64,000 nt of DNA from Serratia proteamaculans (GTDB taxonomy: Bacteria > Pseudomonadota > Gammaproteobacteria > Enterobacterales > Enterobacteriaceae), in assembly GCF_013337185.1 (NCBI RefSeq), contig NZ_SWDE01000001.1, positions 372,001 to 436,000 on the forward strand, written 5' to 3'. The notes beneath the pieces were generated by a model. That model saw nothing but the letters and a program-made list of their open reading frames with translations. It had not been told where the DNA came from and ran no database searches. Of this stretch, positions 1 to 64,000 are shown one piece after another. How positions within the stretch are numbered: position 1 is the first letter of the stretch; each line of letters opens with the position of its first letter. The translations under genes were made by a program, and so were the position numbers.

Positions 1-2
1 CA

Positions 3-608
3 CTGGCGAACGCTACTGGGCGGCTGATCCTGTCAGTTGATTACCGACTGGCACCGGAACACCCTTATCCACGGCCGTTGGAGGATGTTTATCAGGCGCT
101 GTGCGGGGTCGTTGAACGGGCCGACGAGTGGGGGATTGATGTCAATCGCATGGCCGTTGGCGGTGACAGCGCCGGTGGTAATCTGGCAGCCGCCGTTACG
201 CTGTTGGCCCGCGACCGGGATGGCCCAGGGATTGAACATCAGCTGTTGCTGTATCCGGCGTTGAGTCGCGCTATGGATACGGCGAGTTATCAGGCTTATG
301 CGCAAGGTTACTTCCTGACCCGGGAGGTCATGGAGTTTTGCTGGGGGCAGTATCTGGCTGACGGAGTCCAGGGGCATGACCCTTACGCAGAACCGCTGCA
401 TGCCGAGACGTTACGGCAACTGCCACCGGCGACCATTCTGAGCTGTGAGTACGATCCGTTGCGCGATGAGGCCGAGCATTATGCCCAGCGGTTGCGTGAT
501 GATGGGGTAGCGGTGCGCTGTGAACGGCTGCCGGGCATGGTACACGCCTGTATTCATATGCTGGGGTTGACCCCGACGGCACGGTTGCTGTTCGAAAAGG
601 TTGGCTGA
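3..608 (+). CDS. alpha/beta hydrolase, HSL/family IV esterase (5' truncated by window edge)
   Basis: The open frame enters from the left edge and ends at a TGA, leaving 201 visible residues; the start lies outside the window. Early residues read SVDYRLAPEHPYP, typical of the hormone-sensitive-lipase family. The nucleophile elbow GDSAGGN follows, with the acid in SCEYDPLRDEAEHYA and the His in PGMVHACIH, so a complete Ser-Asp-His triad is visible. Known members are cytoplasmic esterases acting on short-chain esters; the substrate cannot be told here. It converges on the aldehyde dehydrogenase across a repeat element. Confidence 0.9.
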   Translation: MANATGRLILSVDYRLAPEHPYPRPLEDVYQALCGVVERADEWGIDVNRMAVGGDSAGGNLAAAVTLLARDRDGPGIEHQLLLYPALSRAMDTASYQAYAQGYFLTREVMEFCWGQYLADGVQGHDPYAEPLHAETLRQLPPATILSCEYDPLRDEAEHYAQRLRDDGVAVRCERLPGMVHACIHMLGLTPTARLLFEKVG

Positions 609-650
609 ACGAGGTCTAGGTAATGTGGACGCTGAAGCCTGAGTGAGGAT

Positions 651-703
651 CTCCCTCTCCAGGGTGAGGGGAAACAGGCAGAACCCTCTCCCAAGGGAGA
701 GGG
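651..703. repeat. intergenic GAGAGGG inverted-repeat element, copy 1 (short form)
   Basis: It carries CTCCCTCTCCAGGGTGAGGG and CCCTCTCCCAAGGGAGAGGG, each able to fold as a hairpin. The same building blocks recur near 3261-3348 and 20919-20999. This copy lies between two convergent genes and may end transcription from both. The central part is shorter than in the other two copies. Confidence 0.75.
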
Positions 704-712
704 TATTGTTAA

Positions 713-2146
713 TTAACGCCCTGCAACGGTAACAAAGCGGGTTTCCAGATAGGATTCGATGGCTTCGCTGCCGCCTTCGGTACCGTGACCGGAGTCTTTA
801 ACCCCGCCAAACGGCGTTTCCGGCAGGCCGAAACCGATATGGTTGATGCTTAGCATGCCGCTTTCCACATCCCGGCCCAACGCCGTCACCGTAGCGATGC
901 TGCGGCTGTAGGCATAGGCCGCCAGACCGTAAGGCAGACGATTGGCTTCGGCGATGGCCTCCTCATAGCTGGCGAACGGGCGCAGCAGGGCGACCGGGCC
1001 AAAGGGTTCTTCAGACATCGCTCGCGCACTCAGCGGCACGTCGCGCAATACCGTTGGTTCGAAGAAGTTGCCGGGGCCGGCCACGCGCTTGCCGCCGGTA
1101 GTGGCTTTGGCACCTTCGGCGATGGCATCCTTCACGAAGGCCTCAATGGCGTCCACGCTGCGTTGCAGTACCATCGGCCCCATGGTCACGCCGTCCTGCA
1201 GCCCATTGCCCATTTTGATTTCACGCACCGCAGCGGTGAACTTCTCGACAAAGGCCTCATAAACGCCTTGCTGGATCAGGAAGCGGGTTGGCGCGATGCA
1301 CACCTGACCGGCATTACGGAACTTGGCCAGCGCCAATTCTTTGGCAGCCGCATCAAGATCGGCATCGTCAAAAATCAGCACCGGTGCATGACCGCCCAGC
1401 TCCATGGTGGCTTTTTTCATATGCTGCCCGGCCAGCGCCGCCAAATGTTTGCCCACGCGGGTTGAACCGGTGAACGAGATTTTGCGAATGGTCGGATGCG
1501 GGATCAGGTACTCGGAGATTTCTGCCGGGGTGCCGTACACCAGTGCGATCACACCGGCAGGAATGCCCGCGTCGGCAAAGGCCCTGATCAGTTCCGCCGG
1601 GGAGGCCGGGGTTTCTTCCGGGCCTTTAATGATGATGGAACAACCCGCGGCCAACGCGGCAGACAGTTTGCGGACGATCTGGTTGATCGGGAAGTTCCAC
1701 GGGGTAAACGCGGCAACCGGCCCCACCGGCAGCTTCAGGGTTTGCTGCTGAACGTCCTGGCTGCGGGACGGGATTATCTGGCCGTAGGTGCGGCTGGCTT
1801 CGCCGGCAAACCAGTCAATCACGTCCGCCGAGTTAAGAATTTCCACCTTGGCCTGCGCCACAGGTTTGCCTTGCTCCTGGCTCATGATCGCGGCAATTTT
1901 ATCTGCACGCTCACGAAACAGTGCCGCGGCTTTACGCATCAGATTGGCCCGCTGGTAAGCGGAGGTTTCGCGCCAGACTTTAAAACCGCGTTCGGTTGCG
2001 GTCAGCGCCAGATCGAGGTCGGCTGTGGTGGCGTGTGCCACGCTGCCAATCACCTCATCGGTAGCGGGGTTGGTGACCGGCGTGGTTTTACCGGCGACTG
2101 CGTTGCGCCATTGTCCGTCGATATAGAGTTGAGTATCTGGATACAT
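713..2146 (-). CDS. NAD(P)-dependent aldehyde dehydrogenase, succinate-semialdehyde dehydrogenase-like
   Basis: A 477-residue soluble enzyme of the ALDH superfamily, oxidising an aldehyde to an acid with NAD or NADP. Visible landmarks are TPWNF (Asn151), the nucleotide-binding turn GSTRVG (about 227-232), the general base Glu249 in MELGGH and the nucleophile Cys283 in NAGQVC. Length and layout fit the GabD/Sad branch, but ALDH substrates cannot be read safely from motifs. It stands alone, divergent from an AraC regulator that may control it, and converges on the esterase. ATG start in [13 protein letters not shown], the usual N-terminal strand of this family. Confidence 0.9.
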
Positions 2147-2287
2147 TGTTGCCTCTTACTTTCAGGGGGTTAAAGACAGGTTTCCCACTCTGCGGCGGGA
2201 TAATCAAGGCGTCGATGCTGACTGGCAGGCATTGAACACCGGATAAAATACCCTACGCGGAATGAACCGCAGCGTCCAGCGCACCGC

Positions 2288-3187
2288 GTGCGCCACTACT
2301 CAAACCACGTCGCTTTGACTATCATACAGCCACCAACGGCATTGAAGCAGGGCGGTACGGTGCAGGGTGTTCCAGAGCAGTTTCACTTTGAAAAAGACAG
2401 TGCGCAGTTCCGGCAGTTAGTGCAGGTGCCGGGCGTAGAGCTTTATCACGCCCATATAGAACGCTATGCCTTTGAACCCCACACCCATAATGCTTTTGCT
2501 ATCGGTACCGTTGATTTGGGTGCCGAGCGTTTCCGCTATCGTGGCGCGCAGCATCGAGCTGCCCCGGGGTCATTAGTGTTGATGAACCCGGACGAGCTGC
2601 ATACCGGTGAAGCTGAAACTCCCGGCGGCTGGAACTACCGCATGCTTTATCTGGAACCGGACACGCTGGAGCTGCTGTCGGGTGAACAGGGATTCTGGTT
2701 CACCGATGCGGTGCGCCAGGACGTGCAGGCGGCACGGCAATTGTCCGCCACGCTGGCCGCGCTGTGGCAGGCCAGCGATCCGCTGACTATTGACCATTTG
2801 CTGGCGCAGGTGGTCGATATCTTCCGACCACATAGTCAAGTGGCTCGCCCGTTAAAGGCCGAAGCGGCGCACCGGTTTGATATCGTCAAAAGTTACCTGC
2901 AGGATAACTTCTCTGCCGTAATTACTCTGGAGCAGTTGGCGGCACTGGTTTCCCTCAGCCCTTATCATTTTCTGCGTAAGTTCAAAGCCCAATACCATGT
3001 TTCCCCTCAGCAAATGCTGATGGCGATCCGCCTGTCGCAGGCCAAGCAGATGTTGGGGCGCGGAATGCCTGCGGCACAGGTCGCGGCGGCGGCGGGGTTA
3101 ACCGATCAGGCGCATTTGACCCGCGCCTTTGCTAATCGTTACGGTGTCACGCCAGTACGTTATCAAAAACAGGTTATCACCCGCTAA
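2288..3187 (+). CDS. AraC family transcriptional regulator
   Basis: About 299 residues. The N-terminal half is a cupin-type AraC-binding domain (HTHNAFAIG, then GSLVLMNPDELHTGE), which senses a small ligand. The C-terminal hundred residues hold two helix-turn-helix motifs (LEQLAALVSLSPYHFLRKFK and a second ending FANRYGVTPVRYQ). It is divergent from the aldehyde dehydrogenase across about 140 bp, so control of that gene is the simplest guess. The start is uncertain: the listed GTG has a poor ribosome site, and an in-frame GTG at 2360 behind AGGGCGG is an alternative. Confidence 0.85.
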   Translation: MRHYSNHVALTIIQPPTALKQGGTVQGVPEQFHFEKDSAQFRQLVQVPGVELYHAHIERYAFEPHTHNAFAIGTVDLGAERFRYRGAQHRAAPGSLVLMNPDELHTGEAETPGGWNYRMLYLEPDTLELLSGEQGFWFTDAVRQDVQAARQLSATLAALWQASDPLTIDHLLAQVVDIFRPHSQVARPLKAEAAHRFDIVKSYLQDNFSAVITLEQLAALVSLSPYHFLRKFKAQYHVSPQQMLMAIRLSQAKQMLGRGMPAAQVAAAAGLTDQAHLTRAFANRYGVTPVRYQKQVITR

Positions 3188-3260
3188 AACAGCAACCTGC
3201 TACAATATTTCCCCGCATCAGTGAGCTAGGCTGTCCTCTAACGCCGGCCAGTTGGATTTC

Positions 3261-3348
3261 TCCCTCTCCAGGGGGAGAGGGCCGGGGTGAGGGGGCTTTC
3301 GCGTCGGTATGTCTCCCCTCACCCTAACCCTCTCCCAAAGGAGAGGGG
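3261..3348. repeat. intergenic GAGAGGG inverted-repeat element, copy 2
   Basis: Two hairpin modules lie back to back. The left arm holds TCCCTCTCC, GGGGAGAGGG and GGGGTGAGGGGG; the right arm holds CCCCTCACCCTAACCCTCTCC and AAAGGAGAGGGG. The arms are near-complementary, so the element could also fold as one long cruciform. It sits between two genes reading the same way. Confidence 0.8.
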
Positions 3349-3396
3349 ATTTAAGCCTGACCTCTGGTTTTATTCACGGGTTCTGATGGAGTCACT

Positions 3397-4362
3397 ATGT
3401 TTGTTGGCGTGTTATTTGCCCTGGCTGCCGGGCTGATGTGGGGGCTGATTTTTGTCGGCCCTTTATTGATCCCTGACTACCCGGCGGCGTTGCAGTCTAC
3501 CGGGCGTTATCTGGCCTTTGGCCTGATTGCCTTGCCGCCGGCGTGGCTCGATCGTCAGCGTCTGAAAAAGTTACATCGTAACGATTGGCTGGAGGCGCTG
3601 AAGCTGACGGCGATCGGTAACCTGCTGTATTACCTGTGCCTGGCCAGCGCCATTCAGCGCACCGGGGCACCGGTATCCACCATGATTATCGGCACGCTGC
3701 CGGTGGTGATCTCGGTGACCGCCAACCTGTTTTACAGCCGGCACGACGGGCGACTCTCCTGGCGCAAGCTGACACCGGCGCTGATATTAATCGCCTGTGG
3801 ACTGGCGCTGGTTAACGTTGCCGAGTTGCGGGGTAATACGGCACCGATCGATGTCTGGCGTTATACCAGTGGGCTTGGGCTGGCATTGCTGGCGGTGGCT
3901 TGCTGGACCTGGTTCCCGCTGCGCAATGCCCGCTGGCTGCGAAACAATCCGAGCCAAAGGCCTGCCACCTGGGCAACCGCGCAAGGGCTGGTCACCTTGC
4001 CGCTGGCGTTGGTGGGTTATCTGTTGGTTTGCGGGCAATTGGCTTTAACCCAGCCGACGTTTGCGCTGCCGTTTGGGCCAAGGCCGGAGGTGTTTGTCCC
4101 CTTGATGATCGCCATTGGCATGCTGTGCTCGTGGATTGGCGCCCTGTGCTGGAATGAGGCGAGTCAACGCTTGCCGACGGTATTGGTGGGGCCGCTGATC
4201 GTCTTCGAAATACTGGCCGGACTGGCTTACACCTTTATGCTGCGTCAGGCCTGGCCACCGTTGTTGACGCTGGGCGGGATTAGCTGCCTGATTATCGGCG
4301 TGATTTATGCGATGCGAATCAAGCCGCAGCCGGTGGTGGTGGCTTTGGCCACCAAAGAGTGA
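3397..4362 (+). CDS. DMT superfamily transporter, EamA-type (10 predicted membrane spans)
   Basis: A 321-residue, strongly hydrophobic protein of the drug/metabolite transporter superfamily. It shows the usual duplicated EamA organisation: a first half beginning VLFALAAGLMWGLIFVGPLL and a second half from about residue 150 (GLGLALLAVACWTWFPL). Members sit in the inner membrane and export amino acids or other small metabolites; no substrate is suggested here. It is preceded by repeat copy 2 and converges on the EF-G gene with a shared hairpin. Confidence 0.88.
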   Translation: MFVGVLFALAAGLMWGLIFVGPLLIPDYPAALQSTGRYLAFGLIALPPAWLDRQRLKKLHRNDWLEALKLTAIGNLLYYLCLASAIQRTGAPVSTMIIGTLPVVISVTANLFYSRHDGRLSWRKLTPALILIACGLALVNVAELRGNTAPIDVWRYTSGLGLALLAVACWTWFPLRNARWLRNNPSQRPATWATAQGLVTLPLALVGYLLVCGQLALTQPTFALPFGPRPEVFVPLMIAIGMLCSWIGALCWNEASQRLPTVLVGPLIVFEILAGLAYTFMLRQAWPPLLTLGGISCLIIGVIYAMRIKPQPVVVALATKE

Positions 4363-4363
4363 A

Positions 4364-4386
4364 GCCTGCCGCTGGCAGCGGCAGGC
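4364..4386. terminator. GC-rich hairpin between convergent genes
   Basis: Perfect 9-bp stem GCCTGCCGC / GCGGCAGGC with a 5-base loop, lying just after the EamA stop and just before the EF-G stop on the other strand. There is little T-tract on either side, so it may be a weak bidirectional terminator. Confidence 0.6.
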
Positions 4387-4393
4387 AGTCAAC

Positions 4394-6499
4394 TCAAGAT
4401 TTCCGGTGATGAATGATCTCTTCGGCCACGTTGCGCGGTGCCTCTGCGTAGTGGCTGAATTCCATGGTGTAGGTTGCGCGGCCCTGCGACATCGAACGCA
4501 GCGTGGTTGAATAGCCGAACATCTCGGATAACGGCACCTTGGCGTGGATCTCCTTACCGCCGCCGCCCGGAATGTCCTCCATGCCTTGCACCAGACCGCG
4601 CCGCGATGACAGGTCGCCCATGACGCTACCGGCGTAATCCTCGGGTGTTTCCACTTCTACCGACATGATCGGCTCGAGGATAACCGGGTCGGCCTGGCGA
4701 CAGGCTTCTTTAAAGCCGAAGATCGCCGCCATGCGGAAAGCCTGTTCCGAAGAGTCGACGTCGTGGTAGGAGCCGAAGGTCAGGTGAACCTTGACATCCA
4801 CCACCTGATAACCGGCCAGCACGCCGGTATTCAGCGCCTCCAGCACGCCTTTTTTTACCGCCGGGATAAACTCGCCCGGGATCACGCCGCCCTTGATCTC
4901 ATCGAAAAACTCGAAGCCCTTGCCCGGCTCATTGGGTTCCACGGTAAATACCACATGGCCGTACTGGCCTTTACCCCCTGACTGGCGCACGAACTTGCCT
5001 TCCACATCGGTCACGCGCTTGCGGATGGTTTCGCGGTAAGACACCTGCGGTTTGCCGGTGGTGGTCGCGACGCCAAACTCACGGCGCATGCGGTCGACGA
5101 TGATTTCCAGGTGCAGCTCACCCATACCGTAAATAATGGTTTGGCCGGAATCCTCGTCTGTGCGAACGCGGAACGACGGATCTTCCGAAGAGAGGCGCTG
5201 CAGGGCAATCCCCATTCTTTCCTGATCGGCCTTGGTTTTAGGCTCAATCGCCTGGGCGATCACCGGCTCAGGGAACACCATTTTTTCCAGTGTGATAATG
5301 GCGTTAGGATCACACAGCGTGTCACCGGTGGTGACGTCTTTTAGCCCCACGCAAGCGGCGATATCACCGGCGTGCAGTTCCTCGACATCTTTACGGTCAT
5401 TGGCGTGCATTTGTACGATGCGGCCAATGCGTTCTTTCTTGTCTTTCACCGGGTTATAGACGCTGCTGCCTTTGGTCAGCACGCCGGAATAGACCCGCAC
5501 GAAGGTCAGTTGGCCGACGAAGGGGTCGGTCATCAACTTAAACGCCAGCGCCGAGAATTTTTCGTCGTCGGCGGCCCGGCGAATGACAATGTTGTCTCGC
5601 TCGTCATGGCCTTCCATCGGTGGAACATCAAGCGGCGAAGGCATCAGTTCAATCACCGCATCCAGCATGCGCTGCACGCCCTTGTTACGGAAGGCCGAGC
5701 CGCACAGCATTGGCTGAATTTCGCCGGCCACGGTGCGCAGACGCAGACCACGGACGATCTCTTCTTCGCTCAACGGCATCTGATTGAGGTATTTGTCCAT
5801 CAGCTCTTCCGAGCCTTCGGCGGCGGCTTCGATCATTTTATCCCGCCATTCCTGCGCGGAGTCGCGCAGTTCGGCCGGGATCTCTTCAAAGCTGAAGCTC
5901 ATGCCTTGTGTTGCCTCATCCCACAGGATGGCCTTCATGCGCACCAAATCCACCACGCCGGTGAAATGGTCTTCGGCACCAATCGGGATAACGATCGGCA
6001 CCGGGTTGGCTTTCAGCCGTTCGATCATCATTTTGCGCACGCGGAAAAAGTCGGCACCCACTCGGTCCATTTTATTGACGAATGCCAGCCGCGGGACCTT
6101 GTACTTATTGGCCTGACGCCAGACGGTCTCCGATTGCGGCTGTACGCCGCCCACCGAGTCATAGACCATCACCGCGCCATCCAGCACTCGCATCGAGCGC
6201 TCGACCTCAATGGTGAAATCCACGTGTCCTGGGGTGTCGATAATATTGATGCGGTGCTGCGGATAATTATGCTGCATGCCGTTCCAGAAGCAGGTGGTTG
6301 CCGCCGAGGTAATGGTAATCCCACGTTCCTGCTCCTGTGCCATCCAGTCCATGGTGGCGGCGCCGTCGTGGACTTCGCCCAGCTTGTGACTGACCCCGGT
6401 GTAAAACAGAATCCGCTCGGTGGTGGTGGTTTTGCCGGCATCGATGTGCGCCGAGATGCCGATATTGCGGTAGCGTTCAAGGGGGGTAGTACGTGCCAT
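4394..6499 (-). CDS. fusA: elongation factor G, second copy outside the str operon
   Basis: A 701-residue translational GTPase that moves tRNA and mRNA on the ribosome. All G motifs are intact: [13 protein letters not shown] (G1), DTPGHVDF (G3), NKMD (G4) and GSAF (G5). The domain IV tip [10 protein letters not shown] is also conserved, so it should be active rather than a GTPase-dead paralogue. It has no rpsL, rpsG or tuf beside it, unlike the normal enterobacterial fusA. The C-terminal end ([29 protein letters not shown]) differs from the E. coli pattern and to me looks more like betaproteobacterial EF-G, which could mean transfer; that is an inference from memory. ATG preceded by AAAGG. 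Confidence 0.93.
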
Positions 6500-6690
6500 A
6501 ATTAACCTTTCTTAGCCGCGATAAACCGCTGCGGCTTAAACAGTATGAATAATTATGATAATCCTCTGTGGGTTATCTCCGGACGGGTGAATGTTTACAC
6601 CGATCACAGACTAATCGTAGTTGATGAAAGGGGTTTTGGTATTCGATGGCTGCGATAGGTTTTTTCGTTCGGGCGTGTCGGCACAAGATT

Positions 6691-6718
6691 AAAGAACAAA
6701 GGGGCGGTAAGCCCCCTT
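6691..6718 (-). terminator. rho-independent terminator of sfuABC
   Basis: On the minus strand a stem AAGGGGGGC / GCCCCTT is followed by TTGTTCTTTAAT. It lies directly after the sfuC stop, as expected for the operon end. Confidence 0.7.
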
Positions 6719-6724
6719 GATGGT

Positions 6725-7762
6725 CTACTCGGCAAAGATATGCGCCTGTCCGATGATGTTCAGATTGACGTGTGAACCGGGGCGGAGACCTTCGCGGCTG
6801 ATGGTTTTAATCTCGATCGCGGTATTACTGTCGGTCATGTGCAGGTTTAAGGTCGAGACAAAACCGGCAAAATCAATACCGGTCACCACCGCCTGGCTCT
6901 GCTGCTGTGGTTCGGACTGGCTAATCTGGATCTGCTCAGGACGAAGCATGATGCGAGCCGGGCCACGGCGCTGACGATCGTCAACGGCAATCCGTCCTAA
7001 CGCACAATCGGCCCAGCCTTGTTCCAGCTCAGCGGAAAGTACCAGCGTTTCGCCTAAAAAGGTGGCGGTCGGTTCGTCCACCGGCCTTAAGTAAAGATCT
7101 TGCGGCGGCCCGACCTGCGCCAAGCGGCCATTGCGCATTACCGCTACCTGATCGGCAAACGACAAGGCTTCGGTTTGATCGTGGGTCACCAGAATCGACG
7201 CGACTTTGGCTTCGGCCAGCAGTTCCGCCACCGCTTTGCGGGTCGCGGCCCGCAGGCCGGTATCCAGCGCGGAGAAGGGTTCGTCCAGCAACATCAACTT
7301 GGGTTGCTGAGACAGCGCACGGGCCAGCGCCACACGCTGTTGCTGACCACCGGAAAGCTCATGCGGCCACAGTGCCCCCAGGCGGCGATCCAGCGCCACC
7401 ATCTCCATCAGGGCATCAATACGCAATTGCTTGTCACGCTTGCTGCCCTTCAGGCCGAAACCGATATTGCCGGCTACGGTAAAGTGCGGGAATAACGCGC
7501 CGTCCTGGGGGACAAAACCAATGCCACGCAGGTGTGCCGGCACCCAGCCGCTGCCGTTGGCCATCGCTTGTCCTTGCAGCATCACCTGGCCGCTGTCCGG
7601 AATTTCAAAACCGGCGATAATACGCAACAGGGTGGTTTTCCCCGAGCCGGAAGGGCCGACAATCGCCGTGCGGCTGCCCTGTGCCACGTTTAAATCAACA
7701 TGCTCCAGCACCTTGACCGAGTTATAGGATTTACCGATGCCTTGCAGTTCAAGCGTGCTCAT
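6725..7762 (-). CDS. sfuC: iron(III) ABC transporter ATP-binding protein SfuC
   Basis: 345-residue ABC ATPase of the FbpC/SfuC group. Walker A is GPSGSGKTT (about 38-46), the signature [15 protein letters not shown], Walker [13 protein letters not shown] and the switch His is in [12 protein letters not shown]-terminal regulatory region of about 100 residues follows, ending AHIFAE. It energises uptake of unchelated ferric iron through SfuB. The start overlaps the sfuB stop by four bases (ATGA), so the two are translationally coupled. It is the last gene of the operon and is followed by a terminator. Confidence 0.95.
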
Positions 7763-9342
7763 AATCCCGCCGTACGTTTGGATTGAGAATAAAGAAGCCA
7801 GGTCAGTGGCAACGACAACACCACCATAATCAGGGCGTAGGGTGCGGCCGCCACATAGTCTATCTCGCTGGTCAGCGCCCAGAAGCCGGTGGCCAGCGTG
7901 CGGGTACCGTTGGGGGCCAGCAGCAGCGTGGCGGTCAGCTCATTGGCGATCGCCAAAAACACCAATGCGGCACCGGCGGCGGCACCGGGGGCTGCCAGAC
8001 GCAGCGTGGTGCTCCATAATGCTGCCGCCGGCGAGCGGCCGAGGCTACGGGCCACGTTTTCCAGCTCGACCGGTGCCTGGGCAATACCCGCGCGCAGGTT
8101 GATCAACGCCCGTGGCATAAACATCAGCAAGTAGGCCAGCAGCAGGGTGATTTCAGTCTGATAAATCGGCCGGAAGCTGTGAATGGTGATGGTCACCAGC
8201 GCCAGTGCCACCACAATGCCGGGCAGTGAACTGGTGATGTAATTACAGCCTTCCAAGACCCGATACAGCCGTGCCGGGTAGCGTACCGACAGCCAGGCCA
8301 TAGGGATCGCGCACAGCGTGATCAGCAGCGCACCGCTGGCGGCCAGTGACAGTGTTTGCAGCAAGGCAGGCAGCAATTCGCTGTTGCGCCACACTTCAAC
8401 GCCGCCCAAGGTCAACCAGCGGGCCAGGGTGATAAAAGGCACGCCCAGCGCCAACGCGGTGAGGCTCAGGGGCAGCAGCAGGCCGAACAGGGTGGTGATG
8501 GGCCCAAGGCGATAAGCCGTTTGACTGCGCGCGCTGCCTGAACCGACGCGGGCATAACGCGCTCGCCCACGGCTGATGGCTTCCAGCATCAATAATCCCA
8601 GGCAGCACAGCACCAGCACCCCAGCCAACATATTGGCCGCCGGGCCGTTAAAGGTCGACTGGAACTGATCGAAAATAGCGGTGGTGAAGGTGTCAAAGCG
8701 GATCATCGCATACAGGCCGTATTCGGCCAGCAGGTGCAGTGCGATCAGCAGCGAACCGCCCCAAACGGCCAGCTTTAGCTGTGGCAGCACCACGCGGAAA
8801 AACACCGCCAGCGGACGAGTACCCAGTGAGGTGGCGACGTCTTCAATACCGGGATCCAACCGGCGTAATACCGCCGCGGTGGGCAGATAAATAAAGGGGA
8901 AGTAGGCGATGACCGAAATAAACACCCCGGCCCCCAACCCATGCATCGAAGGCATCAGGCTGATCCAGGCATAGCTTTGCACGAATGCCGGCACCGCGAG
9001 TGGTGCGGTGGCCAATAATGACCAGATGCGACGGCCCGGCAGCGTGGTGCGTTCGGTTAGCCAGGCCAGCGCGACCCCCAGAATGGCGCAAATCGGCAGC
9101 GTGAACACCACCAACAGCAGAGTATTGAGCAGCAGTTCGGCCACCCGGGGGCGGAATACCAGCGCTTTTACCGTTGGCCAACCGGTTTCAAACGCCACGC
9201 TAATGACAAACCCCAGCGGCAATAGCGCCAGCAGGGAGAGTAAAATGGCGACCGCCACGATAAACAACCCGGGCCGTTGATGGCGGCGGGCCGAAGTATA
9301 CCGTGGCTTTAAGCCGGCGGCGTTGAAACCTGTATTCGACAT
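7759..9342 (-). CDS. sfuB: iron(III) ABC transporter permease SfuB
   Basis: A double-length permease carrying two binding-protein-dependent transport domains, each with about six spans; the EAA-type loops appear as [21 protein letters not shown] and [19 protein letters not shown] place the start at the ATG giving [12 protein letters not shown], 527 residues, the length known for SfuB; an in-frame TTG 24 bases upstream would add eight residues. It forms the inner-membrane path for ferric iron handed over by SfuA. It lies between sfuA (33-bp gap) and sfuC (4-bp overlap). Confidence 0.94.
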
Positions 9343-9375
9343 AGGGCTAAAAACTCTCTGTACCAATCAACCGGC

Positions 9376-10392
9376 TTACATCAGCCCGGCTTGAGTCATC
9401 AGTTCGACCACTTTTTTACCGTTCAATGCAGAAGCGTCAACCTTTGGTGCGTCCAGTTCTTTCAGCGGAACCAGTTTCGGATTAGAAGCCGCGTTGACGC
9501 CAACCGCATATTCGAAAGCGTTGTTGGTGCGCAGGATCTCCTGGCCGTTTTTACCGGTGATCCACTTAACGAATTCTTGCGCCTGTTTTTGGTGCTTGCT
9601 GGAGGCCAGTACGCCACCACCGGAGATGCTGACGAACGCACCCGGATCCTGATGTTTGAAGTAGTAAAGCTTGATATTTTTGCTGTTCTCGCCGGTCTTG
9701 GCGCCGTCAACGAACGGATAATAATGGTAGATCACGCCACTGTCGATTTGGCCGGCATTGACCGCTTTCATGACGGTACTGTTGCCTTTATAAGCGGTGA
9801 AGTTGGTTTTCATCGCTTTCAGCCATTCCAGCGTGGCTTTTTCGCCTTTCAGCTCCAGCAGTGCGCTGACGATCGCCTGGAAGTCTGCCCCTGAAGGCGA
9901 GGCGGCCCAGCGGCCTTTCCATTCTGGCTTGGCCAGATCCAGCAGCGACTTGGGCAACTGCGCCTCGGTCAGCTTCGCCGGGTTATAGACGAACACCGTT
10001 GAACGGGCGGCAATGCCAATCCAGCGGCCGTGTTGCGGACGATACTGAGGTTCGACCTGTGCTAGCGTCGCAGCATCCAGCGGGGCAAACAGCTTGGCGT
10101 TATCCACCAATACCATCGCCGGGGAGTTTTCCGTTAAAAAAACGTCGGCAGGGGATGCGCTGCCTTCTTGCACCAGTTGGTTGCCCAACTCGCTGTCGCC
10201 GCCGTTACGCAGGGTCACTTTAATGCCGGTGTCTTTGGTAAAACCGTCCACCCAGGATTTCACCAGGTTTTCGTGTTGGGCGTTATAAATAACAATGCCT
10301 TCATCCGGGGACGCCGCATTGGCCGAGAAGGCCAGCATCATGGACGATGCCAACAGGGCAATCGGGCCGAGAGAAGAGAAACGCAGCTTCAT
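9376..10392 (-). CDS. sfuA: periplasmic iron(III)-binding protein SfuA
   Basis: 338 residues with a clear signal peptide (MKLRFSSLGPIALLASSMMLAFSANA). The mature part begins ASPDEGIVIYNAQHE and contains the paired tyrosines of GVIYHYYPF that bind ferric ion in this class of transferrin-like binding protein. It reads almost like the published Serratia marcescens SfuA. First gene of sfuABC, which brings Fe3+ across the inner membrane without a siderophore; a Fur-box-like site lies about 90 bp upstream. Confidence 0.96.
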   Translation of the reverse strand: MKLRFSSLGPIALLASSMMLAFSANAASPDEGIVIYNAQHENLVKSWVDGFTKDTGIKVTLRNGGDSELGNQLVQEGSASPADVFLTENSPAMVLVDNAKLFAPLDAATLAQVEPQYRPQHGRWIGIAARSTVFVYNPAKLTEAQLPKSLLDLAKPEWKGRWAASPSGADFQAIVSALLELKGEKATLEWLKAMKTNFTAYKGNSTVMKAVNAGQIDSGVIYHYYPFVDGAKTGENSKNIKLYYFKHQDPGAFVSISGGGVLASSKHQKQAQEFVKWITGKNGQEILRTNNAFEYAVGVNAASNPKLVPLKELDAPKVDASALNGKKVVELMTQAGLM

Positions 10393-10479
10393 ACAGTCAT
10401 CCTTATTTAGAGAGTGCAGAGAAGAAATGCTAATTGTGACAAACGGACGTTGGGAGCCATGATTGTATATAAGAACATT

Positions 10480-10498
10480 AATAATGATAGTGAAAACG
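10480..10498 (-). promoter_or_regulatory. Fur-box-like site in the sfuA promoter
   Basis: AATAATGATAGTGAAAACG matches 12 of 19 positions of the Fur consensus GATAATGATAATCATTATC. It lies in the 340-bp gap between sfuA and the divergent OppA-like gene. Iron repression of sfuABC is established in Serratia marcescens, which supports the call; nothing else was recognised in this gap. Confidence 0.6.
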
Positions 10499-10732
10499 AT
10501 TCGTATTAATTTATTTTTGGTTTTAGCTCAATAATTATCTCGTCTTAAGGAAAAATTAAGCTTTTAGAATGTTACCCAGCCATGGCAGGGGGCTATTTAT
10601 TTGAATATGAAAGAAATTCACGTTGTTTGAGGAATGCTGTTTTGGTTATGAGTCATAGCGTTTAATCATTTAATTTATTCAACTGCTTCAAGGTATATAT
10701 ACGTCGACAAAACACCAATAAGGGATATCGAC

Positions 10733-12355
10733 GTGAAGTATTCATTCAAACTTAAAGGATTGGCTGGTCTAATCATCTTGTCTTTTCAGGCGGGGATGGC
10801 AGTTAACGCCGCCGAGGTACCGGCAGGAACGCGACTGGCGGCGACTCAGGAACTGGTACGGGCCAATGGCTATGAGCCTGCAACGCTGGATCCGAATCTG
10901 GCGGAAAGCAACGTAGAGTTTTATATCTTCAATGACCTGTTTGAAGGGTTATTGCGGGTGGGGAAGAAGGGTGAAGTGATCCCCGCGTTGGCGACAAAAT
11001 GGGAGCAGCAGGGCAATGTCTGGACCTTCCATCTGCGCCCGGATGCCAGGTGGTCCAACGGCGATCCGGTCACTGCCGGGGACTTTGTCTTTAGCTGGCG
11101 ACGCCTGACTGACCCCAAAACCGCCTCTCCCTACGGCAGTTATCTGGCCTCCGCCTACGTGCTAAACGCGGCGGAGATTAACGCCGGCAGTAAACCACCG
11201 GCCGAACTGGGCGTGAAAGCGCTGGATGCACATACCCTGCAGGTGACCTTGGCCGAACCTAACTCTTATCTGCTCAAACAGTTGGTCCATTTCCCGGTGC
11301 TGCCGGTCAACCCGAAAGTGGTGGAGAAATACGGTAAAAACTGGACGCAGCCGCAGAACTTTGTCGGTAATGGGGCATTCCGGCTGGCACAGTGGGTGGT
11401 CAATGAAAAGGTGGTGGTGGTGCGCAATACCCAGTATTGGGATAACGCCCACACGGTGCTTAACAAAGTGACTTTCCTGCCGCTGCAGGGGTTCCCGGAA
11501 GTGGCACGCTTTCGGGCCGGAGAGATTGAGCTGGGTTACAGTGCGCCACCGGAACTGTACCAACAGTTAAAAAACAGCCTGGGCGATGAGCAATTAGTCA
11601 CTTACCCGCTGTTGTCGACCAGTTACTTTGCTTTCAACAACCGCCAGGCCCCGTTTAACGATGTGCGGGTGCGCCAGGCGTTAAATCTGGCGCTGGATAA
11701 AGAGATTATTGCCAGCAAAGTGTTGGGTTATGGCCAGCAACCGGCCTGGACCTTCACTCCAACCGGTGCCGGTGGCTTTACGCTGCAGGCCGGTGAGGCG
11801 GCGGGATGGTCACCAGCACAACGCATCACGCAGGCAAAAAAACTGCTGGCCGAGGCTGGGTTTACGGCGGAACATCCTTTACGCTTTACCCTGCTGTACA
11901 GCAATGACGCGACCATTAAAAAGATTGTGATCGCCGCCAGCGCCATGTGGAAAAAGAACCTGGGTGTGGATGTCAGCTTGCAGAATCAGGAGCGCAAGGT
12001 GGTGCTGGACAATATCAATAACGGGCAGTACAGCGTGGCTTTCAGCCGCTGGCTGGCGGACTACAACGATCCCTCGACCTTCCTGAACGTATTCCGCTCC
12101 ACCAGCAGTGAGAACTCGGCCAAATATGCCAATCAAGATTACGATCGCTTATTGCATCAGGCCACGGCAGCCCAGACCCCGCAGCAGGTACAACAGTATT
12201 TCCAACAGGCCGAAGATTTGCTGGCAAAAGATACCCCGGTGGCTCCGGTCTATTACGAAGCCAACGCTACGCTGGTCAAACCCTATGTGAAGGGCATCGA
12301 CTTTACCCGGCAGGGGCCGCTGTACGATAAAAACGTGTATATCATCGCGCATTAA
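10733..12355 (+). CDS. OppA/MppA-type periplasmic oligopeptide-binding protein
   Basis: 540 residues with a signal peptide ending near VNAAEV. It is an extracellular solute-binding protein family 5 member: EPATLDPNLAESNVEFYIFNDLFEGL is the family's N-terminal signature region, and WRRLTDPKTASPYGSYL is close to OppA and MppA. It should bind peptides in the periplasm. No permease or ATPase genes follow, so it is an orphan that must borrow a transporter elsewhere, as MppA borrows OppBCDF. GTG start behind AGGGAT at 10721, 6 bases clear of the start. Confidence 0.9.
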   Translation: MKYSFKLKGLAGLIILSFQAGMAVNAAEVPAGTRLAATQELVRANGYEPATLDPNLAESNVEFYIFNDLFEGLLRVGKKGEVIPALATKWEQQGNVWTFHLRPDARWSNGDPVTAGDFVFSWRRLTDPKTASPYGSYLASAYVLNAAEINAGSKPPAELGVKALDAHTLQVTLAEPNSYLLKQLVHFPVLPVNPKVVEKYGKNWTQPQNFVGNGAFRLAQWVVNEKVVVVRNTQYWDNAHTVLNKVTFLPLQGFPEVARFRAGEIELGYSAPPELYQQLKNSLGDEQLVTYPLLSTSYFAFNNRQAPFNDVRVRQALNLALDKEIIASKVLGYGQQPAWTFTPTGAGGFTLQAGEAAGWSPAQRITQAKKLLAEAGFTAEHPLRFTLLYSNDATIKKIVIAASAMWKKNLGVDVSLQNQERKVVLDNINNGQYSVAFSRWLADYNDPSTFLNVFRSTSSENSAKYANQDYDRLLHQATAAQTPQQVQQYFQQAEDLLAKDTPVAPVYYEANATLVKPYVKGIDFTRQGPLYDKNVYIIAH

Positions 12356-12487
12356 CGTTTTAATAATGCGGATTGGGATGAATCCGGTCCGCTGTTAATA
12401 GATTTTTCTAAATGTTTCATAAACGGTTAGCCAGATTTTCGCCCGAAAATAAACAGTCGCGCCTATACTGCCCCCCGTAGTTTATAT

Positions 12488-12660
12488 GCAGTATCTCGTT
12501 TGGCGAGGCTCCTATACAAACACAGGTTACTGATCTGACGACATCGAGAGATGCCCAAGGTTAAGACAGGCTTTATCGGATTAAGGTTCAGCCCAAGGTA
12601 ACTTCTGATGAATACATCAGATACGTTGTATAGTGCTAAAACCTGGACGCGGAGATAGGC
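12488..12660 (+). promoter_or_regulatory. M-box (ykoK) magnesium riboswitch
   Basis: The leader of the magnesium transporter gene has the conserved M-box blocks in order: CTCGTTTGGCGAGGCTCCTATAC (12495 on), an AGAGATGCCCAAGG segment, and the closing TAGTGCTAAAACCTGG (12631 on). The outer helix can form between TATCTC (12492-12497) and GAGATA (12652-12657). M-box RNAs fold when Mg2+ is plentiful and shut off the gene behind them. Downstream, CCCTAT (12688-12693) can pair with ATAGGG (12722-12727), hiding the ribosome site; this suggests control of translation, an inference. Confidence 0.9.
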
Positions 12661-12736
12661 TGTCTGCACTCCCTCTGTGGTTAACGCCCCTATGCGATTC
12701 GCTGTTGAAGTTCAAACAGAAATAGGGACTAACATA

Positions 12737-13756
12737 ATGAAGTCACATCACAACACATCATCCCCGGCGCTGGCCACAGCTGAAACTCTTGATGAGTCTT
12801 CGGTGGCGGGCTATATGAACGCCGATTTCATTACCATTCCAGGTAATATGACGGTCAATAAGGCAAAAGAATATTTTCTTTCGCAACTTAAAACCGACGA
12901 AATTCCGACCCAACTGTTTGTTACCGCCGACGATTATCATTTGCGCGGGACACTTTCGGTTAAAAAATTACTGCAATGCGAAGATAACGATAAAGCCGTT
13001 GGGGTCATGATCAACCACAGCTATTTTCAGGTTTCACCCGATGACGATCGTAATGACGTCGCGCATTTATTGGGTAAGGGCGGGCTGGACGTGGTGCCAG
13101 TGGTGGTCAATAAAACCCTGGTAGGCGTGTTGGGTGAAAAAGAAATTGCCCGGCTGATTGAAGACGAAAACACCGAGGATGCACAGCGCCAGGGCGCCAG
13201 CCTGCCGCTGGATAAACCCTATCTGGAAACCAGCCCCTGGGCATTATGGCGCAAGCGTTCGGTATGGTTACTGATGTTGTTTGTCGCCGAAGCCTACACC
13301 GGGAATGTGCTAAAGGCATTTGAAGAACAGTTGGAAGCGGCGATCGCGCTGGCGTTCTTTATTCCCTTGTTGATCGGGACTGGCGGTAACAGCGGCACCC
13401 AGATTACTTCCACGCTGGTTCGCGCCATGGCGCTGGGTGAAGTCAGCCTGCGTAACCTGGGCGCGGTGATCCGCAAAGAGGTTTCTACATCCTTATTGAT
13501 AGCGGTCACCATCGGTGTAGCCGCCTGGGTCCGCGCCTGGATCATGGGGGTGGGCATGGACGTGACTATGGTGGTCAGCCTGTCGCTGGTGGCGATCACC
13601 GTCTGGAGCGCCATTGTCTCCTCGATTATCCCCATGCTGCTCAAGCGGCTGGGGATTGATCCGGCAGTGGTGTCGGCCCCCTTTATCGCCACCTTTATTG
13701 ATGGCACCGGCCTGATTATTTACTTCAAAATCGCCCAGTATATTCTGGGGATTTAA
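12737..13756 (+). CDS. mgtE: MgtE-type magnesium transporter, short form
   Basis: 339 residues from the ATG at 12737, chosen because AGGG lies nine bases upstream and is the predicted target of the riboswitch hairpin; the frame is open for 20 more codons upstream. Residues to about 140 hold two CBS domains, and the rest is the MgtE membrane domain of about five helices with the signature GTGGNSGTQITSTLVRAMALGE, which includes the ion-pore region. MgtE proteins are usually about 450 residues; this one appears to lack the N-terminal superhelical gating domain. It brings Mg2+ into the cytoplasm and is governed by the M-box in front of it. Confidence 0.92.
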   Translation: MKSHHNTSSPALATAETLDESSVAGYMNADFITIPGNMTVNKAKEYFLSQLKTDEIPTQLFVTADDYHLRGTLSVKKLLQCEDNDKAVGVMINHSYFQVSPDDDRNDVAHLLGKGGLDVVPVVVNKTLVGVLGEKEIARLIEDENTEDAQRQGASLPLDKPYLETSPWALWRKRSVWLLMLFVAEAYTGNVLKAFEEQLEAAIALAFFIPLLIGTGGNSGTQITSTLVRAMALGEVSLRNLGAVIRKEVSTSLLIAVTIGVAAWVRAWIMGVGMDVTMVVSLSLVAITVWSAIVSSIIPMLLKRLGIDPAVVSAPFIATFIDGTGLIIYFKIAQYILGI

Positions 13757-13898
13757 ACCGCCATCCGCTCCGTGTCGTAGCCGGGGCGGGTATTTTATTT
13801 CACTGAGAAGGAGGCACGTAAATACTCATGAGTAATGACAATCCCCGTTTTTTAATTAAAGGGGCTTCTATCGATAATAGTTAACCGAGGATAATATA

Positions 13899-13991
13899 AT
13901 GGGAAATATGACAATTTTTGTAGGATTCCTGAGCATTATCAGCTCACTGGGCCTGTTAGCCGCCTATATGAGCACCAAATGGGATGATTAA
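13899..13991 (+). CDS. mgtS: MgtS-like small membrane protein (30 aa)
   Basis: ATG behind GAGG (13887-13890). The 30-residue product has one membrane helix and keeps the landmarks of E. coli MgtS (YneM, 31 aa): GNM at the N-terminus, LAAY in the second half and the C-terminal KWDD. In E. coli MgtS sits in the inner membrane and protects the Mg2+ importer MgtA under low magnesium; it also acts on PitA. Here it lies 142 bp behind mgtE, so it may act on that or another Mg2+ transporter. The homology rests on my recall of the E. coli sequence. Confidence 0.8.
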   Translation: MGNMTIFVGFLSIISSLGLLAAYMSTKWDD

Positions 13992-14068
13992 TGAACGCTA
14001 AAGGTCCGCCTGGATGCATCCTCCCCGAAGGTTTTATTTACTACGGGGAGGATGCGATTAAACTCTGA
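13991..14068 (+). CDS. possible 25-aa ORF overlapping the mgtS stop
   Basis: Begins in a TAATG overlap with the mgtS stop, so translation could be coupled; it has no ribosome site of its own. The product starts MNAKGPPG and ends EDAIKL and has no membrane helix. A perfect 12-bp hairpin (14016-14027 with 14044-14055) lies inside it. Either this is a tiny coupled product or the region is simply a terminator. Low confidence. Confidence 0.25.
   Translation: MNAKGPPGCILPEGFIYYGEDAIKL
14016..14055 (+). terminator. strong 12-bp hairpin after mgtS
   Basis: GCATCCTCCCCG pairs perfectly with CGGGGAGGATGC across a 16-base loop. There is no run of T after it. It may terminate or stabilise the mgtS transcript. 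Confidence 0.55.
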
Positions 14069-14101
14069 CCGCCCAATGGGGACTTTGGGAGTATAACCAC
14101 C

Positions 14102-14281
14102 ATGATCCTTCTTATTCTTGGCTTGCTTTATGCCATTTTGATGATCTCTGTCGGTGTGAATGAGATTTATTTTTATTCAACCGGAAAATCAGAATTCCTG
14201 TCTAGTTTAATACTGACATTCTCGGGTACTATGCTGCTGGTTGCTTTTGTCTGGCAATGGTCGACTAAAATAAAAAAATGA
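14102..14281 (+). CDS. 59-aa predicted two-span membrane protein, unknown
   Basis: ATG behind GGGAG (14086-14090). Two hydrophobic stretches are visible, about residues 2-19 (ILLILGLLYAILMISVGV) and 36-52 (LILTFSGTMLLVAFVWQ), joined by a short polar loop with EIYFYSTGKSE; the tail is basic (STKIKK). I do not recognise it. It lies between the MgtS homologue and a CDF cation transporter, 27 bp before the latter, so a helper role in cation transport is plausible but unproven. Confidence 0.65.
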   Translation: MILLILGLLYAILMISVGVNEIYFYSTGKSEFLSSLILTFSGTMLLVAFVWQWSTKIKK

Positions 14282-14308
14282 ATTACCCATTTGAATGTGA
14301 GCCGTAAT

Positions 14309-15691
14309 ATGCAAAATGAAAAACAATCCGTTGCCAGAAATTCCATGATAGCCAGTGGGCTATTGGCAACCGGTAAATTTATTGCCGGTATTTTTACCGG
14401 CAGTATTGGTCTTATTTCCGAAGGGATCCACTCTTTCACCGATTTTATCGCCACCAGCATTACCTGGCTGGCGGTGCGTATCAGCGACAAACCGGCTGAT
14501 GATGATCACCATTTTGGCCATGGCAAAGTTGAAAACCTGGCGGCGTTGTTTGAAGTGCTGCTGCTGTTGGGCGCGGCGGGCTGGATTGTTTATGAGGCCG
14601 GCAAAAGCCTGTTGGGGGAGGCTCATGAAATTGTCGCGGCTCCGGTGGTGATTGCCGTGCTGTTGATCTCGATTGTGGTCGACTTTTTCCGCGTCAGGGC
14701 ACTGAATCGCGTGGCGAAGGCTACCGACAGTGCGGCGCTGGAAGCCGATGCACTGCATTTCTTCTCCGATATGCTTGCCTCCACCGTGGTGCTGTTAGGC
14801 ATGGTGTTTGTGATGCTGGGTTTCACCCGCGCAGATGCCATCGCCGCGCTAATCGTCGCTTGTTTTATCGTAGTGGCAGCGGTGAAATTGGGTAAGCGTT
14901 CGTTTGATTCGTTGATGGACACGGCGCCGGCCGGTGCCAAGGAAGAGATCGGTGTTTTGCTCGAGTCCTTCCCGGCGATACTGGCCACGGAAAATATCCG
15001 CATTCGCAACGCCGGTGCCATCTTGTTTATTGAGGTCACCGTCGCTGTCTGTCGCACTTTACCGCTGGAGCGAATTAACGCGTTGAAGCAGTCAATTGCC
15101 GAACGGCTGGAGCAGCAATATGCCAATGCCGAAGCCACGGTAATCGCTAATCCACAAACCCGCAGTGACGAAGACATGGCGACGCGCATCCGGGTGATCG
15201 CCGCCAACCACGGCGCGGTAGTGCAAAATGTGGCGTTACAGCAACTGCCGGAACGCATGTCGATAAGCATGGACTTGGCCGTGCCGGCCAGTGCCAACGT
15301 GGCGCAGGCGCATGAAATTGCCAGTGAGATTGAAACGCTGTTACGGCAGGCGATTGGTGAGGATACGGAGATCGAAACCCACCTGGAACCCCAAACAAAT
15401 CACTGGATCGCCAGCGAGGATGTCGCGCCGGAGCAACTGGCGAGCATTCGCCAGATATTGGAAACGGTGGTGGAAAAAGGCGAGATGGTGCAGGACGTTC
15501 ATAACATCCGCGCACGCAAAACCGCTGGCGGCATTATCGTCAATTTCCATTGTCGGGTTTCCCCGGCGGCTTCCATCGCATCGGCGCATGCGGCGGTAGA
15601 CAGCATAGAGCGCCAGTTACGAGCACTTTACCCAAGCATCTCTCGGGCGGTAGGGCATGTAGAACCGATTAAACCTAAATCGGTCGTCTGA
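14309..15691 (+). CDS. cation diffusion facilitator (CDF) transporter with extended C-terminus
   Basis: 460 residues from the ATG at 14309 (an in-frame TTG 18 bases upstream is possible). The membrane part has the CDF signature GSIGLISEGIHSFTDF, the HHFGHGK motif after the second helix and HFFSD in the fifth helix; these polar residues form the metal site. CDF proteins exchange Zn2+, Fe2+, Mn2+ or Co2+ for protons. The usual length is about 300; here the cytoplasmic region is about 250 residues long and seems to repeat the ferredoxin-like dimerisation domain. Last gene of the cation cluster that starts with the M-box. Confidence 0.9.
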   Translation: MQNEKQSVARNSMIASGLLATGKFIAGIFTGSIGLISEGIHSFTDFIATSITWLAVRISDKPADDDHHFGHGKVENLAALFEVLLLLGAAGWIVYEAGKSLLGEAHEIVAAPVVIAVLLISIVVDFFRVRALNRVAKATDSAALEADALHFFSDMLASTVVLLGMVFVMLGFTRADAIAALIVACFIVVAAVKLGKRSFDSLMDTAPAGAKEEIGVLLESFPAILATENIRIRNAGAILFIEVTVAVCRTLPLERINALKQSIAERLEQQYANAEATVIANPQTRSDEDMATRIRVIAANHGAVVQNVALQQLPERMSISMDLAVPASANVAQAHEIASEIETLLRQAIGEDTEIETHLEPQTNHWIASEDVAPEQLASIRQILETVVEKGEMVQDVHNIRARKTAGGIIVNFHCRVSPAASIASAHAAVDSIERQLRALYPSISRAVGHVEPIKPKSVV

Positions 15692-15781
15692 ATCCCTGGT
15701 TTTCCTTACCTCAAAAGACCTCTGCATGCCGGGGGCGCTGCTGATAAACGCTCTTCAAATCTGCAATAAACGTTGTTGGCA

Positions 15782-16231
15782 CTATGTGAGAGCGACAGAG
15801 AATGACAGCACCCAATGAGGCCGAAGCCCCGGTTGCTCAACCCACGCCCGGTAGGTCGTTGGGGGGACCACCGAAAGCCAAAAGGCCAGCCCCCCAGGGT
15901 TGTCGGCCAGTACCGACAGTTGCCAACGGCCAGGATGTAATTTGAATAACGCCTGCACGGCGCTTTTGCCGATGCCGTATTTGCGCCAGGGCCTGGCGAT
16001 ATAAAACTCGGCCATTTCAAGGGTGGTACCTGGCTCCAGGTTTCTGACCAGGGCAAACCCCACCGGTTGCTGCTGATTTAAAATCAGATAGGGGTATCTG
16101 CCGCTTTCCTGCCAATAGCGTGACAGGTGCGGGTAATCTATATCTGCGCCCAGTTCGCGCAAATAATCAGGCAGCATGGCCGCCAGCATCGCTTGCTCGG
16201 CATGGGCTGCCGGCCTGAGATGAATATTCAT
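15782..16231 (-). CDS. GNAT family N-acetyltransferase
   Basis: 149 residues of GNAT fold. The acetyl-CoA loop appears as ARPWRKYGIGKSAVQALF (R/Q-x-x-G-x-G/A type), after the strand LEMAEFYIA. It would transfer an acetyl group to an amine, but the acceptor is not predictable. It follows the ABC-F gene on the same strand after a hairpin terminator, so it is probably a separate unit. Confidence 0.85.
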   Translation of the reverse strand: MNIHLRPAAHAEQAMLAAMLPDYLRELGADIDYPHLSRYWQESGRYPYLILNQQQPVGFALVRNLEPGTTLEMAEFYIARPWRKYGIGKSAVQALFKLHPGRWQLSVLADNPGGLAFWLSVVPPTTYRAWVEQPGLRPHWVLSFSVALT

Positions 16232-16240
16232 ATCGCCCCC

Positions 16241-16272
16241 AAAAGGGAAGAAGAGGCCGCCCGCAGGCGGCC
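16241..16272 (-). terminator. terminator after the ABC-F gene
   Basis: On the minus strand GGCCGCC pairs with GGCGGCC across a 4-base loop and is followed by the pyrimidine run TCTTCTTCCCTTTT. It sits 8 bp after the ABC-F stop. Confidence 0.75.
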
Positions 16273-16280
16273 TGTAAAGG

Positions 16281-18008
16281 TTAGTCCAGATTCAGTCGTG
16301 CTGTAAGGATGGAAATCTCACTGCGCCATTGTTGCTGCAACTGCGTTTTTTGATGTTTTGGCTTGCGCGCCAAATCCTCCTGCAGTTTGCCTTCCAGTTC
16401 AAACAGCGCGGCCAACAGCCGTTCTTCGTCATCGTGCTGTAACTGATGATTGACGGCATCTCGGTTCGGTGTCGCCATAGTGACCGCGTCACGTTCTTCT
16501 GCCAGCCGGGTGTAAACGGGCTCCAGATCCTGCGACTCTTCCAGCCGCTGATGGTCAATCAACCAGAAACGATTGCAGCTATTTTCGATCAGCATTCGGT
16601 CATGAGTGACCAAGATGACTGCGCCGTCAAACTGGCGCAAAGTCTCCGCCAACTCCTCCTTGCCTTCCATATCCAGATGGTTGGTGGGTTCATCGAGCAA
16701 CAACAGCGAATGGTTAGCCAGCGTCAGGCCGACAAACAGCAGGCGTGAACGCTCGCCACCGCTCAGGGTACTGATGCGTTGTTGATGACGCAGATAGGGG
16801 AAACCGGCACCAATCAACGCCATCTTGCGCTGATCTTCGGTCAACGCCGCGAAGTGGGTTAATGCTTCACTCAGCGTGTCATCATCGTGCAGTTGCTGCA
16901 GACTTTGATCGTAATACCCGATGCGTACCCGCGGGTGGAACACCGTTCCCCGCAGGGTCGCGTCCTGATATTCCCGCCACAGATGATGCAGCAGAGAAGA
17001 TTTCCCACAACCGTTGCGTCCGACGATGGCGATTCGGTCACCGCTTTTGACCCGCAATGGGTCGAGGCGGAACAGCACCGGCGCGTCGATTGCCGGGCGA
17101 ACTTCCATGGGTGGCAGGGCCAGCAGGCGATCGGCATCCAGCGCCTCTCCCTTCAGCCTGAGTCGCCATTGGCTGCCCGCGCTCAGCGTGGTTTGCTCCT
17201 CCTTCAGCCGGTCAACGCGCTTCTCCATTTGCTTGGCCTTGCGGGCCAGATCTTCGTTGTCGTAAACCTTGCCCCAAATGGCCAGCCGATGGGCGCTTTT
17301 CGCCACCCGGTCGATCTCTTTTTGCTCCGCCTGACGGCGATGGGCATCCGCCGCATCCTGTTCCTCCAGCGCCTTGCGCGCCGCAGTGCAGGGTAAGCGG
17401 AAGAATTGCAGGGTTTTGTCGCGCAAAATCCAGGTGCAGTTAGTGACCTGATCCAGCAGATAGCGATCGTGGGACACCAGCACAAAGCTGCCCGACCAGC
17501 TTTGCAGGAACCGCTCCAGCCACAGCAAAGTAGGAAGATCCAGATGGTTGCTGGGCTCATCCAGCAGTAGCAGGTCCGGTTGACGGATTAATGCTCGTGC
17601 CAGCAGCAGACGCGTGTGCTGGCCACCACTCAGGGTACCTGCGGTCAGCGTCCATGACGGTGGCGCAAAACCCAGGCTGGAGAGCAGAACCTCAGCCTGC
17701 CAACTTTCACTGATACGCTGATTTTCAGGCAGCCGAGCCAGTACCGCATCCAGCAGGGTACGGTCATGCAGGGCTTCAGGCAGGTGCTGTTCTACCCGTG
17801 CCATCAGACACTGGTGGGAAGGGGTGACGCTGCCGGTACCGGCAGGCAGATCGCCGCTGAGGATTTTAAGCAGGGTGCTTTTGCCACAGCCGTTATGGCC
17901 GATTAAACCGATGCGGTCACCTTTCTTCAGGCTGAAGGAAACCTCAACCAGCAGAGGGCCGAAATTGTTGTCGTACCCGACAGATTGTGCAGATAGTAAT
18001 GTGGTCAT
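16281..18008 (-). CDS. ABC-F family ATPase
   Basis: 575-residue soluble protein with two ABC domains and no membrane segment. First domain: Walker A GHNGCGKST, signature LSGGQHTRLLLARAL, Walker B LLLLDEPSNHLD. A charged linker follows (about 230-290, rich in Lys, Glu and Arg), then the second domain with GRNGCGKSS, LSGGERSRLLF and LLLLDEPTNHLD; a charged helical tail ends it. ABC-F proteins work on the ribosome, either freeing it from antibiotics or tuning elongation. It does not read like Uup, EttA, YbiT or YheS to me. A leader ORF and hairpins precede it, suggesting induction by ribosome stalling. Confidence 0.92.
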   Translation of the reverse strand: MTTLLSAQSVGYDNNFGPLLVEVSFSLKKGDRIGLIGHNGCGKSTLLKILSGDLPAGTGSVTPSHQCLMARVEQHLPEALHDRTLLDAVLARLPENQRISESWQAEVLLSSLGFAPPSWTLTAGTLSGGQHTRLLLARALIRQPDLLLLDEPSNHLDLPTLLWLERFLQSWSGSFVLVSHDRYLLDQVTNCTWILRDKTLQFFRLPCTAARKALEEQDAADAHRRQAEQKEIDRVAKSAHRLAIWGKVYDNEDLARKAKQMEKRVDRLKEEQTTLSAGSQWRLRLKGEALDADRLLALPPMEVRPAIDAPVLFRLDPLRVKSGDRIAIVGRNGCGKSSLLHHLWREYQDATLRGTVFHPRVRIGYYDQSLQQLHDDDTLSEALTHFAALTEDQRKMALIGAGFPYLRHQQRISTLSGGERSRLLFVGLTLANHSLLLLDEPTNHLDMEGKEELAETLRQFDGAVILVTHDRMLIENSCNRFWLIDHQRLEESQDLEPVYTRLAEERDAVTMATPNRDAVNHQLQHDDEERLLAALFELEGKLQEDLARKPKHQKTQLQQQWRSEISILTARLNLD

Positions 18009-18066
18009 TGCTTACTCAAGAGTTACAGGCATGCAGATGCCTATCGTCAAACATCGCTGACGACAA

Positions 18067-18154
18067 CCCGGTAAGCCGGAGGGAAGGTACTTCAGATTTT
18101 AGTCAGCTTCGCTCAAGCCTGGGTTATCGCAGCACGATACCGGTAATGCTTGAG
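18067..18154 (-). promoter_or_regulatory. possible attenuator between leader ORF and ABC-F gene
   Basis: Two exclusive pairings can be drawn on the minus-strand RNA. CTCAAGC (18148-18154 region) inside the leader ORF pairs with GCTTGAG (18111-18117), 7 bp. Alternatively CCGGTA within the leader (18138-18143) pairs with TACCGG (18067-18072). A ribosome halted near the leader's end would block the first. The arrangement is read from sequence; function is inference. Confidence 0.45.
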
Positions 18155-18207
18155 CAGCAGCGATTACTATAGAAGTGTGAGTAAAAAAACAATTCACACA
18201 TCGGCAT
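18124..18207 (-). CDS. 27-codon leader peptide upstream of the ABC-F gene
   Basis: ATG at 18207 with a perfect AGGAGG six bases upstream. The product starts MPMCELFFYSHFYS, then NRCCSS, and ends GIVLR; it is rich in Phe, Tyr, Ser and Cys and has no signal or membrane character. It ends 115 bases before the ABC-F start, and its distal part takes part in a hairpin. Short ORFs in this position control several ribosome-protection ABC-F and erm genes by antibiotic-induced stalling, so a regulatory leader is likely. I do not recognise this particular peptide. Confidence 0.7.
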   Translation of the reverse strand: MPMCELFFYSHFYSNRCCSSITGIVLR

Positions 18208-18487
18208 AGTAATCCTCCTTTTATTTCGTTGGTTAATGAGTGAGCTGAGTATAGGGGGCTTTGACCGGTTATGCCACTGTGAATCTTTCAGGTTATCAGT
18301 GCAGTAAGCGGCAAAGGTCATCAAAGCAGCGACCAAACGGATAATCGTGCTGAATGGGAGTAATACTGATATTTAAGCGCAGATTAAGCAGTTATCATAA
18401 TCACAGTTTATGATTAGCCAAGCGGGACGGTAAATACCGGCCCGCTTGTTTCGTCTGTCTATCATGCCAACGCTGAGCACCGAATTT

Positions 18488-20914
18488 ATGTTAAAGCCCC
18501 GTCAGATTATTCTTTTCCTGTTCCTGCTGTTTGGCTTGCAGTTAGCGCCGTTGGCCAGCGTCGCTGCACAAGATGATGCCCCGGTGGCAGAAAGTCCGCC
18601 GGATCCTGCGACTGCACTGAAGACTTATCAAAAGCAGTTGGACAGCATCAAGCAGCAGGTTTCCAAAGCCGATAACGATAACCAGCTTAGCAAACTGAAG
18701 CTGGCTACCGAGGATCTGGCCGCCGGGCTTGATAAACTGGCAACCGATCTGCAACCGGCACAGGAGAAACTGCAGGGGCAACTTGACGTATTAGGCCCGC
18801 AGCCGGCCGCCGGTTCGATGGCTGAAACCGCGGCCGTGGTGCAGCAGCGTAATACATTGAACAACAGTAAAAAACAACTGGACGATGCGGTGAAACGCGC
18901 ACAGGCCATGCGGGCCGGTGCGATTGATCTGGGCCAACAAATCAGTGACTTGCGTCGCGTGGCGTTCAAAACCCAGTTGGCATTGAACACCGGTAGCGTA
19001 CTCGGCAGCAAATTTTGGTCGCCGGTGGTGCAACCTGCCGCCAGTGACGTGCAGAGATTGGACGAGTTCAATACGGCCATGAAACAGGCCTGGGACACCA
19101 GTTGGCAGGAAGAGTGGCGCTACGGTACCCTCACTCTGTTGGTATTGGCGGTGATTATCTGGTCATGGGGCCGTTATTTTTCCGAGCGTTTTCTGGCCTG
19201 GGTGAGTATTCGTTTTCTGCCGGATGGGCGTTTACGCCGCAGCTTTATGGCGATAATGACCGTCACCGTTACGGTTATCACCACCAGTATTGCGCTGAAT
19301 CTGCTGTACGTCACTTTTACCCGCGTGCAGCCGTTGCCGGGGATGTTGGAAGATTTTGCCGAAGGCTTTTATCGGTTGGGGATCTTCTGCGCACTGATCG
19401 CCGGTCTGGGCCGGGCGACGCTGTCTCTTAACCGTCCGTCATGGCGTCTGGGTACCATGGATGACGCGGTAGCCGCCGGTTTACGTTATTTCTCGCCGCT
19501 GCTGGCCGGGTTAGCCTTGGCATTTGGCTCGATTGAGCTGATCAACAACGTGGTGAGCGCCAGCCTGGCCACCACCATTTTCGGCAACGGCCTGGTTGCC
19601 GGATTAATCGGTATGGTGCTGTTGGCGATGCCGCTGCGTTCCCAGCGCATTCGTCGCCAACTGGAACAGCAGGGTGAGCACGTAGAGAAGCGTTCCACCC
19701 TCAGTGGCCTGTTGCACATGAGCACCCTGGTGTGTTCGGTGATAATCCTGTTTTCACTGCTGGTGGGGTATATCGCCTTTGCCCGCTTCCTGACCTATCA
19801 GGTGATCTGGATCGCCCTGGTACTGATGGCGTTTTATTTCCTGCTGATGTTCGCCACCGATCTGTGCGGTGCGATATTTTCTTCGCAGACCGCCAGCGGC
19901 AAGATGCTGAAAAAGTCGTTTAACTTTAAGGATCGTCATCTGGAGCAAATGGCGATAATCTTCACCGCCATTGCCAAGTGTTCTCTGTTGTTATTAATGA
20001 TTGTTTCGCTGTTTAACGGCTCGTTCGGCACCACCACGCCCAACTCGTTGCTGGACAAGATCATTGCCATCCTCAGCGGTGAAGGCCTGCAACGACTGAA
20101 TATTGTGCCGGGCAACCTGATTAACGCGGTTATTTGTCTGGCGATCGGTATCTATATTCTGCGGGTGACCCAGCGTTGGCTCAGCCAGGAACTGCTGCCG
20201 AAAACCATTTCAGACATTGGTATTCGTGCATCACTGGTCACGCTGTTCAGCAATGTGGGTTACGTGCTGCTGATCCTGATCACCCTGGCGGCGCTGGGTA
20301 TCCAGTGGAACAATCTGGCGTGGATCGTCAGTGCGTTGTCGGTGGGTATCGGTTTTGGTCTGCAGGAAATCGTGAAGAACTTCATTTCCGGCCTGATCCT
20401 GCTGACCGAACGGCCGGTAAAAGTGGGCGATATGATCGGAATTGGCGGTGTGGAAGGGGATGTGCGCCGCATTAACGTACGTGCCACCGAGATCCAGCTC
20501 AGTGACCGTTCGACCATGATCGTACCCAACTCGCAGTTAATCTCGCAAAACGTGCGTAATGCCACCATGGGCAATGCGCAGGGCGTGGTGACCATCGCGC
20601 TGACCTTCCCGACGGATATTGACCCGGAGCAGGTGCGTAATATCTTGCTGAGTGCTTACCAGGAATATGAAGCCATTCAGGAAACGCCCGCGCCTTATGT
20701 TCGTTTTAGTCAGCTTGGCCCGGAAGGTATTATTCTTAGCGTAACCGGTTATGTAGCCAGCCCGCGCATGGTGGGTTCCACCAAAAGTGAATTGCTGTTC
20801 AATATCCTCAAGCTGCTGCGCGCGCAACGGGTCAATATGTCCAGTCCGCAAGAAGTGGTGTTTATGAAGCAACAGGCGAAAAATCTTACCAACGACGAAG
20901 AACAATCTTCGTAA
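18488..20914 (+). CDS. mechanosensitive channel of the MscS family with N-terminal DUF3772
   Basis: About 808 residues from the ATG that gives MLKPRQIILFLFLLF, chosen because it begins a clean signal peptide ending SVAAQ; the frame is open back to 18446 with an ATG at 18464. Residues to about 220 are a periplasmic, coiled-coil-prone DUF3772 region, followed by several membrane spans. The MscS core is near the end: LSVGIGFGLQEIVKNFISGLILLTERPVKVGD and the beta domain with STMIVPNSQLISQNV. Such channels open under membrane tension and release solutes in osmotic down-shock. Repeat copy 3 follows the stop. Confidence 0.92.
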   Translation: MLKPRQIILFLFLLFGLQLAPLASVAAQDDAPVAESPPDPATALKTYQKQLDSIKQQVSKADNDNQLSKLKLATEDLAAGLDKLATDLQPAQEKLQGQLDVLGPQPAAGSMAETAAVVQQRNTLNNSKKQLDDAVKRAQAMRAGAIDLGQQISDLRRVAFKTQLALNTGSVLGSKFWSPVVQPAASDVQRLDEFNTAMKQAWDTSWQEEWRYGTLTLLVLAVIIWSWGRYFSERFLAWVSIRFLPDGRLRRSFMAIMTVTVTVITTSIALNLLYVTFTRVQPLPGMLEDFAEGFYRLGIFCALIAGLGRATLSLNRPSWRLGTMDDAVAAGLRYFSPLLAGLALAFGSIELINNVVSASLATTIFGNGLVAGLIGMVLLAMPLRSQRIRRQLEQQGEHVEKRSTLSGLLHMSTLVCSVIILFSLLVGYIAFARFLTYQVIWIALVLMAFYFLLMFATDLCGAIFSSQTASGKMLKKSFNFKDRHLEQMAIIFTAIAKCSLLLLMIVSLFNGSFGTTTPNSLLDKIIAILSGEGLQRLNIVPGNLINAVICLAIGIYILRVTQRWLSQELLPKTISDIGIRASLVTLFSNVGYVLLILITLAALGIQWNNLAWIVSALSVGIGFGLQEIVKNFISGLILLTERPVKVGDMIGIGGVEGDVRRINVRATEIQLSDRSTMIVPNSQLISQNVRNATMGNAQGVVTIALTFPTDIDPEQVRNILLSAYQEYEAIQETPAPYVRFSQLGPEGIILSVTGYVASPRMVGSTKSELLFNILKLLRAQRVNMSSPQEVVFMKQQAKNLTNDEEQSS

Positions 20915-20918
20915 TAAT

Positions 20919-20999
20919 CCCCTCTCCCAAGGGAGAGGGTTAGGGTGAGGGGGAACATGCATATGCCCTCACCCCGGCCCTCTCCCAAGGGAGAGGGGG
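20919..20999. repeat. intergenic GAGAGGG inverted-repeat element, copy 3 (full form)
   Basis: Two matching hairpins, CCCTCTCCCAAGGGAGAGGG at each end, flank GTTAGGGTGAGGGG and CCCTCACCCCGG, which pair with each other around a short ATGC-rich centre. It lies between convergent genes 4 bp after the mechanosensitive channel stop and probably serves as its terminator. Confidence 0.85.
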
Positions 21000-21034
21000 C
21001 GTTCACGGAACGACACTGAGCCCATAAGGCAAAC

Positions 21035-21208
21035 TCAGTGCATCGCCGGTACCACGGACTGCGAGCAATCGCTGTTGGCACTGGCGGAAGTGTTATTGCA
21101 GGTTTGTGGATCGTTATGTACGGGCGGTGGTGGTACATCCTGTGGGCCGCCTCTGCCCATACAGCCGGAAAGCATCAGCATCAACAGCACAGGGATCATT
21201 GTTTTCAT
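21035..21208 (-). CDS. small putative lipoprotein (57 aa)
   Basis: ATG behind GGAGG (spacing about seven bases). The first 16 residues form a lipoprotein signal, MKTMIPVLLMLMLSGC, with lipobox LSGC and Cys16 as lipid anchor. The mature peptide is about 42 residues, starting CMGRGG, with a short proline run (VPPPPV), several Asn and Ser, and two more cysteines that could form a disulfide. Residue after the anchor Cys is Met, so outer-membrane sorting is likely. I do not recognise it. It is transcribed towards the mechanosensitive channel. Confidence 0.65.
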   Translation of the reverse strand: MKTMIPVLLMLMLSGCMGRGGPQDVPPPPVHNDPQTCNNTSASANSDCSQSVVPAMH

Positions 21209-21298
21209 CTCAGTTACCTCCGATCTGAATACTCCCTTAAGTATATGCCCTGAAAGGCAGTTGGGCCGCCCAATGATGCGTATTGAGCCGGATAGCCA

Positions 21299-22231
21299 TT
21301 ACAACAGAGGGCGGATCGGCTCCAGGTACTGCTGCATTAACTTTTGCATTTGCACCAGGTGTGGGGCATCCGCTTTTTCACGCATCAGGTAAATGCCGAC
21401 GGTACAGCGTTGGCCTGGTTGCGTCAGTTGCAATGGCTCGATGCCGTAATCGGCAAAATAGCCTGCCATGCAGGCAGGATAGGCCAGCAGCACCGCGTCG
21501 GAATCGTTGATCATATCCACTGCCGACATCATCGAGTTGGTCGAACAGATCACCCGTTCCGCCAGGTGCAGGCGGTTACGCGCCAGCTTTTTCGGCTGCA
21601 TATCCTCCACCATATGATGATAGCGGCTTTCATCCGGCGTCAGCTCGACACAGGGGTAGTCCAGTAATGCGTCCGGCGCGACCGGTTGACCCAGTAATGG
21701 GTGCCCGCGCCGTACGAACATGGTGTCGCTGGTGCCGAACAGCGGCAGAAAGCTGATGCCAGCCTTGGGGTTCAACCCCTGAATTTCATGACCGATAAAC
21801 AAATCGATATCGCCGCCCAACAGTAAATCCATCAGGCGCAGATGGTTGCCCAGATCGATATGGATGTTCACCGAGGGGTGCAGCTTGCGGTAGGCGTTGA
21901 AACTGTCGCGCACAAACATATACCACCAGGCATGACCGGTGCCCATGCGTAAGCTCTGCTCCTGACGCGCCTTGATAAAGGCCAGTTTGATCAGCGTATT
22001 GTCATAAATTCGCTGCATCATCTGTGCCTGCTCCAGCAGCAGGTCACCGTATTCGGTGGTTTTCACTCCGGTTGAGGTACGTTCCAGCAGCTGCACCCCC
22101 AGATTTTCTTCCAGTTTCTTCATGTTGTGGGTCAGCGTTGGCTGGCTCAGGCAAAGCTTGTTTGCTGCATGACTCACATTTTTGAACATCGCCACTTCGA
22201 TAAACTGCCGCAGAATTTTGTCCACGATCAT
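21299..22231 (-). CDS. palR: LysR family regulator of the pal cluster
   Basis: About 310 residues; the ATG giving MIVDKILRQFIEV has GTGGA in front, and a GTG nine bases upstream is also open. The N-terminal helix-turn-helix reads VSHAANKLCLSQPTLTHNMKKLEE, followed by a LysR substrate-binding domain. It is divergent from the sugar transporter and glycosidase genes; a LysR gene (palR) accompanies the palatinose cluster of Erwinia rhapontici, which has the same gene content. A perfect 17-bp dyad between palR and palE is the probable binding site. Confidence 0.8.
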   Translation of the reverse strand: MIVDKILRQFIEVAMFKNVSHAANKLCLSQPTLTHNMKKLEENLGVQLLERTSTGVKTTEYGDLLLEQAQMMQRIYDNTLIKLAFIKARQEQSLRMGTGHAWWYMFVRDSFNAYRKLHPSVNIHIDLGNHLRLMDLLLGGDIDLFIGHEIQGLNPKAGISFLPLFGTSDTMFVRRGHPLLGQPVAPDALLDYPCVELTPDESRYHHMVEDMQPKKLARNRLHLAERVICSTNSMMSAVDMINDSDAVLLAYPACMAGYFADYGIEPLQLTQPGQRCTVGIYLMREKADAPHLVQMQKLMQQYLEPIRPLL

Positions 22232-22246
22232 ATTTTCCACTGGTGG

Positions 22247-22263
22247 TATAGAAAGTTTCTATA
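22247..22263. promoter_or_regulatory. 17-bp perfect dyad in the palR-palE promoter region
   Basis: TATAGAAAGTTTCTATA is a perfect palindrome around a central G. It contains the T-N11-A pattern favoured by LysR regulators and lies just upstream of palR, in the gap shared with palE. Confidence 0.65.
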
Positions 22264-22354
22264 TCGTAGCGATGAAAAACGATTTCCGCCAATGACCCGC
22301 CTTCGATAGCTTGCTCCCATGCCGGTATTCCCAGCCGCCACCCCAGAGGATGCA

Positions 22355-23620
22355 ATGAGAAGATTGATACCGAGTATGGTTGCTGCCGCACTGGCGGTGA
22401 CAACGGGTCAGGCGCTGGCCGACACGCTGCGCATGCAGTGCGCTCCCAGCAAAGAGGGGCGCCAGTATTGCAATGAGATCAAGCAGCGCTTTGAGGCCCA
22501 GACTGGCCATAGCCTGGAGTTTATCGATCTGCCTCCCGCTTCTGATGAAAAGCTGTCGCTATTCCAGCAATTGTTTGCCGCCAAAGACGCCAGCGCCATC
22601 GATCTGTTCCAGGCCGATACCGTATGGATCGGCGTACTGAACAAGCACCTGCTGGATTTGACTGACAGCGTGAGCGACATCAAACCGGATTTTTTCCCTG
22701 CCGCCTGGCAAAACAACGTGGTGAACGGCCGGGTCAAAGCGGTACCGGCCTATCTGGACAGCGGCGCGCTCTACTACCGTAAGGATCTGCTGGAAAAATA
22801 CGGCGAACAGCCGCCGGTGACCTGGGCCGATCTGACCCGCATCGCCACCCGCATTCAGCAGGGTGAACGTGCCGCCGGTCATAAAAACTTTTGGGGGCTG
22901 GTGTTCCAGGGAAAGTCCTATGAGGGGCTGACCTGCAACGCACTCGAATGGGTAGCTTCACAGAACGGCGGCAGTTTTATCGACGCTCAGGGCAATATCA
23001 CCATCAACAACTCACAGGCGGCGCAGGCGCTGAATATGGCCGCCGGCTGGATCGGCAAAATTACGCCGAAGGGCACGCTTGGCTACATGGAGGAGGAGTC
23101 GCGGGCGGTTTTCCAGAACGGTGATGCCATGTTTATGCGCAACTGGCCATACGCCTACGTGCTGGCACAGGACAACAGCAGCGCGATCCGCGGCAAGGTG
23201 GGCGTGATGCCGCTGCCGAAAGGTGCCGATGGCCGTTCGGTCAGTGCATTGGGCGGTTGGCAGTGGGCGATCAACGGTTATACCAAAAACCCTCAGGCGG
23301 CGATCGCGCTGCTGAAAATCGTCAGCGATGCCGAATCGCAAAAAAGGGCGCTGGCGCTGATGGGCCAGGCGCCTTCCCGCACGGCGTTGTATGACGATCC
23401 GCAGGTCTTGGCGCAGGCGCCTTATCTGGCGGACTTCAAGGTCATTTTCGCCCAGGCGATGCCGCGCCCGGCAACCCAAACCAAAAGGCAGTATGCGCAG
23501 GTCTCCCGGGCTATCTACAACGCCACCTTTAACGTACTGCGCGGCGATAGTGACGGTGTCACTGCAGTCGCGGATCTACAGCAAAGACTGGAACGGATTA
23601 AAGCCAGAGGATGGCGTTGA
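22355..23620 (+). CDS. palE: periplasmic sugar-binding protein, palatinose/trehalulose-type
   Basis: 421 residues from the ATG behind AGAGGA; a signal peptide MRRLIPSMVAAALAVTTGQALA is evident. It is a family 1 extracellular solute-binding protein of the maltose-binding type, with IDLFQADTVWIG and YLDSGALYYRKDLLEKYG as the usual landmarks. It should collect the disaccharide and deliver it to PalFG. First gene of a six-gene operon. Assignment to palatinose rests on cluster similarity to the E. rhapontici pal genes, so the substrate could be another alpha-glucoside. Confidence 0.85.
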   Translation: MRRLIPSMVAAALAVTTGQALADTLRMQCAPSKEGRQYCNEIKQRFEAQTGHSLEFIDLPPASDEKLSLFQQLFAAKDASAIDLFQADTVWIGVLNKHLLDLTDSVSDIKPDFFPAAWQNNVVNGRVKAVPAYLDSGALYYRKDLLEKYGEQPPVTWADLTRIATRIQQGERAAGHKNFWGLVFQGKSYEGLTCNALEWVASQNGGSFIDAQGNITINNSQAAQALNMAAGWIGKITPKGTLGYMEEESRAVFQNGDAMFMRNWPYAYVLAQDNSSAIRGKVGVMPLPKGADGRSVSALGGWQWAINGYTKNPQAAIALLKIVSDAESQKRALALMGQAPSRTALYDDPQVLAQAPYLADFKVIFAQAMPRPATQTKRQYAQVSRAIYNATFNVLRGDSDGVTAVADLQQRLERIKARGWR

Positions 23621-23660
23621 AAGCAGGGCAATTATCCATTAACCGCCGGAGTCATGATGC

Positions 23661-24653
23661 ATGAAACGCGATACTCACGCTTTATCCCTGACGGCCACGC
23701 CAGCGCCTGCCCAGGCGCGGCCGGTCAGGCGCAGCAAGCTTAATCACCAACAGCGCCGCAGCCGTATCGCCTGGTTGCTGGTGGCACCGGCCATGTTGTT
23801 GCTGGCGGCGGTGGCGGGTTGGCCGCTGCTGCGCACCCTGTTTTACAGCTTCACCGACGCCATGCTGGACGCGCCGGACGACTATCGCTTTGTCGGTTTC
23901 GCCAACTATCTGGACCTGACCGCGGGCGGCCATCATTACGGGGTGTTGGCGGATCCGCTGTGGTGGCTGGCGGTGGGCAACACCTTGCGTTTTAGCCTGC
24001 TATCCGTCTCGCTGGAACTGGTGTTTGGCATGCTGCTGGCATTGCTGATGAATCAGAAATTCCGTGGTCAGGGGCTGGTCCGCACCGCCATTTTAGTGCC
24101 CTGGGCCATTCCGACCATTGTTTCCGCCAAGATGTGGGGCTGGATGTTTCATGACCAATATGGGGTAGTCAACGACCTGCTGCTCAAAAGCGGCATCATC
24201 GCCACACCTTTGGCCTGGGTTGCGGAGCCGGGGTTGTCGATGTGGGCGGTGGTGATTGCCGACGTCTGGAAAACCACGCCGTTTATGGCCTTGATGCTAC
24301 TGGCTGCGCTGCAACTGATCCCCGGCGATTTGTATGAGGCCGCACGGGTCGATGGTGCCAATGCCTGGCAGCGCTTCCGCCGCATCACCTTGCCGTTGAT
24401 TATGCCGGCGATGATTGTCGCGCTGATTTTCCGGGTGATGGATGCGTTGCGGGTGTTTGATCTGATCTATGTGCTGACCTCCAATAGCGAGGCCACGGTG
24501 TCGGTATCCGGTTATGCCCGCGATCGCATGGTCAGCTATCAGGAAATGGGCTCTGGCTCGGCCGCTTCGGTGCTGGTGTTTATGATGGTGGCGGGTATTG
24601 CCGCCTGTTTCCTCACGCTGGGTCGCCTGAACGACAAGGAGAAACGCGCATGA
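23661..24653 (+). CDS. palF: ABC sugar transporter permease, MalF-like
   Basis: 330 residues with six predicted spans and a cytoplasmic N-terminal extension rich in Arg and Gln. The EAA loop reads YEAARVDGANAWQRFRRITLPLIMP, typical of the CUT1 sugar permeases. It pairs with PalG to form the inner-membrane channel. Its last four bases overlap the palG start (ATGA), which implies coupled translation. 40 bp separate it from palE. Confidence 0.88.
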   Translation: MKRDTHALSLTATPAPAQARPVRRSKLNHQQRRSRIAWLLVAPAMLLLAAVAGWPLLRTLFYSFTDAMLDAPDDYRFVGFANYLDLTAGGHHYGVLADPLWWLAVGNTLRFSLLSVSLELVFGMLLALLMNQKFRGQGLVRTAILVPWAIPTIVSAKMWGWMFHDQYGVVNDLLLKSGIIATPLAWVAEPGLSMWAVVIADVWKTTPFMALMLLAALQLIPGDLYEAARVDGANAWQRFRRITLPLIMPAMIVALIFRVMDALRVFDLIYVLTSNSEATVSVSGYARDRMVSYQEMGSGSAASVLVFMMVAGIAACFLTLGRLNDKEKRA

Positions 24654-25495
24654 AGCTGAGCCGCCAACAGCAAAAGTACGGCCACAAGGCGCTGATATTT
24701 GTCGCCGCCGCGTTGGCCAGCCTGATTTGCCTGTTTCCTTTCTATTACGCGCTGATCACCTCATTGCGTTCGGGGCAGGATTTGTTCCAGGTCGCCTATC
24801 TGCCTGGCAACCTGCACTGGGGAAATTACCTTACGGCGTTGATGGAAAACGGCATCGCCCGCAGCCTGCTCAATTCCATCGTTGTGGCGACGCTGACGGT
24901 AGGTATCTGCCTGCTGGTGTCAATTACCGCCGCATTCGCCCTGGCGCGTATCCGTTTTCGCGGCCGAAAGTATCTGCTGTTCACCATTCTTTGCGTGTCG
25001 ATGTTCCCGCAGGTGGCGGTGCTGTCCGGCATGTTCGAACTGGTGCGCTTTATGGGGCTGTATGACTCTCTGGGTGCGCTGGTGCTGTCCTATACCACCT
25101 TCTCACTGCCGTTTACCGTCTGGGTGCTGACCACCTTTATGAAGGCGATCCCGGCGGAACTGGAAGAGGCGGCGATCGTCGACGGTGCCGGTACCTGGAC
25201 TATCATCAGCCGTATTTTTGCGCCGATCATGGGCCCGTCGCTGGTGACTACCGGGCTGCTGGCATTTATCGGTGCCTGGAATGAATTCATGTTCGCGCTG
25301 ACCTTTGTCATCTCCAGCGGCAAACGCACCGTGCCGGTAGCGATTGGCATGCTGCAGGGCGCCTCTCAGTTCGAACTTCCCTGGGGCACCATCATGGCGG
25401 CCTCGGTCATCGTCACACTGCCGATCATCGCACTGGTTCTGATATTCCAGCGCCGTATCGTCAGCGGATTAACCAACGGCGCAGTAAAAGGCTGA
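24650..25495 (+). CDS. palG: ABC sugar transporter permease, MalG-like
   Basis: 281 residues, six spans. The EAA loop reads LEEAAIVDGAGTWTIISRIFAPIMGP, and the C-terminal GLTNGAVKG is the usual ending of CUT1 MalG-type permeases. It overlaps palF by four bases and is followed after 31 bp by the GH4 gene. Confidence 0.88.
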   Translation: MKLSRQQQKYGHKALIFVAAALASLICLFPFYYALITSLRSGQDLFQVAYLPGNLHWGNYLTALMENGIARSLLNSIVVATLTVGICLLVSITAAFALARIRFRGRKYLLFTILCVSMFPQVAVLSGMFELVRFMGLYDSLGALVLSYTTFSLPFTVWVLTTFMKAIPAELEEAAIVDGAGTWTIISRIFAPIMGPSLVTTGLLAFIGAWNEFMFALTFVISSGKRTVPVAIGMLQGASQFELPWGTIMAASVIVTLPIIALVLIFQRRIVSGLTNGAVKG

Positions 25496-25526
25496 TTTTC
25501 GATTAACCCTAAGCAGGAGCAAACCA

Positions 25527-26888
25527 ATGGCTACAAAAATCGTTTTAGTGGGGGCGGGCAGCGCGCAATTCGGCTACGGCACGCTGGGGGATATCTTCCA
25601 GAGCAAGACATTGTACGGCAGCGAAATTGTGCTGCACGACATCAACCCGGCCGCGCTGGCGGTGACCGAGAAAACCGCCCGGGACTTTTTGGCGGCGGAA
25701 GATCTGCCGTTTACCCTCAGCGCCACCACCGATCGTAAAACCGCGCTGCGCGGGGCGGAGTTTGTGATTATCTCGATTGAAGTGGGTGACCGTTTTGCGC
25801 TGTGGGATCTGGACTGGCAAATCCCGCAGCAATACGGCATTGGGCAGGTCTATGGCGAAAACGGTGGCCCCGGTGGCCTGTTCCACTCGCTGCGTATCAT
25901 TCCGCCGATCCTCGACATCTGCGCCGACGTCGCTGACATTTGCCCAGATGCGTGGATATTTAACTATTCCAACCCGATGAGCCGCATTTGCACCACGGTG
26001 CATCGGCGCTTCCCGCAGCTTAATTTTGTCGGCATGTGCCACGAAATTGCTTCGCTGGAGCGCTATCTGCCGGAGATGCTCGGCACTTCGTTTGAAAACC
26101 TCAACCTGCGGGCCGCCGGGCTTAACCACTTCAGCGTACTGCTGGAAGCCAGCTACAAAGACAGCGGTAAAGACGCTTATGCCGATGTGCGCGCCAAGGC
26201 ACCGGATTATTTTTCCCGCCTGCCGGGCTACAGCGACATTCTGGCCTACACCCGTACCCACGGCAAACTGGTGCAGACCGAGGGCAGCACCGAGCGCGAT
26301 GCGCTGGGCGGCAAAGACAGTGCCTACCCCTGGGCCGACCGCACGCTGTTTAAAGAGATCCTGGAAAAATTCCACCACTTGCCGATCACCGGCGACAGTC
26401 ATTTTGGTGAGTATATCCGTTGGGCCAGTGAGGTCAGCGATCATCGCGGTATCCTCGATTTCTACACCTTCTATCGTAATTACCTCGGCCATGTGCAGCC
26501 GAAAATCGAATTGAAGCTGAAAGAACGCGTGGTGCCGATCATGGAAGGGATGCTGACCGATTCCGGCTATGAAGAGTCGGCGGTCAATATCCCTAATCTG
26601 GGGTTTATCAAACAATTGCCGGAGTTTATTGCGGTTGAAGTGCCGGCCATTATCGATCGTAAAGGTGTGCATGGCATCAAGGTCAATATGCCGGCCGGCA
26701 TCGGTGGGTTGCTCAGCAATCAGATTGCCATTCACGATCTGACCGCTGACGCGGTCATTGAAGGCTCGCGTGACCTGGTGATCCAGGCGCTGTTGGTGGA
26801 TTCGGTCAACGACAAATGCCGCGCGATCCCTGAACTGGTGGACGTGATGATTTCGCGCCAGGGGCCGTGGCTCGATTACCTTAAATAA
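25527..26888 (+). CDS. palH: glycoside hydrolase family 4 (alpha-glucosidase/galactosidase type)
   Basis: 453 residues. GH4 enzymes need NAD+ and a divalent metal and act by oxidation-elimination rather than by classical hydrolysis. The NAD fold starts at once (KIVLVGAGSAQFG). NPMSRIC and GLNHFS are the conserved substrate and metal loops. The diagnostic tetrapeptide after the metal-binding Cys is CHEI (GMCHEIAS), not CHSV of MelA or CNVP/CNIP of phospho-glycosidases, so the substrate is probably an unphosphorylated glucoside. It lies inside the transporter operon, as palH does in E. rhapontici. Preceded by AGGAG. Confidence 0.87.
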   Translation: MATKIVLVGAGSAQFGYGTLGDIFQSKTLYGSEIVLHDINPAALAVTEKTARDFLAAEDLPFTLSATTDRKTALRGAEFVIISIEVGDRFALWDLDWQIPQQYGIGQVYGENGGPGGLFHSLRIIPPILDICADVADICPDAWIFNYSNPMSRICTTVHRRFPQLNFVGMCHEIASLERYLPEMLGTSFENLNLRAAGLNHFSVLLEASYKDSGKDAYADVRAKAPDYFSRLPGYSDILAYTRTHGKLVQTEGSTERDALGGKDSAYPWADRTLFKEILEKFHHLPITGDSHFGEYIRWASEVSDHRGILDFYTFYRNYLGHVQPKIELKLKERVVPIMEGMLTDSGYEESAVNIPNLGFIKQLPEFIAVEVPAIIDRKGVHGIKVNMPAGIGGLLSNQIAIHDLTADAVIEGSRDLVIQALLVDSVNDKCRAIPELVDVMISRQGPWLDYLK

Positions 26889-26896
26889 GCCGGATG

Positions 26897-26920
26897 GCGG
26901 GACGCTTGTCGGCGTCCCGC
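26897..26920 (+). other. intra-operon hairpin between palH and palK
   Basis: GCGGGACGC pairs perfectly with GCGTCCCGC around a 6-base loop. No T-tract follows. It could adjust expression of palK and palQ relative to the upstream genes or protect the upstream mRNA. Confidence 0.5.
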
Positions 26921-26953
26921 TCAATGCCAATGGGGTGTGAGAACGGGAGGAAT

Positions 26954-28069
26954 ATGGCGCAATTAACGTTGGAAAAACTGCAAAAACGATACGGCGCAAA
27001 CGCCGAGGTGATCAAATCGCTGGATCTGCAGATCAATAGCGGGGAGTTCGTGGTGATCGTCGGGCCTTCCGGCTGCGGCAAATCCACCCTGTTGCGGATG
27101 ATCGCCGGGCTGGAGGAGATCAGCAGCGGTGGCATGTATATCGATGGCAACTATGTCAACGACGATACACCCGCCGAACGCGGTATTGGCATGGTGTTCC
27201 AGTCTTACGCACTTTATCCGCACATGAGCGTGTACAAAAATATGGCGTTTGCACTGGAGTTGGCGGGGCATTCGGCGGCGGAAATCGACAATCGGGTGCG
27301 TGAGAGTGCGCGTATCTTGCAGCTTGAGCCACTGCTGGAGCGGCGGCCGAAGGATCTTTCCGGTGGGCAGCGGCAACGGGTGGCGATTGGCCGCGCCATC
27401 GTGCGTGAACCCAAGCTGTTTTTATTCGATGAGCCGCTGTCCAACCTCGACGCATCGCTGCGGGTACAAATGCGTATGGAGGTGGCATCGCTGCATAAGC
27501 GGTTGGGATCGACCATTATCTATGTCACCCACGATCAGGTAGAAGCCATGACGCTGGCCGATCGCATTGTGGTGCTCAATCAGGGGCATGTTGAACAGGT
27601 GGGGACGCCGCTGGAACTGTACGACCAACCGGCCAATGAATTTGTCGCGCAGTTTATCGGCTCGCCAAAAATGAATCTGATCCCGGCAATTTTACGGCGT
27701 GCCGGTGAACACCAAAGCGTGGTGGAACTGGACAACGGCAAGGCGCTGGTGCTGCCGATCTCTACGCCAGCCGGAATGGAAGGCCAGAGCGTTAACGTCG
27801 GCATTCGGCCGGAACATATTCGCGGCGGTGAACTGGCCCAGTGCGAATTTCAGGGGGAGGTGATGTTCGTTGAGCACATGGGTAATGAAACCTATCTCTA
27901 TCTGAACAATGGCAACGCTTGCGAGCCTTGGGTGCTGCGTAATCCCGAGCGTTCGACCATCCAGGCCGGTGATACGGTGGGTGTGCGTCTGCCGGTGGAA
28001 TGCTGCTATTTGTTTGATTCTCAGGGCCAGGCATTCCAGCGCATTTTAGCGTCGCCACAGGCACATTAA
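26954..28069 (+). CDS. palK: ABC sugar transporter ATPase, MalK/UgpC-like
   Basis: 371 residues from the ATG behind GGGAGGA. Walker A GPSGCGKST, signature LSGGQRQRVAIGRAI, Walker B LFLFDEPLSNLDA and the switch-region His in YVTHDQVEAM are all present. The last 130 residues form the MalK-type regulatory domain (NVGIRPEHIRGG). It powers the PalEFG importer; many MalK-type ATPases serve more than one CUT1 transporter. Confidence 0.9.
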   Translation: MAQLTLEKLQKRYGANAEVIKSLDLQINSGEFVVIVGPSGCGKSTLLRMIAGLEEISSGGMYIDGNYVNDDTPAERGIGMVFQSYALYPHMSVYKNMAFALELAGHSAAEIDNRVRESARILQLEPLLERRPKDLSGGQRQRVAIGRAIVREPKLFLFDEPLSNLDASLRVQMRMEVASLHKRLGSTIIYVTHDQVEAMTLADRIVVLNQGHVEQVGTPLELYDQPANEFVAQFIGSPKMNLIPAILRRAGEHQSVVELDNGKALVLPISTPAGMEGQSVNVGIRPEHIRGGELAQCEFQGEVMFVEHMGNETYLYLNNGNACEPWVLRNPERSTIQAGDTVGVRLPVECCYLFDSQGQAFQRILASPQAH

Positions 28070-28089
28070 TCGATAAAAGGAAAAGTGAT

Positions 28090-29760
28090 ATGAGCGGTGG
28101 GCAAACAGTGCGCTGGTGGAAACAGGCGGTGGTTTATCAGATCTATCCGCGCAGCTTTATGGACTCTAATGGCGATGGCATTGGCGATCTGAATGGCATT
28201 ACCGGCAAGCTGGATTATTTGCAATGGCTGGGCATTGACGTGATTTGGATCTGCCCGATGTATCGCTCGCCGAACGACGACAATGGCTACGATATCAGTG
28301 ATTATCAGGCCATTATGACGGAGTTCGGTACCATGGCGGACTTTGATCGTTTGTTGGCTGAAGTGCATGCCCGCGGCATGCGTTTGATACTGGATTTGGT
28401 GGTCAATCACACTTCGGATGAACATCCGTGGTTTATTGAATCCCGGTCATCGCAATCGAGTGCCAAACGTGACTGGTATATCTGGCGAGACGGCAAAAAC
28501 GGCGCGGAACCCAACAACTGGGAGAGCATCTTCAACGGTTCCGCCTGGAAATATGACCCCGGCAGCGAACAATACTTTCTGCACCTGTTCTCGGAGCGTC
28601 AGCCGGATCTGAACTGGGAGAATCCGCAGGTGCGTGCGGCGCTGTATGACATGATGCGCTGGTGGCTGGACAAGGGCATTGACGGCTTCCGCATCGATGC
28701 CATCTGCCATATGAAAAAACAGCCGGGGCTGACCGATATGCCCAACCCACAGGGATTGCGTTACGTGCCATCGTTCGAACGGCATCTTAACTACGACGGC
28801 CTGCTGGACTATGTCGATGACCTGTGCGAGCAGGTATTTAACCGCTACGACATCATGACGGTGGGCGAAATGAACGGCGCTTCGGCGCAGCAGGGCGAGG
28901 ACTGGGTGGGGGAACAGCACGGCCGGCTGAATATGATTTTCCAGTTTGAACACGTCAAACTGTGGGAAACCAGCCATCAGCGGTCACCGGACGCTGGGCT
29001 CGATGTGATCGGGCTGAAGGATATTTTTACCCGCTGGCAGACCTTGCTGGAAGATAAAGGCTGGAACGCGTTATACGTGGAAAATCACGATATTCCGCGC
29101 GTGGTCTCTAAATGGGGTGACGATAAGCAGTATTGGCGTGAAAGCGCCACCGCCATTGCCGCCATGTATTTTCTGATGCAGGGAACCCCGTTTATCTATC
29201 AGGGCCAGGAACTGGGGATGACCAATACCCGCTTCAAGAGTCTGGCCGACTTTAACGACATTGCAGCCAGAAACCGCTTTGCCAAACTGCAGGAGCAGGG
29301 CATGGATGAAGCGAAAATCCTGGCATTCCTCGGTCGTAGTGGGCGCGATAATTCACGTACCCCAATGCAGTGGGACGACGGGCCTCACGCTGGTTTTAGC
29401 ACGGTGACGCCGTGGTTCGCGTTGAATGCCAACTTTGAGCAGATTAACGTGGCGCGTCAGCGTAACGAACCGGATTCGGTGCTGAATTTTTACCGGGCCT
29501 TGATTCGTCTTCGCAAGCAGGATCCGATATGGGTCTATGGCCGTTACCAATTACAACTGGCGGCGCATCCCCATATTTACGCCTACAGCCGTAGCATGGA
29601 TGAACGGCAAGGCTGGGTATTATGCAACCTGAGTGGTGAATCACAACAAATTGACTATCAACTCTTGCCGTTGGGAGAAAAATCATTGTTGTTGAGTAAT
29701 TATTCCCAGCAGGGTGAACGGCAAATGCTTCGCCCTTATGAGGCACGAATCTATCAGTAG
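28090..29760 (+). CDS. palQ: GH13 alpha-glucosidase (oligo-1,6-glucosidase/trehalulose hydrolase type)
   Basis: 556 residues, cytoplasmic, no signal peptide. The (beta/alpha)8 barrel starts at WWKQAVVYQIYPRSF; the nucleophile Asp is in GFRIDAI, the acid Glu in MTVGEMNG and the transition-state Asp in VENHDIPR. SGRDNSRTPMQW is the mark of the oligo-1,6-glucosidase subfamily. Sucrose isomerases carry RLDRD after the FxFD strand; here that place reads FQFEHVKLWE, so this should hydrolyse rather than make isomaltulose. Last gene of the operon, 20 bp behind palK. Confidence 0.9.
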   Translation: MSGGQTVRWWKQAVVYQIYPRSFMDSNGDGIGDLNGITGKLDYLQWLGIDVIWICPMYRSPNDDNGYDISDYQAIMTEFGTMADFDRLLAEVHARGMRLILDLVVNHTSDEHPWFIESRSSQSSAKRDWYIWRDGKNGAEPNNWESIFNGSAWKYDPGSEQYFLHLFSERQPDLNWENPQVRAALYDMMRWWLDKGIDGFRIDAICHMKKQPGLTDMPNPQGLRYVPSFERHLNYDGLLDYVDDLCEQVFNRYDIMTVGEMNGASAQQGEDWVGEQHGRLNMIFQFEHVKLWETSHQRSPDAGLDVIGLKDIFTRWQTLLEDKGWNALYVENHDIPRVVSKWGDDKQYWRESATAIAAMYFLMQGTPFIYQGQELGMTNTRFKSLADFNDIAARNRFAKLQEQGMDEAKILAFLGRSGRDNSRTPMQWDDGPHAGFSTVTPWFALNANFEQINVARQRNEPDSVLNFYRALIRLRKQDPIWVYGRYQLQLAAHPHIYAYSRSMDERQGWVLCNLSGESQQIDYQLLPLGEKSLLLSNYSQQGERQMLRPYEARIYQ

Positions 29761-29805
29761 GGGAAATATTGCAATAAATTGAGCTAGCCATAAATTAACT
29801 TCTAC

Positions 29806-29836
29806 GGGAAAGTTATTCTAAATCGCCAACTTTCCC
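29806..29836 (+). terminator. hairpin after palQ
   Basis: GGGAAAGTT pairs perfectly with AACTTTCCC across 13 bases, 45 bp after the palQ stop. The following bases are mixed rather than all T, so termination may be incomplete. Confidence 0.5.
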
Positions 29837-30460
29837 AGTTAATGACTTCCCAGAGGAATTGAAAAATACTGTTTGACCCACTTTAAGCCGTAGGGAATGG
29901 CTTAAATGATCAAAAACCATACAGACTTTTGTTTGATTCCTCCCCTTACCGCCGCGTTTTCTCTCAGTTTGCTGATATTTAATGTGTTTTATCTTATTTG
30001 TTTCTGAGGTAAGGGCATTTCACGGGCTGTGCCCCGACCCTAACATCGCCTAAACCAAGGTGAAATTTTATGATTTTTTACGATTTCACTTTTAATTTCA
30101 CATTAACAACCCGTGTATTGGCCCTAATGTTATTTTTTTTCACATGCCAGCGTGCAACTTTAGCGCTACTCTGACCAGGCTGTGTCTAATTAAGGAAGAT
30201 GCCATGTGGAATATGCAAACTAACATAGGGATATGTTATGAATTCCTCTGTTGCCCCATTGAGTTTCATTTCCTTGAGATTCTTTCCCAAAGCACGCCTT
30301 TTTCATGACTCTGCGATAATACTAATGGCTTAAGGATTAATGGGTCTTTAATTATCAGGATGACAATAATAATATCACGTCGTGATTATTATTTAATTAT
30401 TCTTTTTCCCGACCAGATAAATCTCTCTGCCAGCCTATTTATTCACTCAGGAGTACACTA
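29837..30460. other. AT-rich intergenic region before the lysine hydroxylase gene
   Basis: About 620 bp without a gene I can support. It is clearly richer in A and T than the coding DNA to its left, with runs such as TTATTTTTTTTCACATG. Near its right end is an AT-rich dyad around ATCACGTCGTGAT (30364-30393). Possible remains of lost genes were sought and not recognised. Confidence 0.5.
30359..30377 (+). promoter_or_regulatory. weak Fur-box-like site and adjoining dyad upstream of the hydroxylase
   Basis: GATGACAATAATAATATCA matches 11 of 19 Fur consensus positions. It overlaps the dyad ATCACG-T-CGTGAT (30374-30386) flanked by AATAAT and ATTATT. Iron control would make sense for a hydroxamate gene, but the match is modest. 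Confidence 0.35.
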
Positions 30461-31738
30461 ATGAACCCGTGTTTGGACTTTATCGGTATTGGCATCGGTC
30501 CGTCCAACCTCAGTATTGCTGCGCTTGGCAGCGAAATCGAAGGTTTTAATTGCAAATTCCTCGAGCGCAAACCGCAGTTTTCCTGGCATCCAGGTATGAT
30601 CCTGGCGGAATGCAGTATGCAGACCAGCTTTTTGAAGGATTTGGTGACAGCCGTCTCGCCAACCAACCCTTATAGTTTCCTTAACTATCTGGTGAAAAGG
30701 AAAAAATTCTATCGTTTCCTGACAACGGAACAACGCGCGGTGTCTCGTGAAGAGTTTGCCGATTACCTCAACTGGGCTGCCACGGGGCTGGATTCGCTGG
30801 TTTTCAACCAGGACGTTCAGCGCGTGGAGTTTGATAACCAACGGCGGCAGTATGTTGTTACCACCCAGAATGAGGTGTTTTACGCTAAACACGTCTGCGT
30901 GGGCATTGGCAAGAAAGTCAAACTGCCGGACTGCGTGACCGAACAAAATGATCGGTGTTTTCACGCCAGCGAAATGATGTTTCGCCAGCCAAACCTTGGC
31001 GGAAAACGCGTGGCGATTGTGGGCGGCGGTCAAAGTGGTGCCGATCTGTTCCTTAACATTTTTCAGGGCGAGTGGGGCCAACCGGAGCAACTGAGTTGGA
31101 TCTCCCGACGTAACAACTACAACGCTCTTGATGAAGCGGCATTTGCCAACGAGTATTTTACGCCCGATTATGTCGACGACTTCTATACGTTCAGCAATAC
31201 GGCCAAACAGCAGATGCTGCGCGAACAAAAAATGACCTCCGATGGCATCACCAGCGAGTCTCTTTTGGCTATTTATCGCGCCATGTATCACCGCTTCGAT
31301 GTTCTGCAAGAGAAACGCTGGGTACGCCTGTTACCCAGCCGCTCCGTGACGGCTCTTAATAGCCAGGATAATTTTTATCGGTTGGAGACGCAGCACCATC
31401 TTGATCAGGGGCGCGAGACCCTGGATGCCGATGTGGTTATCTTTGCTACCGGCTATGAACAGGCTCAACCGACTTTTCTTGCCTCCCTGGCGGACCGGGT
31501 GTTAACCGACGCCGATGGGCAATATCGTATTGCCGCTGATTTTACCCTTGAGCGCGAGGCGGGGCATGAGAATGCTCTGTTTGCCGTCAATGCCAGCATG
31601 CACCACCACGGTATTGCCGATCCTCAGCTCAGTCTGGTGGCCTGGCGATCGGCCCGCATCCTCAATCGGGTACTGGGCGAGAATAAATTTGATCTGAGTA
31701 CCGCCCCGGCGATGATTCAATGGCGCAGTGAGCAATAA
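30461..31738 (+). CDS. iucD: L-lysine N6-monooxygenase (IucD-like)
   Basis: 425 residues, the length of E. coli IucD, with which it shares long stretches by memory (FSWHPGM, FLKDLV, TNPYSF, EQKMTSDGIT, SARILNRV, IQWRS). FAD binding is by GIGIGPSNLSIA near residue 10, NADPH binding by VGGGQSGADLF near 190, and DVVIFATGYE is the conserved late motif. It hydroxylates the side-chain amine of lysine, the first step to a hydroxamate iron ligand. iucA, iucB and iucC are absent; instead an ATP-grasp gene follows by 78 bp and a siderophore receptor gene converges. Confidence 0.92.
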   Translation: MNPCLDFIGIGIGPSNLSIAALGSEIEGFNCKFLERKPQFSWHPGMILAECSMQTSFLKDLVTAVSPTNPYSFLNYLVKRKKFYRFLTTEQRAVSREEFADYLNWAATGLDSLVFNQDVQRVEFDNQRRQYVVTTQNEVFYAKHVCVGIGKKVKLPDCVTEQNDRCFHASEMMFRQPNLGGKRVAIVGGGQSGADLFLNIFQGEWGQPEQLSWISRRNNYNALDEAAFANEYFTPDYVDDFYTFSNTAKQQMLREQKMTSDGITSESLLAIYRAMYHRFDVLQEKRWVRLLPSRSVTALNSQDNFYRLETQHHLDQGRETLDADVVIFATGYEQAQPTFLASLADRVLTDADGQYRIAADFTLEREAGHENALFAVNASMHHHGIADPQLSLVAWRSARILNRVLGENKFDLSTAPAMIQWRSEQ

Positions 31739-31816
31739 CAGCCAATAGCAATAAACCTCCTTTGGTTCCTTGCAGGAGCCGTTTTAATACTTTGTTCAAG
31801 TTATGAGACAGGTTGT

Positions 31817-32695
31817 ATGAAAAAGAATATTAATAAATTTATCATGAACCAATTGGCTACATTCACACCGACTTTTAAAACAAAATTAATATATAAAAAA
31901 GCGTTCGGGAAAAGATTAAATCTTAACCCGCCAGTGACCTGGAACGAAAAAATAAACTATCTGAAACTTAACGGATACAGCAACAATACGCTGGTTACGC
32001 AATGTGCCGATAAATACGCAGTCAGAGAGTATTTGAAAGCGAAAGGCTGCGAAGAAATTCTCAATGAGCTTTACTTCGTTTGCGATTCAGTCGATGAGAT
32101 CCCTTGGGGGTCTTTGCCCGATAAGTTTGTGATTAAGGGCAATCATGGTTCAGGTTACAACCTGATTTGCCAGGACAAGAAATCACTGGACGTTACCAAA
32201 GCCGCTAAAACCATTGATAACTGGATGAAAGAGGACTACTGGAAGGTCTATGCAGAGCTGAACTATAAGCAAATCAATAAAAAGATAATAGGTGAGAAAT
32301 TTATAGAGTCAGCCAGTGGCCATGGCCCTGATGATTATAAAATATACTGTTTCCATGGCGTACCTTACTGCACGCTACTTTGTGTTGGCAGAGAAACCGG
32401 CACGCCGAAATATTACTTCTTTGATAAAGACTTCAAGTTTCTTTGCTACAGCCAGGATTGTTTGGCTCTTAGCCAGCAGGAGATAGATGCTTTCGTTAAA
32501 CCCGAGGGCTATGACGATCTCTTCGAGTACGCCAGAAAATTATCTGCACCCTTTGAGTTTGTCCGTGTCGATTTCTATATTGCCAACGGCAAACCCATTT
32601 TCGGCGAGCTAACCTTTACCCCTTCCGCAGGCATTGATACGGACATGCTCGAATCAACCGATATTTTGCTCGGGAAGATGCTAAAGCTGAAATAA
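31817..32695 (+). CDS. TupA-like ATP-grasp protein
   Basis: 292 residues. KGNHGSGYNLIC is the ATP-binding loop, DDYKIYCFHGVP and FGELTFTPSAG are the conserved motifs of the TupA-type ATP-grasp group. Known relatives are found in cell-wall polymer and polysaccharide gene sets and are thought to join an amino acid to an acid through an acyl-phosphate. Here there are no polysaccharide genes; the partner is a lysine N-hydroxylase just upstream in the same direction. It may couple hydroxylysine to a carboxylate. The gene is visibly AT-richer than its neighbours (AAA, AAT and ATA codons abound), suggesting transfer. Confidence 0.78.
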   Translation: MKKNINKFIMNQLATFTPTFKTKLIYKKAFGKRLNLNPPVTWNEKINYLKLNGYSNNTLVTQCADKYAVREYLKAKGCEEILNELYFVCDSVDEIPWGSLPDKFVIKGNHGSGYNLICQDKKSLDVTKAAKTIDNWMKEDYWKVYAELNYKQINKKIIGEKFIESASGHGPDDYKIYCFHGVPYCTLLCVGRETGTPKYYFFDKDFKFLCYSQDCLALSQQEIDAFVKPEGYDDLFEYARKLSAPFEFVRVDFYIANGKPIFGELTFTPSAGIDTDMLESTDILLGKMLKLK

Positions 32696-32706
32696 CAGTA
32701 AATAAT

Positions 32707-32735
32707 CCCCGGGTAGGGTGCAGTGGTACCCGGGG
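32707..32735. terminator. bidirectional terminator between ATP-grasp and receptor genes
   Basis: CCCCGGGTA pairs with TACCCGGGG over an 11-base loop, with CTTTC to the right and ATTATTTACTGTTATTT on the minus strand to the left. It lies between two convergent stops. Confidence 0.75.
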
Positions 32736-32742
32736 CTTTCAA

Positions 32743-34875
32743 TCAAAAATCTACCGTAGCCTGCAGGCTTAGGCTACGCGGTTCTCCCTCAATCACCCGC
32801 AGGTTGCCTGCGCTGGACGCATAGTACTCGCGGTTGAACAGGTTTTTGACGTTCAGTTTAATTTGAGTGTGTTTGCCGACCAGCTTGCTGTCCCAGGCGA
32901 TAAACGCATCTGCCACGGTGTAAGCCGGCATGGTAAAGCTGTTTTCCGGATCGCCGGCACGGCGACCAACATAACGACCCCCACCGCCAAGACGTACATC
33001 ACCAGGAACTATCGGCAGCGTTATACGATGACTCAGGTACAGGCTGCCCATGTTGGTAGGGGCGTTTACCAGCCGGTTGCCGACGTTATCCGGGTTGAGG
33101 TTGTCTTCCACAATTTCGGTTTTGTCGTAGCTGTAATTGGCGGTCAGATCCCAGTTGCGGGCGACTTCGCCGTTCAGCTCCAGTTCAACACCGGTCGATC
33201 TTGCCTTGGGAATACTGCGAGTCACACCGTTGATAAAGATCGACATATTGTTTTCATCAATGCGATACAGCGCCAATGTGGCATCCAACGCCGGATTTAC
33301 CTGCCATTTGCCACCCACTTCATAGGTGGTGCCGGTTTCTGGTGTGGCGACGTTGCCATTGTCATCCACCGCCGTTGATGGGGTGAAGGATCGGCTGTAG
33401 TTGGCATATAAAGAAACGGCCGGCGTCAGTTTATACACCACACCCGCCTGCGGCAGGAATTTGTTATCTTTGTCGTTCAGCGTGTTTTGTGGGTTCTGGA
33501 AGCCGTTACTGTTGTTCTGATAGTAAGACTGGTAGCGAGCGCCCAACACCGCTATCCACTGGTCAGTCAAATGAATGCTGTCTTTGACATAGGCCGAGCG
33601 GCTGTACAAGGTAGTACGCAAATTACTCAGGGCATCATTGTAGGTGCTGCTGTTGGTTACCGGGGTTTCGCCATACACCGGGTCATACATATTGAAGGTT
33701 TGTGAGACCTTGCCGCGATAGGAATAGGCCTTATAGGTTTCATTTTTCTCATAGTCGACGCCAATCAACAGGTCATGTTGCATGCCCAGTGCAACCGGTG
33801 AACCATTCAGATCCCAGGAGTAATAGTTGGTCTGATGGTTGAAGCCGCGGTTGGCGTCCGCACGGCGTGAAACGATGCCGGTGGTAGTGTTGACTGCGGT
33901 GGCACGCACTTCATTACTGTCGTAGCGGCGTTGCATCCAGGCATAGCTAAAGCGGGTGGTCCAGGTGCTGTCCAGCGCATACTCATAGTGCGTGTTCAGA
34001 CGTTTGTTCTTGCCCCAGGCGTGGTTGGCGTAGTCATCCAGCCTGCGGTTATAGGGGATATCGACCGGTTTGCCATTGATAAAGGCGGTACCCCGGTCAT
34101 AAGGGATATCGTACTTGTATTCGCTGTAGGAGATGTTAAAGGCAGCCTTGTCGCCAAACCAACTGAGCGAGGGGGCGATCAGCGTATGTTCGTCGGTGCC
34201 GAAATTGCGCCAGTAATCCTGGTGTTGGCGTTCGGCAATAAAGCGGAAAGCAAAGCCGTTCCCCAATGGCCCGGTGACATCAACGGAACCACTGCCGCCA
34301 CCAAAGCTGTTGGTGGCACCGCTGATACGGGTATTCCAGTCGTACTGTGGCTTTTTGCCGATCAGATTGATGATGCCGCCGGGGCTGAGAATGCCATACA
34401 GCAGTGAAGCCGAGCCTTTGAGAACCTCCACACGATCGGTGGTGGCATCCATGCTCAATCCCTGATTGCTGCGGATGCCATCGATAAATACCGAACCATC
34501 CGAGTTGACGCCAAAGCCGCGTTTGACGAAGCCATCTTCGGTGCCGCCAAGGGTATTACCCTGAGTCACGCCGCTGACGAATTTCATGGCGTCGTTGACG
34601 CTTTTGACTTGAAAGTCGTTGATCACCTCGGGGGTGACCACACTAACGGACTGGGGCACCTCGTTGAGCGGGGTGTTGGTTTTGCTGCCGGTTGAAGCGG
34701 TATCTGTGCTGTAACCCTCGGCAGGTAAGGCGTTGGCGGTCACGGTGAGTGAATCCTCCTCGGCCAGCGCGGCGGTGGTTGTCAGCGCCGGCAAGACGCT
34801 AACGAGGAAGGGAAGCGAACGAAGAGCCTGATGTTTTTTTGTTTTTTTCAGACGATGATTTTCTACCTGGCACAT
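32743..34875 (-). CDS. TonB-dependent siderophore receptor
   Basis: About 710 residues from the ATG giving MCQVENHRLKK (an in-frame TTG 15 bases upstream is possible). A signal peptide ends at TTAALA, and the TonB box region is close to DSLTVTAN. The plug domain shows NEVPQSVSVVTPEVI and RVEVLKGSASLLYGILSPGGIINLI, and the barrel ends in VDF with terminal Phe. It resembles the FhuE/FoxA hydroxamate group. It faces the hydroxylase/ATP-grasp pair and has the best Fur box in the window, so it is probably the uptake route for whatever that pair makes, or for a foreign hydroxamate. Confidence 0.92.
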   Translation of the reverse strand: MCQVENHRLKKTKKHQALRSLPFLVSVLPALTTTAALAEEDSLTVTANALPAEGYSTDTASTGSKTNTPLNEVPQSVSVVTPEVINDFQVKSVNDAMKFVSGVTQGNTLGGTEDGFVKRGFGVNSDGSVFIDGIRSNQGLSMDATTDRVEVLKGSASLLYGILSPGGIINLIGKKPQYDWNTRISGATNSFGGGSGSVDVTGPLGNGFAFRFIAERQHQDYWRNFGTDEHTLIAPSLSWFGDKAAFNISYSEYKYDIPYDRGTAFINGKPVDIPYNRRLDDYANHAWGKNKRLNTHYEYALDSTWTTRFSYAWMQRRYDSNEVRATAVNTTTGIVSRRADANRGFNHQTNYYSWDLNGSPVALGMQHDLLIGVDYEKNETYKAYSYRGKVSQTFNMYDPVYGETPVTNSSTYNDALSNLRTTLYSRSAYVKDSIHLTDQWIAVLGARYQSYYQNNSNGFQNPQNTLNDKDNKFLPQAGVVYKLTPAVSLYANYSRSFTPSTAVDDNGNVATPETGTTYEVGGKWQVNPALDATLALYRIDENNMSIFINGVTRSIPKARSTGVELELNGEVARNWDLTANYSYDKTEIVEDNLNPDNVGNRLVNAPTNMGSLYLSHRITLPIVPGDVRLGGGGRYVGRRAGDPENSFTMPAYTVADAFIAWDSKLVGKHTQIKLNVKNLFNREYYASSAGNLRVIEGEPRSLSLQATVDF

Positions 34876-34900
34876 AGTATTCCATATCAAATTAATAAAT

Positions 34901-34919
34901 AATAACGATTATCATTTTT
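34901..34919 (-). promoter_or_regulatory. Fur box upstream of the siderophore receptor
   Basis: On the minus strand AAAAATGATAATCGTTATT matches 15 of 19 positions of the Fur consensus. It lies 26 bp before the receptor's ATG, in the gap shared with the divergent GGDEF gene. Confidence 0.8.
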
Positions 34920-35173
34920 ATTATAATTCGCATATGTACAATTTGGATAGTGAATGTTTCTCGGGTTTGTGGCGGTTGCTGTCTGAGCCACAGATTGAAA
35001 CATAATAGTATTTTTATATTTTCAATTAACGGATGTCAGGTCCCCAAAAAGTAGCAATAATGTCAGTTGGGCTGTTCACAAAGCAGGCATTGCCAGGCAG
35101 GCTGAGCAGGCTAATGGCCGCCATCATGCAGGTCGAATTTTATCCGTATTCTTCGCAAGCTTCTGGAAGCAAG

Positions 35174-36616
35174 ATGCACACCACTGAGTTACCTGGCGCC
35201 ACAAGATTACGCCACGCGCTAATCGTCTTTATGCTGGTGTTCTGCACCTGCATCTTTGGTATCGAAAGCCGTCCCATTGGTCTGTTAGCGCTATTTTGGC
35301 CAACCAATGCGGTACTGTTGGCGGTGCTGGTACGCTACCCGGCCATGGCCAGCCCTGTTGGCTGGTTGATGGCGATGTCAGGCTATTTGGCGGCGGATCT
35401 GATCACCGGCAGTCCATTGGGCAAAGCCATCTTGCTCAATGGGGCCAATATTACCGGCGTGGCGGTCGGGTTTTATCTGTTTATGCGTTTATCGCCGCAG
35501 GTCAGGACCCTGGAACGCACCTCGTCCAGCATTTATCTGTTCGCCATCTGCCTGGCGAGCGCGACGGCCACGGGGTTGGTCGGTGCCGGGGCTTCGGTGC
35601 TGCTGTTTGGCCGCCAGTATCTGCCTTCATTGGCGTTGTGGCTCTCTTCGGAATTTACCAATTACATCACGCTGATGCCGTTTATCCTGGCTTTTCCGCT
35701 GAACTGGCAAGCTTATCTGCGCAGCATTTTCCAGGCCGTGACCCTACGCAGCCAGTGGTCTAATACCGTCAGAAAAATAGCGGTGTTACTCCTGCTGCTG
35801 TTGGCTTGCTTCGGTAGCATCCTGATTGGTGGCCCCGGAGCGGTGATTTTCCCGATGCCGATCCTGCTTTGGCTGGCGATGTCATTCTCGCTGTTCAGCA
35901 CGATGATCGCAGTGTTGGTTTATGTGTTGTGGTGCCATCTGGCGATTGATCTGGGCCTGATTACCACTAACCTAGATATGAAAATGCTGCAAAATACCGT
36001 GTCGATGAGACTCGGCGTAGCGTTACTGGCATTGGGGCCGATTGCCGTTGCCAGCATGAATTTTGCCCGCAATGCACTGCTGCAAAGGCTTGAGCACGTG
36101 GCGAATCATGACGCGCTGACTCACGTATTGACCCGCAGTGCTTTTATGCAGCGCGGAACGCGGCTGGTCAGCCAAAAAGGGGAGCAGGTCTGCATTATGA
36201 TGCTGGATATCGATTATTTTAAATCGATCAATGACCGCTTTGGTCACGCCGGAGGCGATGTGGCGCTGCTGTCCTTTACCCGCGCCATTACTGGCGATCT
36301 GCGCGATATCGATTTGTTTGGCCGCATGGGGGGGGAAGAATTTGCCATCGTCGCCCCCATTGCCCAACAGCAGGATGCGCTGTCATTGGCTGAACGTCTG
36401 CGCCGCCGGGTTGAACTGGAATCCATCACCATGCCTGCCGGCGCTTCTTTGCAGATCACCGTCAGCATCGGCATGGTCACCTGCATTGGCGGTGCCGGGC
36501 AGGATCTCGATAACCTGCTAAAAATCGCCGATCTGGCGGTCTATAAAGCCAAAAACAGCGGCCGCAACCGAGTCGCCACGCCTGAACTCCTGCCGCAACA
36601 TTCCCTCGAGATCTAA
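35174..36616 (+). CDS. diguanylate cyclase with MASE1 sensor domain
   Basis: About 480 residues from the ATG giving MHTTELPGATRLRHA, behind GGAAG; the frame is open back to 35033. The first 300 residues are a MASE1 membrane sensor of about eight helices (GLLALFWPTNAVLLAVL). The C-terminal 170 residues are GGDEF: DALTHVLTRSAF, DIDYFKSIND and the active site MGGEEF. RDID lies five residues before it and fits the allosteric I-site. It should make cyclic di-GMP at the inner membrane in response to an unknown signal. It is divergent from the Fur-boxed receptor. Confidence 0.9.
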   Translation: MHTTELPGATRLRHALIVFMLVFCTCIFGIESRPIGLLALFWPTNAVLLAVLVRYPAMASPVGWLMAMSGYLAADLITGSPLGKAILLNGANITGVAVGFYLFMRLSPQVRTLERTSSSIYLFAICLASATATGLVGAGASVLLFGRQYLPSLALWLSSEFTNYITLMPFILAFPLNWQAYLRSIFQAVTLRSQWSNTVRKIAVLLLLLLACFGSILIGGPGAVIFPMPILLWLAMSFSLFSTMIAVLVYVLWCHLAIDLGLITTNLDMKMLQNTVSMRLGVALLALGPIAVASMNFARNALLQRLEHVANHDALTHVLTRSAFMQRGTRLVSQKGEQVCIMMLDIDYFKSINDRFGHAGGDVALLSFTRAITGDLRDIDLFGRMGGEEFAIVAPIAQQQDALSLAERLRRRVELESITMPAGASLQITVSIGMVTCIGGAGQDLDNLLKIADLAVYKAKNSGRNRVATPELLPQHSLEI

Positions 36617-36641
36617 AACCCGGCCGCCCTCGTTAATGGTT

Positions 36642-36659
36642 GACCCCGCTAATGGGGTC
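36642..36659 (+). terminator. hairpin after the GGDEF gene
   Basis: GACCCC pairs with GGGGTC around GCTAAT, 26 bp after the stop; TAAAAT follows. A short, plausible terminator. Confidence 0.5.
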
Positions 36660-36730
36660 TAAAATGGAAGAGGGCGTCGGCAGTTCCGCTGGTGCCAACC
36701 CGACTGTCTAATCGACAAGAGGACACTCCG

Positions 36731-37084
36731 ATGAAATATGTTGATGGTTTTGTAGTGGCGGTGCCAGCCGCCAATAAGGAGGCGTATCAAAAACTGGCCG
36801 CCGCGGCTGCACCGCTGTTTAAAGAATTTGGGGCTACGCGGATCGTCGAATGCTGGGGCACTGATGTTCCCGAGGGAAAACTCACCGACTTTCGCGGTGC
36901 GGTTAAGGCTGAAGCCGACGAAGTGGTGGTGTTCAGTTGGATCGAATATCCGTCAAAAGAGGTTCGCGATGAAGCCAACCAGAAGATGATGGCCGACCCG
37001 CGCATGAAAGCGTTCGGCGATCAAATGCCGTTTGACGGTAAACGTATGATCTTCGGCGGCTTCGAACCTATTTTGGACCAGTAG
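36731..37084 (+). CDS. ybaA: DUF1428 family protein YbaA
   Basis: 117 residues, start ATG giving MKYVDGFVVAVPAANKEAYQ, behind AAGAGGA. It matches E. coli YbaA closely through FKEFGATRIVECWGTDVP, FSWIEYPSKEVRDEANQKMM and MPFDGKRMIFGGFE. Small soluble alpha-beta protein of ferredoxin-like (dimeric alpha-beta barrel) type with no settled function. The VOC protein follows by 13 bp, so the two are likely cotranscribed. Confidence 0.9.
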   Translation: MKYVDGFVVAVPAANKEAYQKLAAAAAPLFKEFGATRIVECWGTDVPEGKLTDFRGAVKAEADEVVVFSWIEYPSKEVRDEANQKMMADPRMKAFGDQMPFDGKRMIFGGFEPILDQ

Positions 37085-37097
37085 CGGAGGGGATATT

Positions 37098-37568
37098 GTG
37101 AAAATCACCCAACACCTGTGGTTTGAGAAAGATATGGAAGCGGCTTTGCGTTGCTATATCGGCTTGATCCCCGGCTCCTCTCTGACCTGGCAGTCCACCT
37201 TGCCGGCCGATACTCCCAGCGGCCCGGCCGGTAGCGTAAAACTGGCGTCTTTTACCCTTGGCGATCAGCGCTATGCAGCGATTGAGGCCGGTCCGTTGGA
37301 TCCTTTCAATCACAGTTTTTCCATTATGGTCGAATGCGCCGATCAGGCAGAAGTAGACCGACTTTGGCAAGCACTGAGTGAGGGTGGCCAGGTTGAGCAG
37401 TGCGGTTGGCTGCGCGATCGCTGGGGACTGAGCTGGCAGATAGTGCCCAAGCGTTTGGCCGAGCTGATGAGTGATCCCGACAGTGCGAAGGTGCGCAGGG
37501 TCACCGAAGCGATGCTGCAGATGGTCAAACTGGATATCGCCGGGCTGGAGGCGGCGGCGCGCGATTAA
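37098..37568 (+). CDS. VOC superfamily protein, PhnB-like
   Basis: 156 residues with GTG start behind GGAGGGG. It belongs to the vicinal-oxygen-chelate fold, in the group named after 3-demethylubiquinone methyltransferase (PhnB-like): ITQHLWFEKDMEAALRCYIGLIPGS, then a second half with HSFSIMVECADQAEVDRLW and WGLSWQIVPKRLAELM. Members bind small ligands or metals; the reaction is not known. Adjacent to ybaA in a probable two-gene operon and closed by a strong hairpin. Confidence 0.85.
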   Translation: MKITQHLWFEKDMEAALRCYIGLIPGSSLTWQSTLPADTPSGPAGSVKLASFTLGDQRYAAIEAGPLDPFNHSFSIMVECADQAEVDRLWQALSEGGQVEQCGWLRDRWGLSWQIVPKRLAELMSDPDSAKVRRVTEAMLQMVKLDIAGLEAAARD

Positions 37569-37584
37569 GAATACGCGGGTTGAT

Positions 37585-37613
37585 GCCCCGCAGTTTCTTC
37601 CTGGCTGCGGGGC
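37585..37613 (+). terminator. hairpin after the VOC gene
   Basis: GCCCCGCAG pairs with CTGCGGGGC across an 11-base loop; no T-run follows. Confidence 0.6.
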
Positions 37614-37620
37614 GCTTAAG

Positions 37621-37635
37621 GTGATGCAGCATCAC
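37621..37635. promoter_or_regulatory. 15-bp perfect palindrome upstream of dsdA
   Basis: GTGATGCAGCATCAC is symmetric around its central A and lies about 145 bp before the dsdA ATG. It could be an operator. No regulator gene for dsdA is adjacent. Confidence 0.4.
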
Positions 37636-37780
37636 TCAAGGCGTCGAAGTAAGTGATAAATTGAAGTAAATCATCTTTTTGAATCAATCCTGCTCACGCA
37701 AGGCTGAATTATTATCATTTGTCAGCCTGGGCAAATCGCTGCACCCTAGGTATAACCTTTATGCAGCGCAGAGAACAACC

Positions 37781-39118
37781 ATGGAAAAGACACAGATTCA
37801 GCAGTTGGTTACGCAATTCCCGCTGGTGCAGGAACTGATCGAGTTAAAACCTGTGACCTGGTTCAACCCACGAGCAACCAGTTTGCAGGTCGGGCTGCCG
37901 TTTGTTGGGCTCGGTGCCGCAGACGTGAGCGACGCAGAACAACGTCTGGCGCGTTTCGCCCCTTATCTGAGTGCCGCCTTTCCGGAAACCCGCGCCACAA
38001 ATGGCGTGATTGAATCTGAAGTAGTCGCGCTTCACGCCATGCAAACTGCGCTCGACCAGCGTTATGGCTTGCCGCTGGCCGGCCGTTTGCTGTTGAAAAA
38101 GGACAGCCATCTACCTATCTCCGGTTCGATCAAGGCGCGCGGCGGTATTTACGAGGTGCTGGCGCATGCAGAGAAACTGGCGCTGGAGGCAGGGCTGCTG
38201 CAACTGACGGACGACTACGCCAAGCTGTTCTCGGCGGAATTTCGCGAATTCTTTGGCGGTTACCGCATTGCCGTCGGCTCGACCGGCAATCTGGGCATGT
38301 CGATTGGCATCATCAGCGCCCGGCTGGGGTTTAGTGTCAGCGTGCATATGTCGGCGGACGCCCGCGAATGGAAAAAACAGAAGCTGCGTGACAATGGCGT
38401 CAACGTGGTGGAATACGAGCAGGACTATGGCGTTGCCGTTGAACAGGGCCGTTTGCAGGCGGCGAGCGATCCTCGCTGTTTCTTTATCGATGACGAGAAC
38501 TCCCAGACGCTGTTCCTGGGCTATGCCGTGGCCGGTGGCCGCCTGAAACGTCAGTTTGCCGAAAGTGGTGTCCAGGTCGATGCTCAGCACCCGTTGTTTG
38601 TGTATCTGCCTTGTGGCGTTGGCGGTGGGCCGGGCGGGGTGGCCTTTGGGCTTAAACTGGCCTTTGGCGACCACGTACACTGTATCTTTGCTGAACCGAC
38701 GCATTCGCCTTGCATGCTGCTTGGCGTGCATACCGGCCTGCACGATGGTATCTCGGTACAGGATCTGGGCATTGATAACCAGACCGCGGCGGACGGATTG
38801 GCGGTGGGGCGCGCATCCGGTTTTGTCGGCCGGGCTATGGAGCGCCTGCTCTCCGGCTTTTACACCCTTAGCGATCGCGAGATGTTTGCCCTGCTGGGGC
38901 TGTTGGACAGCCATGAGCATATTCAGCTTGAACCATCAGCATTGGCGGGTATGCCGGGGCCGTGGCGCGTAACGGCTGACACTGAGTGGCTGGCGAGCCA
39001 GGGGCTGAATGCACAACAGATGAACAATGCCACCCACCTGGTGTGGGCGACCGGTGGCGGCATGGTGCCTGAGGCGGAGATGGCCAAGTACCTGGCCAGC
39101 GCACGCCAGTCGGTCTAA
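37781..39118 (+). CDS. dsdA: D-serine ammonia-lyase (D-serine dehydratase)
   Basis: 445 residues from the ATG giving [14 protein letters not shown]; 34 extra upstream codons are open but unlikely. The PLP-binding lysine is in [10 protein letters not shown], and the phosphate-binding glycine loop reads [11 protein letters not shown]. It turns D-serine into pyruvate and ammonia in the cytoplasm. dsdX and dsdC, its usual neighbours in E. coli, are not here. Its last four bases overlap the end of the convergent IclR gene. Confidence 0.95.
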
Positions 39119-39948
39119 TGGGTTAGCAGCGAAAGCTCCTGCGCGCCCTCGAGCAGGATCGGCAGTATGCGTTCGGTCAGTTCGCTTAGCGGGACATGGC
39201 CGGCCTGCACCCCGACGTTTAACGCGGCAGTGACGCCGCCGTTGACCGAGGTAATCGGTACCGCGATGGATCGCAGACCGATTTCCAACTCCTGATCGTT
39301 AATCGCGTAACCCTGAGCTCGAACCTTATCCAGTTCATCACGCAGTTTATCAATCGAACTGATGGTGTATTGCGTATAACGCATCAGGGTGATGCGTTGC
39401 AGGTAATCGTCACGCTTGTCTGTCGGTAAATGGCTCAACAACACCCGTCCCATAGAGGTGGCGAAGGCTGGCAAACGGCTGCCGATGTTCAAGTCTATGG
39501 TCATGATGCGTTCGGCAGAGGCTCGGGCAATATACAAAATATTGTCGCCGTCCAGCGTGGCGATAGAGCAGGACTCATTCAACAGCTGGCTGATATGTTT
39601 CAGTACCGGCTGGGTGGCTTTAGCCAGCGGCGTGGCACCGAGATAGGCATGGGCCAGCGTCAGGATCCGTGGGCGCAGTTCAAAGTTTTTGCCGTCCTGC
39701 GCGTAAACAAACCCCAGCTTGTTCAGGGTATACAGGCAACGACGCACCGCCGCGCGTGGAATGCCGGTTTTCTGGCTGATTTGTGAAATCGACATCAGAC
39801 GACGCTGCGGAGTAAAAGCCTGGATCACCTCAAGGCCCCGGGCCAGCGAGGCCATAAAATTGGGGTCGCCTTTGAAGGGATCGCCGCTGGCGGCGGACAC
39901 TAAGCTATCAGGTGCAGTCTTCTCTTCACCGACTGAGGTCTTGGTCAT
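39115..39948 (-). CDS. pcaR: IclR family regulator, PcaR/PcaU/PobR-like
   Basis: 277 residues. An N-terminal winged helix ([25 protein letters not shown]) is followed by an IclR effector domain ([15 protein letters not shown]). Length, the start [15 protein letters not shown] and the domain style fit the PcaR/PcaU/PobR branch that answers to beta-ketoadipate, protocatechuate or 4-hydroxybenzoate. It heads the pca/pob region, and sites like the PcaR/PcaU operator occur before both AAHS permease genes and pcaB. Which of the three regulators it equals is not settled. Confidence 0.8.
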
Positions 39949-39971
39949 CGCAATCTCCCAAAAAGCCGTGT

Positions 39972-40628
39972 TTACCGCGCCAGATAGCGCAGAGTCGCCG
40001 CGACGGCCAACTGACGAATATGGCGAACCTGTTCTTCCGGTGTTTCATGGCTTTCAAACAGGGCATTGAAGGTGTACTGGTTGGCAACGTAGTGGAAACA
40101 CAGGCTGCTGATCAAGCGATGCACGTCGGCTGCGCTGGCGTCCGGAGTGAACAGTTTTTCTTGCTTGCCGCGCTGCAATATATCTTCCAGCAGGGTCAAT
40201 GCGCTTTGATTTAATGCCTTAATGCGTGATGACTGGCGGATATACTGGCCGCGCATCATGTTTTCCATGCAGATCACCCGGATGAAGTCGGGATGCTCCG
40301 CATGATAATTAAAGCTTTCCTCTACCAAATGAGTCATGGCGGCAACGGGCGCCAGGGCTTGCAATTCCAACCCGGTTTCGTGCGCGCGAATATGCTGATA
40401 CACGTGTTCCAGCACCTCCAGGTACAGTAATTCCTTGGTCTTGAAATGATAAACCACCATGCGTTTGGTGGTGGCCGCGTGCTCGGCAATGTTTTCCATG
40501 CGGGCACCTTTCAGACCGGCCTCGGCGAACTCGGTCAGCGCCGCAGCGAAAATACGCTGTTTCAGCCCGACAGGGTCGTTTTTGCGTTTAGTCGCGGGGA
40601 TATCATCATTGTTCAAAACATCAGTCAC
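39972..40628 (-). CDS. TetR family regulator
   Basis: 218 residues. The helix-turn-helix covers FAEAGLKGARMENIAEHAATTKRMVVYHFKTKELLYLEVLE. The ligand-binding half is of the kind found with regulators of aromatic or hydrocarbon genes, but I do not recognise the specific protein. It is 23 bp upstream of the IclR gene on the same strand, so the two regulators could share a transcript, and it is divergent from the first AAHS permease. Confidence 0.85.
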   Translation of the reverse strand: MTDVLNNDDIPATKRKNDPVGLKQRIFAAALTEFAEAGLKGARMENIAEHAATTKRMVVYHFKTKELLYLEVLEHVYQHIRAHETGLELQALAPVAAMTHLVEESFNYHAEHPDFIRVICMENMMRGQYIRQSSRIKALNQSALTLLEDILQRGKQEKLFTPDASAADVHRLISSLCFHYVANQYTFNALFESHETPEEQVRHIRQLAVAATLRYLAR

Positions 40629-41045
40629 TTATCTTGGAGGAACACCGGTTAAGAGTAACTGGGGTCACCCGGTAATACAATCCGCTGCCGCTGCGCTTTT
40701 GTGAACGACGTCATATTGCTCACATGTAAACCCTGACGGCAATAACCGCAGGGTTGGGAAGATCGCTCTCACAATTTGACAACATTATTTTCCGCGGGTC
40801 TGGGGGCTATCCACGGGCAGTAAAGGGCATTTATGGCTCAATCTCAGCGTATTGTCTTGCCGGAAAAAGATGCAGTGGTTTTTTTGATTGTGAGAGAACG
40901 TACCATTGGGTTCAATCAGCGCCAGGTTATCGATAATCTCCGTTGCCGAGCCGCACGGGAGTTCTTACAGTAGAAGCCAGAATATTTAATCTCGGTTCGA
41001 TTATCGAACATTGGCATTTATTGGCGTCTGTACCAAGGAAAAATT
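40629..41045. promoter_or_regulatory. promoter region between TetR regulator and AAHS permease 1
   Basis: About 417 bp with no supportable gene. It holds a symmetric PcaR-like site (40995-41009), a second CGATAATC core at 40931, and a spaced dyad GTGAAC...TGCTCAC (40701-40723) close to the TetR start that might serve that regulator. Confidence 0.5.
40995..41009 (+). promoter_or_regulatory. PcaR/PcaU-like operator before AAHS permease 1
   Basis: GTTCGATTATCGAAC, a perfect dyad, differs at two positions from the published PcaR site GTTCGATAATCGCAC. It lies 37 bp before the permease start. Confidence 0.6.
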
Positions 41046-42404
41046 GTGGCTTCAAACGAAATTGATGTTCGAACGCTGATCAACGATCGCCCGATATGCG
41101 GTTACCAAAAACTGATTATTTTGCTGGGTTTTATCGTTATTGCGCTGGATGGCTTCGACATTACCCTGATGGGGTTTATTGCCCCTGAGCTGAAAAGCCA
41201 GTGGGGCGTCAGTAATCAGCAACTTGGCATGGTGATTAGCGCCGCACTGGTCGGCCTGACGATCGGTGCGCTGCTGGCCGGCCCACTGGCAGACTGGCTG
41301 GGGCGTAAAGTGATCATTATCAACAGCGTGTTCTTTTTTGGCCTCTGGACGCTGGTCACTGCGTTTTCGCACAATATTGATCAAATGATATTTTTCCGTT
41401 TTATGACCGGGTTGGGGCTGGGCGCGGCAATGCCGAACGTCGGCACTTTAATCTCCGAATATGCGCCGGAAAAGAAACGCTCTTTCATTATCACCGTGGT
41501 GTTTTGTGGCTTTACCTTCGGTGCGGCGCTGGGCGGATTCGCGGCGTCATGGGTTATTCCACAAATGGGCTGGCATGCGCTGCTGTTGCTCGGTGGCATA
41601 CTGCCGCTGCTCAGCGTTCCGCTGTTGATCGCCAAACTGCCTGAGTCGGTGAGGTTTTTGGTGACCAGGCGAGCCAGCACTCAACGCATTGGCAAAATTG
41701 TGGAAAAGCTGGCACCGGGCAGTACCCATGCCGATACCCGTTATACACTGCCGCCGCTGGTGGCGCCCGGCAAGGGAGCCATGCAGATTGTGATCTCGCG
41801 GCAGTACCGTTTTGGCAGCCTGATGCTGTGGCTGGGCTATTTTATGGCGCTGTTTCTGGTTTATCTGCTGGGGAGTTGGCTGCCGACGCTGGTGAAAGGT
41901 ATTGGCATGAGCGTGGCGCAGGCGGCGGTGATCACCGCGCTGTACCAGGCCGGCGGTACCTTCGGCTCGCTGTTCGCCGGCTGGCTGATGGATAGGGTCA
42001 ATCCACACCGCGCGCTGGGCATGATCTACCTGCTGGGGGCGGGGCTGACATTGTTGATCGGCCTGGCGTCACACAGCAGCCTGATGCTCGGTGTGTTGGC
42101 ACTGGCCTGTGGTTTTTGCCTGAACGGTGCCAATACAGGCATGAACGCGCTATCGGCACATTATTACCCGACTGAGGCGCGCGCTACGGGGTCTAGCTGG
42201 ATGCACGGCGTTGGGCGTATTGGTGCCATCCTGAGTGCCTTTGCCGGCGCGGAAATGCTGGCGCTGGGCTGGGGGTTCGACCGCATTTTTGCCATTATCG
42301 CCATTCCGGCGTTGATCACTGCTTGTGCCATCTTTATCAAAGGTGCCAGAGGGTATAACCGTCAGGCGCAGTTGGCTACCCAGGAAACCGCCAAAGGTCT
42401 TTGA
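41046..42404 (+). CDS. MFS aromatic acid:H+ symporter (AAHS family), copy 1
   Basis: 452 residues, twelve predicted spans, GTG start behind AAGGA. ALDGFDITLMGFIAPEL in the first helix is the AAHS signature; GPLADWLGRKVIII is the MFS loop 2-3 motif and RFMTGLGLGAAMPN helix 4. Members such as PcaK import 4-hydroxybenzoate or protocatechuate with protons. It is a paralogue of the permease at 48873-50228, with aligned landmarks throughout. The preceding operator-like site ties it to the pca regulon. It converges with only 2 bp to spare on the DUF4056 gene. Confidence 0.9.
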   Translation: MASNEIDVRTLINDRPICGYQKLIILLGFIVIALDGFDITLMGFIAPELKSQWGVSNQQLGMVISAALVGLTIGALLAGPLADWLGRKVIIINSVFFFGLWTLVTAFSHNIDQMIFFRFMTGLGLGAAMPNVGTLISEYAPEKKRSFIITVVFCGFTFGAALGGFAASWVIPQMGWHALLLLGGILPLLSVPLLIAKLPESVRFLVTRRASTQRIGKIVEKLAPGSTHADTRYTLPPLVAPGKGAMQIVISRQYRFGSLMLWLGYFMALFLVYLLGSWLPTLVKGIGMSVAQAAVITALYQAGGTFGSLFAGWLMDRVNPHRALGMIYLLGAGLTLLIGLASHSSLMLGVLALACGFCLNGANTGMNALSAHYYPTEARATGSSWMHGVGRIGAILSAFAGAEMLALGWGFDRIFAIIAIPALITACAIFIKGARGYNRQAQLATQETAKGL

Positions 42405-42406
42405 GT

Positions 42407-43525
42407 TCAATGGCTGAGGCGTTGCAATTGGACTTGATCGGCCTGCCGCGCCTGCTCGGCCAGTGAGGAAAACTGTGCCGGGCGATAGAATGTTTTGGGT
42501 GCCGGCAGGCGGCGCATATCGCTGCCTTTATGAATTTGCAGTTCTCCCAGATGGCTTAAGGTGAACCCGGCTATTTTCTCCGGCATGGTCAAGCGATACG
42601 GCGGCGCTTTTTCGAATGGCACGGCAGTAGGAATTCGGTTTTCACCAAGATAGTAATTGCGTTTCAGGACTAAAAACTTATCGGGCACCCGACGCTTGCT
42701 GTTCCACCAGTCGCCATCGACCTCACGGAATTGCCGTTCGGTTTCCGCCTCATTGACTGCCTCAAGGCCAATTAAAGCTTGTGAAAGCGCCTTATCCATC
42801 GCCAGGTTGTAGTTTTCCACTGAACCGGCATGTCCCTGCAAAATCACGTTTACCGCCAGCCTTGCCCCCAGCAAATTGGCGTAGAGATCTTCCGGTGAAA
42901 AAGCAGAAATTTCCTCGGAAAATCCGGCCACTGACTGGAAGCCGTACCACTGGGCAATTTCATGCCACTGCGCCAGTTGAAACGCCACATGCCCGGCCAG
43001 CCATGCCGCCAGATTATATCTGTCAGCCATCGATGCTGGAGGGGTAAAGGCGTAAAACTGAGCGCGTCTTAGCCCTAACTCCTCACTGTAAAACACACGC
43101 CACTCCCGCCCCAGTTTCGGATACAGACGGGTGAACAGATAAAAGGTGTTATCGGCGGTATCGCGAACATGGGCGATATCAATAAACCCGCCGCGTCGCG
43201 TATAGATAAGGCCGTTGGCTTCATCGCTCAGACCAACGATATTTTTCACCGCACCCAATGCACTGTCATTGTAGTGATGGTGACCTAGCGTGCTGAGTGA
43301 GAGCACGTTGCCAATTTGATAAACGGGAATCGGGATGCCGACCGCGCGCACCTGAAGGTTATAGCCAAAGGCACAGCAAGGGCGAAGTGATTCCGGGGGC
43401 GAAAGGTTTTGCGCGACCGGCCAAACGCGTCTTGCCTGCTCAAAGGGTAAAATGTCAGCCTTGCCCGGCTGCGCATCTGCAAAACCGGCGACAGCCAACG
43501 ACAGGGCGAGAAAAAAAACACGCAT
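42407..43525 (-). CDS. DUF4056 protein, secreted, unknown function
   Basis: 372 residues with a signal peptide ending GFADAQ. It fits the DUF4056 family: CCAFGYNLQVRAVGIPIPVYQIGNV and GHHHYNDSALGAVKN, then GLIYTRRGGFIDIAHVRDTADN, which holds His and Asp residues that could bind a metal or act in catalysis. AHVRD, HVAFQLAQWHEIAQWYG and NYNLAMDKAL follow. No function is known. Last gene of a five-gene operon; its start shares one base with the stop of the Omp85-type gene. Confidence 0.75.
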   Translation of the reverse strand: MRVFFLALSLAVAGFADAQPGKADILPFEQARRVWPVAQNLSPPESLRPCCAFGYNLQVRAVGIPIPVYQIGNVLSLSTLGHHHYNDSALGAVKNIVGLSDEANGLIYTRRGGFIDIAHVRDTADNTFYLFTRLYPKLGREWRVFYSEELGLRRAQFYAFTPPASMADRYNLAAWLAGHVAFQLAQWHEIAQWYGFQSVAGFSEEISAFSPEDLYANLLGARLAVNVILQGHAGSVENYNLAMDKALSQALIGLEAVNEAETERQFREVDGDWWNSKRRVPDKFLVLKRNYYLGENRIPTAVPFEKAPPYRLTMPEKIAGFTLSHLGELQIHKGSDMRRLPAPKTFYRPAQFSSLAEQARQADQVQLQRLSH

Positions 43526-44655
43526 TAAAAGGCCTCCGCGACCTGAAAATAAAATCCTGCGCTCTCGCGTCCCACGCCGAGATCGAGTCGCAAATTCATA
43601 TTGGGTTTGATTTCAAAACGATACCCCGCCCCCAGAGTCGGCAGAATAGGGTGTTGTCCCATTTTATCCAGGCTGCTCCCCAGCGAGCCCGCGCCTAGCC
43701 AGAGTACGTAGCCGTGCCGCCAGTTTAATTTTTTGCGGTATTCGATTTGGCTGCTCACAACATCTTTATCACGGTAGCGCCCCTGATAATAACCGCGTAA
43801 TCGGCGGTCATCACCGGCCTGCGAAAGACGATCCCAGGGCACATCTCCGCGGGCAAAACGTCCCCAGGCATCGAATGCCAGCACGTCATTCTCGTTGAGC
43901 GGAAAATAGTAATTGTATTGCAACTGCAGGGCAGTGAAATGCGTATCCGAGCCGAGCGACGGATCAAACAGGCTGTAGCTGGCGCTGGCATACTGCCCTT
44001 TTTTCGGCTGTGTGATGGCGTCGCGGGTGTCGTAATTGAGGGCGAAAGTGGCGCCAGAACTCTGTGGTGTGGTGGAGTCCGTATAGCGAGAGAAGGTATC
44101 GCCAGGCTGTGGATCATCAACTTTGGCATTCAGCGTGGAAAAGTCCCAGCCCACAACGGCATAAAGGTTATCGACCAGCCGATAAAAAACCTGCGGATGA
44201 ACGCTAAACGAATCCTGAGTATATTTCTGGCTAGAGCCCTGCGCCGCATCATAGCCTACACCCCAGAACTCCGTTGGGATCTTGGCGACCGAACCTGTAA
44301 CAAAGAGACGCCACTGATCATCGCTAAAGAAAGTGTAATTATTCAGGCCCAGCCCCAGGGCGCCGCTGGTGCTGACAAAACCGGTAAATGAGATGGACGA
44401 ATTTTGCGTGACCTTATCGTTCGGATCGACCCGATAGAGACCGGCCGCCGCCGCCCCCAGACCCAATTTTAACTCAGGCGTATAAAAAGGGCCGGGCAAC
44501 ACCGTCCAGTTCACGCCTTTAGCCTGATTGTATTGATCGTCGGCTCCCATGGTGCCGAGAAACGTATCTATGGACTCACGCGTAAGCAGCTCCGCATGAA
44601 TCGGGGCAATCAACAGGCTCAGTAGTCCACTCAGCAACCATACAGGGGTTTTCAT
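43525..44655 (-). CDS. Omp85-superfamily outer-membrane barrel (BamA/TamA-like) without POTRA domains
   Basis: 376 residues, signal peptide ending APIHA. The C-terminal surface-antigen barrel includes RLRGYYQGRYRDK, the loop-6 RG(Y/F) motif of Omp85 proteins, and ends with a terminal Phe (VAEAF) for BAM-dependent assembly. No POTRA repeats are visible: the barrel begins almost straight after the signal. Known short members of this family include phospholipase-linked and orphan barrels of unsettled role. Start and stop overlap neighbours by one base on both sides, so it belongs firmly to the operon. Confidence 0.82.
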   Translation of the reverse strand: MKTPVWLLSGLLSLLIAPIHAELLTRESIDTFLGTMGADDQYNQAKGVNWTVLPGPFYTPELKLGLGAAAAGLYRVDPNDKVTQNSSISFTGFVSTSGALGLGLNNYTFFSDDQWRLFVTGSVAKIPTEFWGVGYDAAQGSSQKYTQDSFSVHPQVFYRLVDNLYAVVGWDFSTLNAKVDDPQPGDTFSRYTDSTTPQSSGATFALNYDTRDAITQPKKGQYASASYSLFDPSLGSDTHFTALQLQYNYYFPLNENDVLAFDAWGRFARGDVPWDRLSQAGDDRRLRGYYQGRYRDKDVVSSQIEYRKKLNWRHGYVLWLGAGSLGSSLDKMGQHPILPTLGAGYRFEIKPNMNLRLDLGVGRESAGFYFQVAEAF

Positions 44656-45656
44656 TAGAATCGATATTCACCCGCCAGGAAAAAACTGTTTCGCTCATTG
44701 AAACCGACTTCGGCCAGGACGTTGAAGTTCTGTGTGAGTTCGTACTGTGCCCCAATCAGCGTATTCCACGGCGAGGAGAGATGCTGTTTGACATCAAAGC
44801 GCCCGGCGTTGTCCTTATTCACGGCGTTAATCAGTGGCTGAAGTTCTGCCGGCATATGCAGGTCCGAAATATTGCCTTTAAACTCCTGGTCCACATCCTG
44901 ATACATACTGCCAATCCACAGGCTCAGATGGGAGGGGCCAGAGATGGCGGGCATGTCAAAGCGATAACCCACGCGTGGTGAAACCGTAATGGCTGAAATT
45001 TTTCCATCCAGAATGTCAAATTCCGTGCGGGTATAATTGGTGTCCACCAGTGCAAACCATTTCTCATAACCCCCTGCCAGGGTAAACCCGGTGCCCCAGG
45101 TGGTGCCTTTAAAGTCGAGAGCAAAATCAATATCCTGGAGGTCACCACTTTGATTAAGGCGATGTACCGCAGAGGCGATGATACGATCGATACCGGTGTA
45201 TTTCGACGGATCGGCATCGACAGAAACCTGGGATAAAGATGACCCTCTGGTGTGCCCGACCAAACCATAAATGTTTAAAAACGGGAACACCCACATATCC
45301 AGCCTAAGGTTCTCGCTTTTGCTGCGCTGGCGAGTCTTCCCGACATCAATATTAAACAGATCGCTGGGGATCGGGTGATCGCCGAGTTTCAGACCGGAAA
45401 ACGTAATGCTATCGACATTAATATTCTGGCGTATGTTCATGTAACTGAGATTGACGCCAAACGGCAGCGGAATGCTATAACCGCGAGCGCGGGCTTCATC
45501 CCCCCAGATAGGAAAGGTGCTGTCGCTTTGTTTTGAGTCGTTAGTGGCGGCCCCGATGGCGGCGCCCGATAAAAACAGCAGGGAAAAAACCACTCGTTTA
45601 GCGTAACGAAGTGAGAGGTTTTTGCCGCCTGCCGGGCAAAGCCCATGATTTTTCAT
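44655..45656 (-). CDS. putative outer-membrane beta-barrel protein
   Basis: About 333 residues from the ATG behind GGAG (MKNHGLCPAGG); eight more codons are open upstream. A signal-like hydrophobic stretch is VVFSLLFLSGAAIGAA. The rest alternates in the way of transmembrane strands (FGTGFTLAGGYEKWFALVD-like segments, SPRVGYRFDMP) and the last residues are GEYRF with terminal Phe. Not an Omp85 protein; I do not recognise the family. It lies between two Omp85-type barrels in the operon. Confidence 0.7.
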   Translation of the reverse strand: MKNHGLCPAGGKNLSLRYAKRVVFSLLFLSGAAIGAATNDSKQSDSTFPIWGDEARARGYSIPLPFGVNLSYMNIRQNINVDSITFSGLKLGDHPIPSDLFNIDVGKTRQRSKSENLRLDMWVFPFLNIYGLVGHTRGSSLSQVSVDADPSKYTGIDRIIASAVHRLNQSGDLQDIDFALDFKGTTWGTGFTLAGGYEKWFALVDTNYTRTEFDILDGKISAITVSPRVGYRFDMPAISGPSHLSLWIGSMYQDVDQEFKGNISDLHMPAELQPLINAVNKDNAGRFDVKQHLSSPWNTLIGAQYELTQNFNVLAEVGFNERNSFFLAGEYRF

Positions 45657-45707
45657 TTTTTGGTTCTCCACGTTAGGCAAAGTGAGAGAAGGTCGGTATC
45701 CACCGAC

Positions 45708-46850
45708 TTACAGCCCAGAGCCGACATTGAAATAGAGCGCCCGATCGCTATTGCTAAAGGCGACATCAATCCCGGTATGTAATCCAAATTTTCGCGCGAT
45801 CAGGTAACGAAATCCGCCGCCCCACGCCACTTCAGTTTTATCGAAAAGCGATTGGGCATCGCGACTGGCGCTACCGGCACCAACAAAGCCTTGCACCACC
45901 CAGCGCGGTGTCACCTGCCACTCCAATTGAGTTTGCCCAACGGCGACGTAATCCCCCTGATAACGGTAGCTTGGGATGCCACGAAGTTTGATATAGGGCC
46001 GCGCCAGCGGGGTTAGATGGCTTTCATAATTCGATAATGACTGGTAGTTACCGGCGAGAGCCAGGGTGAAATCACGGCCCAGCGGATGGAAATATTTACC
46101 GTCCAAAGTCAGGGTGTCATAACGGTAATTACCGCCGAGAAAACCGGTATAAAACTGGTATTCCGCCGAGGCTGATAAGCCATGACGGGGGTAGAAAAAG
46201 TTGTCCGTGGTGTCATATTCCAGCACCAGACCCAGACCGGAACTGCTGCTGGACTCCCCCAGTACCCGTTGCAAAGCCTGGCTGATGACGGGGTTGTCGG
46301 CAGAAATCTTCGTCCTGGCATAAAACTGTGAACCGCCGACAAAGAAAGGCGTATCGGCAAGGCGGAACAGCAGTTTTTGCGTTCCGCCATAGCCTTTGGT
46401 TTGGGTGCTGACCCCATGACCGCCGCCGAACCCGGCAATATCACCGCTGTAAATATCCAGATTGATATCCGCGTAACCGACCGCCACCAGATAGCGAATA
46501 GCATCGTTATTCCAGGTGTGTCGATGTCCACCACCCACAAACCAGGTGCCATTTTGTGTTGCGCCACCGCCAAAAGCGCTGATTGCCGGTGGCGCGCTGT
46601 TTCTTCCTGAACGAGGCGGGGTATTTTGTTGGCCGGTGTCATGCAAAAACAGCCCAAATAAACCACCGCCATAACCCACGGCCGGTTCGGTGATCACCAC
46701 CGGAACCGGTAAAAAACCGTAGCGGTTATCGCTCATGTACTCGCCCATATCCAGCATGCCGTCTTCCGCGTCTGTCATCCCTGCGGCCTGAACGGCAAAG
46801 GGGAAGGCAAGGCAGGAAGCCAGAGTCAGCAGGGCGCCCAATTTGGTCAT
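45708..46850 (-). CDS. second Omp85-superfamily outer-membrane barrel without POTRA domains
   Basis: 380 residues, signal peptide ending VQAAG. YGFLPVPVVITEPAVGYGGGL opens the barrel in the manner of surface-antigen family proteins. The loop-6 motif appears as KLRGIPSYRYQG. The end is FNVGSGL, without the usual Phe. No POTRA repeats are present. It overlaps the mechanosensitive channel gene by four bases (ATGA) and is related in type, though not closely in sequence, to the barrel at 43525-44655. Confidence 0.82.
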   Translation of the reverse strand: MTKLGALLTLASCLAFPFAVQAAGMTDAEDGMLDMGEYMSDNRYGFLPVPVVITEPAVGYGGGLFGLFLHDTGQQNTPPRSGRNSAPPAISAFGGGATQNGTWFVGGGHRHTWNNDAIRYLVAVGYADINLDIYSGDIAGFGGGHGVSTQTKGYGGTQKLLFRLADTPFFVGGSQFYARTKISADNPVISQALQRVLGESSSSSGLGLVLEYDTTDNFFYPRHGLSASAEYQFYTGFLGGNYRYDTLTLDGKYFHPLGRDFTLALAGNYQSLSNYESHLTPLARPYIKLRGIPSYRYQGDYVAVGQTQLEWQVTPRWVVQGFVGAGSASRDAQSLFDKTEVAWGGGFRYLIARKFGLHTGIDVAFSNSDRALYFNVGSGL

Positions 46851-48460
46851 GGCTGCTTATCCGGTTGCGCCGCCGGTGCGGCGTACCAATTCTCTCGAGC
46901 GACCATCACCGCATTTTCAGGCTGAAGCACGAAGTTCGGCGACATAATCTGGACGTTAAATTCGTTGAACACATCCTGGATATGGCTATGTAATTCGCTT
47001 TTAACGCTGGGCACAGATTCGCCGGCACCGAGCCTGACCTGCAATTCATAGGCGATGTACCAATCCATTAAATTGAGCTGACGAACAAGCGGGCGAACCC
47101 GGTTGTCGATACCTTTGGTGCGATTGGCCGCCAGTTCGAGCATGGCGTGCACCTGACGCCAGGGGGTGTCGTAACCAATCGTCACGCTGGTGGTGAGATT
47201 GATACCGTCGCCGGGGTTAAGGGCGCTGAGATTGGTGATTTTTCCACTGACAACCACTGCATTCGGTACGGTGACGATGTAACTTTCGCGGGTGAGGATT
47301 TTGGTGGCCAGCATCCCGACTTCGCTGACCAGACCTTCATTGTCACCAATCTTGATAAAGTCGCCTTTGCGCAGCGCACGTGAGTAAGTCAGTACCAATC
47401 CGCTCATGGCGTGATTCATCAATCCCGCCGAACCGAGGGTTAACATCAGCCCAAAGAAAACGCTGACGCCTTTAAATGCCAGAGAGTCGGCACCGGGTAA
47501 AAAGGGATAAGCGGCCGACAGGGCAAACAGCCACACCATCACCGAAATCAGTTTACGTGTGGCGCCCACCGTTTCGGGATGCAGGCCGGGTACCACCAAT
47601 CTTCCACTTTCGACGCGTTTTAACAGTGCTTTGAGCAGTTTGAGAATGAAACCTGTCAGTAAAAAGATGATGGCGACAATCACCAGCCCAGGGAACGCGG
47701 AAACAATGGATAGGGTGATTTTTTGTATCACGCTGATAGACCAGTCACCCAGGGACTCGCCCCAAATGCGCGTCCACGGAAATAACCGAAACAGCCAGCT
47801 CAACCAGATATAAAGGGCGCCAATGCTCAGCAAAATCATCAGCAGGGCATACAAACGGGATTCAAACGCGCCGAGCAATACGCGCCAGCTTTGCGGGATC
47901 CATCCGCGCTTGAGCGCTATTTGGGTGGCATAGAACTTTTTAACCCGCTGCCAGGATTTAAACGCAGCGTAAAATACCAAAGCCAGTGCCAGGCTTCCGG
48001 CTGCGCTTTTCGCCACCGCAATGGCCAGATAGGTCGAAGAATATTGTTCCAGCAACGCAGTACGCTGGGCATTGAACCTGGCAAGTACTCGCTGTGAAGC
48101 CTGATCCAGCGTCAGGTCATCCCCTTCATCAAGATCCCCCTGCGTTAATAACATAAATGGCTTGCCGTTGATGGTAAACAGCCGTCCCTGCTGGTTATAA
48201 CGTTTGATGACATGAACCTGTACCGGCTGGCGGATGTCTTCTTCGGTGAGAGAGCGCAGGGTGTTACGGATCCGCAGTACGCGTTCTTCTGGGGTGGTAA
48301 AACCAAACTTGGCCTGCAGCATGACGATCGGCTGATGAAAAATATAAAGCGTACGGGCTTTTTCTTGATCGGTGGCTAGTTGGCGCGGTTCCGCACCAAA
48401 GCACAGGGAAGAAATCAGAAATAACAGACAGCAAACAACGCCATTCACTTTTTTGCTCAT
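46847..48460 (-). CDS. MscS-family mechanosensitive channel
   Basis: 537 residues, signal peptide ending CFGAE. A periplasmic region of about 140 residues is followed by several spans and the MscS core: MLTLGSAGLMNHAMSGLVLTYSRALRKGDFIKIGDNEG, then the beta domain with YIVTVPNAVVVSGKITNLS and a C-terminal alpha-beta domain. It is distinct from the DUF3772 channel at 18488-20914. First gene of the five-gene operon and divergent from the pcaK-like permease across 412 bp that hold PcaR-like sites. Its presence with four envelope proteins is unusual. Confidence 0.88.
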   Translation of the reverse strand: MSKKVNGVVCCLLFLISSLCFGAEPRQLATDQEKARTLYIFHQPIVMLQAKFGFTTPEERVLRIRNTLRSLTEEDIRQPVQVHVIKRYNQQGRLFTINGKPFMLLTQGDLDEGDDLTLDQASQRVLARFNAQRTALLEQYSSTYLAIAVAKSAAGSLALALVFYAAFKSWQRVKKFYATQIALKRGWIPQSWRVLLGAFESRLYALLMILLSIGALYIWLSWLFRLFPWTRIWGESLGDWSISVIQKITLSIVSAFPGLVIVAIIFLLTGFILKLLKALLKRVESGRLVVPGLHPETVGATRKLISVMVWLFALSAAYPFLPGADSLAFKGVSVFFGLMLTLGSAGLMNHAMSGLVLTYSRALRKGDFIKIGDNEGLVSEVGMLATKILTRESYIVTVPNAVVVSGKITNLSALNPGDGINLTTSVTIGYDTPWRQVHAMLELAANRTKGIDNRVRPLVRQLNLMDWYIAYELQVRLGAGESVPSVKSELHSHIQDVFNEFNVQIMSPNFVLQPENAVMVARENWYAAPAAQPDKQP

Positions 48461-48695
48461 GGTTACCTGCCCAGTCAGTAACTAATTGTTATTTTTTAGA
48501 CTCATCCGTTTCAGCTTAGCTGAGAAGACTGCGCTTTCAAGGGACTCAAACCGGGCAAATATCGCTTCTGAGAACATAGGCAAAGTATGTTTCGTCGATG
48601 TTAATCAGATCACAGAACCCCAACGGCAGCATTCCGCGTAAAAACAAACTATCAAATTGATAATAAAAGCCTTCCTGTAATGCCGTTATTTTCTC

Positions 48696-48710
48696 GTTCG
48701 GTTATCGCAC
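48696..48710 (+). promoter_or_regulatory. PcaR/PcaU-like operator, site A
   Basis: GTTCGGTTATCGCAC differs at two positions from the published PcaR site GTTCGATAATCGCAC. Confidence 0.55.
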
Positions 48711-48763
48711 GCTAATTAATTTAACAATATTGAAACTTATGGTTGGCGATGCTTTGATGAATA

Positions 48764-48796
48764 GGCGATTAACGAACCAAGTTTCGATAATCGCAC
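48764..48796 (+). promoter_or_regulatory. PcaR/PcaU-like operators, inverted pair
   Basis: A minus-strand GGTTCGTTAATCGCC and a plus-strand TTTCGATAATCGCAC are separated by three bases. The second differs from the published PcaR site at one position only. Several repeated half-sites near one promoter are known for PcaU. Confidence 0.6.
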
Positions 48797-48872
48797 AAAT
48801 GCGACTTTGCCAGGAGAACACCTGGCCGTTATCGCCGGGGTTATTTAACCTGGCCAACCCAGGAAGCGCGCT

Positions 48873-50228
48873 ATGTCCCAGTCAAATACCATAGAAATTC
48901 AGTCATTTATTAATAACAGTCCCTTCTCCCGCTACCAGTGGCTGATTCTGGTCCTGTGTTTTCTTACCGTGGCGCTGGACGGCTTTGACACCGCGATTAT
49001 CGGTTTTATCGCCACCTCACTGGTACAGGACTGGGGGATAGAGAAAACCTCGCTGGGGCCGGTGATGAGTGCGGCCCTGGTGGGGTTAGCCGTGGGAGCG
49101 CTCACCGCCGGCCCCCTGGCGGACCGCATTGGCCGCAAGAAGGTGCTGGTGCTATCGCTTGTCCTGTTCGGCGGTTTCAGCCTGTTGACGGCGTTCGCCA
49201 CCACCTTGCCAATGCTCACATTGTTGCGTTTCCTAACCGGGCTGGGGCTGGGGGCGGCAATGCCGAACGCGGCCACCCTGATGTCTGAATATGCGCCGGA
49301 ACGCAAGCGTGCGCTGCTGGTCAACCTGATGTTCTGCGGCTTCCCGCTCGGGTCGTCGATGGGCGGTTTCGTTTCCGCCTGGTTGATCCCGCATTTCGGT
49401 TGGCAGAGCGTGATGGTACTGGGCGGCGTGATGCCACTGTTATTGGCGGGGGTGCTGATTGTTGCACTGCCGGAATCCGCGCGTTTTATGGTGGTGCGGG
49501 GGTACCCGGCGCAGCGTATTGCCGCCGTGCTTAAGCGCATTGCGCCGCTCAATTTAACCGAACTGCCGCGTTTTAGCCTGATTGAAGAGGGCCAGGTGAA
49601 GGCCAAATCGGCGCTGGGGGTGATTTTCTCGCCGCGTTATCTGTTGGGTACCCTGATGCTGTGCCTGACCTACTTTATGGGCCTGATGATTTTCTATCTG
49701 CTGACCAGTTGGTTACCGCTGTTGATCCGTGAAACCGGAGCATCTATTCGTCAGGCGTCATTGATTACCGCGTTATTTCCTCTGGGCGGGGGCATTGGCG
49801 TGCTGATCATCGGTTGGTTGATGGATCGCATCAATCCGCACAAGGTGGTGGCGGTGGGCTATCTGCTAACCGGACTGTTCGTCTGCGCCATTGGCTATGT
49901 TTACACCGATCCGATCCTGATGGCGGTAACGGTATTTATCGCCGGTACCTGCATGAACGGCGCACAGTCCTCAATGCCGGCACTGGCCGCTGGTTTTTAC
50001 CCCACGCAGGGACGGGCGACTGGGGTCGCCTGGATGCTGGGGCTGGGCCGTTTCGGCGGCATCCTGGGCGCCATGAGCGGCGGGGTGCTGATGCAAATGC
50101 AACTGTCATTCAGCACCATTTTCACCCTGCTGGCGATCCCGGCGCTGGTGGCGGCGCTGGCACTGATGATCAAACACTTTGCAGCCAGGGCGGCGGCATT
50201 GTCCGGCTCGCTCAACAAAGCTTTATAA
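48873..50228 (+). CDS. pcaK: MFS aromatic acid:H+ symporter (AAHS family), PcaK-like
   Basis: 451 residues, twelve spans. It has the AAHS mark ALDGFDTAIIGFIATSL, GPLADRIGRKKVLVL and FLTGLGLGAAMPN. Ten bases separate its stop from pobA, so the transporter and the first enzyme of 4-hydroxybenzoate breakdown are cotranscribed; that makes 4-hydroxybenzoate (and perhaps protocatechuate) the likely cargo. Paralogue of the permease at 41046-42404. Confidence 0.9.
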   Translation: MSQSNTIEIQSFINNSPFSRYQWLILVLCFLTVALDGFDTAIIGFIATSLVQDWGIEKTSLGPVMSAALVGLAVGALTAGPLADRIGRKKVLVLSLVLFGGFSLLTAFATTLPMLTLLRFLTGLGLGAAMPNAATLMSEYAPERKRALLVNLMFCGFPLGSSMGGFVSAWLIPHFGWQSVMVLGGVMPLLLAGVLIVALPESARFMVVRGYPAQRIAAVLKRIAPLNLTELPRFSLIEEGQVKAKSALGVIFSPRYLLGTLMLCLTYFMGLMIFYLLTSWLPLLIRETGASIRQASLITALFPLGGGIGVLIIGWLMDRINPHKVVAVGYLLTGLFVCAIGYVYTDPILMAVTVFIAGTCMNGAQSSMPALAAGFYPTQGRATGVAWMLGLGRFGGILGAMSGGVLMQMQLSFSTIFTLLAIPALVAALALMIKHFAARAAALSGSLNKAL

Positions 50229-50238
50229 GGAGATAACC

Positions 50239-51417
50239 ATGCGTACACAAATAGCGATTATTGGCGCAGGCCCGGCCGGATTGATGCTGTCGCATCTGCT
50301 GCATTTGCAGGGCATTGAGTCGGTGGTATTGGAAACACGCGGCCAGCATGAGGTGGAATCCACCATTCGCGCCGGGGTGCTGGAACAGGGCACGGTCGAT
50401 TTACTCAATCAAACCGGGCTGGGTGAGCGCATGCGCGCAGAGGGGGCGCAGCACCATGGCATCCGACTGGCTTTTGGCGGCCAACAGCACCGGATCGATC
50501 TGACCGAACTGACCGACCGGGCAATTACCGTCTATGCCCAGCACGAAGTGTTGAAAGATTTGATTGCCGCGCGACAGGCGGCGAACGGACAGCTCCATTT
50601 TGAAGTGGAACAGGTAGAACTCAAGGCGCTGGACAGTGAGCGACCGCAGGTGCATTACCGGCATCAGGGCGAGCAACGGCGAATTGACTGTGATTTTGTC
50701 ATTGGCTGCGACGGTTTTCACGGCATTAGCCGGGCCGCGATGCCCGGCGGACTGCGACAGGACTATACCCGGATTTATCCCTTCGGCTGGTTCGGTATTT
50801 TGGTGGAGGCACCGCCGTCCAGCGATGAGCTAATCTACGCCCGACATTCGCGAGGCTTTGCGCTGATCAGCACCCGTTCGCCTGGCGTTCAGCGCATGTA
50901 TTTCCAGTGCGATCCGGCGGAAAACGTTGAGCAATGGTCGGACGATCGCATCTGGAACGAGCTGGAGAGTCGACTGGAGAATCACGATGGCTGGTCGCTG
51001 AAAAAGGGCCGCATATTCCAGAAAAACGTGGTCGGCATGCGCAGCTTTGTTACCGAACCCATGCGCTGCAAACGCCTGTTGTTGGCAGGCGACTCGGCGC
51101 ACATTGTGCCGCCGACTGGAGCGAAGGGACTGAATCTGGCGATGGCGGACGTTTGCCTGTTATCGCAGGCACTGGAGGCGTTCTACCGTCACAACAGCTG
51201 GCAACGGCTGGACAGCTACAGCGACGACGCCTTGCAACGCGTTTGGCGTGCGGAACATTTCTCCTGGTGGATGACCAACATGTTGCACACTCGCCATGAC
51301 GACAGTGCTTTCCAGCAACGTTTACAGCTATCGGAGTTGCAATACACCGTGAAGTCGCGCAGCGCCATGACGGTGCTGGCGGAAAACTACGTCGGCTCAC
51401 CGTTTCAGATGATGTGA
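50239..51417 (+). CDS. pobA: 4-hydroxybenzoate 3-monooxygenase
   Basis: 392 residues from the ATG behind AAGGAGAT. FAD-dependent aromatic hydroxylase that turns 4-hydroxybenzoate into protocatechuate with NADPH and O2. IIGAGPAGLMLSHLL is the FAD fingerprint, CDGFHGISR the DG motif region and LLLAGDSAHIVPPTGAKGLNLA the GD motif with the pyrophosphate contact. Size and motifs match PobA. Second gene of pcaK-pobA; pcaB follows after a 130-bp gap with its own operator-like sequence. Confidence 0.95.
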   Translation: MRTQIAIIGAGPAGLMLSHLLHLQGIESVVLETRGQHEVESTIRAGVLEQGTVDLLNQTGLGERMRAEGAQHHGIRLAFGGQQHRIDLTELTDRAITVYAQHEVLKDLIAARQAANGQLHFEVEQVELKALDSERPQVHYRHQGEQRRIDCDFVIGCDGFHGISRAAMPGGLRQDYTRIYPFGWFGILVEAPPSSDELIYARHSRGFALISTRSPGVQRMYFQCDPAENVEQWSDDRIWNELESRLENHDGWSLKKGRIFQKNVVGMRSFVTEPMRCKRLLLAGDSAHIVPPTGAKGLNLAMADVCLLSQALEAFYRHNSWQRLDSYSDDALQRVWRAEHFSWWMTNMLHTRHDDSAFQQRLQLSELQYTVKSRSAMTVLAENYVGSPFQMM

Positions 51418-51456
51418 CCCGGGCGATATCACAAAAACCAATATATTCGCTCAATG

Positions 51457-51490
51457 TAACGATAATCGCCCAAAGAAGCGTTTATCGTTA
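51457..51490 (+). promoter_or_regulatory. PcaR/PcaU-like inverted repeat before pcaB
   Basis: TAACGATAATCGCC (from 51457) and GCGTTTATCGTTA (to 51490) face each other. The CGATAATCGC core is identical to that of the site at 48782-48796. The repeat lies about 60 bp before the pcaB start. Confidence 0.55.
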
Positions 51491-51550
51491 TTGACGCTAC
51501 TGACCGTGCCGCGCCATCATCGGGAAATAGCTTTTTTGCCCGGAGGAACT

Positions 51551-52915
51551 ATGGAATTACTGACGCCGCTGCTGCGGTCTTCAGCGGTGACCCCTTGCTT
51601 TAGCGATAACGCTACGTTGCAGGGGATGCTGGATTTCGAAGCGGCATTGGCCAATGCACAGGCCGGGTTGGGCATTATTCCTGCCGAAGCTGCGCAGCAC
51701 ATTAGCGAGGCTTGCCACAGCCATCTATTCGATGCCGGTGATCTGGCACAGGCAGCCGCGCAGGCGGGCAATTTGGCGATCCCATTGGTGAAGCAACTAA
51801 CTATTCGGGTGGCGCAGCAAAATGCCGAGGCTGCACGCTACGTGCATTGGGGCGCAACCAGTCAGGACGCTATCGATACCGGGTTGATACTGCAACTGCG
51901 GCAAGCCATCGAACTGACGCACAGCGATTTGGCGCGGTTGATTTCGGCGTTGGTATCACAAATGACACGCCATCAGGATTGTGTGCTGGTCGGCCGCACC
52001 TGGATGCAGCACGCTTTGCCCACCACGCTGGGATTAAAACTGGCGGGCACCCTGGATGCCTTGTTGCGCTATCGGCAGCGGCTGGATGAAATGCGGCCCC
52101 GCGTATTGGCGCTGCAATTGGGTGGTGCCGCCGGCACTCTGGCTTCGCTGGGTGAGCAGGGAAGTCTCCTGGTAACGGCGTTAGCCGACAGGCTACAACT
52201 GACCGCCGCAAACACCCCCTGGCACAGCCAGCGCGATCGCCTGCTGGAGGTTGCCGGTTGGTATGCCGGATTGTGTGGCTCGCTGGGCAAACTGGCGCGT
52301 GATATTTCGTTACTGACACAGACCGAAGTGGCGGAAGTTGCTGAACCGGTGGCAACTGGGCGCGGTGGTTCTTCGACCATGCCACACAAACGTAATCCGG
52401 TAGCCTGCGCGGTGATCCTCGCGGCGGCCAATCGGGTGCCTGCGCTGGTTGGCGGGTTGTATGCCGCCATGGTGCAGGAGCATGAACGTGGCCTGGGCGG
52501 CTGGCATGCCGAATGGGAAAGCCTGCCGGAACTGGTGATGTTAACGGCGGGCGCCTTACACACCGCCGGCGATCTGATTGACGGGCTACAGGTGTTTCCT
52601 GCACAGATGGAATATAACCTGAAGTTAACTCAGGGTCTGATCATGGCCGAGGCGGTTACCATGGCGCTGGGCGAAGCGATTGGCCGCCAGCAAGCGCACC
52701 AACACATCGAAAAACAGTGCCATCAGGCGCTGGCACAACGGCTGACTCTGCTTGAGGTGTTGCTGGACGATCCGCTGGTTATGGCACATTTATCCGCTCA
52801 GCGGCTGACCGAACTGTTGGATCCCCAGCAGTATCTTGGCAGTGCCAGCGCCTTTACCCAGCGTGTGCTGGCGCAGGCTGCCGCCGCAACTTCAGGAGCA
52901 AATCAACATGAATGA
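51551..52915 (+). CDS. pcaB: 3-carboxy-cis,cis-muconate cycloisomerase
   Basis: 454 residues from the ATG behind GGAGGAAC; twenty upstream codons are also open. A member of the fumarase/aspartase superfamily, with the signature GRGGSSTMPHKRNPVAC and the conserved WGATSQDAIDTGL and GRTWMQHALPTTLGLK blocks. It closes 3-carboxymuconate to 4-carboxymuconolactone, the step after PcaHG. The last eight bases overlap pcaC. Confidence 0.95.
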   Translation: MELLTPLLRSSAVTPCFSDNATLQGMLDFEAALANAQAGLGIIPAEAAQHISEACHSHLFDAGDLAQAAAQAGNLAIPLVKQLTIRVAQQNAEAARYVHWGATSQDAIDTGLILQLRQAIELTHSDLARLISALVSQMTRHQDCVLVGRTWMQHALPTTLGLKLAGTLDALLRYRQRLDEMRPRVLALQLGGAAGTLASLGEQGSLLVTALADRLQLTAANTPWHSQRDRLLEVAGWYAGLCGSLGKLARDISLLTQTEVAEVAEPVATGRGGSSTMPHKRNPVACAVILAAANRVPALVGGLYAAMVQEHERGLGGWHAEWESLPELVMLTAGALHTAGDLIDGLQVFPAQMEYNLKLTQGLIMAEAVTMALGEAIGRQQAHQHIEKQCHQALAQRLTLLEVLLDDPLVMAHLSAQRLTELLDPQQYLGSASAFTQRVLAQAAAATSGANQHE

Positions 52916-53297
52916 TGAACAACGTTACCAGCAGGGCATTGAGGTGCGCAGGGCGGTACTGGGTGACAGCCACGTCGATCGCAGCCTCAGTCAGCTCACC
53001 CCGTTAAATGAAGAGTTCCAGGATTTTATCAGTCGCTATGCCTGGGGGGAGATCTGGACCCGGCCGGGGCTGGCACGTCATACCCGCAGCCTGATCACCA
53101 TAGCGATGCTGATCGCCCTTAACCGCGAAGCTGAACTGCGCATGCATTTGAAAGCGGCGGTGAACAACGGAGTGACTCGCGAGGAGATTAAAGAAGTGCT
53201 GATGCAAAGTGCGCTGTACTGCGGCCTGCCGGCGGCCAACTCGGCTTTTCATCTGGCGGCAGAAGTGTTTGCCGAGCAGGACCGGGAAGCCGACTAA
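52908..53297 (+). CDS. pcaC: 4-carboxymuconolactone decarboxylase
   Basis: 129 residues, ATG behind AGGAG and inside the end of pcaB. It is the stand-alone PcaC of the AhpD-like fold: RPGLARHTRSLITIAMLIALNREAELRMH and ALYCGLPAANSAFHLAAEVF are the family blocks. It yields beta-ketoadipate enol-lactone. pcaD, the next enzyme, is not adjacent and not fused here, unlike pcaL fusions. It overlaps the end of convergent pcaQ by four bases. Confidence 0.94.
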   Translation: MNDEQRYQQGIEVRRAVLGDSHVDRSLSQLTPLNEEFQDFISRYAWGEIWTRPGLARHTRSLITIAMLIALNREAELRMHLKAAVNNGVTREEIKEVLMQSALYCGLPAANSAFHLAAEVFAEQDREAD

Positions 53298-54229
53298 ACG
53301 GAGCGTGCCGCACCAGCGATGCCGCGTACTGTGGCGATAAAGGCCAGCACCGCCTCAGTCAATTCACCGTCGTTACGGGTCAGAATACCCACCGCTTCCT
53401 CCATCCCCTGAGTCGGCAGCGGCAGCGGGATCAACTGACCGGCGGCAATATCGGCCTTCACCGCGCTGGAGGGCACAAACCACAGATAGTCAAATTGCAG
53501 CGTCATCTGACGGGCCAGCGAAGCGGACAGCGTTTCTATATATTGGCCGGGCAAGTTGAAGCCCTGGGTCGAAAGCAGACTCTCGGTGTTGTGGCGCGGC
53601 ACCGTGCCCTTCGGCGAGATAATGGCCGGATAATGCAGCGCGCGTTCCAGAGTGATGGTCTCACTCAACAGTGGATGGCCCGGCCGGGTCACCATCAGCA
53701 AGGACTCCAACAACAACAGTTCAAAAGCCAGCCCACTCATCATTTCCGGGTCGGCCATGCGGCCAATCGCCACGTCAATCTCACCTGCTTTTAGCTGCGC
53801 CAGTAACTCGGCATTTTTACCGGTAATTACCTGAATGCGTGAATGAGGGTGGGCCTGCTGAAACTGGCCGATGGACTGCGGCAGCATGCCCAGTGCGGTG
53901 GTCGGCAGTGCGCCGATACGCAGTACCCGCGCCGGTGCATCGTCGAGCCGGTCAAGCGCGTGCCCGGCGGCGGTCAACGCTTCCAGCACCCGCGTGGCAT
54001 AGCCGAGGAACTGTTCTCCCTGTTCGGTCAGTCGGGTTCCCTGCCGGTTGCGCACCAGCAGACGGTTGCCGGTCAGCGCTTCGAGTTCGCTCAGCGTCTT
54101 TGACAGCGCGGGTTGGCTCAGGCTCAGCTTATCGGCGGCACGGCTCAGCGAACGTTCCTGCGCCACGGCAACAAAGCCGTTTATGTGGCGTAAACGCATG
54201 CGTTGGATGAATAAATTGGCTTTTTTCAT
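53294..54229 (-). CDS. pcaQ: LysR family regulator of protocatechuate genes
   Basis: 311 residues from the ATG behind GGGGG; an upstream in-frame start would add 23. The helix-turn-helix reads RSLSRAADKLSLSQPALSKTLSELE, and the effector domain has RIGALPTTALGMLPQSIGQF. Position next to pcaHG and family style match PcaQ, which activates protocatechuate genes in response to beta-carboxymuconate or carboxymuconolactone. It lies 97 bp downstream of pcaG on the same strand. Confidence 0.88.
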   Translation of the reverse strand: MKKANLFIQRMRLRHINGFVAVAQERSLSRAADKLSLSQPALSKTLSELEALTGNRLLVRNRQGTRLTEQGEQFLGYATRVLEALTAAGHALDRLDDAPARVLRIGALPTTALGMLPQSIGQFQQAHPHSRIQVITGKNAELLAQLKAGEIDVAIGRMADPEMMSGLAFELLLLESLLMVTRPGHPLLSETITLERALHYPAIISPKGTVPRHNTESLLSTQGFNLPGQYIETLSASLARQMTLQFDYLWFVPSSAVKADIAAGQLIPLPLPTQGMEEAVGILTRNDGELTEAVLAFIATVRGIAGAARSV

Positions 54230-54325
54230 CCCCCAGTGTAGGGAGTTTTTCCCCAGTCTAACAAGTGATGGCGGCCGCATTTTTGCACTGACGCCCAATT
54301 TTTTGCGGCCGCATACAGGCGGAGT

Positions 54326-55728
<1,403 letters not shown>

Positions 55729-55819
55729 TTAATGTCAGCACGAAGGGGAGAATAGCTTTCCCTATCCTGAGTCTCGCAAGCCAGAGTGTTACGATAAAGT
55801 GAAATTTAGCGGTGTTTTA

Positions 55820-55836
55820 CATAACCTGAGGTTATG
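55820..55836. promoter_or_regulatory. PcaQ-like binding palindrome upstream of pcaH
   Basis: CATAACCTGAGGTTATG is a perfect 17-bp dyad. The PcaQ site described in Sinorhizobium is ATAACC-N4-GGTTAA; here the same half-sites are three bases apart. Confidence 0.65.
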
Positions 55837-55874
55837 CAATGAGAGGGGGTCGCTTCTTTGCCAACCCCGAGAGT

Positions 55875-56771
55875 TTAAAGGAATGGATGCTTAACCGTCT
55901 TTGTGCCGACCATGATTGCTTGCCCGCCGACCCTGACACGGCTAATCCTCTGCTCTTGTGTATCAATCGTCACCTGGATCAGGGAAGAACATCCCATGGC
56001 CCGTCCTTGCTCTAACAGGAAATGCGTTTTGCCGGGCAGGAGATGATTGACCAGATAGCACCCCAGAGCGCCACTGGCACTGCCGGTTGCGGATTCTTCA
56101 TCTATACCGTACAGCGGTGCAAAATTTCGACAGTGGGCGGTGATGGAGGTTTGGTGACTCAATTCAAATACGTGGAAACCAATGGCGTCGAATTGACGGC
56201 TCAGGTTTGCGATTGCTTCATAATCGGGTTGCAGCAGGTCTAGCTGGCCGGGTTGTACGGGGATAAGAATATCCGGTAATCCCGTTGAGACCACCGCAAT
56301 GGGCAAGCCGGTCCCCGTAATCACCTCAGGGGGAACTCCGAGGGCAACGGCAACATCATCGACATCAGGCCCTTGCCGCGTAACAGGCAGAGCCTGATCC
56401 ATAACGACACTGTGGGGGCTGACGGCCACACTCAGAATACCGGCTTTGGTTTTTTGCGTGTAATGGCCCGGTGCAAGCAGATAGAGCGAAGCCAGGGTGA
56501 AAAAAACGGCCAAGGTCGCGTGCCCGCAAAAATCAACTTCCCCTTCAGGGGTAAAAAAATCCACTTTGAAATCGGTATCTTCACCGACATGGACAAATGC
56601 GGTCTCGGAAAAACCCACCTGCCGCGCGATTGCTATTTTTTGCGCGACGCTCAGCTCGGGAGGATTGAGAACGACACCTGCGGGGTTACCGCCAGAATTA
56701 TCTCTGGTAAATGAGTTGACAAGGTGCACCTGGACGTCGTGCTCAATCGAGCGAGTTACCTCACTTTGCAT
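55875..56771 (-). CDS. PhzF family isomerase
   Basis: 298 residues with the two-lobed PhzF/diaminopimelate-epimerase fold. NSFTRDNSGGNPAGVVL opens it, QVGFSETAFV carries the catalytic Glu, and VDFCGHATLAVFFTL and ATGSASGALGCYLVNHLL are the conserved blocks. PhzF itself isomerises a phenazine precursor, but most members have unknown substrates and no phenazine genes are near. It lies upstream of pcaH on the same strand, with the PcaQ-like site in between. Confidence 0.88.
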   Translation of the reverse strand: MQSEVTRSIEHDVQVHLVNSFTRDNSGGNPAGVVLNPPELSVAQKIAIARQVGFSETAFVHVGEDTDFKVDFFTPEGEVDFCGHATLAVFFTLASLYLLAPGHYTQKTKAGILSVAVSPHSVVMDQALPVTRQGPDVDDVAVALGVPPEVITGTGLPIAVVSTGLPDILIPVQPGQLDLLQPDYEAIANLSRQFDAIGFHVFELSHQTSITAHCRNFAPLYGIDEESATGSASGALGCYLVNHLLPGKTHFLLEQGRAMGCSSLIQVTIDTQEQRISRVRVGGQAIMVGTKTVKHPFL

Positions 56772-56915
56772 CTGTTACTCCCGCGTAATGGCTTGGTGAA
56801 CCCTCTCATTCATCGAGGATCCCTTTCTTTTAACTTTAGGGATTGTTTCTACCATCTTTAGGGACTGAAAACCGATAAGATATTTGAATGTGCGGAAGTT
56901 TTAACAATAACACCA

Positions 56916-56944
56916 TAAAAATGAGCCACAGGAATGTGGCTCAT
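56916..56944 (-). terminator. rho-independent terminator of bglA
   Basis: On the minus strand ATGAGCCACA pairs with TGTGGCTCAT around four bases and runs into TTTTTATGG. It lies 22 bp after the bglA stop. Confidence 0.85.
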
Positions 56945-56965
56945 AATGGATTATTGGGCAGATGA

Positions 56966-58420
<1,455 letters not shown>

Positions 58421-58509
58421 TTATTAATGAAAGGTAATGAGAAGATATTAGCAAGCTGGAAGTGAATGTCACGATATAACAAAATAGCGTTCGGGTAACT
58501 TGTCACATT

Positions 58510-58528
58510 AAAAAAACAGCCTGTTTTA
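58510..58528 (-). terminator. terminator overlapping the RpiR gene stop
   Basis: On the minus strand AAAACAG and CTGTTTT form a stem with a tight turn, followed by a T-run. The hairpin starts within the stop codon. Confidence 0.5.
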
Positions 58529-59260
58529 TTTGGCGGCGTTAATATGGCCCAACCGTTTGCCGATGGTTTCGATAATGTAAATAACCGGGATCTGGGTGGT
58601 GATATTATGTTGCCCGGCGATCAGCTGTGGGGGAACGTGATAGGAGAGGTTGAAGTCCGCCATACGCGCCAGTGACGAGGTTTCGTTGTTGGTGATGCTG
58701 ACGATCTTGCAGTGGTGCAGGCTGAACTGACTGGCGAGGCGCAGGATCTCTTCGGTTTCACCGGAAACCGAAAGTATAATCGCCACCGCGTTTTTATACA
58801 TGTCGCTATTGATCGGATAATAAGGGTCATCAATATGGGTGCTGAACTTTCCCACGTTGGAAAAGAATCGCGCGCCATATTTACCCAATGTCCCTGAAGT
58901 ACTGACGCCGACAAAAATAATGCGCTCGGCAGCGGCAATATGCTGCACCGCCTGGTCAAGCAGCTGATTAAATTCGTCGTTATTAATGCTCTTAAAGAAA
59001 CTGATTATTTCGCTGGTGCCAAAATCTACCGGCGGCGCTTCGTTTTGCTCAAGATATAACTTAAAGCGAATACGGAATTCGGAATAACCCGCGCAGCCCA
59101 TTTTCTTGCAAAAACGCAGCACGGTGGTGGTGGACACCCCGGCGGCCTCGGCCAGCTCGCGGATGGTCATATACATCACCGCGTTTTTGTTTTTGATGAC
59201 GTAGTTATAAATCATCAACTCCAGCGTATTGAGTTCGGCAATGGCTTTATGGGTAAACAT
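58526..59260 (-). CDS. MurR/RpiR family regulator
   Basis: 244 residues. N-terminal HTH of the RpiR type (MTIRELAEAAGVSTTTVLRFCKKMG), then a SIS domain that binds a phosphosugar (RIIFVGVSTSGTLGKYGARFF, AIILSVSGETEEILRLA). It could govern bglA downstream, the permease and dehydrogenase upstream, or all three. 88 bp separate it from the permease gene. Confidence 0.88.
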   Translation of the reverse strand: MFTHKAIAELNTLELMIYNYVIKNKNAVMYMTIRELAEAAGVSTTTVLRFCKKMGCAGYSEFRIRFKLYLEQNEAPPVDFGTSEIISFFKSINNDEFNQLLDQAVQHIAAAERIIFVGVSTSGTLGKYGARFFSNVGKFSTHIDDPYYPINSDMYKNAVAIILSVSGETEEILRLASQFSLHHCKIVSITNNETSSLARMADFNLSYHVPPQLIAGQHNITTQIPVIYIIETIGKRLGHINAAK

Positions 59261-59348
59261 AGACCTATCCGGCGAGTAACAACAGACCTTAATCAGCGGG
59301 CTAACATAGCAAATTTTGCCGTTGCCCGCTCGTGGTTTTCGTTGTTAT

Positions 59349-60656
59349 TCAGGCGCGTTTGGCCTTATCCAGCAGTGCATCATGTGCCGGCTCGCTGCCG
59401 GTCAGGTCGCATTCTCTCGGCAAGCGCCAGGCGATGATGCCGGCGATGATCAGCGATACCGCCAATGCGCAAACTGCGACGTTTTGACCATACAGGTAGA
59501 TCATCACCCCCACCAGATAGGGCCCGCAGAAACCGCCCAGATTGCCCAGACCGTTAATCACACCGCGCGCGCCACCTGCCACCTCCGCCGAGGCGATACG
59601 GCCGGGCATTGACCAGAACGGGCTGGTTGCCGCCTTCAGGAAGAAACCGCAAACCACCAGGGCGATATAGGCCGCCACTACGTTATGGCGCAGCACCACC
59701 GATGCCAACAGCGCGGCGGCGAAGCAGAACAGGGAAACCATCACCCACAGGCGGCGCTTGCCGGTTTTATCGGTCAGCACCGAAATCAGGTAAATCCCCA
59801 GCAGGGTGGCGACGAACGGCAAAATGGCCAGGAAACCGACCGAGGCCATATTGCCACCGGTCAGGTTTTTCAGAATGGTCGGCAACCACAGGGTGTAACC
59901 ATAGTCACCGGTCTGGTAGAAAAAGTTCAGCAGGACCAGCTTCATCAACCCTTTGTTGCGAAATACGTCTCTCAGTGGCGCATTGCTGACCGGCTGGGTT
60001 CTGCTGCGAGCCTGACGTTCGCGTGTCAGTTCTGTTATCAGATACTCGCGCTCACGGGCCGGTAACCAGCGTGCTTCCTGCGGCCGATCGCTGATTAACA
60101 GCCACCAGACGGCCAACACCACCAGTGACAGCAAACCTTCGAGGATAAACAGCCAGCGCCAGTCGAGCTGGTTAATGATGGCGCCAGAAATGGGGGCGGT
60201 GAGCATGCCACCCAGCGGGGCGAACATCATGACGAAGGCGTTGGCGCGGCCCAGTTCTTTTTCCGGGAACCAGTTGCTGATCATGGTCAGCACCACCGGC
60301 AACATCCCCCCTTCGGAAATCCCCAACACAAAGCGCAAGATCAGCAGCTGATAGTGATTAGTGACAAAACCGGTCGCCACCGAAACCACCGCCCAGGCAC
60401 ACAGTGACCAGGCGATAAAACGTTTGCCGCTGCCGTTAACCGCAATGCGCCCGCCGGGAACCTGCAAAAACAGATAGCCGATAAAGAAGATGCCGCTGGC
60501 CAAACCGGCCATCTGGCTGGTGATGCCCAAATCACTTTCCATCCCGCCGGGCAGGGCAAAACTGATATTGACCCGGTCCATAAAGGAAATAATGCAGGCG
60601 ATCAGGATCGGGGCAATAACCCGCAGCCAGCGGGTGTTGGGTATTTTATTATCCAT
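59349..60656 (-). CDS. MFS transporter, anion:cation symporter (ACS) family
   Basis: 435 residues, twelve predicted spans. SFMDRVNISFALPGG is typical of the ACS family, which imports organic anions such as hexuronates, glucarate or phthalate. EARWLPAREREYL in the central loop is also typical. It lies 94 bp downstream of a 2-hydroxyacid dehydrogenase gene and upstream of the RpiR gene, so uptake of a sugar acid handled by the dehydrogenase is a reasonable guess. Confidence 0.88.
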   Translation of the reverse strand: MDNKIPNTRWLRVIAPILIACIISFMDRVNISFALPGGMESDLGITSQMAGLASGIFFIGYLFLQVPGGRIAVNGSGKRFIAWSLCAWAVVSVATGFVTNHYQLLILRFVLGISEGGMLPVVLTMISNWFPEKELGRANAFVMMFAPLGGMLTAPISGAIINQLDWRWLFILEGLLSLVVLAVWWLLISDRPQEARWLPAREREYLITELTRERQARSRTQPVSNAPLRDVFRNKGLMKLVLLNFFYQTGDYGYTLWLPTILKNLTGGNMASVGFLAILPFVATLLGIYLISVLTDKTGKRRLWVMVSLFCFAAALLASVVLRHNVVAAYIALVVCGFFLKAATSPFWSMPGRIASAEVAGGARGVINGLGNLGGFCGPYLVGVMIYLYGQNVAVCALAVSLIIAGIIAWRLPRECDLTGSEPAHDALLDKAKRA

Positions 60657-60750
60657 GGCGATCTCTCTTTATAAGGCGCAGGGAGAACCTCTCAATTCAA
60701 TAAAGAGGTTCTGTGGTACGGCGATAATAAATTCGAAAGAAACGGCTTAA

Positions 60751-61701
60751 TTACTCAATGGCGTGGGGCAACGGCGCCTGGTTGAAAAAGGCTTCAACGT
60801 TGGTAAATACGATGTCGCTCATTTTTTGCCGGGTTTCCTGAGTGGCACTGGCAATATGCGGCTGCAGCACGACATTATCCATGGCGATCAGCTCGGCAGG
60901 CACCTGCGGTTCGTGGGCATAGACGTCCAGCCCGGCACCGGCAATGTCACCGTTTTGCAACGCGGCGATCAGGTCCTTTTCGTTGACGATGCTGCCACGG
61001 GCAATGTTGATCACCAGCGCATGCGTCGGCAAGGCATCAAATACGGTCTTGTCCACCAGGCCTGCGCTGTCCTTGCCACCGGAGATGGCGATCACCAGAA
61101 AATCGCTTTCCCGCGCCAGCGCCAGCAAGTCCGGGTAATAAGCATAGGGCAGCGTGCTGTCCTGTTGGTGGCTGGCATATTGGATGCGCATGTTGAAACC
61201 GGCTGCGCGTTGGGCGATGGCGCGGCCAATGTTGCCCATGCCAAAAATCCCCAGTCGCTTACCGCTGACCTGCACCGATAAACCCGGTGCCTGCTGCAGC
61301 CAGTGCCCGTCACGGACAAAGCGGTCATTGAGGCAAAGCTGGCGGGCGGTCGCCAGCAGCAATCCCAGCGCCATATCCGCCACGTCTTCGGTCAATGCGC
61401 CGGAGGTGATGGTTACCGCGATGTCGCGTTGACGGGTGTAGCTCAGGTCAATGGCGTCGGTACCAACGCCGAATACTGCTATCAGGCCTAGCCGGGGCAG
61501 TTGTTCGAGAACTGGCGTGGCGACGCCGACATCTCCACGGGTGATAATCGCGTGGAAGGTCTCACCCTTGGCGGCCAGAAAAGCGACCGGGTCGGCCTGC
61601 TCATACAGCCGATGTACCACAAAGTTGGCTTCCAGGCGGGCCTGCAGGTTTTCCATCACTGGGGCAATTAACAGCACTTCATTGGGGGTAGCGGTCGTCA
61701 T
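60751..61701 (-). CDS. D-isomer-specific 2-hydroxyacid dehydrogenase
   Basis: 316 residues. The NAD fold has GIFGMGNIGRAIAQR; the catalytic Arg is in VINIARGSIV, the Glu in YAHEPQVP and the His in VVLQPHIASAT. Members reduce 2-keto acids (glyoxylate, hydroxypyruvate, 2-ketogluconate) to D-hydroxy acids. The cofactor preference and substrate are not clear from sequence. First gene of the group with the ACS permease. Confidence 0.9.
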   Translation of the reverse strand: MTTATPNEVLLIAPVMENLQARLEANFVVHRLYEQADPVAFLAAKGETFHAIITRGDVGVATPVLEQLPRLGLIAVFGVGTDAIDLSYTRQRDIAVTITSGALTEDVADMALGLLLATARQLCLNDRFVRDGHWLQQAPGLSVQVSGKRLGIFGMGNIGRAIAQRAAGFNMRIQYASHQQDSTLPYAYYPDLLALARESDFLVIAISGGKDSAGLVDKTVFDALPTHALVINIARGSIVNEKDLIAALQNGDIAGAGLDVYAHEPQVPAELIAMDNVVLQPHIASATQETRQKMSDIVFTNVEAFFNQAPLPHAIE

Positions 61702-62074
61702 GGTGTCACCTGTTTAAATAGCGTTAATGCGTTATGGCTATCAAAGCGGTTTTCCGCAGGCGGTTTTGCGACAGATATCACGCTGAAGGATGTTAAAAAA
61801 GGGTGTTACCCGGAATGTGATCGACGGGGTAAAAGCGGTAACAGCAAGCCGTAACATGGTAGAGCGAAAGGTAAAACTTTCGTATTCGGATTAGTGAATA
61901 CGATTACGGACATCTATCAGAATTTAATAATAAATACCCACTTTTCGGTAAAGCAATTTGCGCTACATCACCTTAACATTGCCAAGTCTTTTAATGATTA
62001 TAATTAGCAGGCTGTGAATTATTCATCGCAGTGATATTACGGAGAAATCCGTTTGGTTAAGGATATATTTCACC
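61702..62074. promoter_or_regulatory. promoter region between the dehydrogenase and iorA-like genes
   Basis: 373 bp between divergent genes, no supportable ORF. It holds two small inverted repeats, GAAAG...CTTTC (61866-61881) and CGTATTC...GAATACG (61881-61902), which could be operators or RNA hairpins. The right part is AT-rich with TTATAATTAG as a possible -10. Confidence 0.4.
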
Positions 62075-62548
62075 ATGGAAATCAAAATAAACGGCCGGAT
62101 GGTCGCCCTTGACGACGTCTCGCCCGAGACGCCTTTACTCTACGTGTTACGCAACGATCTTGGCCTAAACGGCCCCAAATACGGCTGTGGTCTGGGGGAG
62201 TGCGGTGCCTGTACGGTGCTGATCGATGGCGTTGCTGCTCGTTCTTGTTCCATCCCGCTGAGCGGTGCGCTCAATAAATCCATTACCACGCTGGAAGGCC
62301 TCAGCGAAGCAGGACAACTGCATCCGGTTCAACAGGGGTTTATCGATGAGCAGGCCGCACAGTGCGGGTATTGCACCAATGGCATGATCATGACCCTGGT
62401 GGCGCTGTTTGAGCGCAACCCGCAGGCCGATGAGCAACAAATCAAAAACGAACTGGCCTATAACCTGTGTCGTTGCGGCACCCATATCGAAATCTTGCGC
62501 GCCGCCGCCAAAGCCAGACAGCTGTTGGCTGAAAGGGGGCAGGCATGA
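62075..62548 (+). CDS. (2Fe-2S)-binding subunit of a molybdenum hydroxylase, IorA-like
   Basis: 157 residues. The plant-ferredoxin cluster is bound by Cys in YGCGLGECGACTVLIDG and the next Cys near SCSIPL; the second cluster by CGYCTNGM and NLCRCGTH. This is the small electron-transfer subunit of the xanthine oxidase family. It overlaps the large subunit gene by four bases. Related pairs oxidise isoquinoline, nicotinate or aldehydes, often passing electrons to a cytochrome c. Confidence 0.93.
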   Translation: MEIKINGRMVALDDVSPETPLLYVLRNDLGLNGPKYGCGLGECGACTVLIDGVAARSCSIPLSGALNKSITTLEGLSEAGQLHPVQQGFIDEQAAQCGYCTNGMIMTLVALFERNPQADEQQIKNELAYNLCRCGTHIEILRAAAKARQLLAERGQA

Positions 62549-64000
62549 GCCGTCTGGAAATAACCCGCCGCCGTTTGTTACAGGCCGGTGGCGTGGTGAT
62601 GGTCAGCAGCCTGTTGCCTGTATCACTTAATGCTTTTGCCGCCGATCCTGTCACCCTGGGCAACCTGCCGCTGGATCGCGTGGACAGCTTTATCGGCCTG
62701 ACCGCCGACGGCCGGGTTACCGCCTTTAATGGCCATGTGGATCTTGGGACCGGCATTCGCACGGCGTTGGCGCAAATCGTTGCCGATGAAATCAGCGTCC
62801 CTTTTGACGATGTTACGGTCATTCTGGGGGATACCCAGCGTACGCCGGATCAGGGCCCCACCATCGCCAGTGCCACCATTCAGGTGACCTCAATACCGCT
62901 GCGTCAGGCGGCGGCGCAGGTGCGGCAATTGCTGCTGGGGCTGGCCGCGCGTGCTTTCGCGTTGCCGGTGGATAAGCTGCGTGCAGAAAATGGCCGGGTG
63001 TTTGCAGTGGATAAACCCCATGTCAGCCTGAATTATGGCGATCTGGCCAGCGGACAAAACTTACAGGTGACGCTGGATAAAACGGTCAAGCTGAAAAGCG
63101 TGGCGGAGAGCCGTTACGTCGGCAAGGCGGTGCCGCGGGTGGATATTCCGGCCAAGGTTACCGGCCAACTGACCTATGTGCACGATCTTCGCCTGCCGGG
63201 CATGCTGCACGGCAGAGTGGTGCGGCCGCCTTATACCGGGGCGGACAGCAGCGCCCCCCTGGGCAGTGGGCTGCTGTCGGTGGACAGAGCTTCTATCTCT
63301 CATCTGCCAGGCATCGTCAAACTGGTGGTGATTAACGATTTTATTGGCATCGTGGCCGAGCGCGAAGAGCAGGCGATCGACGCCATGCGCCAATTGAAGA
63401 CCGTATGGCGCCCGTGGTCCGGGCTGCCGGATCTCTCGGGGGATGGGCTGCATGCGGCGTTGGTGGCTAACCCGAAAACCGATCGTGTACTGCGTGACGA
63501 TGCTGGCGTCGATGCGGCGCTGGGGTCGTTGCACACCGAGGTTAATGCCGATTACGTCTGGCCCTATCATCAGCATGCTTCCATCGGGCCTTCCTGTGCG
63601 GTGGCCGATGTCACCAGTGAACATGCAGAAATCTGGTCGGGTACGCAAAACCCTCATGACCTGCGTAAAGACATTGCCCATTTGCTCGACCGGCAGCCGG
63701 AGCAGGTGCACATCAACCGGATGGAGGCCTCAGGTTGCTATGGCCGCAACTGCGCCGATGACGTGTCGGCAGATGCCGCGCTGTTATCACAGGCCACCGG
63801 CAAACCGGTCAGGGTACAGTTGATGCGCGAGCAGGAGTCGGGCTGGGAGCCCAAGGGCACCGGGCAGTTGATGCGGGTGCGCGGTGGGCTGGATCAGCAC
63901 CGGCAGGTGGCGGCCTATGAGTTGAAAACCAGTTATCCCTCCAACAATGCAGTGACGTTGTCACTGGTATTGACCGGCAAGGTAGCCAATCGGGCCGACG
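62545..64000 (+). CDS. molybdopterin-binding large subunit, IorB-like (3' truncated by window edge)
   Basis: 485 codons are visible and the frame runs out of the window. The N-terminus is a [12 protein letters not shown] signal (TRRRLLQAGGVVMVSSLLP), so the enzyme is exported folded, as in the IorB and PaoC-like groups. AFNGHVDLGTGIRTALAQIVADE and ASGCYGRNCADDV belong to the molybdopterin-binding domains. The substrate cannot be named. ATG overlaps the iorA-like stop (ATGA), so the subunits are coupled. Confidence 0.92.
   Translation, partial: MSRLEITRRRLLQAGGVVMVSSLLPVSLNAFAADPVTLGNLPLDRVDSFIGLTADGRVTAFNGHVDLGTGIRTALAQIVADEISVPFDDVTVILGDTQRTPDQGPTIASATIQVTSIPLRQAAAQVRQLLLGLAARAFALPVDKLRAENGRVFAVDKPHVSLNYGDLASGQNLQVTLDKTVKLKSVAESRYVGKAVPRVDIPAKVTGQLTYVHDLRLPGMLHGRVVRPPYTGADSSAPLGSGLLSVDRASISHLPGIVKLVVINDFIGIVAEREEQAIDAMRQLKTVWRPWSGLPDLSGDGLHAALVANPKTDRVLRDDAGVDAALGSLHTEVNADYVWPYHQHASIGPSCAVADVTSEHAEIWSGTQNPHDLRKDIAHLLDRQPEQVHINRMEASGCYGRNCADDVSADAALLSQATGKPVRVQLMREQESGWEPKGTGQLMRVRGGLDQHRQVAAYELKTSYPSNNAVTLSLVLTGKVANRAD

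Follow-up and report, generated by a model that had tools for sequence, protein, structure and literature searches.

The locus described here raises the question of what a predicted lysine N6-hydroxylase and a predicted TupA-type ATP-grasp amidoligase could make together, with a siderophore receptor gene converging on them and no siderophore synthetase genes alongside. The reading favoured below, at a rough probability of 0.4, is that the pair constitutes a stand-alone two-enzyme module which amidates N6-hydroxylysine, probably to a hydroxamate.

The locus and its genes

Within the window (the whole stretch of DNA analysed, 64,000 nucleotides), which is placed in Serratia close to S. quinivorans, the following features were recognised:

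30449..30453, + strand: AGGAG, resembling a ribosome-binding site, just 5' of the hydroxylase start (read in the sequence)
30461..31738, + strand: first gene of the pair, IucD paralogue and predicted lysine N6-hydroxylase of 425 aa (PF13434, kinship to IucD)
31763..31781, + strand: terminator-like hairpin with a T-rich tail between the two genes (weak evidence)
31817..32695, + strand: second gene of the pair, predicted TupA-type ATP-grasp amidoligase of 292 aa (PF14305)
32743..34890, - strand: TonB-dependent receptor of FoxA/FhuA type, 715 aa, probably not part of the unit (PF00593/PF07715)
34901..34919, - strand: Fur-like site 5' of the receptor gene (15 of 19 consensus bases)

The layout given in the preliminary description, namely a hydroxylase, an ATP-grasp gene and a convergent Fur-boxed receptor, is borne out by the open reading frames, the Pfam matches and the Fur scan. 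The hairpin in the 78-base intergenic gap has a folding energy of -11.7 kcal/mol (z -1.33), which 21 of 200 shuffled sequences equalled, and 11 terminator-like sites were observed in the whole window against 6.2 expected; a similar hairpin is present in the pair loci L014 and L016, and none was found in L020. All 12 upstream regions that were aligned retain GGAG before the hydroxylase start, the sequence 5' of the gene being otherwise not conserved from clade to clade, and no inverted repeat of at least 10 bases within 30 bases was detected there as a candidate operator. Among the complete open reading frames of the window (those crossing its ends being left out), none is of the size of a non-ribosomal peptide synthetase (NRPS) gene, the longest encoding 822 aa. 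A defence function for the pair was dropped when PADLOC returned no match.

Conservation across Serratia

The hydroxylase and ATP-grasp genes co-occur in 24 of 30 Serratia genomes and are both absent from the other six. A search for conserved adjacency of the two, proposed in the preliminary description, found them next to one another, in a constant order, in 23 of the 24 carriers, intact in 22 and with stops in both genes in G019; in the remaining carrier, G007, the pair is split between contigs, the ATP-grasp gene beginning 17 bases into its contig. The surroundings vary between Serratia clades while the pair itself stays, as judged from neighbourhood tables that are greedy longest-ORF lists with some spurious rows and with functions assigned by eye where Pfam gave none. 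Purifying selection on the two genes is strong: in four comparisons, the hydroxylase gene gave dN/dS values of 0.06-0.09, and the ligase gene values of 0.02-0.06. A GNAT gene (L017 10345-10755) lying 3' of the marcescens-type pair loci was considered as the missing acyltransferase and rejected: it is an ordinary short GNAT, its distance from the pair is about 1.3 kb, and the other clade was not seen to have it.

Outside Serratia, TupA relatives found in genome searches at the levels of order, phylum and family (394, 398 and 392 genomes; cut-offs 1e-50, 1e-35 and 1e-60) reached at most 53%, and none of the examined stretches around them contained a pair-type hydroxylase. The protein database holds closer ligase homologues outside the genus, at 54-58%, in Bacteroidales and Bacillota (P0012, P0023, P0024 and P0026 being examples of the latter), and the homologues P0007-P0009 stand at 66-70%. 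The linkage of hydroxylase and TupA gene is thus known here from Serratia alone, and may occur elsewhere.

The hydroxylase and its relation to aerobactin

The first protein of the pair matches PF13434 (Lys_Orn_oxgnase) with an E-value of 2.3e-111 and 372.6 bits against a cut-off of 21.3, and shares 75% identity with the aerobactin IucD of the same genome. In the tree, the seven pair hydroxylases included form one clade (support 100/99) nested in an enterobacterial IucD group of 22 rows, the inner branching order of which is without resolution; on this sequence evidence, the protein is classed as an IucD paralogue. Its K59 and N230, which we take to be the residues for an amino-acid-type substrate in this family, are common to MbtG and KtzI (motifs FLKDLVT and FAN..F.P..VDDFY), and the substrate site would therefore appear to be of the amino-acid rather than the diamine type. 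The pattern is missing from 7us3, which carries a putrescine label, from 6xbb, whose label is unspecific, and from 5o8p, which carries a lysine label; the latter two are presumably enzymes with diamine substrates, and the label of 5o8p argues against a clean substrate rule. No fusion of hydroxylase and TupA protein was present among the best 120 of the 719 hydroxylase homologues that passed, from 7997 best candidates scored.

The window itself contains no iucA, iucB or iucC, as had been noted at the outset: the only IucA/IucC matches of the genome lie on contig C2, and its only strong IucB match (PF13523) lies at an iucA-iucB-iucC-iucD operon on that contig (L025 6046-14082), followed 3' by a candidate receptor gene placed like iutA, so named by position. 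The preliminary description had allowed that the missing genes might lie elsewhere, and had named two genomic findings that would count against it, an aerobactin or other hydroxamate cluster short of its hydroxylase alone and a pair without conservation; neither an aerobactin cluster of that kind nor a lack of conservation was observed. The iucABC genes were indeed found elsewhere; the operon, however, has its own iucD, and the pair is therefore not its missing hydroxylase. Both systems, present in one genome, would start from the same IucD-type lysine N6-hydroxylation known from the aerobactin pathway (iucABCD-iutA, named schIJKL in S. plymuthica), whereas the IucB acetyltransferase, the NIS synthetase and IutA are all absent beside the pair, and the scan 5' of it detected no Fur-like site.

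Across the genus, the pair is independent of the aerobactin genes. These are present in 12 of the 24 carriers. A strong IucB match, weak ones (E 3e-6 or worse) aside, is absent from 12 carriers; 11 of these also lack any IucA/IucC match, and in nine of the 12 the hydroxylase query matches the pair hydroxylase alone. Conversely, G002 and G003 lack the pair, and their one hydroxylase copy is of the aerobactin type, recognised by its position beside iucA/iucC. The retention of the pair in the 11 genomes without IucA/IucC or strong IucB matches supports its being a self-standing unit. It could be supposed that the gene is a spare iucD copy boosting the supply of N6-hydroxylysine to the aerobactin pathway and that the ATP-grasp gene beside it is unrelated, in keeping with the 75% identity and the 12 carriers with aerobactin genes; its persistence in the 12 genomes without strong IucB and its absence from the aerobactin carriers G002 and G003 already disfavour this notion, which is regarded as very improbable.

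The hydroxylase might instead feed some other hydroxamate pathway, encoded by an NRPS or another NIS cluster elsewhere, with the ATP-grasp gene as a bystander or tailoring enzyme. Serratia genomes do hold further siderophore genes, such as those for aerobactin on C2, and in G014, one of 12 marcescens-type genomes, a staphyloferrin-B-like island adjoins the pair. Nevertheless, the aerobactin operon carries its own hydroxylase gene, the 11 carriers without an IucA/IucC match do not contain the G014 island, and a bystander would not be expected to be linked to the hydroxylase in 23 of 24 genomes, all of which renders this proposal distinctly unlikely.

The receptor and iron control

The receptor gene more probably starts at the ATG at 34875 than at the ORF end at 34890, and its product resembles FoxA and FhuA, both hydroxamate receptors. 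The strong Fur box ascribed to it earlier is upheld, the score of the site at 34901..34919 being reached by a fraction of only 0.008 of 500 first-order Markov resamplings; the region upstream of iucA scored 14 of 19 bases (0.052) against the same 19-base consensus, which we take to represent Fur. The receptor was ruled out as a constant partner: at 85% or more, it adjoins the pair in four of the 24 carriers, lies within 10 kb in five, and is found anywhere in the genome in 12. Nor did a crude consensus scan of 300 bases 5' of the hydroxylase find a Fur-like site in any of 12 loci, a result that would speak against a classical iron-regulated siderophore. Of the siderophore system originally envisaged, the conserved hydroxylase/ligase unit is supported, while receptor membership and iron control of the pair found no support; given the inconstant receptor and the outcome of the Fur scan, a siderophore role for the pair is a hypothesis.

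The ATP-grasp ligase and its relatives

The second protein matches PF14305 (ATPgrasp_TupA) at an E-value of 5.4e-42, over the cut-off. Its predicted structure (pLDDT 94.7) finds Ddl, ArgX, LysX and BacD as fold matches, and RimK too; a sequence search of the PDB gave nothing better than E 0.069. K107, E160, D252 and E264 are invariant in 51 of 51 aligned sequences and would, by analogy, correspond to intact residues of the ATP/Mg type, so that the protein looks, on the model, like a competent carboxylate-amine ligase. A member of the family, the TupA-like C-terminal domain of Campylobacter Cj1438, forms an amide from the carboxylate of glucuronate and an amine phosphate, according to the portion of the report available (PMC11800379). 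The early suggestion that the ATP-grasp protein is the amide former is strengthened, as a prediction, by the fold and by this measured activity. The Serratia protein shares with such amidoligases the Pfam family, the catalytic-type residues, the ATP-grasp fold and the predicted amide bond. The tested member and most of the readable relatives, however, adjoin glycosyltransferases or flippases, whereas the Serratia clade is tied to an N-hydroxylase.

A different possibility is that the ligase decorates a glycan, joining N6-hydroxylysine (or its alpha-amine) to the uronic acid carboxylate of a conserved surface glycan; hydroxylamine or hydroxamate groups would then be displayed on the envelope and no siderophore secreted. 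Where their context is readable, the relatives are mostly in glycan operons: 19 non-pair TupA contexts, counted without L053-L058 and L077-L083 (short flanks), comprise nine with an adjoining flippase (seven by Pfam, two by annotation), four among glycosyltransferases and six not assignable. For the nearest enterobacterial relative examined (L087, 53%), a UDP-sugar dehydrogenase and also an epimerase are encoded on the same stretch, the tested enzyme acts on a glucuronate carboxylate (PMC11800379), and the lack of a detected Fur-like site on the pair would also fit. Against this, none of the Serratia neighbourhoods read places the pair within a glycan locus or beside a flippase or glycosyltransferase gene as partner. 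Glycan decoration is held to be unlikely.

The ligase could alternatively activate the carboxylate of N6-hydroxylysine itself, giving the cyclic hydroxamate 3-amino-1-hydroxyazepan-2-one, which is the cobactin ring of mycobactins, or a two-unit product. Two enzymes would suffice with no second substrate and no extra gene, which suits a lone pair, and Ddl and BacD, the latter a dipeptide ligase, are among the fold matches. There is precedent in D-cycloserine, whose final step is an ATP-grasp ring closure, and in the 3-amino-1-hydroxyazepan-2-one lactam of the mycobactins. This self-condensation is nonetheless considered improbable, as no sequence feature points to self-activation and the tested TupA-like domain takes an external carboxylate (PMC11800379).

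The proposed two-enzyme route

In the preferred reading of an amidating two-enzyme module, the flavin hydroxylase would first convert L-lysine to N6-hydroxylysine, as suggested by its close kinship to IucD. The TupA-type enzyme would then activate a carboxylate with ATP for attack by N6-hydroxylysine, most simply through the hydroxylamine nitrogen to yield a lysine hydroxamate; the fold, the conserved catalytic-type residues and the tested family member point to this second step. N6-hydroxylysine is likewise used in hydroxamates of the mycobactin type, which are made with NRPS modules or acyl transferases, and MbtG is a sequence relative of the pair hydroxylase; none of those additional components was seen beside the pair. 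Among ATP-grasp ligases of natural products, such as BacD and DcsG, we know of none that is coupled to an amine hydroxylase or makes siderophore hydroxamates.

No description of the hydroxylase/TupA pair was found in a partial open-access library, from which most subscription papers are absent. In the portions available, the pair is not the subject of PMC12193951, PMC9964261 or PMC12096838, which mention ATP-grasp together with Serratia or amidoligases, nor is it treated where PMC13074693 and PMC6884506 discuss aerobactin. The published cluster table of S. quinivorans NFX21, as far as it was available, names an aerobactin-type NI-siderophore cluster and not the pair; rule-based cluster finders would be expected to miss it because they seek NRPS or NIS synthetases.

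In a study of S. plymuthica V4, good growth in the presence of bipyridyl, with little aerobactin, is reported for a mutant that lacks catechol siderophores, and the authors state that an undetected chelator could not be excluded (PMC7962358), which leaves room for a product of the pair. Another strain of that species, S. plymuthica NBRC 102599, carries the pair (L015). The product may be a minor iron or metal chelator. As the pair persists in species without aerobactin genes, it may yield an undescribed iron-binding or surface molecule. The fuller proposition, a two-enzyme hydroxamate route independent of NRPS and NIS enzymes, employing a TupA amidoligase from the glycan world, spread genus-wide through most Serratia and accounting for the unidentified chelator, is put forward as speculative and rather doubtful.

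Should the ligase acylate N6-hydroxylysine, ATP-grasp enzymes would join the short list of natural hydroxamate makers, with two genes only. A named locus would then exist for the "other iron chelators" left possible in S. plymuthica in the available part of that study (PMC7962358), and a metabolite could be assigned to the S. marcescens-type species that have the pair and lack the aerobactin genes.

Genetic organisation of the locus

The preliminary description of a hydroxylase gene and an ATP-grasp gene faced by a receptor proved accurate as regards open reading frames, Pfam domains and receptor kinship, the three features being assigned as follows:

30461-31738, IucD-like hydroxylase gene (PF13434)
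31817-32695, ATP-grasp ligase gene (PF14305, TupA-like)
32743-34890, TonB-dependent receptor gene, FoxA/FhuA-related, facing the pair

The source genome is close to S. quinivorans, its pair proteins being 97-98% identical to those of locus L010. On one side the region adjoins a set of sugar ABC and amylase-family genes, and on the other a diguanylate cyclase gene. The 78 bases separating the hydroxylase and ATP-grasp genes include a weak terminator-like hairpin (31763-31781; 21 of 200 shuffles fold equally well), possibly an attenuation element. A similar hairpin was found between the genes in loci L014 and L016, and none of that kind in L020; co-transcription of the pair is therefore not assured. 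The G+C content of the ligase gene (41%, versus 52% for the hydroxylase gene) hints at a foreign origin.

Conservation of the pair in Serratia

An ATP-grasp orthologue (identity 77% or more) was detected in 24 of 30 Serratia genomes, and the pair hydroxylase in the same 24. Among the non-carriers, G002 and G003 possess only an iucA/iucC-adjacent hydroxylase and a more remote homologue. The small genomes of G025-G028 (1.5-3.6 Mb) contain no hydroxylase of this kind. The genes lie side by side with order and strand kept in 23 of the 24 carriers, as the preliminary description had proposed to check, and are intact in 22 of these; in G019 (L038) both carry stops or frame shifts, which may reflect either shared decay or sequencing error. 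The remaining carrier, G007, has them on two contigs, its ATP-grasp gene beginning 17 bases into its contig. The site occupied in the window is common to S. quinivorans, S. proteamaculans, S. grimesii and Serratia sp. PL17. A position a few genes away is used in S. inhibens and S. plymuthica. The marcescens type has the pair at yet another site, where three of the nine stretches scanned contain a tRNA-Phe gene. The pair is therefore retained while its surroundings change between clades. In one S. marcescens-type genome (G014) a staphyloferrin-B-like island (L060, 1459-10093) adjoins the pair, comprising a NIS synthetase, a PALP enzyme, an HpcH/HpaI aldolase and, by eye, a receptor; its presence suggests that the site is a variable hot spot.

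Four comparisons with the window gave dN/dS of 0.063-0.088 for the hydroxylase and 0.024-0.056 for the ligase. With ligase dS above 1 in three of the four, and saturated in a fifth, these values are rough. That the hydroxylase serves an unrelated larger pathway is considered unlikely.

Relationship to aerobactin biosynthesis

In a 30-row tree, the seven pair hydroxylases formed a single clade (support 100/99) nested in a 22-row enterobacterial IucD group (93/100) that takes in Serratia, Yersinia and Cronobacter-, Pantoea- and Xenorhabdus-type rows, within which the branching order is not settled, so that no nearest sister is assignable to the pair gene. Three full-length PF13434 genes and a weak fourth match occur in the source genome, the window hydroxylase being 75% identical to the copy on contig C2 and 49% to that on C15. 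The C2 copy is the last gene of an iucA-iucB-iucC-iucD operon, with a receptor-like gene after it; all aerobactin synthesis genes are thus present without the pair, which disposes of the alternative that the window supplies a hydroxylase missing from an aerobactin cluster elsewhere.

IucA/IucC domains were found in 15 of 30 genomes (13 of 24 carriers), the single match in G014 being part of the island beside the pair. Strong IucB-type matches (E about 1e-51) were restricted to 14 genomes, namely 12 carriers, G002 and G003, every other match to the family being weak (E 3e-6 or worse). By these counts, 11 carriers lack any IucA/IucC match as well as a strong IucB match; for 9 of 12 marcescens-type carriers, the hydroxylase query matches nothing but the pair hydroxylase. 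Despite its kinship with IucD, the pair hydroxylase is thus very improbable as a spare iucD.

The C15 gene is a second orphan (L026, 9827-11961), followed by a phosphopantetheinyl-transferase-like gene (PF01648) and surrounded by genes that by eye resemble dnaA/dnaN/recF and mnmE; no NRPS or NIS gene was seen within L026. Comparable hydroxylases (47-50%) were detected in 14 of the 30 genomes.

Relatives of the ATP-grasp ligase

The comparison of TupA genes not belonging to the pair covered 19 contexts (L022, L023, L024, L027, L028, L065, L067-L076, L085, L087 and L088). A flippase adjoins the TupA gene in nine (seven by Pfam, two by annotation), four more lie among glycosyltransferases (by annotation; L088 by eye), and six (L024, L069, L071, L075, L076 and L085) have no assignable setting. 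In L087, the closest enterobacterial relative among those compared (53%), the stretch also encodes an epimerase and a UDP-sugar dehydrogenase, which would be consistent with a uronate substrate. Such settings would suit glycan decoration by the pair, a reading regarded as doubtful; no pair-type hydroxylase was found near the 19 genes in the stretches covered. At four otherwise typical positions the Serratia ligase clade departs from its relatives, with G108, G159, C89 and F206 in place of the C, C, Y or W, and W that most of them carry; three 66-70% homologues have the clade's residues at all four. The two glycines, cysteine in most relatives, adjoin the invariant K107 and E160. Two of the TupA genes belong to the source genome (L027, 8718-10902; L028, 9628-11934), each beside an oligosaccharide flippase. 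Pantoea and Bacteroidales show the same arrangement, so that a flippase gene and a TupA gene seem to form a module that recurs.

Iron regulation and proposed function

A crude Fur scan (19-base consensus, 300 bases upstream, first-order Markov resampling as null) returned no more than 12/19 upstream of the pair at any of the 12 loci, a level that the null also reaches, which speaks against the siderophore part of the original proposal; the same scan gave 15/19 for the receptor (0.008) and 14/19 for iucA (0.052). Half of the carriers (12 of 24) possess the receptor (85% or more), which lies next to the pair in four and within 10 kb in five; it can hardly be the pair's regular partner. No constant exporter was found across the neighbourhoods examined; marcescens-type loci have, by eye, a transporter-like gene about 2.4 kb downstream, after GNAT and LuxR-type genes. 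A study of S. plymuthica V4 reports serratiochelins, photobactin, enterobactin and aerobactin, the last dependent on schI (iucA), and good growth with bipyridyl of a schE mutant with no catechols and little aerobactin, its authors allowing for undetected chelators (PMC7962358). The pair is present in S. plymuthica NBRC 102599 (L015).

The proposal of a two-enzyme siderophore route accordingly stands in its conserved two-enzyme unit, but the crude scan gave no Fur-like site upstream of the pair and the window's receptor is not a constant neighbour; a siderophore role is unproven. Self-condensation of the N6-hydroxylysine expected from the hydroxylase appears less likely than service in a larger pathway, by a little. 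The hydroxylase and ATP-grasp genes are a genuine conserved two-gene module of Serratia with no assigned function; on the preferred reading, at a probability of roughly 0.4, the flavin hydroxylase would form N6-hydroxylysine and the ATP-grasp enzyme would amidate it.
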